Virus record (IMG/VR): IMGVR_UViG_3300047552_000036
Span: 1 to 22,144 of that record
DNA: 22,144 bases
Strand: one strand, 5' to 3'
DNA from: a virus
Program-made: the position numbers and the translations under genes
The notes under the pieces: model-generated
The model's input: the letters and a program-made list of their open reading frames with translations, nothing else
Databases searched by the model: none
What the model was told of the DNA's origin: nothing
Shown here: positions 1-22,144 of the stretch, one piece after another
Numbering within the stretch: position 1 is the stretch's first letter
Layout of the letters: each line of letters begins with the position of its first letter

Positions 1-48
1 TGCGCTACCGTCATCAATGCCCATCAAATCACCAACAACGCTTCCCAT
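1..48 (-). CDS. 5' end of an unidentified phage gene (truncated by window edge)
   Basis: Only the first 16 codons are visible, reading MGSVVGDLMGIDDGSA. The start is an ATG at 48-46, preceded by GAGGA about 7 nt upstream, a good Shine-Dalgarno site. The stop of the GNAT-like gene lies just upstream, so the two are in one operon. Its place after a gp13-like gene suggests another virion gene, but 16 residues are too few to name it. Confidence 0.6.
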   Translation of the reverse strand, partial: MGSVVGDLMGIDDGSA

Positions 49-49
49 A

Positions 50-523
50 TTAAGTCCTCGACATCAAATAATAGTCAGAGCCGTCTGGACCATATCTCAT
101 CATCATCCCGTCGATGTTGAATCCAATAGCCCTTGCCCAACGGACAGCCCTCATGTCTTCACATCTTACAGTAATTTGCAAACGATGCAAGTTTCCTGAT
201 ATCACTCTGAAATCACGGTAGGCAATGGCTGCTTTTGTCAATGAGACAGCAATGTTTCTACCTCTTTCCTCCATGAGTAGCCACATTTCCTCAACACCAT
301 TCCAGATACGGACTGATCCGAAGCAGGCAACTGGTGTTCCATGCAATATCGCAGTGAAAGCATTGCCATGTTTGGCCTGTGCCTTAATCATTTCAGTGAT
401 TGGCAAGACTTTTGAGATTGTTTGGCTGTACTTGTTTGTGATATTCAGGCTCATTAGGTGAGCCTCATGGAAAGTCACAAACTGAAGTGCTGGACTGCTA
501 GGGAAATCAGGTAAGTTCATCAT
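50..523 (-). CDS. GNAT-like phage protein, similar to T7 gp13/DUF2833 internal virion proteins
   Basis: About 157 residues with the layout of a GNAT acyltransferase: an early strand with FHEAHLMSL, a central pair of strands (TPVACFGSVRIWNGVEEMW), a helix after the AVSLTKAAIAY stretch, and a late LQITVRCEDMRAVRWARAIGF segment that is typical of GNAT C-termini. T7 gp13-type internal virion proteins have this fold and often lack shown enzyme activity. The ATG at 523 overlaps the stop of the upstream HNH gene as ATGA, so this start is preferred over an in-frame TTG at 532; a second ATG follows at 520. There is no clear Shine-Dalgarno, so translation may rely on coupling. Its place after the terminase supports a virion role. 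An acetyltransferase of another role is possible. Confidence 0.7.
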   Translation of the reverse strand: MMNLPDFPSSPALQFVTFHEAHLMSLNITNKYSQTISKVLPITEMIKAQAKHGNAFTAILHGTPVACFGSVRIWNGVEEMWLLMEERGRNIAVSLTKAAIAYRDFRVISGNLHRLQITVRCEDMRAVRWARAIGFNIDGMMMRYGPDGSDYYLMSRT

Positions 524-996
524 ATTGTGCAAGTTGAGTGCATTTTTCGCTTTGCATCTAAGTAAGCATCATGGGCTTCTTGTGCTGTTTTAAAGATGCC
601 AAGATGATTTTTCTTGTTGTCTTTCCATATTTGAGCTGTATAGCGTCCAGTTTGCTTATGAAATGCGACACCAAGAAATCCAGATACATTGTCTTTTCTT
701 GCTTTTCTTAAATTTTGTTGATTTTCTTTATGTTTTACAGACCTTAAATTTTCTATCTTGTTGTTGCTTGGGTTTCCATCTATATGGTCAATGTCTTCAT
801 CTGGCTCACCATAAAAAAAAGCCCAAGCAACTCTATGTGCAAAGTAAGATTTACCGTCATGAAAAATGCACTTACGTCCAGAATCATCAATCCATCCAGA
901 AATTTTATTTAGGTTTGTTTTTTTATAAAACTCACCATCAATAAATTCAAATTTTGACTTTAGGATGTCTACTGGTATAGGTCTTCTTTGTTTCAT
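520..996 (-). CDS. HNH homing endonuclease with AP2 DNA-binding domain
   Basis: A 158-residue protein. The HNH core spans about residues 54-88, with AHRVAWAFFYG, then the DIDHIDGNPSNN motif and IENLRSV. It is followed by an AP2-like three-strand and helix domain at about 104-150 (SGFLGVAFHKQTGRYTAQI...). This pair is typical of free-standing phage homing endonucleases that cut intron-less or insertion-free alleles. The gene is visibly richer in A and T than TerL and has many Lys and Asn codons, which suggests a separate origin. It sits between TerL and the GNAT-like gene, and its TGA overlaps the next ATG. No strong ribosome site precedes the ATG at 996. Confidence 0.88.
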   Translation of the reverse strand: MKQRRPIPVDILKSKFEFIDGEFYKKTNLNKISGWIDDSGRKCIFHDGKSYFAHRVAWAFFYGEPDEDIDHIDGNPSNNKIENLRSVKHKENQQNLRKARKDNVSGFLGVAFHKQTGRYTAQIWKDNKKNHLGIFKTAQEAHDAYLDAKRKMHSTCTI

Positions 997-1027
997 GCTT
1001 GCATTCTATCACAAACATCAAATTATT

Positions 1028-2566
1028 CTAGCTGAATACATCGAAATCACTGTTAGTCACCGTCTGAGCAATGAAAGATACGCCACTTGGCTTGCTTGAA
1101 CCACGAGTCAGTTGACGATATTCGCCGCCACCAGTCATCAAATAGCCAAAAGCGTCACCAACGTGAGAGTGTTCGTTCTTGTTTGGCGTGTCTTTGAAGC
1201 GTTCTTGACCTGCGCCGACAGCAACACGCTTGAAGTGGTAGCCACCAGACAGTGATTTACGCAACAACTTGCAAGATTTGTTGACTAAAAGACCAGGTTT
1301 TCCTTGGACCATGCGGTTCATTGGAGCAGCGGCGGCTTCTCGACGAGCTTTGAAGTCGTTGGTTGCCGTAGGTTCAGCCTTTAGACCCAACGAGCGCAGG
1401 TATTCAAACGCTGTTGTCTCATAAATGGCATCACGCTGCATACCAGCAGGGTCACCCCAGATGCGGACATCGTACTTTGGGAACCTAGTTTGCAGTTCGG
1501 CAATCAAAGACTGACCAAAACGCTCAAGTCCCATGTCAAAAGTTACAATCTCATGCAAGACACGCCACTGTCCAGAGGGCATTCTTTGCCCAAAAACAGC
1601 CGCAGGTGTCAAACCGAAGTCAAGGCCAACTTGAATCGGAAAGTTTGGATCAGGCTCCAAGTCAGCAGACATCACGTTGTCGTCGTACTCATGCCAAACA
1701 GGTTTACCGTCTTGCACAAAGGTGTACTTGCCTTCAACGTAGCATCGAATCCAGTCCAGTGTCTTGCCAGCAAGCTGTTGCAAGTAGTAGCCAGGCGGCA
1801 AGTTCTTGACGTTTTCAGCCTTTGGATTGATTTTCCACCATTTGCTAGACGCAAAAATGTGGTCATTGGCTTCTGGGTTTTCAGGTAGTTGGTCAGAAGA
1901 AACTTCAATTACGCCACCAGGCTGTTTAAAAAACTTCCATGCGTATTTGCCTGTGATTGGCTCAGTCTCAGCAGCCTTGAACCACCAGTGGTCATCGTCC
2001 ATCGGGTTGGTATCCATCCAGATGCCGTGCCAAGTAGCGCCGCCATCACGCTTGGTTGGATAACGACCGACACGGTGAGTCAGACCGTCAATTACTGCTT
2101 TCGGAAGTTCTTTAGCTTCGTTGACCCACGCGCCAGTAAGTTCAAGAGACAAGAGCTTACGGACATCTTTTGGTTGGTCAAGGGCGAGGAAAATAACTTC
2201 GCAATCAATACCAGCAGCATCACCTCTAGGAGGTAGCTTAATATGATGAGTGATAGGGGGAGTGTGATGTATTGGTCCATAGACGTTCTCTGGGAACAAG
2301 TCAGCCCAAGTCTTTAGCGTTGTTGTCTTCAGTTCAGGGTAGCTGTTACGCACAATCACGAATCGGCTGTAGCGAATGCCATCAACAGGAGATGGCTTTT
2401 GTTGAACAGCTTTGACCATGATCTTGGCGGCACTGACATACGACTTACCAGAACCTACTGGACCCATGATGCCAGTGACGAAGGCATTGCTTTGCAGGAA
2501 CTTGAATGCTACTGGGCTAGAACGCAGGTCAATGTTGAGGTTTGACAGAGCGTATTCATTGCTCAT
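1028..2566 (-). CDS. terL: Terminase large subunit (packaging ATPase and nuclease)
   Basis: At 512 residues it has the usual length of a TerL. The N-terminal ATPase has a clear Walker A GPVGSGKS at 35-42 and a Walker B/catalytic Glu region LTGAWVNEAKE around 143-153. The C-terminal RNase H-like nuclease shows its expected acidic residues in VGLDFGLT (D316), IWGDPAG (D372) and HVGDAFGYL (D471). It translocates phage DNA into the prohead and cuts concatemers. The ATG at 2566 overlaps the stop of the upstream gene as ATGA. The probable small subunit lies one gene upstream, so the packaging genes are together. Confidence 0.95.
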   Translation of the reverse strand: MSNEYALSNLNIDLRSSPVAFKFLQSNAFVTGIMGPVGSGKSYVSAAKIMVKAVQQKPSPVDGIRYSRFVIVRNSYPELKTTTLKTWADLFPENVYGPIHHTPPITHHIKLPPRGDAAGIDCEVIFLALDQPKDVRKLLSLELTGAWVNEAKELPKAVIDGLTHRVGRYPTKRDGGATWHGIWMDTNPMDDDHWWFKAAETEPITGKYAWKFFKQPGGVIEVSSDQLPENPEANDHIFASSKWWKINPKAENVKNLPPGYYLQQLAGKTLDWIRCYVEGKYTFVQDGKPVWHEYDDNVMSADLEPDPNFPIQVGLDFGLTPAAVFGQRMPSGQWRVLHEIVTFDMGLERFGQSLIAELQTRFPKYDVRIWGDPAGMQRDAIYETTAFEYLRSLGLKAEPTATNDFKARREAAAAPMNRMVQGKPGLLVNKSCKLLRKSLSGGYHFKRVAVGAGQERFKDTPNKNEHSHVGDAFGYLMTGGGEYRQLTRGSSKPSGVSFIAQTVTNSDFDVFS

Positions 2567-2874
2567 GCTTCACCTCTTGCTCGGATTGCTTTGGCGCAGA
2601 CTTCTGCCGTCAAGTTTGCATAGCCAAGCGGGTCTGATCTTTGTTCACAAATCTTTGCACACGCCTCACGCTCTGTTTTGATAGCAAAATCAACAAAACT
2701 AGGCGGAACCCATGTGTAAATAACTTCCTCACGTAATTCTTGTCTTGCTTTGTCTGCCACCAGTTTGGCAAAGGCTTGAAGGTCTTTTAAGTAGAAATGA
2801 AACGCAGGTGGTTTGTGCCCAATTTCAGTAGCGCCAGCCTGTCTAGCCATCTCAATGATTTCATCGTTACTCAT
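2563..2874 (-). CDS. Small conserved phage protein of unknown function
   Basis: The predicted 103-residue protein starts MSNDEIIEMARQAGATEIG. This ATG at 2874 overlaps the end of the TerS-like gene by 8 bp and is preferred over an in-frame start at 2916 that would run 50 bp into that gene. The protein reads as mainly helical and ends with a REACAKICEQ...AKAIRAR pattern seen in many small proteins of Burkholderiales phages (from memory). It lies between the two terminase genes, but nothing in it shows a role in packaging. No catalytic motif is visible. Confidence 0.75.
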   Translation of the reverse strand: MSNDEIIEMARQAGATEIGHKPPAFHFYLKDLQAFAKLVADKARQELREEVIYTWVPPSFVDFAIKTEREACAKICEQRSDPLGYANLTAEVCAKAIRARGEA

Positions 2875-3304
2875 ACTTTGGCTCCACATCGTCAGGTGCT
2901 TGGATGTTGATACCAATCACGCTAGGTTTCTGACCGTCATCGGGAGCATCCAGCAGACCAGATGCTTTAGCCAAGATACGCAAGACTTGCACTTTGTCAA
3001 AAAGCTCAATCTCAATCGTGGCATTGCCTTCTTTGTCAACTTTCTGACTGATCTTCTTGATTGACTGGAGTGCGTGTTCAGGAATCTTGTTGCTGGCTTT
3101 GACACGGACATTGCCCATGTCATCCCATTCCATGATGTCCGTGATCTTGGTGTTAGCCATTGTGAGCAGGCTATAAGCCACAGCTTCACGGTTGGCAACA
3201 ATAGTCTGTGAGCGTTCAATACGCTGCACCACGTTACGGACTCCACCCCATCCTTTGACAGACGGGTAGGAACCGTTACTTTTCTTTTCGACTTTCTCAG
3301 TCAT
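2867..3304 (-). CDS. terS: Probable terminase small subunit
   Basis: This 145-residue protein has the segment ITDIMEWDDMGNVRVK, then helices leading to IEIELFDKVQVLRILAK and SGLLD near the C-terminus. That order is the one I know from a family of phage small terminases, which bind the packaging site and recruit TerL. The basic N-terminus (VKGWGGVRNVVQRIE) could hold the DNA-binding helices. The gene is just upstream of TerL with one small gene between. There is no good Shine-Dalgarno before the ATG at 3304. Identity rests on pattern recall and context, so it is probable and not certain. Confidence 0.68.
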   Translation of the reverse strand: MTEKVEKKSNGSYPSVKGWGGVRNVVQRIERSQTIVANREAVAYSLLTMANTKITDIMEWDDMGNVRVKASNKIPEHALQSIKKISQKVDKEGNATIEIELFDKVQVLRILAKASGLLDAPDDGQKPSVIGINIQAPDDVEPKYE

Positions 3305-3311
3305 TTGTTGG

Positions 3312-3392
3312 TCAAGGTACTCGCTTCAGCGTGTCAGGTGGGCCTAAACCGATGCACAAGACAAGGGCCATCCGCTTTCCCTTGTTAATCAA
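3312..3392 (-). CDS. Possible 26-residue coupled ORF (weak)
   Basis: A TTG at 3392-3390 overlaps the TGA of the upstream coiled-coil gene (TTGA). The frame stays open to a TGA at 3312 and includes an ATG at 3371. It fills the gap between the two genes almost exactly, which is the main support. The peptide is short (ending GPPDTLKRVP) and no strong ribosome site is seen. The same stretch holds a 7-bp inverted repeat (ACAAGGG at 3361-3367 with CCCTTGT at 3379-3385), so it could instead be an untranslated spacer with an RNA hairpin. Confidence 0.25.
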   Translation of the reverse strand: MINKGKRMALVLCIGLGPPDTLKRVP

Positions 3393-3703
3393 AGCTCTAA
3401 ACAATCCAGCATTGCAAAAAGATTTGAGCTGGTGTTTCGAGTAAGTTGAGTCAGTGACTCGATTTGATAGACAAGTGGTGAAGCACCAGATCGACAGTCA
3501 GGAACAGCAGAACCTGTTTCTGGCAATGGACGCATTACAACGCTTAAACGCTGATTAAGTTGACCAACAGCTTCACGCAAATGATGCAACTCTTTCTCTA
3601 GTTGCTCAATGACAATTCCAACAGGAGGAACTTGACGCGACTTAGGTTCTTCAGATGGATAACTAACAGTCACGCCAACACGATCAAAGTTTGGTGGGTA
3701 CAT
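3389..3703 (-). CDS. Coiled-coil phage protein of unknown function
   Basis: A protein of 104 residues. Residues 29-58 form a likely coiled coil (VIEQLEKELHHLREAVGQLNQ), and a second helical part follows near the C-terminus. The N-terminus is Pro-rich. A GAGG site lies 8 nt before the ATG at 3703, which supports the start. It follows the SSB-like gene with 10 nt between stop and start. No enzyme motif is visible. Confidence 0.7.
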   Translation of the reverse strand: MYPPNFDRVGVTVSYPSEEPKSRQVPPVGIVIEQLEKELHHLREAVGQLNQRLSVVMRPLPETGSAVPDCRSGASPLVYQIESLTQLTRNTSSNLFAMLDCLEL

Positions 3704-3713
3704 GGCTCAGTCC

Positions 3714-3986
3714 TCAAAAAGGGATGTCGTCGTCAGCCATTGGCTGATACGCATTAGCTTTTGCTTTGCTGTGAGGTGTGACAGGAGCCATTGGTTGTTC
3801 ACCACGAGGCTCAACAGGATTACCCAACTTGAGGCTGAACCAGACATCGCCAGTCTTCTGATCCACATTACGCCAGGCAGACAACCAGAATTGTTGTCCA
3901 GTGGAATCAGTCCACTTGCCTGTCAGATCAGGATGAGAGTCTTTCTCTTTGCGTGGGTTCTTACGCAGATTGCCTTTAGCTTCCAT
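3714..3986 (-). CDS. Small SSB-like protein with acidic DDDIPF tail
   Basis: At 90 residues it is about half the usual length of bacterial SSB. It begins with a KGNLRKNPRKEKDSHPDLTG segment, continues as short strands (FWLSAWRNVDQ, DVWFSLKLG), then a Pro-rich linker, and ends ADDDIPF. The acidic tail closing in DIPF is the classic SSB C-terminal hook that recruits replication and repair proteins. The strand-rich core could be a minimal OB-like fold, but that is inference. A strong AAAGGAGAT ribosome site sits before the ATG at 3986. It is the first gene of the packaging operon and follows a leader of roughly 270 nt. Confidence 0.72.
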   Translation of the reverse strand: MEAKGNLRKNPRKEKDSHPDLTGKWTDSTGQQFWLSAWRNVDQKTGDVWFSLKLGNPVEPRGEQPMAPVTPHSKAKANAYQPMADDDIPF

Positions 3987-4239
3987 GTTTATCTCCTTTT
4001 ACTGAAGCTGTTGAACAAAGGTGTTGGGTCTTGCGTCCAAGCACTCCTAAGAATGGGTATTTCTACCGCCACCAACACAACTGAAGACTGTCAGCAAGCA
4101 CATACGATCTTACGGTAGTACGACGGTTTGCAAGCCTTTTAACCGTTCAATCCTCATGCGTGTTGTCCCTGTCTTTCCAAGGTGTCAGTCAGTGGGCCTG
4201 TAAGCTCTATGTGGGTTGATAGAACACCACCAACGAAAT

Positions 4240-4250
4240 AATGATATCAC
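4240..4250. promoter_or_regulatory. AATGATATCAC operator candidate, copy 1
   Basis: These 11 bp are identical to 11096-11106 in the divergent control region and contain the palindrome TGATATCA. Here they lie about 12 bp downstream of a candidate leftward -10, where a bound repressor could block the packaging operon. The ribbon-helix-helix protein at 10868-11077 is one candidate binder; this is inference from the shared site. Confidence 0.35.
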
Positions 4251-4262
4251 ATACCATAGCAA

Positions 4263-4289
4263 ATTACACAACATTTACTTGTTTGTCAG
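4263..4289 (-). promoter_or_regulatory. Candidate leftward promoter for the SSB/terminase operon
   Basis: Read on the minus strand: CTGACA at 4289-4284 (5 of 6 matches to TTGACA), a 15-bp spacer, then TGTAAT at 4268-4263 (5 of 6 to TATAAT). The spacer is shorter than ideal. It would give a leader of about 270 nt before the SSB-like start at 3986. Confidence 0.3.
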
Positions 4290-4473
4290 GAGTATCTGTG
4301 GCATAGTACACACATGGGGCCATCACTCAGCCCTCCAGACGGTAGGCAGCTAACCAACTGGGATAAACGTACCGAATCCATTGGGACTTCTAGTAGCCAG
4401 ACAGCGAACGGGGCCATACAGGTGGAGCCAGCAAGTGACAATTGCTAGTTAGGTTAGATAAACAAGGTGCTGC

Positions 4474-4487
4474 ATCCACTTGTGGAT
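4474..4487. repeat. Inverted repeat ATCCAC-TT-GTGGAT
   Basis: Perfect 6-bp arms with a 2-bp centre. The small spacing suits a protein-binding site better than an RNA hairpin. It is the left edge of the repeat-rich region next to the initiator-like gene. Confidence 0.5.
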
Positions 4488-4490
4488 ACT

Positions 4491-4508
4491 CTCACTTTTT
4501 TTAGTGAG
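4491..4508. repeat. Inverted repeat CTCACT-N6-AGTGAG with a T-rich loop
   Basis: Arms at 4491-4496 and 4503-4508 enclose six T residues. There is no T-tract after the stem on either strand, so it is not a standard terminator. It follows the previous inverted repeat by 3 bp. Confidence 0.5.
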
Positions 4509-4588
4509 TGCCATAGTTCGTCCATCAAGTAGGTCTAACAGCATTCAGCTAACAGCCAACAACCGAGCATTCCTCGGCAGTTCCAGCA

Positions 4589-4640
4589 GGCTGATTACTG
4601 AAAAAAAATTGCTGTACGGCTGATTATTGAAAAAAAATTG
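4589..4640. repeat. Two 23-bp direct repeats with A8 tracts (iteron-like)
   Basis: Copies at 4589-4611 and 4618-4640 differ at one position (C or T at repeat position 10) and have a 29-bp period. Each starts GGCTGATTA and ends with eight A then TTG. Near-perfect short repeats with phased A-tracts next to a replication-initiator-like gene resemble plasmid iterons or an unwinding element. With only two copies, a regulatory pair is also possible. Confidence 0.65.
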
Positions 4641-4663
4641 TGTCAGGTATCCCAACGCTAGGT

Positions 4664-4686
4664 GGGGGGTAGGGAGGGGGAAAGGG
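4664..4686 (+). other. Canonical G-quadruplex motif
   Basis: Four G runs on the plus strand: G6 at 4664-4669, G3 at 4672-4674, G5 at 4676-4680 and G3 at 4684-4686, with loops of 2, 1 and 3 nt. This fits the standard four-run pattern with short loops. It lies between the A-tract repeats and the CCTGCAC heptamers. Confidence 0.75.
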
Positions 4687-4708
4687 TGTCTTCGCTGCAA
4701 AAGTGAAA

Positions 4709-4733
4709 CCTGCACCCTGCACCCGCCCTGCAC
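4709..4733. repeat. Three CCTGCAC heptamers
   Basis: Exact copies at 4709-4715, 4716-4722 and 4727-4733. The first two are directly adjacent, and the third follows after 4 bp. They sit about 60 bp beyond the stop of the initiator-like gene and may be short binding sites for it. Confidence 0.5.
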
Positions 4734-4793
4734 AAAAGTACACAATGCACCCCTACCGCCTGATTGATACAATGACCATTATGTAAAGTAAGC

Positions 4794-5474
4794 CTAGCTT
4801 AGTAATGCTTTTAGTTTATCTTGCACTTGCTGAAGCGTAGCGCCTTCGCCGCATTGATCCAGCGCCACGGCTAGCAAATCGGGGCCTACCGCCTTTTGTA
4901 GCTGCAATACTTGCGCTTCATTGATTGAATTATTTACTTTATCAACACTAATGCTATCTGATTTTAGATTATTAGCCACTATAAAAGATAAACTGCCTTT
5001 GTCTTCTTTGCGTTTGCGTGCCATTGGTTTGCTCTCTTTCAGTTGATTAAGTGATTGATTTATAAACTCTTTTTGTTCTCTGTCTATCATGTACGGCGGC
5101 TTTTCCCCGCTGACTGCGACTATATCTTCAATGCTTAGGTCGTTGAAGATGATCTGGCGGGTTTGCGCTCTCTCGCCCATGAATCCTTTGTATAGCACGC
5201 GCACGTAACCTTTGGCTATTAGCTTACGGGTTAGCACACTGGCGCGGTTCACCTTCACACCCAGGTGTTTGCCTACTGTCTCTAATCCTACCCATGTGAT
5301 GCCGCCTCGGTTTGCATAGCTGCATAACACCATAAGGCAGCGCAACTCCATTTGAGTTAGGTTTCTATCAGCGGCGGCGCGTATTGGAACGACTGTAAAC
5401 TGGCGCTGATCTGGCGCCTTCTCTTTGCGTATCAGCTTTGGTTTCTTTGGTAACTTAATCGGGGTTTGCTGCAT
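4794..5474 (-). CDS. Winged-helix replication-initiator-like protein
   Basis: A predicted 226-residue protein from the ATG at 5474. Its N-terminal half has a winged-helix pattern of the HTH_36 type: NLTQMELRCLMVLCSYA, then TWVGLETVGKHLGVKVNRAS with a recognition helix, then LIAKGYVRVLYKG as the wing. This domain is common in phage and plasmid replication proteins. The C-terminal half is hydrophilic and ends in a helical LQQVQDKLKALL. Helicase motifs are absent, so it would act as an origin binder. A terminator sits just upstream and a repeat-rich non-coding region just downstream, which supports a replication role. The start is uncertain: a GTG at 5489 and a TTG at 5495 are also in frame, and no clear ribosome site is seen. 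A plain transcription regulator is the alternative. Confidence 0.62.
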   Translation of the reverse strand: MQQTPIKLPKKPKLIRKEKAPDQRQFTVVPIRAAADRNLTQMELRCLMVLCSYANRGGITWVGLETVGKHLGVKVNRASVLTRKLIAKGYVRVLYKGFMGERAQTRQIIFNDLSIEDIVAVSGEKPPYMIDREQKEFINQSLNQLKESKPMARKRKEDKGSLSFIVANNLKSDSISVDKVNNSINEAQVLQLQKAVGPDLLAVALDQCGEGATLQQVQDKLKALLS

Positions 5475-5495
5475 AGCTACATTATGCACAAGCAA

Positions 5496-5517
5496 TAAAA
5501 AAGCCCCCGAAGGGGCT
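5496..5517 (-). terminator. Rho-independent terminator after the KorA-like gene
   Basis: On the minus strand a 6-bp stem, AGCCCC with GGGGCT, encloses a 4-nt loop and is followed by about six T residues. The other side carries a run of A, so it may work on both strands. It ends the small-gene operon just before the initiator-like gene, which must then use its own promoter or read-through. Confidence 0.85.
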
Positions 5518-5522
5518 AAAAA

Positions 5523-5726
5523 CTAGGTTACATGCCGCGCTAACCTTTGCACCTCGCGCAGCCTTCGTACCGCCGCGCTGATTGTCGTTTGTTGACAATC
5601 AAGCATTTGCGCCGCCTTCGTTTGCGTTAGCCCGTTGACTAACACCAAAGCCGCGCCCTTCGCCGCTATGCTTTGCGGGTTTATGCGGGTTAACTGGATC
5701 AATGTTTTGTATTCGTGAAGCGTCAT
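5523..5726 (-). CDS. KorA/TrfB-like transcriptional repressor
   Basis: The 67-residue protein starts MTLHEYKTLI. A helix-turn-helix covers about residues 33-58 (GLTQTKAAQML, then TTISAAVRRLREV). The preceding AAKGAALVLVNG matches the layout of KorA/TrfB of IncP plasmids, where the same ARG-LV-G segment leads into the helix-turn-helix. KorA represses plasmid replication, partition and transfer promoters. The ATG at 5726 begins 4 nt after the upstream stop at 5731; a longer frame to 5777 would run into that gene. A terminator follows. Loss of the KorA C-terminal dimer domain would explain the short length. Similarity is by eye. Confidence 0.65.
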   Translation of the reverse strand: MTLHEYKTLIQLTRINPQSIAAKGAALVLVNGLTQTKAAQMLDCQQTTISAAVRRLREVQRLARHVT

Positions 5727-5730
5727 TGGG

Positions 5731-5892
5731 TTAGCTTTCTGGATGTGGGTTTTCAAAGCATGATTGAGCCACATCAATCAACAATGAGGCTTCCTCATAC
5801 GTTAGCCCGTGATGCTCCGCAAACTTTTCAATCGTAAAATAATCATTGACCCACGATAGATAGAGCCTAGAAAGTGATTCGCGGTCAATCAT
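5731..5892 (-). CDS. 53-residue plasmid/phage accessory protein
   Basis: Translation gives MIDRESLSRLYLSWVNDY... with FAEHHGLTYEEASLLIDVA and an end at NPHPES. The ATG at 5892 overlaps the upstream TGA as ATGA, and GAAGGGGGCGCA precedes it as a ribosome site. The WVNDYFTIEKFAEHHG-type pattern is one I know from small plasmid and phage proteins that often sit next to KorA-like genes. The helix spacing hints at a small helix-turn-helix, but no function is known to me. Confidence 0.8.
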   Translation of the reverse strand: MIDRESLSRLYLSWVNDYFTIEKFAEHHGLTYEEASLLIDVAQSCFENPHPES

Positions 5893-6122
5893 TGCGCCCC
5901 CTTCAGTTGCTTAACTTGCGCGTCAAAGAATCGGCGTGCTTGCTTCAAAGTATCGAAGCACTCCCACAGAAAGCGCCCTTTATCGTCGCTACGTGCTTGC
6001 ACATGGGTGCAACCGTCAACAAAGAGCGACACCGTAACGCCTCCCGCTTGCTTTGTCTCAATGTAGCCGCAAGCTAATGCGTAAGGGGTCAAACGCCCCG
6101 CCTTAGTCTTAAATTTATCCAT
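5889..6122 (-). CDS. 77-residue small protein of unknown function
   Basis: It starts MDKFKTKAGRLTPYALACGYIE and ends in a helix with FFDAQVKQLKGAQ. The middle (VTVSLFVDGCTHVQARSDDKGRFLWECF) reads as several strands, so an alpha-beta fold is likely. The ATG at 6122 has AAGGGG about 7 nt upstream and overlaps the previous gene by 8 bp. It is preferred over a longer frame to 6182 that would run deep into that gene. No catalytic motif is visible. Confidence 0.78.
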   Translation of the reverse strand: MDKFKTKAGRLTPYALACGYIETKQAGGVTVSLFVDGCTHVQARSDDKGRFLWECFDTLKQARRFFDAQVKQLKGAQ

Positions 6123-6267
6123 TGATAGCCCCTTTGTGTTGATCTTTGAACATAGCCACGGCTTCGCGCTTTGTGTAGCCAAAATATTGCTCTTGAACCA
6201 GATAACCGCCCACGATAGCTGAAACCCGCCAAGCGCCTTGCATTGTTTTTTCAGTTGATACAGTCAT
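6115..6267 (-). CDS. 50-residue small protein of unknown function
   Basis: Translation gives MTVSTEKTMQGAWRVSAIVG, then a GYLVQEQYFGYTKREAVAMF stretch, ending KGAING. The GYTKREAVAMF helix pattern recurs in small proteins of plasmids and phages that I recall, without known function. AAGGGG lies about 8 nt before the ATG at 6267. Its end overlaps the next start by 8 bp. The neat fit between neighbours supports it as a real gene. Confidence 0.78.
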   Translation of the reverse strand: MTVSTEKTMQGAWRVSAIVGGYLVQEQYFGYTKREAVAMFKDQHKGAING

Positions 6268-6278
6268 TGTTTAACCCC

Positions 6279-6605
6279 TTAAAAGTTAAGGTAAACAAAA
6301 CAATCGGCAACTTGGGCGACAAACGCGCCTTCGTCGCTTAGATAATCGGCTACGGCTTGCTGCTTTTCTTCGTCGTCGTCGCATTCGTCAATGCTTACTC
6401 CGTACTGGTGCGCTATGTTTTCCCAAGTGTCTTCGCTAAAGTCACAACAAATTGCAATTACATCCAGCTCTAATTCTTCGCCCGTGTCTTGCTCCCATTG
6501 CTCTAAGTATTCAAACAAAGCCCCCAAGCCTTCATAAGAAAAGTTATCGGGGCGGCATTCTTGAAAAGCGCGGCGAAATTCGTATTGATTAACCGTTTGT
6601 TTCAT
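6279..6605 (-). CDS. Conserved acidic protein of unknown function
   Basis: This 108-residue protein starts KQTVNQYEFRRAFQ and contains PDNFSYEGLGALFEYLEQWE, then a strongly acidic middle (EELELDVIAICCDF, then DECDDDEE), ending FVYLNF. I recall this layout, with an RPxNFSYEGL box and an IELDVIAICCDF box, from many plasmids and phages, where it has no known role. A clear AAGGGGAATACC precedes the ATG at 6605. The charge resembles DNA-mimic proteins, so an anti-restriction role is imaginable, but this is speculation. Confidence 0.82.
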   Translation of the reverse strand: MKQTVNQYEFRRAFQECRPDNFSYEGLGALFEYLEQWEQDTGEELELDVIAICCDFSEDTWENIAHQYGVSIDECDDDEEKQQAVADYLSDEGAFVAQVADCFVYLNF

Positions 6606-6615
6606 GGTATTCCCC

Positions 6616-6810
6616 TTAGTTCATGTTGACAAAATCAAGCGGCAAAAGTTGCAACCCGTTGTGGTTGTTAGCCTTCATAAAAGCCGCGACGTATTGAGCC
6701 GTTGTCATTGTTTCGCCGCCCTTGGGGTAGGCGCGTTTGACTGTTGTTAGCTCACGCTTACGCGCAGCCATGAATTTACGGATAGCGGGGCATTGTGTTG
6801 ATTTACGCAT
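6616..6810 (-). CDS. Small basic protein of unknown function
   Basis: The 64-residue product has a basic N-terminal half (FMAARKRELTTVKRAYPKGG) and a short C-terminal part with AQYVAAFMKANNH. AAGGGGGCTAACC directly before the ATG at 6810 is a good ribosome site and settles the start. Eleven nt separate it from the start of the next gene's ribosome region. No fold or function can be named. Confidence 0.65.
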   Translation of the reverse strand: MRKSTQCPAIRKFMAARKRELTTVKRAYPKGGETMTTAQYVAAFMKANNHNGLQLLPLDFVNMN

Positions 6811-6821
6811 GGTTAGCCCCC

Positions 6822-6986
6822 TTAGTCTTCGATTGATCCAGCGACGCTATACATAGCAACGACGCACGAAACAATAGCAAGCAAGCCAAGAATGGCATTG
6901 ACCAAGCCCAAGCCAATACCCAAGCCAATAACACCGATTGACATTAGGCAAAACACACAAAAGAAAGCGGGAAAAAAGTTAGTCAT
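6822..6986 (-). CDS. Small two-span membrane protein
   Basis: The predicted protein has 54 residues from the ATG at 6986, which has GGAG 9 nt upstream; in-frame starts at 7001 and 7025 lack a ribosome site. Residues 3-30 form a first membrane span with a GVIGLGIGLG turn, and residues 31-48 form a second (ILGLLAIVSCVVAMYSVAG). It is the first gene of the plasmid-like module. Its role is unknown; small holin-like or exclusion-type proteins look similar. Confidence 0.7.
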   Translation of the reverse strand: MTNFFPAFFCVFCLMSIGVIGLGIGLGLVNAILGLLAIVSCVVAMYSVAGSIED

Positions 6987-7055
6987 TTTCAAATGCTCCA
7001 TAAGTAGGAAGGTTTTTTGAATCATCCAGCGGCCTAATTGCTACTGGATGCACAA

Positions 7056-7084
7056 ACTATAACGCACTTATTTGCAGTATGTAA
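7056..7084 (-). promoter_or_regulatory. Candidate leftward promoter of the small-gene module
   Basis: On the minus strand a TATAGT -10 (5 of 6) at 7061-7056 is 17 bp from a weak -35, TTACAT, at 7084-7079. It would start a leader of about 60 nt before the membrane-protein gene. The weak -35 suggests that an activator helps or that the call is wrong. Confidence 0.35.
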
Positions 7085-7099
7085 TAGGGATAAACCCTA
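7085..7099. repeat. Inverted repeat TAGGG-N5-CCCTA (operator candidate)
   Basis: Perfect 5-bp arms with spacer ATAAA directly abut the candidate -35 of the module promoter. A site in this position could control the promoter. The KorA-like protein encoded downstream is a natural but untested candidate. Confidence 0.4.
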
Positions 7100-7161
7100 G
7101 GTTTTGAAAATAATTTGTATATGTAGCGAAAATGCAACGCTTCGCAGGTTATAGGCGCTTT

Positions 7162-7197
7162 GCTATGCCTTCGCATTGCCCCCGCTATGCCTTCGCA
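7162..7197. repeat. Two GCTATGCCTTCGCA direct repeats
   Basis: Exact 14-bp copies at 7162-7175 and 7184-7197 are spaced 22 bp apart, or about two helical turns. They lie in the gap upstream of the module promoter, next to a third partial CTTCGCA at 7140-7146. The gap 6987-7307 holds no gene that I can support. Confidence 0.6.
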
Positions 7198-7307
7198 GCA
7201 TCCAGCGCGGCGGCGAATTGCTGGAAAGTGAAACCGTTAATGCTTTCCAACTAAATCACGGCTTGACCAAGATTCCACCCGTCTACTAGTATGGGGCGGC
7301 TATATTT

Positions 7308-7586
7308 TTATGGATTCCACACTGGTACGCTGGAATTTTCATCCTCAATCACACGCATATATTTCCTGATTCTGTCAGGACCCCCTGGGCCATAAGTTTT
7401 CTCTGCTCTGGCAAGCGCATCTCTGAGCCACTTGTTTCTGTCAGACTTCTCGCCCTTCCAATGCCAAGTGGCAAGCAGCTCACGGGCATGAGCCATCTCT
7501 AACATCCTCTGTCCATGTGCCATGTTCTCTCTTTGCTTCTGGGTTACTGGCTTGCGCTTGTATCGGTTAAATCCAACGAGAGCCAT
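7308..7586 (-). CDS. Small basic phage protein of unknown function
   Basis: A predicted 92-residue protein beginning MALVGFNRYK. AAGG lies 7 nt before the ATG at 7586, so this start is preferred over the ATG at 7592. The product is rich in Lys and Arg and mostly helical (RENMAHGQRMLEMAHARELL, then KWLRDALARAEKTYG). It overlaps the upstream membrane-protein gene by 20 bp. It is the last gene of the leftward early block before the 321-bp gap. Nothing identifies its role. Confidence 0.7.
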   Translation of the reverse strand: MALVGFNRYKRKPVTQKQRENMAHGQRMLEMAHARELLATWHWKGEKSDRNKWLRDALARAEKTYGPGGPDRIRKYMRVIEDENSSVPVWNP

Positions 7587-7764
7587 CACCATGCCTTATA
7601 CGGATACGCAATGCAAAGCCCCAAGCCAAGCCCCATACAACCCACAGAATGCGGTGTTCCATAGGCCATTCACCTGGATTGCTGTTCCAGTTCACAAAAC
7701 CCATCAAGCAGTACGTCACAGCCAGCATGATTGGATAGGCAATGTGGTCAATGTAGTCTTTCAT
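7567..7764 (-). CDS. Small membrane protein
   Basis: A 65-residue protein with two likely membrane spans: IAYPIMLAVTYCLMGFVNW near the N-terminus and ILWVVWGLAWGFALRI near the C-terminus. AAGGAG about 9 nt upstream and an ATGA overlap with the previous gene support the ATG at 7764. Function unknown. Confidence 0.72.
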   Translation of the reverse strand: MKDYIDHIAYPIMLAVTYCLMGFVNWNSNPGEWPMEHRILWVVWGLAWGFALRIRIRHGDGSRWI

Positions 7765-8006
7765 GTGTTCTTCTCCTTGAGTTTTTGCTCAACGTGCCAT
7801 GCAAGCCAATGCCGACTTTTTCCTTCGCTGTCTTTCGTCAAGTTTATTGAATCTTCATCCGTCAGCCCAACCCATGTGCGAACGGTAGTGGAAGGTTGTT
7901 GTGGTTCATTAAGTGCGCTGCGAAGACATCTCACGATTGCTGGATTCCCAACCACAGCACCCATCTCAATCAGCTCAACAACTGCTTCTACTGCTTCAAT
8001 ACTCAT
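7761..8006 (-). CDS. Small phage protein with WVGLTDED segment
   Basis: The 81-residue product has an N-terminal helix (SIEAVEAVVELIEMG), a middle linker and a C-terminal part with TWVGLTDED and LAWHVEQKLKEKN. The LTDED motif echoes the LTDEQL segments of the next gene upstream, so it may be a distant member of the same set of duplicated small genes. AAGGGGGAAGC precedes the ATG at 8006, which overlaps the upstream TGA as ATGA. Confidence 0.75.
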   Translation of the reverse strand: MSIEAVEAVVELIEMGAVVGNPAIVRCLRSALNEPQQPSTTVRTWVGLTDEDSINLTKDSEGKSRHWLAWHVEQKLKEKNT

Positions 8007-8626
8007 GCTTCCCCCTTAATGCCGTAGAGCGCCTCGACATCACCAACGATAAGCACATAGTCAGCAAAATCAATTTCTGCATCCGTCATGTCCAACACCT
8101 TGGCGACCTGCCAATGCTCACGCAGTTGTTCAATCGTCAGCGGCTCACGCTTTGGCTGACAATGCCCACAATCATGGTTTACGCAGCCTATTTTTGGAAC
8201 TTCAAGCTGCGCTTCTTTCCATTCTGTCGGTGTCATCATGCTTCCCCCCTTAATGCCGTGGGCGGCTTCGATTGCAGCACGCATCCGTTCTCGCCAGTTA
8301 GGGTAATTCCCGTTAGAGTCAGGTTTGAACCAAGCATCAACAGCGTCAGCTAACTGCTCATCCGTCAGCGGCTTGCGTTGTTGTGGTGTGGTGTAGAGCA
8401 AGTCACCAAGCTTCACGTTGTCATAAAGTTTTAGCCATGCAGACGGTTGCCCATCTTCGTCAATGTCAATGCACTCAATTTCTCCAACAGGCTCACCCTG
8501 CTCTTGCTTGGCTAGTGCTTCTTCTAGGGCTTCAATAGCATCGTCTTGCAGTTCATTTTGCGCGGGTGATAACGCTGGCAAGTAATACAACGCATCAAGC
8601 GCCAGTGTCATTGCTTCTTTACTCAT
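8003..8626 (-). CDS. Fused small phage protein, two LTDEQ/HGIK modules
   Basis: This 207-residue frame looks like two former genes. Residues 1-129 end in AAHGIKGGS and contain KPLTDEQLADAV. Residues 130-207 begin MMTPTEWKEAQ, contain a CVNHDCGHC cluster and EPLTIEQLREHW, and end YGIKGEA. At the join, the DNA GGCATTAAGGGGGGAAGCATGA matches the true gene end at 8003-8030 except for one extra G (plus-strand C6 at 8244-8249, against five). With five G, the first part would end GIKGEA and the second would start at an ATG at 8239 in an ATGA overlap. Similar small proteins are common in proteobacterial phages; their role is unknown. The fusion may be real or a sequencing slip. Confidence 0.75.
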   Translation of the reverse strand: MSKEAMTLALDALYYLPALSPAQNELQDDAIEALEEALAKQEQGEPVGEIECIDIDEDGQPSAWLKLYDNVKLGDLLYTTPQQRKPLTDEQLADAVDAWFKPDSNGNYPNWRERMRAAIEAAHGIKGGSMMTPTEWKEAQLEVPKIGCVNHDCGHCQPKREPLTIEQLREHWQVAKVLDMTDAEIDFADYVLIVGDVEALYGIKGEA

Positions 8627-8886
8627 AATTGTTCCTTGATTCCATGCTCTTGCTCAATGCGGCGTGTAATTTCTATTACATCTTCATCTGTGATGTGTTC
8701 ACCGCAATAGGTAGCAATGCGCTTAATGTTGGTCAATTCAAGCGGCTTACGATTTGCAGACAGATTGACAAGCGCCCACTCCAAAGAGCCAAGCTCTGCA
8801 AGGTCAAAGCTGTTTTGGTGTTGACGCGACTTCAAAAAATCAATACGTCTTTGTAATGTCTTAATGTGTTCTGTTGGAGTTCTCAT
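8623..8886 (-). CDS. 87-residue phage protein ending in HGIKEQL
   Basis: It starts MRTPTEHIKTLQRRIDFLK, a helical region, and carries KPLELTNIKRI and an acidic ITDEDVIEITRRIEQEHGIK end that resembles the ends of the neighbouring modules. The ATG at 8886 has AGAGG about 7 nt upstream and overlaps the TGA of a 34-codon gene as ATGA; a longer frame to 9012 would overlap that whole gene and is rejected. Function unknown. Confidence 0.75.
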   Translation of the reverse strand: MRTPTEHIKTLQRRIDFLKSRQHQNSFDLAELGSLEWALVNLSANRKPLELTNIKRIATYCGEHITDEDVIEITRRIEQEHGIKEQL

Positions 8887-8987
8887 AGCGGAGCCTCTGG
8901 CAGTTGTTGACGTTGCTGTTGTGCGTATTCCTTGATCTGCTTGGCAGTCCAAGGCACTGGTGGATGTTGTGGGAAAGGCCAGCTCAT
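8883..8987 (-). CDS. 34-residue Pro/Gln-rich micro-protein
   Basis: Translation gives MSWPFPQHPPVPWTAKQIKE, then a Gln-rich helix and the end LPEAPL. It has one of the best ribosome sites in the window, TTTGGAGGAACT before the ATG at 8987, and its TGA overlaps the next ATG as ATGA. Those two features make it a likely real gene despite its size. No function can be named. Confidence 0.75.
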   Translation of the reverse strand: MSWPFPQHPPVPWTAKQIKEYAQQQRQQLPEAPL

Positions 8988-9027
8988 AGTTCCTCCAAAA
9001 ACAAATAGTCAATCAAACAACAAAGCA

Positions 9028-9513
9028 TCACTGTGGTAAGCATTCTTCTTCCTTAATCATCTTGGCTCGTTTCAATCTGATCTCACGCTCGACAATGGAC
9101 AATGCCTGCTCAAGCTGCTTGACTGTGCATTCGTCTAGCTGTGCATCATGCACATCCATGCCCAAGTTCACAGCCTGCATCTCAGGTCCTGTAAACAAGA
9201 ACTTGTCGCCATTGCGTAGACCACGTTTGCCCATCTGGTAGATGGCTTCTTGTGCAGCGTTAATCTCTGCTCTCCAGTCAGCACCAAGACCCATCATGCC
9301 AAGCGCCTCTGCCACATTCATGGCTGCGATAACCAAGTCTATGTCGTCACGCTTACCTCTACCTTGCGTGATGTTTGCCAGCGCATCATGGTTCTTAATC
9401 TTCAGCGCCAGCCCTGCGTGTTGCACTTGAGACACAGGCTTCATTCCTGACAACACCCATGCCATCGTGTCCAAGCGAACACCTTTTGGTTTGTATTTGC
9501 TTTTCTTTTTCAT
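9028..9513 (-). CDS. Conserved phage protein of unknown function
   Basis: The 161-residue protein begins MKKKSKYKPKGVRLD and has the blocks MAWVLSGMKPVSQV, IKNHDALANITQGRGKRDDID, and MQAVNLGMDVHDAQLDECT. I know this order from a family found in many Burkholderiales and Pseudomonas phages, without assigned function. It reads as all helical with a basic N-terminal tail. The ATG at 9513 overlaps the upstream TGA as ATGA, so the longer frame to 9576 is rejected. Its neighbours are DNA-metabolism genes (HNH/HTH protein, RusA), which hints at replication or regulation. Confidence 0.8.
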   Translation of the reverse strand: MKKKSKYKPKGVRLDTMAWVLSGMKPVSQVQHAGLALKIKNHDALANITQGRGKRDDIDLVIAAMNVAEALGMMGLGADWRAEINAAQEAIYQMGKRGLRNGDKFLFTGPEMQAVNLGMDVHDAQLDECTVKQLEQALSIVEREIRLKRAKMIKEEECLPQ

Positions 9514-10010
9514 CGCATCAGCCCTGCAAATGGTGATGTGTAGCGAATCCAAGACTTGCCAGCACGGATACGACACACTAAGCTCTTGTCCACACCATAT
9601 CTAGCAGCGACTTGGCGGCTTGGCTCGTCAGACAAGCGAATCTCGTCAGCCTGCTCCCATGTCAGTTTGCCTACTGTGCGCTGCTTGAACGCCTGAATCT
9701 TTACCTTGCGTGTGATGCTTCCACCTGCACGTTTGCCCATGTGCTGTGTGAACTGCTTGGGTGACAACAACTTGCTGTGGTCAGGGTTGACGCACACAGA
9801 ATTGCCACACTTGGGTAGCACGAACCAGCCTGCTTTTACTGGATTGCCCATCAGATCGCGGAATAAGCGACGAACAGATGTCATCTTGCCATCGTGAGAC
9901 ACGGCTGGAACCTTGTTGCCAATGTAGCCAGTCCAATTCCAGCAATCGCCTTCTTCAATTGTTCTCGCTTTGAGCGATTCAATCGTGTGTTTTGTAGTTT
10001 TTCTTGTCAT
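9510..10010 (-). CDS. HNH-like protein with C-terminal helix-turn-helix
   Basis: At 166 residues it starts with a degenerate HNH-like region: GDCWNWTGYIG, then VRRLFRDLMG and a metal-site-like CGNSVCVNPDH. A basic linker follows (KRAGGSITRKVKIQAFK). The C-terminus has a helix-turn-helix, LTWEQADEIRLSD then QVAARYGVDKSLVCRIRAGKSW. The CVNPDH box is found in phage HNH endonucleases, but the central catalytic His pair seen in active enzymes is not clear, so it may only bind DNA. The ATG at 10010 shares a base with the upstream stop (TAATG). Confidence 0.78.
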   Translation of the reverse strand: MTRKTTKHTIESLKARTIEEGDCWNWTGYIGNKVPAVSHDGKMTSVRRLFRDLMGNPVKAGWFVLPKCGNSVCVNPDHSKLLSPKQFTQHMGKRAGGSITRKVKIQAFKQRTVGKLTWEQADEIRLSDEPSRQVAARYGVDKSLVCRIRAGKSWIRYTSPFAGLMR

Positions 10011-10204
10011 TAGTTGTACCTGGGTGGGTTAATCTCAATGTCCATTTCGTTGGACAGTATTCTTATTTGCCTTGCCATCATGTGCATGAAGTGAGACTGG
10101 TTAGACATCACCTCTGCAAGTTTGACTAGGTTTCCTTCGAGAACTTCTAGGTTTCTCTCCATCAAATCCATCTTCAGTTCTAGCTCATAGATTCTGTCGT
10201 TCAT
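10010..10204 (-). CDS. Small coiled-coil protein (SlyX-like)
   Basis: A 64-residue product that is one long heptad-rich helix (YELELKMDLMERNLEVLEGN..., then MSNQSHFMHMMARQIRILSN), ending NPPRYN. It is SlyX-like in form only. The ATG at 10204 overlaps the rusA stop as ATGA. It may be a partner or oligomerisation factor; nothing shows which. Confidence 0.72.
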   Translation of the reverse strand: MNDRIYELELKMDLMERNLEVLEGNLVKLAEVMSNQSHFMHMMARQIRILSNEMDIEINPPRYN

Positions 10205-10629
10205 GGCAACTCCTCCATCACTATCACATCAACACCAGCATATTCGCTGTATCTCTTGGTCACATGAGCATCAACAATCTGACAGTCATCAACGTAAACA
10301 ATGCCGTTTAAAGCGTCTGTCACAGCCTTTGCAATGTTGTCCCAGTCAGGCTTTTTTGTCGGCCTTATGAGCTGATCTAAGCAGTCTTGGTGCTTCTTCT
10401 TGCTGAAGCTGGTAGGTATCGGCATACGAATGTGGATGAACACCTTGATTGGAGTTTCCAAAAGCTCGTTAGAACCCATTGCTCGTAATGCTGACTCCTT
10501 AACTAACTCCTCATAGTCTTTAGTTTTCTGTGGTGTGTATGTCTGGACAAACTTCCCACGCTTTGCAAACCTCGGTCTGCCTTTTGCTACTGGATTGCCA
10601 TCCACCGTAAACGTCACCGCAAATGTCAT
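10201..10629 (-). CDS. rusA: RusA family Holliday-junction resolvase
   Basis: This 142-residue protein has the family signature KKPDWDNIAKAVTDALNG at about 92-109 followed by YVDDCQIVDAHVTKRY. Asp95, Asp97 and the YVDD aspartates are the metal-binding residues of RusA. The N-terminus GNPVAKGRPRF is also typical. It cuts Holliday junctions made during phage recombination or before packaging. The ATG at 10629 has AGGAG 7 nt upstream. The upstream small gene overlaps its first 110 bp. Confidence 0.93.
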   Translation of the reverse strand: MTFAVTFTVDGNPVAKGRPRFAKRGKFVQTYTPQKTKDYEELVKESALRAMGSNELLETPIKVFIHIRMPIPTSFSKKKHQDCLDQLIRPTKKPDWDNIAKAVTDALNGIVYVDDCQIVDAHVTKRYSEYAGVDVIVMEELP

Positions 10630-10732
10630 CCAAATCTCCTGTTAAAAACAATGCTTGGTTAATCAAAGTAAGTGGCACATTACGCCCATCTCTGACCCCA
10701 TCAAGCAGTCTCTTTGCTTCAAAGTAATTCAC
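10520..10732 (-). CDS. 70-residue small phage protein overlapping rusA
   Basis: It starts at a GTG (10732) that overlaps the previous TGA as GTGA. The N-terminal part NYFEAKRLLDGVRDGRNVPL and LINQALFLTGDLD matches a type of small phage protein I recall. The C-terminal 37 codons lie inside rusA in another frame and look less protein-like, so in the ancestor the gene may have ended earlier. No ribosome site is seen, which fits coupling to the upstream gene. Confidence 0.55.
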   Translation of the reverse strand: MNYFEAKRLLDGVRDGRNVPLTLINQALFLTGDLDDICGDVYGGWQSSSKRQTEVCKAWEVCPDIHTTEN

Positions 10733-10890
10733 TTTGCAAACAAGTAGCAAGCCACAGCAATGGCAAACAACCAAGCTGGAATACACCACCAGCAAGTAGC
10801 CTTTTGATGATGTTCAAACCACTCATAGTCATCCTGTGGGAATGCTTCTTTCAGAGTGCGTGGGTACTTACGACTTGTGGGAAATGACAT
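10729..10890 (-). CDS. 53-residue single-span membrane protein
   Basis: Translation gives MSFPTSRKYPRTLKEAFPQD, then an aromatic and His-rich stretch (DYEWFEHHQK), and a C-terminal membrane span (CWWCIPAWLFAIAVACYLFA). GGAG lies 6 nt before the ATG at 10890. It overlaps the repressor gene's end by 23 bp and its TGA overlaps the next GTG. Function unknown. Confidence 0.72.
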   Translation of the reverse strand: MSFPTSRKYPRTLKEAFPQDDYEWFEHHQKATCWWCIPAWLFAIAVACYLFAK

Positions 10891-11077
10891 CTTTTGCTCC
10901 ATTCAAAAACTTGTTCAGCCGATCATCTGTATCAGAGAATTCTCGACTAAGGTTGTCAACTATTAACGTATCCACCAAGCTGGCCTGTGAACGGCGCTGT
11001 TGCTCTGCCGCCTTCTCAAGCAGTTGCTTGGAAGATGGACGGATACGAACCAAGAGGGGTACAGTTTTTTGCTTCAT
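10868..11077 (-). CDS. Ribbon-helix-helix regulator, probably leaderless
   Basis: A 69-residue protein with an Arc/MetJ/CopG-type pattern: the strand VPLLVRIRPSSKQ, helix LLEKAAEQQRRS and helix ASLVDTLIVDNLSREF. Such proteins bind DNA as dimers through the strand. The gene faces the exonuclease/Erf operon across a short region with operator-like repeats, so it may repress both directions. The -10 box ends 7 bp before the ATG, which puts the RNA start at or next to the ATG, and no ribosome site exists. It heads the leftward early operon. Confidence 0.8.
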   Translation of the reverse strand: MKQKTVPLLVRIRPSSKQLLEKAAEQQRRSQASLVDTLIVDNLSREFSDTDDRLNKFLNGAKDVISHKS

Positions 11078-11098
11078 GCTGAAATTATATGCTAGAAT
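11069..11098 (+). promoter_or_regulatory. Candidate rightward promoter of the recombination operon
   Basis: An extended -10, TG-C-TAGAAT, at 11090-11098 (5 of 6 to TATAAT plus TG) lies 18 bp from a weak -35, TTGCTT, at 11069-11074. The extended -10 can make up for the weak -35. The end of its -10 touches the TGATATCA palindrome. It overlaps the leftward promoter almost face to face. Confidence 0.5.
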
Positions 11099-11112
11099 GA
11101 TATCACTGTGAA
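11084..11112 (-). promoter_or_regulatory. Strong leftward promoter of the ribbon-helix-helix gene
   Basis: On the minus strand: TTCACA at 11112-11107 (5 of 6), a 17-bp spacer and a perfect TATAAT at 11089-11084. RNA would start close to 11077, the first base of the start codon. Confidence 0.75.
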
Positions 11113-11122
11113 ATCATCACAG
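11098..11122. promoter_or_regulatory. Two abutting operator-like palindromes between divergent genes
   Basis: TGATATCA (11098-11105) is a perfect palindrome inside the leftward spacer and at the end of the rightward -10. CTGTGA-N5-TCACAG (11106-11122) has perfect 6-bp arms and covers the leftward -35. It resembles a CRP site, but with 5 bp between half-sites instead of 6. Both suit a repressor acting on both promoters. Confidence 0.6.
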
Positions 11123-11155
11123 CAACATCAACCTACCAACTATGGAGAGATGACT

Positions 11156-11464
11156 ATGAAGTTCGGTACTTTTTGGCAAACGCTAGTCCGACGAAGCGCC
11201 CCCGTAACCAGCATTGAAGCAGCGGCTTCTGTAGACAGCGCCAGCATGGAGCAACTTGTCTATGAAGTGATTGCAGATTTTCCTGACGGGTGCATCCAAG
11301 ACGAAGTGCTTGCCAACCTACACCAATACCCATACTCAAGCGTGACTGCGAGGTTTCGTGGCTTGCTGAACAAGGGTTACATCATTGACACAGGACTCAC
11401 CCGCCCAGGTAAATCAGGTCGTCAGCAACGTGTTCTCAAAATCAAGGAATTTTCAAATGCCTAA
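11156..11464 (+). CDS. Small winged-helix-like protein
   Basis: The 102-residue protein starts MKFGTFWQTLVRRSAPV. Residues 31-100 read as a winged helix: SMEQLVYEVIADFPDGC, IQDEVLANL, a recognition helix YSSVTARFRGLLNKGYI, then a basic wing with RPGKSGRQQRVLKI. GGAG lies 8 nt before the ATG at 11156; an ATG at 11150 is too close to it. The gene is first in the rightward operon and overlaps the exonuclease start by 8 bp. It may regulate the operon or mark DNA ends; function unknown. Confidence 0.7.
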   Translation: MKFGTFWQTLVRRSAPVTSIEAAASVDSASMEQLVYEVIADFPDGCIQDEVLANLHQYPYSSVTARFRGLLNKGYIIDTGLTRPGKSGRQQRVLKIKEFSNA

Positions 11465-12410
11465 ACTCACTTCGGACACGATGCTGTCCTGCTCCCAACT
11501 GCCTGCCATCATGGGTCATTCCAAGTGGGCAAGCGCCAATGACACCCTGTCGTTCTGCATGAAGGCAATTCAAGGCGAAGACCCACGCACACCAGCAGGC
11601 GAAGCCGCTGACTGGGGCAATGCACTGGAGGAATCAATCATCAAAGAGATGGTCAAGCGCCTTGGTCTGGCTGACTACCAGATGCCTGACGTTGCTTTCA
11701 AGCACCCTGAGTTGCCACTTGCTGCCAGTGCTGACGCTATTGGCTTGTGTCCTATTGACGGCCTTGTGGTCAAGAACGACCCAAGCAAAGGCATCTATGT
11801 CGTCGGCGCAGATGAAATCATCCTGACAGGCAATGGCATCCTTGAATCCAAGCTGACCAAAATGGGTCCAGAAGACACGCTCCCTCTGTATCGTGGTCCT
11901 ATCCAAGTGCAAGGTGTGATGATGTGTACTGGCCTGCGTTGGGCAGCGATTGGCTGTCTGTACTCAGGTGTCGAGTTGCGTATTTACTTGTTTGCACCAC
12001 ACGAAAAGACAATGGACTCCATCTGGAATGCTGCCATTGACTTTGAATCACGCCTTGAGAACTTCCGTCAAACAGGTGAGCCTGCTTGGTATCCACCACA
12101 AGACAGCAAGGATGCTGATCGCGTGTGGCCTAACGCCAAAGATGAAGACATCGACTTGGGTGACGATGCCGAAGGTATTGCCAGCGCCATTGTTGGATTG
12201 AAGACTGAGATCAAGAAGATGGAGGAGCAGGTGGCTGAGAAAGAAGTCAAGCTCAAGACCATGATGCAAGAGTTCAGCAGCGCCAAGTGTGGCAAGTGGC
12301 AAATCAAATGGCCTATGCGTCACTTCAAAGCACAACCAGAGAAGGTTACACCAGCCAAGGAAGCCTACTCAATCCGTCAATCCACCCTCACTATTAAGGA
12401 AACAAAATGA
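11457..12410 (+). CDS. YqaJ/lambda-type recombination exonuclease
   Basis: A 317-residue protein with the PD-(D/E)XK nuclease order of the family: WGNALEESI with Glu58/59, AASADAIG with Asp93, ILESKLTK with Glu130 and Lys132, and IQVQGVMMC with the Gln150-x-Gln152 motif. Such enzymes trim one DNA strand from ends so that an annealing protein can pair the remaining one. The direct neighbour is an Erf annealing protein, joined by an ATGA overlap, as in lambda Exo/Bet or Erf modules. A helical C-terminal extension (IKKMEEQVAEKEVKLK) follows the nuclease core. The ATG at 11457 is the natural start; a longer frame runs through the previous gene. Confidence 0.88.
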   Translation: MPKLTSDTMLSCSQLPAIMGHSKWASANDTLSFCMKAIQGEDPRTPAGEAADWGNALEESIIKEMVKRLGLADYQMPDVAFKHPELPLAASADAIGLCPIDGLVVKNDPSKGIYVVGADEIILTGNGILESKLTKMGPEDTLPLYRGPIQVQGVMMCTGLRWAAIGCLYSGVELRIYLFAPHEKTMDSIWNAAIDFESRLENFRQTGEPAWYPPQDSKDADRVWPNAKDEDIDLGDDAEGIASAIVGLKTEIKKMEEQVAEKEVKLKTMMQEFSSAKCGKWQIKWPMRHFKAQPEKVTPAKEAYSIRQSTLTIKETK

Positions 12411-13156
12411 AAAACATCGCATCAGCCTTGGTCAAGGCACAACGTCAGTTCGGTCCAGCACTGAAGACATCCACCAACCCACACTTCCGTAGCAAATACG
12501 CTGATCTGTCAGCCTGTATTGAAGCTGTCATTGACGCACTAAATGACAATGGCATCTTTTTGCTGCAAAAAAATTACGACTGTTCAAACGGCATCATGTG
12601 CGAGACAGTGTTTGTGCATGAGTCTGGCGAGATGCTGGAGTGTGGCATTGTCCACTTCCCTGCTGTCAAGCAAGACCCACAAGGCTATGCCTCTGCTCTG
12701 ACTTACGCTCGTCGCTACTCATTGATGGCAGCTTGTGGCATTGCACCAGAAGATGACGATGGCAATGCTGGTAGTCGCGGCAAGTTCGTTGCACCAAATC
12801 CATTGGACAACGTGAAGCCAGGTGCTGTTGTTCAGGTTGAATCACCAAAGGTTATGCAAAACATTGCAAGCAACAAGCCTGTTTATACATTGACCATACC
12901 AGGCAAAGAGCCACGCTTGTACGAGACATCTGACACCTACATGAAAGGCACGATTGAGTTGCGCGACAAGGTAGAGAAGTCAGCAATGGCAGCGCGTACC
13001 AAGATGACTAAGTTGCGTGAGTTGCGTGAAGCAAACGATGCACAGATCGACAAGATTGATGTGCAACATAAGGCAGCTCTAGTGGCTGATTACAACCTGC
13101 GTCTGAAGCGTTTGGGCGCATCACTCAATGAAGGAGAGCAAGATGGAGAGCAGTGA
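12407..13156 (+). CDS. erf: Erf-family single-strand annealing protein
   Basis: The 249-residue protein has the Erf core in its first 120 residues: IASALVKAQRQFGPALKTST, NPHFRSKYADLSACIEA, then a strand-rich part and QGYASALTYARRYSLMAACGI, ending EDDDGNAGS. Erf proteins form rings on single-stranded DNA and anneal matching strands, which can make circles from linear phage DNA. The C-terminal half is a variable linker followed by a long charged helix (DKVEKSAMAARTKMTKLREL...). It starts by ATGA overlap with the exonuclease. The SSB-like protein at 3714 could be a third partner. Confidence 0.9.
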   Translation: MKNIASALVKAQRQFGPALKTSTNPHFRSKYADLSACIEAVIDALNDNGIFLLQKNYDCSNGIMCETVFVHESGEMLECGIVHFPAVKQDPQGYASALTYARRYSLMAACGIAPEDDDGNAGSRGKFVAPNPLDNVKPGAVVQVESPKVMQNIASNKPVYTLTIPGKEPRLYETSDTYMKGTIELRDKVEKSAMAARTKMTKLRELREANDAQIDKIDVQHKAALVADYNLRLKRLGASLNEGEQDGEQ

Positions 13157-13259
13157 TTGGGCCAAGCTGGATGAGGAATACCAGTTGTATTGCAACCAAT
13201 GCCAAGCACAGGGACGAGTCCCTGTTGACTTCCATACTTGGTTGCTTGGTGAAGATTAA
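13143..13259 (+). CDS. 38-residue micro-protein after erf
   Basis: Translation gives MESSDWAKLDEEYQLYCNQC, then QAQGRVPVDFHTWLLGED. The ATG at 13143 has AAGGAG about 8 nt upstream, inside the erf end, and overlaps erf by 14 bp. I recall similar short proteins with an EEYQxYC...FHxWL pattern beside recombination genes in other phages. The stop overlaps the stop of the oppositely read endolysin by 4 bp. Function unknown. Confidence 0.75.
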   Translation: MESSDWAKLDEEYQLYCNQCQAQGRVPVDFHTWLLGED

Positions 13260-13915
13260 ATGATAGCTAGGACTGCCTTGTACCGTTTCTCACGGTCTGG
13301 CAGTCCAATAGTTCCACCGTTGATCTTCTTTGTTAGACCAACAAAGTCATCTGCATCAGCAAGTGGACCACACTTGTTGACAGACCAGAACCAAGCAGCA
13401 GACAAAGCTGCAAACTCAGGCTCAAGTAGTTTGTCAGGGTTGCTAACACAGTCAACACCACACGCTTTTGAGAAGCGAGTCACATTGTCACGGCCTGTCA
13501 ATTGCTTCAGACCTCTGCCGCGAAACGCCCACCCATCACCAGATTCAGCAGGTCCGTTGCCCATACGACCCGAGTAAACCAAGTTGGCAATCAACTCAGG
13601 TTTTCCAGCAATGTTATTGGCAACAGCAGTTGGAGTCAGTTTGCCTTGTGCATCTTTGACTGGCTTCTTATCTGCGCCAAGCACAGCAAAACGATTAGGC
13701 CAACAAGCAGCAAGAGTCGAAGCGCGGTAGTTAAGGTTTTCAACAAGCATCGTATATCCACCAGACTCATGCGCGGTCTGCGCCAGCCAAGCAGCAACTT
13801 GCTTTGGAGTGTTGATTTCAAACCTAGCCAATGCGCTTTGCACATGAGCCAGCCATTTGTCAGCAACTTCACGCTTGATACCAGCAGCAACTAGATGCTC
13901 AATCTGTGGTGTCAT
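13256..13915 (-). CDS. Endolysin, glycoside hydrolase family 19 type
   Basis: A 219-residue protein with the GH19 order: VAAWLAQTAHESGGY with the catalytic Glu50, LNYRAST, then LVYSGRMGNGPAESGDGWAFRGRGLKQLTGR with the second acidic region, and AAWFWSVNKCGPLAD and INGGTIGLPDR near the end. Such proteins cut the glycan of peptidoglycan and release the virions. No signal peptide is visible, so it needs the holin. Its ATG overlaps the holin stop as ATGA. Being last in the late block, it meets the rightward operon tail to tail. Confidence 0.93.
   Translation of the reverse strand: MTPQIEHLVAAGIKREVADKWLAHVQSALARFEINTPKQVAAWLAQTAHESGGYTMLVENLNYRASTLAACWPNRFAVLGADKKPVKDAQGKLTPTAVANNIAGKPELIANLVYSGRMGNGPAESGDGWAFRGRGLKQLTGRDNVTRFSKACGVDCVSNPDKLLEPEFAALSAAWFWSVNKCGPLADADDFVGLTKKINGGTIGLPDREKRYKAVLAII
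13270..13306. other. Nested hairpin at the convergent gene ends
   Basis: Perfect 8-bp arms GGACTGCC (13270-13277) and GGCAGTCC (13299-13306) enclose a second perfect stem, ACCGT (13282-13286) with ACGGT (13292-13296), and a 5-nt loop. It lies in the last codons of the endolysin and 11 bp after the rightward operon. No T-tract follows, so it is not a standard terminator, but it could slow or stop RNA polymerase or protect the RNA end. Confidence 0.5.
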
Positions 13916-14400
13916 TTGTCACCTGCCATTTCTTTTTGCTTCTTGTCCACGTCTTCTTGGCTCTTATTGCTGGAGCCGTAGAAGAAACGAATCAAAGAGT
14001 TCACAGCAGTACCAATCAGGAAACCCAAGATGATGTTGATGAAGTCTCTGTTGCGGTTCTCAATAGGAGCAAACGACACGATGAAGAAGTAGGCAAACGA
14101 CACAATGGTAATGAACCATGCGTACATCTGAGTGAACTTCTTTGTGCTGTCATCTTGCATATACATATCAGTCGCACGTTGAGTAGACTTCTCATCCAAC
14201 TCAGCCATGAACTCGGCGTGACGGTTGGCTTCTTCTTGCAGCTTTGCGTTGTACTCAGGCGTTGCTTCACCCTCTGGCTTCAACTCAATGCCGAGCTTTT
14301 GTTGGACAGCATCCACACCTTTTTCAATCACTTGGTCCGCTACTTTGTGCATCCCGTTGTTGATTAGGTTCGACACGATTCCCGCTACGATTGGCAACAT
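13912..14400 (-). CDS. Holin-like membrane protein
   Basis: The 162-residue protein has a helical N-terminus (GIVSNLINNGMHKVADQVIEK), a charged middle, then two membrane spans: AWFITIVSFAYFFIVSF and INIILGFLIGTAVNSLIRFF. The latter ends FFYGSSNKSQ, a join that is frequent in phage holins of the GTA/3TM type. A charged tail follows. A holin opens the inner membrane for the endolysin, its direct downstream neighbour. AGGAAAAGT before the ATG at 14400 is a usable ribosome site. The first 77 bp lie inside the preceding gene. Confidence 0.75.
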   Translation of the reverse strand: MLPIVAGIVSNLINNGMHKVADQVIEKGVDAVQQKLGIELKPEGEATPEYNAKLQEEANRHAEFMAELDEKSTQRATDMYMQDDSTKKFTQMYAWFITIVSFAYFFIVSFAPIENRNRDFINIILGFLIGTAVNSLIRFFYGSSNKSQEDVDKKQKEMAGDK

Positions 14401-14683
14401 ACTTTTCCTTCCTTAGTTCATCTTTCAATTTCTTCACTTGCCTGATTTCATGCTGAATCTCAGACCTCAATTTCATGTAGTCAACAAGAACCAGCATTGA
14501 TACTGGCAATGCCAAGAACAACACAATGGACAGAGTAACTACGCCAACAACAAACCAGCGCGTGTCTTCTCTAGCCATCCTAGCAACAGCATTAACCCCC
14601 ACATCCACAGAATTAGAAGTAAAACTAGAGCCGAAGCCACCGCCCGATCTATTCTGTGATTGCGTAGGAGTTCGCGTTGCCAC
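14324..14683 (-). CDS. Small membrane and coiled-coil protein, possible spanin-like lysis protein
   Basis: A frame of 119 residues from a GTG at 14683: a Gly/Ser-rich N-terminus, one membrane span (WFVVGVVTLSIVLFLALPVSMLVLV), then a charged helix (KLRSEIQHEIRQVKKLKDELRKE) and a polar tail. One span followed by a coiled coil is the layout of inner-membrane spanins, but no partner with a lipobox Cys is found. It overlaps the gene before it by 145 bp and the holin by 77 bp. The start is uncertain; an ATG at 14578 would shorten the overlap to 40 bp and keep the span. Confidence 0.6.
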   Translation of the reverse strand: MATRTPTQSQNRSGGGFGSSFTSNSVDVGVNAVARMAREDTRWFVVGVVTLSIVLFLALPVSMLVLVDYMKLRSEIQHEIRQVKKLKDELRKEKYVANRSGNRVEPNQQRDAQSSGPSD

Positions 14684-15315
14684 TTTGCATCTCTTTCATT
14701 CTTTCGTTTGAGCTGCCTAGCAAACTCTTGTTCTTCCAAGATTAGGTCGTACATCTCAAGAAACCTGCTGTATATGGCACGAAGTTCTTTCGGCGCATAG
14801 ACCATTGCTTCCCTGATTTGAACAGTCATGTTCTCAAGCTGAAGCTCGATCTCAACCCTGTCAATCGCACTGTCTTCAATTGTTGTTGTCGTTTTGGAGA
14901 TTTCTTCCAACTCAAGACAGTGTGCTTTTAAGTTTCTTCTGATCTCAAAAAATGTTTTCAGTTGTTCACATACTTGGTGGATAGCCTGTGTCTGATACTC
15001 CTCATAAGAAAGCTCATGCTTTGACTCGCGTTTACTTTTCTCCTTCTGCGCTGTAACTGCTTTCGCCACTGTTGCTGGCGCTGGTGTTGCGACTGTGGAA
15101 TTGGATGGCTTGGCTGGTTGCTTGCCAAATAGACCAAGAATCCACGACCATAGGCCAGTGACTTCCTTGTAGATTGCTTTAGCGTCACCGATTCCTTTTT
15201 CAACAGTAGACTTGAGCTTGCTAATCTCAGCCTTCCCTTCAGACAGCATCTCACAACCTTTGCGGACTGCCGCAACTGCTGCTTGCGCTGCCATGAGAAG
15301 GGAAATTGGGTCCAC
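14539..15315 (-). CDS. Phage protein with central coiled coil and C-terminal membrane spans
   Basis: A 258-residue protein from a GTG at 15315. It begins MDPISLLMAAQAAVAAVRKG and has a KLKSTVEKGIGDAK segment that resembles a family I recall from aquatic podophages, of unknown role. A short hydrophobic LWSWILGLFG, a Pro/Ala/Lys-rich linker and a long helical region follow. The end has a strong membrane segment (VASALVLLLILWMWGLMLLLGW). The GTG follows the previous stop after one base. Its last 145 bp also code in another frame. It may be part of the lysis cluster or a virion protein. Confidence 0.65.
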   Translation of the reverse strand: MDPISLLMAAQAAVAAVRKGCEMLSEGKAEISKLKSTVEKGIGDAKAIYKEVTGLWSWILGLFGKQPAKPSNSTVATPAPATVAKAVTAQKEKSKRESKHELSYEEYQTQAIHQVCEQLKTFFEIRRNLKAHCLELEEISKTTTTIEDSAIDRVEIELQLENMTVQIREAMVYAPKELRAIYSRFLEMYDLILEEQEFARQLKRKNERDAKWQRELLRNHRIDRAVASALVLLLILWMWGLMLLLGWLEKTRAGLLLA

Positions 15316-15316
15316 A

Positions 15317-15496
15317 TCATTTCATGTGAGTGATGGTTGACCAGATAACACCAGCCATACTGACAGTCAAGATACCAAATGCCTTGATGATGATTGCTTC
15401 AAGACGTTTGAGCCTGGCATTGATCTGCTCATAGCGCATGGCACACACTTCTTCATGTGTGTTCAGACGAGCATCTGTTGCGTCAATAGTTGTCAT
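15317..15496 (-). CDS. 59-residue XhlA-like membrane protein
   Basis: Translation gives MTTIDATDARLNTHEEVCAM, then a helix with EQINARLKRLEAIIIKAFG and one membrane span (ILTVSMAGVIWSTI) before a short HMK end. A coiled coil followed by one span is the layout of XhlA-type hemolysin/holin helper proteins. The ATG at 15496 overlaps the previous TGA as ATGA. Its place at the head of the lysis cluster supports a helper role, but that is inference. Confidence 0.75.
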   Translation of the reverse strand: MTTIDATDARLNTHEEVCAMRYEQINARLKRLEAIIIKAFGILTVSMAGVIWSTITHMK

Positions 15497-16023
15497 GCTT
15501 CAGGCCATCCTTGTGCAGAAACAACAACAACTAATTCCTCAACAGTAGAGCAACCAGCAATGGCAGTCTCTAAGCGATTAGCCTTTGTGATGATTGCAGC
15601 ACGTTTAGCTACAACAGCATCAGGAATTGCAACATCACGCTCAACCTTACGGACAACCATCCAATCAGTCTGAGACAGCAACTTGCCAGCAGTGTCTTTG
15701 ATTTGAGCAATCCACTGTGACTTCAAGCCTTTGTAGATCACTTGCTCGTCAGTATCAACCATGCTTTCAGTCTCAGCGTCATAGCGTTGCACCATAAAAG
15801 GTGTGCCGTCTGCTTTAACTTCTAAGCGGTCTTCAAGCTGCTTTGGTGAGTTCACGCCCCAGTAGAAACGTTGGTCATAAACAGGCGCATCATCTTCTTC
15901 TGTGATACCAATTGCAGCTCGTTCCTCTGGTGAGGCAAGGCGCAGCCAGTTGGCAGGATAAGAAATTTCATTGCACTCAAATGGAGTGTCAATGGCTAGT
16001 GGTTTTCCGTTTATTTTGAACAT
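15493..16023 (-). CDS. Tail-fibre-assembly-type protein
   Basis: The 176-residue protein starts MFKINGKPLAIDTPFECN, contains PANWLRLASPEERAAIGI and ends in the region LLSQTDWMVVRKVERDVAIP, then RLETAIAGCSTVEEL and SAQGWPE. The SQTDWMVVRKxER block is a feature of phage proteins encoded after tail fibres, often annotated as tail assembly proteins or chaperones. It sits two genes after the large tail protein, with an HNH gene between, which fits that idea. The ATG at 16023 shares a base with the upstream stop (TAATG). Confidence 0.7.
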   Translation of the reverse strand: MFKINGKPLAIDTPFECNEISYPANWLRLASPEERAAIGITEEDDAPVYDQRFYWGVNSPKQLEDRLEVKADGTPFMVQRYDAETESMVDTDEQVIYKGLKSQWIAQIKDTAGKLLSQTDWMVVRKVERDVAIPDAVVAKRAAIITKANRLETAIAGCSTVEELVVVVSAQGWPEA

Positions 16024-16499
16024 TACTGAACCTCGTAAGAGTTGTGTTTAATCATATTTTCTTTGGCTGGCAAGTATTGAAGATTGTTTTCAACGTGCAA
16101 GCCAGAAACATACTTTCCGCGCAGAGGGATTATGTGGTCAACGTGGTGTCCGTCAGGTCGATTTACGTATATCTCTCTGATCTTGTCCATATCCGCCCAT
16201 GATGGTCGTTGACGGATTTCTGCAATCTCGCGCATACGGCTGTGAAATCTTGCATACCCTTTTGTTCTTGACTGGCCATGCTTTATATTTGCCTTGCCTT
16301 GTAATGGACATGACACCTCAATGCGATAACAGCCACATGACTTCGTATGCCCTGTGCGCAATTTCTTTCCATCAACGCATACGTTTTTTCCACACGCACA
16401 AACACAATTCCATGCAGCACGAGTGCCAACGTTATCGGCGCGACTAACAACAGTCAGCCGATTAAATGTTTGTCCTGTAATGTTGATTAGCTTTCCCAT
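16023..16499 (-). CDS. HNH endonuclease with N-terminal zinc-binding part
   Basis: A 158-residue protein starting MGKLINITGQTFNRLTVVSR. Cys32, Cys34, Cys36 and the later SCGC (Cys55, Cys57) form a likely zinc site of the kind found before many phage HNH domains. The HNH core follows: GHHVDHIIPLRGKYVSGLHV with the His-Asp-His centre, ENNLQYLPAKENM with the Asn. Homing endonucleases of this kind insert between phage genes. It lies between the large tail protein and the tail-assembly-type gene. The ATG at 16499 begins one base after the upstream stop and is preferred to a frame from 16547. Confidence 0.88.
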   Translation of the reverse strand: MGKLINITGQTFNRLTVVSRADNVGTRAAWNCVCACGKNVCVDGKKLRTGHTKSCGCYRIEVSCPLQGKANIKHGQSRTKGYARFHSRMREIAEIRQRPSWADMDKIREIYVNRPDGHHVDHIIPLRGKYVSGLHVENNLQYLPAKENMIKHNSYEVQ

Positions 16500-16500
16500 A

Positions 16501-18786
16501 TCAACGCGCCAGACTATTCTTAAATGGTGCATCTGCCCAAGCAGCATAAATCCAAGTGCCTGAGAATCCTGAATTACGCATCTTGAATCCGTTTGAAAGA
16601 ATATCCAAATCTGTCACTGTTGATTCAGCGTTTGAAAGGTTTGGATACAACTCAGCGCCAACAACGTTGTAAGTGTTTCGCACAGTGTCCCACATAATCC
16701 AATTGCTTGTGCTGTCTGTACGCTTCAACATAACTAGCTTTGGCAAGAACCCTGTGAAAACAAACGCTCCGTCTGCCGAGCCGTTCATTGTCACGCTTCC
16801 GAACTTGGAGTAGCCAGCGACTTCTGCGAATAGGTAAGCAACGTAGGTTACACCATTGCTATTGCTGTCTGACCCACTGCCAAGCGTAAACTGTGTGCTG
16901 GTTGGCGAAGTGTTGTTCCAGTAAACACTGCTTGCAAAAACAGCATTGGTTAGGTTTAGATAGACTGCGCTCGTATTGCCAAGAGATGTGTGATAGGCAG
17001 TCCAGTTTGATGTGCCACTTCTTGCTTTCACAAAAATCATCTTTGGCGCAACACCAAGAGAGTGTGCCACGTTTTGCGTTGAGCCGTTACCCGTATAGGT
17101 CACAATGTCAAAGCCAGAGGTGATTGATTCTTTCCAGAGCCAATTTACAAACGGATATGTGTTATCAAATGAACCATTAACACTCAAACCATCTGAGTTG
17201 AACGATGTAACACCACTGCCAGCAGCTTCTGCCGAGGTAGAGTTTGATTTCAGGTAATTGCCAATTCCAGTAACGGAGTTGACAAGAATATGATTACCAC
17301 CGCCAGATGTTCTGTTTTTCCACCAAACAAAATCAGGCTGAAACCCAATTCCAGAAACACTTTGAACACCGCCGTTTCCAGTTATAAGTGCAACATCAAA
17401 ATACTGGTTGCCCTTCTTGATAGTCGCATCAGGCAAGTTCTGCGTGTTCAGCGCCTTGAAGCCTGTGGGTGGTGTGTAGGCGAAGGGGCGTTGGCCGAAG
17501 TTGATTGATCCACTCCATGACGGAGTTCCCCCGCCACCGTTACTAAATGCAGGAAAAAATGCTCCTACTAAACCAGTTGTAGCAGCTCCTTGGCTTACAT
17601 TGTTTTTATAAAAGGTAAGTGTTCCAGCATCCATGTCAAGAGCTATACCAATTACATCATTAGTCGTGTATGTAGCGCCATACGAAGATGCAGTACCGCC
17701 AATGAACTTCTGACCACTATTACCGTAATAGTAATAAGCATTGGCAGATGTGTACGTATCTAATCCGCCACCATTGATAACACCTATCATTGGAGTAGGA
17801 GTAGCTCCGACAGAACTAACGGTTGTCTCCCAATACCATTTCCCTGACGAAACGCCGATTGTTGTTTCGTTTACATCAAGTGCGGCAGTTTGAGAAAACG
17901 TCAGGTTTGCGTTACTGGTTGATGCGCCAGACGATTTCCAGATCGGATTCAAAACCGCATAATTCCCACGCCCATTCCCACCATCAGCGTAAGGCGTTGG
18001 CACGTCCAGCATTGAGTCGTAGGTAGCACCAGCAGTCACGCTGATGTTGTTAGGTGTCCAGTTGTTGCCGTTGCCAGAGTAGTCCTTGCCAATGGTGGCT
18101 GCGGTGTTGTTGCTGTTGTCTGAGAAGTTCAGATAAAAGCCGTTTGTGCCGTATGTGCCAGCGTACTTCTTGGGCTTCCACACACCAGTGACTGCATCGG
18201 TTTCACCGAAGCTGCTAGGTGTCAGGGCTTGACCGTCGATGAAGTTGACTTCGGTTAGGTAGCCGTCAAAGAACGTGTCAGTCAAATTTGTGGTGTTGTT
18301 TCCAATAGTGTGTCTATTGGTTGTGTTTACCCACGATGCAAGACTTGAAGACGGGTCGGTTGATGTTGAAAACGCAGTGATGCGACTGCCGTTCAAATAG
18401 AGACGAACCCTATCCGATGCGGTGGCGTTGGTGCTGTCATAGGTAAGAACAACGTGATACCACGCAGATGGGTCTCGCAGTACTTGCGTTGTGGTCTTAT
18501 TCCAAACCTGTCCAGTCCCGTCGTTGTACTGGTAGCTTTGAAGAGTGTCGCCTGCAAACAGAAGAAGCGTGAAGCCGCCTGTTGGCGGTTTGTACGCGCC
18601 AAATAACATTCCACTATTCAGGATGCCGCGCTTGACCCAACCACTCCAAGTCCAAGTTGTTTGGTTGGTTGCGCTTGCTGGTGTCCGATTGAAATACGCT
18701 GAAGCACTTGAACGCAGACGCACAGAACGGCTGATCTGGTAGCCATCCTCACCCATCAGCAGTGGTGTTGAATTGATTACGCTCAT
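16501..18786 (-). CDS. Large tail protein with LamG/concanavalin-like and SPRY-like domains
   Basis: The 761-residue protein starts MSVINSTPLLMGEDGYQIS. Residues up to about 200 form a LamG-type jelly-roll: SGWVKRG, DRVRLYLNG, then GYLTEVNFIDGQAL. After a linker (YSGNGNNWTPNN) comes a SPRY-like domain with SGKWYWETTV and GIALDMDAGTLTFYKN. The C-terminal third repeats a related pattern (VTYTGNGSTQNVAHSLGVAPKMIFVK). Such domains bind sugars or proteins, so it is likely a receptor-binding or tail-fibre tip protein. The ATG at 18786 overlaps the upstream TGA as ATGA; a longer frame to 18906 adds a Cys-rich piece that is an artefact of the upstream gene. Confidence 0.78.
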   Translation of the reverse strand: MSVINSTPLLMGEDGYQISRSVRLRSSASAYFNRTPASATNQTTWTWSGWVKRGILNSGMLFGAYKPPTGGFTLLLFAGDTLQSYQYNDGTGQVWNKTTTQVLRDPSAWYHVVLTYDSTNATASDRVRLYLNGSRITAFSTSTDPSSSLASWVNTTNRHTIGNNTTNLTDTFFDGYLTEVNFIDGQALTPSSFGETDAVTGVWKPKKYAGTYGTNGFYLNFSDNSNNTAATIGKDYSGNGNNWTPNNISVTAGATYDSMLDVPTPYADGGNGRGNYAVLNPIWKSSGASTSNANLTFSQTAALDVNETTIGVSSGKWYWETTVSSVGATPTPMIGVINGGGLDTYTSANAYYYYGNSGQKFIGGTASSYGATYTTNDVIGIALDMDAGTLTFYKNNVSQGAATTGLVGAFFPAFSNGGGGTPSWSGSINFGQRPFAYTPPTGFKALNTQNLPDATIKKGNQYFDVALITGNGGVQSVSGIGFQPDFVWWKNRTSGGGNHILVNSVTGIGNYLKSNSTSAEAAGSGVTSFNSDGLSVNGSFDNTYPFVNWLWKESITSGFDIVTYTGNGSTQNVAHSLGVAPKMIFVKARSGTSNWTAYHTSLGNTSAVYLNLTNAVFASSVYWNNTSPTSTQFTLGSGSDSNSNGVTYVAYLFAEVAGYSKFGSVTMNGSADGAFVFTGFLPKLVMLKRTDSTSNWIMWDTVRNTYNVVGAELYPNLSNAESTVTDLDILSNGFKMRNSGFSGTWIYAAWADAPFKNSLAR

Positions 18787-19808
18787 TTCACATCCGTTAC
18801 AAGTTTGGCAGTGATGCGGGTTGAACTTTCCACATAATAGGCAAGCACATCGACAGCCGATGCAGTTGTTGTAAGGCTTGGTGCAGTACCGTTGGCAAAC
18901 TTCCAATATGATCCATACGCCAATGTGCGTGAACCTGTACCGTCTTGAGTGATAACGATCACGCCAGACTGACCAGCAGTAAGGTTAGTTGGGTTCTCCA
19001 ATGTACGACTACCACCCAATGTCACGCTGAAGTTGTTAGCAGTAGCGAAGTTAGGTGTGATGCTGGAGCCATCTGTCAGAGTAGATACAGTGCCACGTTG
19101 TGCAGCAGTGAAAGACTGAGCAACATCAGTCTTAGCTGTGTCAGCATCGTAGGCTTGCACATCAGATCCAATGGCAAGACCAAGGTTTGTACGAGCCTGT
19201 GATGCAGTTGATGCACCAGTGCCACCATCAGCAATAGCCAAGTCTGTAATGCCAGCAATACTGCCACCAGAAATGTTGACAGCATTTGCATCTTGCTGAG
19301 ACATAGTACCCAAGTCTGGTGACTCAGATGTACCAGCAGTTGCAACAGGATTGCCATCAGCGTCAAAGGCTAGATACTTGCTTGCACGATCAGCCTTGGC
19401 TGGCAAGATCATGTCAATGTCTGTTGGGTCTGTTACTGGAGCAATGATTGCACGAGCAACCTTTTCGTCAATTTGTTGGGAAAAAATTACAAGGCTATCA
19501 AACTCATCGTTGAGCGTGTTGGCAAACAAGTCACCACCAGTCACAAAGTCTGTAGCACGTTCAATAGAACGATCACCAACCAATGTAATTTTGTCAGTAC
19601 CAGTAGCAGCAGACACCAATGTGATTGAGCCTGTGCCATCCACGTTGATTGTTACTGTGTAATCAGTAGTCAGCGTCAGCAAAGTCGTGTTCTTATACAC
19701 GGCAATGTCTGTGTTAGCCAACACTTCAAATGTGAAGCTATATGGACCAGTACCAGCAGAGCCAGAGTACACGACTCGGCGGGTTACATCAGAGATTGGA
19801 TACGACAT
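18783..19808 (-). CDS. Tail-fibre-like protein
   Basis: At 341 residues it begins with a strand-rich domain (RRVVYSGSAGTGPYSFTFEV, then DYTVTINVDGTGSITL) that is common at the N-terminus of podophage fibre proteins and may anchor to the tail. A helical DEFDSLVIFSQQIDEKV segment follows. The middle has IADGGTGASTASQARTNLGL, a repeat type found in many tail fibres. The C-terminal part (GQSGVIVITQDGTGSRTL) is a small strand-rich domain. The ATG at 19808 shares a base with the upstream stop. It probably works together with the next protein in host recognition. Confidence 0.82.
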   Translation of the reverse strand: MSYPISDVTRRVVYSGSAGTGPYSFTFEVLANTDIAVYKNTTLLTLTTDYTVTINVDGTGSITLVSAATGTDKITLVGDRSIERATDFVTGGDLFANTLNDEFDSLVIFSQQIDEKVARAIIAPVTDPTDIDMILPAKADRASKYLAFDADGNPVATAGTSESPDLGTMSQQDANAVNISGGSIAGITDLAIADGGTGASTASQARTNLGLAIGSDVQAYDADTAKTDVAQSFTAAQRGTVSTLTDGSSITPNFATANNFSVTLGGSRTLENPTNLTAGQSGVIVITQDGTGSRTLAYGSYWKFANGTAPSLTTTASAVDVLAYYVESSTRITAKLVTDVK

Positions 19809-22144
19809 TACTTAGCTCCCATTCCGTATTCTTTAAGTTTAGCGGCCTTTTCCTCAATCCGCTTACGAATTGCAGGACCAAACTTAGGGTCTTGCAACAA
19901 CAAATCTTTAGCACCAGGCTGACCATTGCCACCATTGAAAACAGCATCATCAACAGATTTAATCGCTTTCTGATAGTGATAGATGTTATCTTTGCTGTAG
20001 ATTGGCTTGATGTAGTCAACCATCGCTTGTAGTTGACCTTCAAGGTTCAAGCCATTCTTGTCATTGGCAATCTGAAGCATACGGTTGTATTCCTCAGAAG
20101 TCAGCTTTGTGTCAGCACTGATACCAGTGTTAGGGTCTTTCATGCTGACAGAGCGAGATGGCATTGAAGGCACAGCACCCATCTGAATCAAGGCTTGGTC
20201 AACAGGACGCTTCTTCCCTTCAGAGATACGCAATGGCGACCATGTGTTCTCGTACTCAACTGGCTCACCCCAGTAGTTCAACTTAGGTGGCAATGAATCA
20301 GACCAGCCTGGTGTCTCAGACTTCAGCTTGTTGACAGCTTCCATCATGCCTTTCAAGCCAGCAGGCAAGTTAGGATCAGCAGCGTAATCACGACGAGTTG
20401 GGTCGATTTTTTCTTTGATGCTGACAGATGTACGGCTTTCAATGATTGGAGTCACCGCTTTGCCAACTGTGTACGTTGCAGTCTTTGCAAGACCGTTAAT
20501 CAGGTTGATGAAGTTTTCTTTGTTGTTTGGAATGTGTCCACCCATCAAAGTAGCAATGTTTGAAACACCAGTCAGGAACGGATGCTCCATCATGTAGTTT
20601 GCAAAACCGAATGCCATACCACCAGCAAATGCGTTGATACGGCTGTCATCCTGCTCATAGCGAACGTAATCAGCGTAGTCAGCAGACATACCCATCAAAG
20701 CACCAACAGGCTCCATGCCCTGATACGAGATGAACACTTTGCCTTTGTAGTCACCAGAGCCGTATGTGACAGCGGCTGGAAACTTAGACAAAGCCTGACG
20801 AATAGGCTCGTCAATGTCAGCCATATCAAAAGCCATGCTGTAAGCCTGCCAGCCTTGACGCTCCATGCCTTGACGCATAGCCTTGTCGCCAGGACCAGAG
20901 CCTGTGATTGAGCCATTGACAGCCATTGTGCTGAATGTAGCCAAAGCAGCCGAACCCATGCCAATCTTGGCTAGGGCCATGTCGCTCTCTTTTGTACCGC
21001 CTTTTGCAAGGTCAGTCCACAAGCCTTTGCTGAATACACCAAGTGGAGTACGCGCAACAGTCTCAGCCATCACGTTCACAGGGACAGCAACGAATGGAAT
21101 CTGGGTACGAGCAGCAAAACCAGCGGCACTATCTGGCTTGATGTTTTGCAGATCAGCAGCCATGCCTTCCATCTTCTGAGCAAAGATACCTTTGTCAGCA
21201 ATCTTGGCAACATAGTCTGGTGGCTCAAGCATGAAGTTGTCAACAGCAGCCTTACGCGCCTTGTCAGCATCATCAGCAGAACCACCAGCCTTCAATACGT
21301 CATCGTATGTGCGTGTGCCAATGCGATAGGCTTCAGCAGTCATCTCTGCTGTGTAGTTGGTAGCCCTGAAGAACTCGTCAGTAGCCATCAAACTGCGACC
21401 AGGCAGTGTCGTCACAAAGTTCATACCCTTGATGGCTGTAGACAGCAATGAGCCATCAGCCTTGGTGTTGAACAATTCCATGCGTGACTGTTGACGAGCA
21501 ATCTTTGTTGGATCAGCCCAGCCTTTTGGCACACCAGTGTTCCAAGCATGAGCCATCATCTGCCAGCCACTATTGAGGCCAGTAGGAATAGACGACATCA
21601 TTGCTGGCACTTCGCCAAACAGGTAGGCTTCTTCAGCACCCAATCCGACAGCAGTACGGGCAGAGCCAATGGCAGATGCCAATGTACGCTCACCCATGCG
21701 CCAAGGCATGAACACTGTGTTTGACAAAGTGTTCTTAACGACAGAGCCAAGACCAAGAATGTTGTTCACATAGACAGTAAACATCTTCTCCCAAGTGTTG
21801 CCTTCTGCCATTTCCTTAATCATCTGAGCCTTACCTTCAGGTGTCTTCACACTGAGATAGGCTTGAGCAAACTTGGTGATGTCAGTCTGGCTACCAAATG
21901 TCTCCATCAAGGCAGCAATGTCAGTAGATGATTCGCGTGGCATACGCATAGCAGCCAGCGATTGAGCAATGTTGGTTGTGTAGCCTTTGACTTCTTGCTG
22001 GATCAGGTGAGCAAAAGCCATTGTTTGCACGGCTTCAGCCTTGTCAACGTCACTAGCTGTACCGTCTGCAACTTTTGTAAGAAGATTGTCAAGATGCTCC
22101 ATAGCACCGATGTGAGCGCGACTAGCCAAGATGACGTTTTCAGG
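19808..22144 (-). CDS. C-terminal 778 residues of a giant internal virion-type protein (truncated)
   Basis: The frame is open to the window edge, so the start is missing. What is seen is mostly helical with long Ala, Met and Gly-rich stretches and some hydrophobic segments (KIGMGSAALATFSTMAVNG, MEPVGALMGMSADYA). The last 150 residues are hydrophilic with a charged end (IRKRIEEKAAKLKEYG). This makeup and the place before the tail fibres resemble the very large ejection or polyvalent proteins of podophages, such as T7 gp16 in role. No transglycosylase or other enzyme motif is visible in this part. Assignment is by composition and context only. Confidence 0.6.
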   Translation of the reverse strand, partial: PENVILASRAHIGAMEHLDNLLTKVADGTASDVDKAEAVQTMAFAHLIQQEVKGYTTNIAQSLAAMRMPRESSTDIAALMETFGSQTDITKFAQAYLSVKTPEGKAQMIKEMAEGNTWEKMFTVYVNNILGLGSVVKNTLSNTVFMPWRMGERTLASAIGSARTAVGLGAEEAYLFGEVPAMMSSIPTGLNSGWQMMAHAWNTGVPKGWADPTKIARQQSRMELFNTKADGSLLSTAIKGMNFVTTLPGRSLMATDEFFRATNYTAEMTAEAYRIGTRTYDDVLKAGGSADDADKARKAAVDNFMLEPPDYVAKIADKGIFAQKMEGMAADLQNIKPDSAAGFAARTQIPFVAVPVNVMAETVARTPLGVFSKGLWTDLAKGGTKESDMALAKIGMGSAALATFSTMAVNGSITGSGPGDKAMRQGMERQGWQAYSMAFDMADIDEPIRQALSKFPAAVTYGSGDYKGKVFISYQGMEPVGALMGMSADYADYVRYEQDDSRINAFAGGMAFGFANYMMEHPFLTGVSNIATLMGGHIPNNKENFINLINGLAKTATYTVGKAVTPIIESRTSVSIKEKIDPTRRDYAADPNLPAGLKGMMEAVNKLKSETPGWSDSLPPKLNYWGEPVEYENTWSPLRISEGKKRPVDQALIQMGAVPSMPSRSVSMKDPNTGISADTKLTSEEYNRMLQIANDKNGLNLEGQLQAMVDYIKPIYSKDNIYHYQKAIKSVDDAVFNGGNGQPGAKDLLLQDPKFGPAIRKRIEEKAAKLKEYGMGAK

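Follow-up and report, generated by a model that had tools for sequence, protein, structure and literature searches.

The stretch of DNA analysed here (the window) is the whole of a 22,144-base viral record from a podovirus-like phage, whose gene set includes TerL, TerS, a single-strand DNA-binding protein (SSB), an HTH_36 protein, RusA, YqaJ and ERF. Its nearest cultured relative is the Methylophilales (OM43) phage MEP301, with 74% identity in TerL. MEP301 encodes neither a DNA polymerase nor an RNA polymerase (PMC8024684). Upstream of the HTH_36 gene, a small conserved helix-turn-helix protein (5523-5777, minus strand) is retained in many relatives. Two ORFs on the minus strand (520-996 and 9510-10010) resemble HNH endonucleases by eye; they are missing from most relatives and are possible homing endonucleases. 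Since a peptide pattern of the HTH_36 protein gave no near relatives, we used TerL as the bait for collecting related phages. Among the TerL relatives, positions 4293-4522 were 75-90% identical at the DNA level and the adjacent HTH_36 protein was 40-60% identical, with variable DNA between them. A first-pass annotation had proposed a single replication origin at 4474-4760. The conserved unit, which it had missed, extends left beyond that segment to 4310 and is a structured RNA, here called RNA A. The features are collected in Table 1.

Table 1. Positions, strands and supporting details of the features in the window.
Feature	Position	Strand	Details
TerL	1028-2566
TerS	2867-3304
SSB gene	3714-3986	-	Adjoined by terminase genes
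Predicted host sigma70 promoter	4279-4307	+	-35 TTGTTT (4279-4284), 17-nt spacer, extended -10 TGG-CATAGT (4302-4307)
RNA A, structured noncoding RNA, ~210 nt	4310-4520 (ends approximate)	+	Covariation; covariance model match of 236 bits, the window itself belonging to the training set
Hairpin 1	4317-4333	+	Stem 4317-4320/4330-4333; 100% paired, double changes at 2 of 4 pairs
Pseudoknot 1	4324-4510	+	Hairpin-1 loop CACTCA (4324-4329) with TGAGTG (4505-4510)
Hairpin 2	4334-4362	+	Stem 4334-4338/4358-4362; 8 stem sequences, every one complementary
Pseudoknot 2	4346-4473	+	Hairpin-2 loop GCAGC (4346-4350) with GCTGC (4469-4473); 100% paired
P3, long-range	4371-4454	+	ACC (4371-4373) with GGT (4452-4454); conserved GATAAAC on both flanks
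P4 with P5 nested inside	4377-4426	+	P4 4377-4382/4421-4426; P5 4384-4390/4410-4415
P6, variable hairpin	4427-4449	+	93.5% paired, double changes at 4 of 5 pairs
P7 hairpin, ATCCAC-TT-GTGGAT	4474-4487	+	74% of cells paired, double changes at 4 of 6 pairs
Hairpin CTCACT-T6-AGTGAG	4491-4508	+	Alignments
A-tract repeats GGCTGATTAYTGAAAAAAAATTG of origin-like element	4589-4640	+	A-tract in 42 of 43 relatives (strict pattern)
G-run/G-quadruplex (G4) motif of origin-like element	4664-4686	+	Sole G4 in the window
Three CCTGCAC heptamers	4709-4733	+	Not conserved
HTH_36 winged-helix protein, 226 aa, candidate initiator	4794-5474	-	Pfam HTH_36, E 7e-9

We aligned RNA A from viral stretches that carry the exact 19-mer TAGATAAACAAGGTGYYGC. 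The 54 stretches gave 46 distinct sequences, one of which (L103) was a chance match, leaving 45. An unbiased scan of column pairs returned a helix at 26-29/50-53 with 8 stem sequences, a long-range helix of 3 bp with 7 combinations, and the pseudoknot CACTCA/TGAGTG. Over 30 sequences and 49 pairs, 95.3% of cells were paired compared with 82.4% in shuffled alignments, none of which equalled the observed value; this count includes the second pseudoknot, GCAGC/GCTGC, which was added to the scanned helices. Double changes occurred at 29 of the 49 pairs, and in controls with the partners shifted by 1-3 columns at most 46% of cells paired. Pseudoknot 1 was paired in all 30 sequences with three of its pairs double-changed, and P3 was 100% paired through 7 pair combinations. 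P4 and P5 were paired in 98.9% and 92.7% of cells, respectively. The single-sequence folding energy of RNA A does not improve on that of shuffles (z 0.02), so it is covariation that carries the fold. The plus strand was favoured by RNAalifold (-80.6 vs -67.0) and by the content of the helices, which hold 158 G-U cells vs 20 A-C cells. The two close inverted repeats that the first-pass annotation had counted among the parts of an origin can be read directly in the sequence, and both turned out to be hairpins at the 3' end of this separate RNA (P7 and the hairpin at 4491-4508). The latter has its 3' arm in common with pseudoknot 1, and in place of its T6 loop other clades have C6 or TCTCTC. Pairing of such poly-U or poly-C loops with the A-tract or G-run was considered and dropped, because clades with C6 have A-tracts too.

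A host sigma70 promoter is predicted immediately upstream of the fold. Across 41 upstream regions its position was constant, with spacing of mostly 16-17 nt and a near-constant distance to the first stem; in MEP301 it reads TTGCAA-N17-TATAAT and ends 8 nt ahead of the first stem. The mean promoter score was 8.2, compared with 7.2 (sd 0.9) for shuffles. Because this excess amounts to about one sd, we rely more on the position and on the agreement with MEP301 than on the score. The predicted transcription start thus coincides with the 5' edge of the RNA A fold. Other occupants of the SSB-HTH_36 intergenic region were also seen. In four relatives (L024, L023, L077 and L039) the same promoter leads, in place of RNA A, into a terminator-like hairpin, an ORF and a further stretch that seems to be structured; the ORF in L039 is an HNH endonuclease by eye, and neither L024 nor L039 had a match in Rfam 15. 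In a further clade (L059, L061, L062, L067, L071, L073 and relatives) the slot holds a different conserved stretch of ~250 nt with a TTGACN-type promoter. This stretch has the motif GGGATAAACG in common with RNA A and may be a distant relative of it or a second RNA class; with few sequences, RNAalifold leaves both strands possible.

A covariance model built without either pseudoknot matched MEP301 at 33428-33615 with a score of 67.9 bits and, according to the database searched, E values of 1e-16 to 1e-18. A relaxed two-motif pattern retrieved at least 119 stretches, some of these candidates being non-members, and the model confirmed at least 38 loci, plus 21, beyond the first 45 sequences, some of them near-identical to one another. 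RNA A thus occurs in roughly a hundred aquatic phage and viral sequences, about 60 contigs of which lie beyond the 45 first aligned. In this second set, whose alignment was fitted to the covariance model, 94.8% of cells were paired compared with 64% in the control, and 32 of 35 pairs were double-changed; P3 was again 100% paired, and P4 and P5 reached 94.8% and 96.3%. In distant members pseudoknot 2 was formed by GACAC/GTGTC, GGCAT/ATGCC, GATGC/GCATC and GAGCC/GGCTC, and pseudoknot 1 by CCACCAG/CTGGTGG and ACAACCAG/CTGGTTGT. We then exchanged the partner strands between sequences, in a candidate set that contains some non-members. Own partners formed at least 5 bp of pseudoknot 2 in 72% of cases vs 14% when swapped, and at least 6 bp of pseudoknot 1 in 77% vs 29%. 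The window itself has the model match and both pseudoknots by which we define the family.

Neither the window nor MEP301 (L143) matched any of the 4227 families of Rfam 15 at gathering scores, and lax Rfam searches with three members returned chance-level matches only. No match to RNA A was found in the literature, preprints and many subscription papers lying outside that search. A blastn comparison of the noncoding region with cultured phages gave a single 22-nt match, which was attributed to chance, and the 19-mer occurred 13 times in bacterial genomes, about the chance expectation, in no case preceded by the second core motif. The covariance model found no RNA A in 369 genomes belonging to a single class, which is a weak negative as the set had no positive genome. 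RNA A was likewise absent from cultured phages with a related TerL (L144, L146-L148) and from HTVC010P (L145). GOLLD and ROOL are also orphan structured RNAs from phage and metagenome sequence; RNA A differs from them in its length of ~210 nt, its double pseudoknot and its lack of a match in Rfam 15. We are highly confident that RNA A is a conserved and new structured RNA. The novelty concerns the RNA family, and no new biochemical mechanism is claimed.

The remaining features of the segment at 4474-4760 belong to DNA. As the first-pass annotation had stated, the segment holds no convincing gene, and the individual motifs it listed were all recovered. The 23-bp direct repeats (4589-4611 and 4618-4640) differ by one mismatch at a period of 29, and none of 60 dinucleotide shuffles matched them; their A8 tracts (4601-4608 and 4630-4637) are two of just four runs of at least seven A on the plus strand. 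The G4 motif is the sole one in 22 kb on both strands (1 of 2000 shuffles), and the CCTGCAC heptamers start at 4709, 4716 and 4727 (0 of 2000 shuffles). Conservation separates these motifs. An A-tract followed by a G-run beside the HTH_36 gene was present in 43 of 43 non-redundant relatives vs 5.6% of shuffles, whereas CCTGCAC occurred two or more times in the window only, among the regions of the same 43 relatives. A-tract copies number 1-3 per relative and are often single; L022 has three 28-nt copies. A G4 on the RNA-sense strand was found in 23 of the 43 relatives vs 0.6% of shuffles, and in clade L059-L070 and in group 2 (described below) the run is C-rich on that strand, so that the strand of the G-run switches in some relatives.

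MEP301 has the same arrangement in 33428-33918: RNA A, then an A-tract/G-run, which includes its only G4 there, beside the HTH_36 homologue gp55. Neither element is annotated in MEP301, and unlike in the window a short ORF lies between them. This ORF (~33681-33878, plus strand) is unannotated, small and cysteine-containing, and appears DUF1289-like by eye. The annotated gp54 (33584-33730), a hypothetical protein of 48 aa, lies on the strand opposite RNA A, where it overlaps the RNA's 3' end, and is unlikely to be a real gene.

Cumulative GC skew, which the first-pass annotation had offered as a check on its origin, fell steadily over the window with no minimum at 4474-4760. The minimum in MEP301 (34562) lies ~0.65 kb from its A-tract/G-run and coincides with a switch in gene strand, so that it counts weakly in favour of an origin there, and we dropped skew as decisive evidence. 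The HTH_36 protein matched PHROG initiator families at E 0.017-0.054, and a structure search with a low-confidence model gave winged-helix/MarR-like matches only, none under E 0.001; these results suggest that its gene may encode an initiator. By position and composition, the A-tract/G-run is slightly more likely than not to be part of the phage origin. Like the iteron origins of lambda (ori/O) and of plasmids (Rep), it combines repeats and an A-rich stretch with a neighbouring gene for a winged-helix DNA-binding protein. Unlike them, it has no more than 1-3 copies of the A-tract, its G-run is not always on the same strand, and its heptamers are unconserved. The stretch holds two independent elements, the 3' end of RNA A and an origin-like DNA element, neither annotated before. 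A single plasmid-like origin of the iteron type, spanning the entire stretch as first proposed, would fit the joint conservation of the A-tract repeats, the G-run and the neighbouring HTH_36 gene. With the inverted repeats belonging to RNA A, the heptamers unconserved and RNA A separable from the rest, such an origin is already contradicted as one unit and very improbable, though the A-tract part may still serve an origin.

The separability became apparent from the genome positions of RNA A. In group 1, which includes the window and MEP301, RNA A lies on the strand opposite the SSB-TerS-TerL operon and points at the HTH_36 gene. In group 2 RNA A and an unrelated TerS/TerL pair are divergent, and a DUF1376/O-like initiator lies ~4 kb off. 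In group 3 it lies upstream of a YqaJ-like nuclease, and one member adjoins what we take, from its sequence, to be a primase-helicase-like gene. In L157/L185 and relatives (L185/L219/L228) it directly follows TerL on the same strand; in L185 and L219 the A-tract stays beside SSB, ~3.8 kb away. Some phages have the A-tract element and no RNA A, and others RNA A and no A-tract element. The changing neighbour genes favour a trans-acting RNA.

If RNA A were instead a cis-acting origin RNA, resembling ColE1 RNA II or the mitochondrial CSB II primer, then the transcript from the promoter at 4279-4307 would enter the A-tract/G-run, form an RNA-DNA hybrid and prime replication from its 3' end. RNA A does resemble ColE1 RNA II in being structured, in its host sigma70 promoter and in its direction toward an origin-like A/G-rich stretch. 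It points into the A-tract/G-run in the window group and MEP301, and in group 2 into noncoding DNA with direct repeats. DnaA boxes are also enriched beside it: the perfect box TTATCCACA occurred 24 times in 47.7 kb near RNA A vs 8 times in the remaining 581 kb of these loci, a 36-fold enrichment that hints at a link to replication. The boxes fall in three phylogenetically clustered sets, lying ahead of the promoter in one, whereas in the other two they are close to the 3' end of the RNA and may face either way; occurrence at the same place in opposite orientation suggests a role in the DNA rather than in the RNA. Because no DnaA box lies near the window's own RNA A and the boxes cluster in three lineages, they may be independent gains, perhaps for promoter control. 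Against a cis primer, the fold differs from that of RNA II, no antisense partner was seen, and the pyrimidine tract of RNA A does not follow the A-tract. A primer of the CSB II type calls for a G-run on the non-template strand, but the run is C-rich there in L059-L070 and group 2. Above all, a fixed cis arrangement of primer RNA and origin as in ColE1 does not hold where the two elements occur one without the other or ~3.8 kb apart, so RNA A is not a fixed cis primer of the A-tract/G-run. We consider a cis-acting origin RNA unlikely, and RNA A probably acts in trans.

Two further roles for RNA A appear less likely still. A packaging RNA for the terminase would recall phi29 pRNA, which is also phage-encoded and structured, with loops in tertiary pairing, and often lies beside packaging genes; terminase genes adjoin RNA A in three arrangements that involve two different TerL families. 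However, RNA A has no Rfam match, group 3 members adjoin a YqaJ-like nuclease instead, and the terminases here are ordinary ones, which have no known RNA requirement. About equally doubtful is a role in cis as the regulatory leader of the following gene, in the manner of a riboswitch or attenuator: a same-strand ORF comes after RNA A in group 3 and also, unannotated, in MEP301, where a leader role is conceivable, but window-like phages have no convincing downstream gene on the RNA A strand and the downstream genes vary among groups.

The explanation we prefer, with reasonable though not strong confidence, is that the stretch combines two adjacent and independent elements, a sigma70-transcribed, trans-acting RNA A and an A-tract/G-run unwinding site of an origin. 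Host sigma70 RNA polymerase would transcribe RNA A, probably early. The transcript would fold into a compact core in which the loops of two 5' hairpins are both pseudoknotted to the 3' part and a P3-P4-P5-P6 domain is set between two GATAAAC strands. RNA A would most likely be a trans-acting factor, either a folded RNA or an RNP, and would act while polymerase-less phages such as MEP301 take over the host replication machinery; that it is both trans-acting and linked to this takeover is conceivable, at somewhat less than even chances. The A-tract repeats and G-run beside the HTH_36 gene would most likely be the unwinding site of the phage origin. More speculatively, RNA A could be a new trans-acting class, possibly a ribozyme or the core of an RNP, with which polymerase-less phages take over or time host-driven replication, its double-pseudoknot core being kept across unrelated phage groups as its genome position moves. 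Conserved complex folds in widespread phage RNAs are rare and tend toward important roles. The presence of RNA A in a cultured phage that infects an abundant clade of marine methylotrophs makes its function directly testable, and the adjoining conserved A-tract/G-run provides a concrete origin candidate for this phage group.

Follow-up and report, generated by a model that had tools for sequence, protein, structure and literature searches.

The window, by which we mean the whole stretch of DNA analysed here, is an entire linear IMG/VR virus record of 22,144 bp, and is an incomplete fragment of a phage genome. Its gene products matched those of the Methylophilales phage MEP301 (MW452941), namely an acetyltransferase, TerL, TerS, SSB, RusA, YqaJ, Erf, a lysis protein, a SPRY-type tail protein and an internal virion protein, with identities of 74% for TerL, 63% for TerS and 62% for Erf. 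The two genomes also share their gene order. MEP301 is a podovirus infecting the marine OM43 clade, in whose genome its authors found neither an RNA polymerase nor a DNA polymerase (PMC8024684). Three genes that look from their sequence like putative homing endonucleases of the HNH/AP2 type (520-996, 9510-10010 and 16023-16502) are dispersed in the window. The region of interest consists of a run of small leftward genes, an initiator-like gene, a gap of about 800 nt and the start of the packaging operon, with the following features.

6822-6986, minus strand: hydrophobic small ORF, 54 aa (67 aa with a start at 7025)
6616-6810, minus strand: small ORF, 64 aa, with no family match
6279-6605, minus strand: acidic protein, 108 aa (phrog_9974)
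6115-6267, minus strand: small protein, 50 aa, adjoining the 108-aa gene in locus L018 too
5889-6122, minus strand: small protein, 77 aa (phrog_16510, a family without known function)
5731-5892, minus strand: small protein, 53 aa (phrog_26669 / phrog_4907, a family without known function)
5523-5726, minus strand: KorA/TrfB-type helix-turn-helix (HTH) protein, 67 aa, without a C-terminal dimerisation domain, from profile and fold matches
5502-5517, minus strand: terminator-like hairpin AGCCCCTTCGGGGGCT followed by TTTTT, separating the KorA-type gene from the initiator gene
4794-5474, minus strand: predicted winged-helix (HTH_36) O-like replication initiator, 226 aa, a core gene of MEP301-like phages
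4589-4692, minus strand: candidate origin, a C-rich tract and then AT-rich direct repeats, immediately downstream of the initiator gene
4290-4525, minus strand: conserved RNA element, non-coding and structured, with two pseudoknots (matched by the model over 4291-4524), from covariation and reciprocal model matches
3714-3986, minus strand: SSB-like gene (phrog_7364, phrog_18154), the first gene of the leftward packaging operon past the RNA

An earlier note had described this block as a plasmid-type replication and control module inside a phage genome. The seven small leftward ORFs (5523-6986), the hairpin, the 226-aa ORF and the flanking gaps were all found where it had placed them. Its statement that the block is set apart by AAGGGG-type ribosome sites held in part. 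Of the seven small genes, five have such a Shine-Dalgarno sequence; it is missing before the KorA-like gene, the initiator gene and 6822-6986, and also occurs before 7761-8006, which lies beyond the block. The gap next to the initiator gene, described there as repeat-rich and without genes, has one pair of 23-nt direct repeats (4589-4611 and 4618-4640), so that the first term was overstated, and it is not empty, since a C-rich/AT-rich core and a structured RNA, both conserved, lie in it. Repeat pairs of 14-16 nt are present in the right-hand gap. The 108-aa protein is a widespread phage protein of unassigned function; relatives were found in at least 60 viral contigs (loci L006-L065) and also in Campylobacter, Nitrincola, Psychrobacter and Edwardsiella phages, and a search of plasmids gave no match.

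The product of 4794-5474 matched the Pfam HTH_36 domain with 35.8 bits (cut-off 25), and the same domain was detected in all 42 members of its family. Compared with PHROG, family members matched 'replication initiation protein' (41 of 42), 'replication initiation O-like' (38 of 42) and 'DnaD-like helicase loader' (29 of 42), the window protein by itself giving a weak match (E 0.017). Retrieval of relatives from IMG/VR required an alignment as the query, since the single sequence returned nothing. The structural model was of moderate confidence (pLDDT 75), and its fold matches, a mixture of MarR-like and plasmid-Rep-like winged helices, did not discriminate. These family-level matches bear out the initiator-like, winged-helix identity proposed in the earlier note, and assign the protein, as judged from sequence, to the phage O-like winged-helix initiators. 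It shares with lambda O-type initiators and DnaD-like helicase loaders the winged-helix DNA-binding domain and a place beside a candidate origin, in a group of phages that have no polymerase of their own. It differs in belonging to a separate family, in having a C-terminal part that is unmatched, and in that its origin is a candidate only.

Immediately after the initiator gene, a C-rich tract with AT-rich runs was present in every clade and relative examined, with the consensus AAGGCACCC..CCCCC..GGG..CACAATTTTTCCC; in the window this core includes the 23-nt direct repeats (4589-4640). A putative origin is the natural guess for this core, with a putative terminator as the alternative. The simplest account is that the phage uses the replisome of its host, with a lambda-O-like initiator that would bind the adjoining candidate repeats and load that replisome.

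The protein encoded at 5523-5726 scored 13.9 bits against Pfam KORA (PF16509), under the cut-off of 26.7, and its relative in locus L164 scored 27.3 bits, over the cut-off. Its hhalign comparison with RK2 KorA, the sequence of which was checked against PDB, gave 94.9%, and just 78% with a four-sequence, phage-only alignment. A ten-sequence profile, four of them from plasmids, matched KorA structures with an E-value of 5.7e-5. The AlphaFold model (pLDDT 93.5) had KorA as all 14 of its top PDB fold matches, with TM scores of 0.62-0.66 by query length and a best E-value of 9.5e-3, none falling below 0.001. The model, the L164 score and the hhalign result together uphold the KorA/TrfB-like identity given in the earlier note, and the protein is predicted to have the KorA fold. 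The match spans about residues 6-59 of the 101 of KorA. The window protein shares the helical N-terminal part and the HTH domain with the RK2 repressor, whereas it is only 67 aa long, lacks the C-terminal domain for dimerisation and KorB interaction, and sits in a phage early operon. The exact KorA operator GTTTAGCTAAAC was absent from the window, where an operator scan gave matches with two mismatches only. Plasmid relatives, found in 19 plasmid records, are annotated as 'TrfB-related DNA-binding proteins', the best being from a Halomonas plasmid (42%, E 3e-7). No relative was found in the bacterial genomes searched. The KorA-type gene precedes the initiator gene only within the subclade of the window; no KorA-type protein was detected by Pfam among the tested upstream ORFs of six loci from other clades. 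The HTH protein may repress the early operon. In Pseudomonas plasmids (L147 and L148) a phage NinX-family gene lies close to the KorA-type gene, and these neighbourhoods hint at traffic of the regulator between phages and plasmids.

If the block were a captured plasmid-derived replication and control module, as the earlier note had proposed, the genome would be a rare phage-plasmid with IncP-like regulation. The plasmid relatives and the KorA fold of the small HTH protein speak for such an origin. In the plasmid neighbourhoods examined, however, the KorA-type gene lies amid hypothetical and phage-like (NinX) genes and not beside a replication gene, and the initiator and the gene order are common to the whole phage group. 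The initiator was absent from 72,556 plasmids, and no DNA similar to the block was found in plasmid records. Searches that gave matches in control genomes detected no integrase in 19 related virus records and no ParA in 17. Neither of the features by which a phage-plasmid was to be recognised, ParA or a plasmid-type initiator, was thus found, the window itself being an incomplete fragment. MEP301 gp55 is a homologue of the window initiator (35%), and in about 78 loci of MEP301 relatives we found one shared order of divergent Erf/YqaJ, leftward early genes, initiator, gap, SSB, TerS and TerL. The initiator gene is therefore standard in MEP301-like podoviruses, as are its location and the genes around it. 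For the initiator, this is the outcome that the earlier note had itself named as speaking against its reading, a cassette typical of phages with no plasmid connection; on the further point that such phages be strictly lytic, the text of the MEP301 paper gives no information. Because the arrangement is common in phages, we regard the hybrid claim as settled and the plasmid-module reading as largely refuted, with very little probability left to it. In MEP301, neither a KorA-type gene nor counterparts of the window's small genes were detected.

Alignment of the gap between the initiator and SSB genes revealed about 235 strongly conserved nucleotides at 4290-4525, and in some relatives this conservation exceeds that of the initiator gene. 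The element is present in about 30 close relatives and 20 marine-type ones, including MEP301, always on the strand of the initiator gene and downstream of it. An exact 18-nt pattern retrieved 32 contigs, 31 of which have the element beside the same phage genes (the exception being L176). A covariance model detected a strongly diverged copy, unannotated there, in MEP301 (33408-33619, minus strand) with an E-value of 6.6e-9 in 827 kb searched, and a second model built from marine copies only found the window copy at E 1.1e-8 and no RNA in other clades. Other MEP301-like clades (L072, L089, L116 and others) and L069 gave no RNA. In L069 (4720-5640) the initiator, SSB and TerS genes are kept, and the RNA models match nothing in the 921-nt gap. 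As sister clades lack it, the RNA is a separable device that is not essential to the replication scheme. In most relatives, the stretch from the RNA to the SSB gene contains a conserved promoter-like sequence, TGTGATAGCAT / TGTGATATCAT, at about 4230-4270 in the window.

The element has no conserved reading frame, as stops occur in every frame (single rows in two frames excepted) and indels are not multiples of three. In MEP301 (L002) the hypothetical gene gp54 (33584-33730) runs in the same direction as the RNA and overlaps its edge; gp54 is probably not a gene. A search for tRNA and tmRNA found none. In the window and L209 stretches, Rfam matches did not rise above chance level (E 2.2-10), and in MEP301 no match reached the gathering threshold. 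A 23-nt degenerate pattern of the RNA had no exact match in any contig of 84,980 bacterial and archaeal genomes; blastn among 50,697 named phages found it only in MEP301, plus two short chance matches; and no non-coding RNA is mentioned in the MEP301 paper (PMC8024684). The folding energy of the single sequence is unremarkable (z 0.33), and single-sequence z-scores of this kind fail to reveal the RNA.

Its structure became apparent from covariation. Among 24 distinct sequences, 95.9% of cells in the hairpins were paired, with 80 double changes compared with 24 in shuffled alignments and at most 13 in slid controls. For five helices including both pseudoknots, 99.8% of cells were paired in 24 sequences, with 66 double changes versus 17.5 shuffled, and a second set of 11 sequences with both pseudoknots gave 95.9% and 34 versus 10.9. 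Since the structures were partly derived from the sequences tested, most weight is due to the slid controls and to the separate set of marine copies. The strands of the two pseudoknots lie as follows in the window.

4505-4510, minus strand: strand a, CACUCA, near the 5' end; partner 4324-4329
4324-4329, minus strand: strand a', UGAGUG, in the loop of the last (3') hairpin 4317-4320/4330-4333
4469-4473, minus strand: strand b, GCAGC, just before the first GUUUAUC; partner 4346-4350
4346-4350, minus strand: strand b', GCUGC, in the loop of hairpin P6

Strand b and the P6 loop vary in concert as GCAGC/GCUGC, GCAACA/UGUUGC, GCGACA/UGUCGC, GAUAGC/GCUAUC, GAUAGU/ACUAUC and GGUAGU/ACUACC, and as GAGCAU/AUGCUC in MEP301. 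Complementarity to the own partner averaged 5.5 nt, against 3.7 nt for shuffled partners (0 of 200 shuffles). Strand a and the last-hairpin loop are likewise found as CACUCA/UGAGUG, GCCC/GGGC, ACCC/GGGU and GAGCC/GGCUC. These results demonstrate that the element is conserved and that its pairing covaries; compensatory pairing and reciprocal model detection establish it as a new RNA family of MEP301-like phages.

Whether the conserved element acts as RNA was weighed against its being an untranscribed DNA element, a packaging site or an origin, with its hairpins acting as DNA. Its position between the initiator and the SSB and TerS genes would suit such a site, covariation is possible for DNA hairpins too, and the alifold z-score is more extreme on the antisense strand (-4.4 versus -2.9). 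Two long-range pseudoknots, each joining a loop to a distant strand, are however an RNA-type architecture. In the best-supported helix, the U.G wobbles are confined to one strand; one pair of P6 is U-G in 15 and U-A in 9 sequences, with no A-C, when read on the minus strand of the window, which favours that strand as the RNA sense. Moreover, the element is missing in clades that retain the C-rich/AT-rich core and the terminase. We consequently consider a DNA element unlikely. An RNA that represses SSB translation in cis or in trans is about as doubtful, if not slightly more so. For such a repressor, the conserved GUUUAUCU would pair with the SSB start AGAUAAACAUGG; the window has an inverted repeat (3983-3994 / 4456-4467) in which CCUUGUUUAUCU of the RNA is complementary to the SSB start at 11 of 12 positions, and loci L004 and L067 have an identical SSB start sequence. 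Yet GATAAAC is missing from the SSB starts of L005, L070 and MEP301, although the RNAs of all three retain GUUUAU, and the motif, which occurs twice in the RNA, may be structural. As it is not conserved, this pairing was given little weight.

We conclude that the block is very probably the native early and replication region of a MEP301-like podovirus, with a structured RNA that would act as RNA. Early genes, O-like initiator, C-rich/AT-rich element, structured RNA and SSB-terminase operon follow one another on one strand in a conserved order. The RNA would be part of, or cut from, a leftward transcript running into the SSB, terminase and structural genes. Its position suits a putative leader or anti-terminator that acts in cis on the leftward late operon, and suits as well a stable RNA acting in trans; the two seem about equally likely. 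Cis-acting antitermination RNAs of phages, such as put of HK022, are structured and lie upstream of a long same-strand operon. By description the window RNA resembles put and similar phage RNAs in both respects, and is set apart by its greater length, its two loop-to-strand pseudoknots and its having no Rfam match.

The gain from this region is thus the RNA, a well-supported fold without an Rfam relative, and the case illustrates that gene-free gaps in phage annotation can conceal highly constrained RNA. As the isolated phage MEP301, with its cultured OM43 host, carries the RNA, its function is directly testable. It is likely that MEP301-like phages from marine and other aquatic metagenomes possess a non-coding RNA of a new class. 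The molecule, which measures about 200-240 nt, has two GUUUAU motifs and a pair of loop-to-strand pseudoknots, lies between the initiator gene and the late operon, and would function as RNA, for instance as an antitermination leader acting in cis in place of a late regulator protein, or as an effector that acts in trans on the host.
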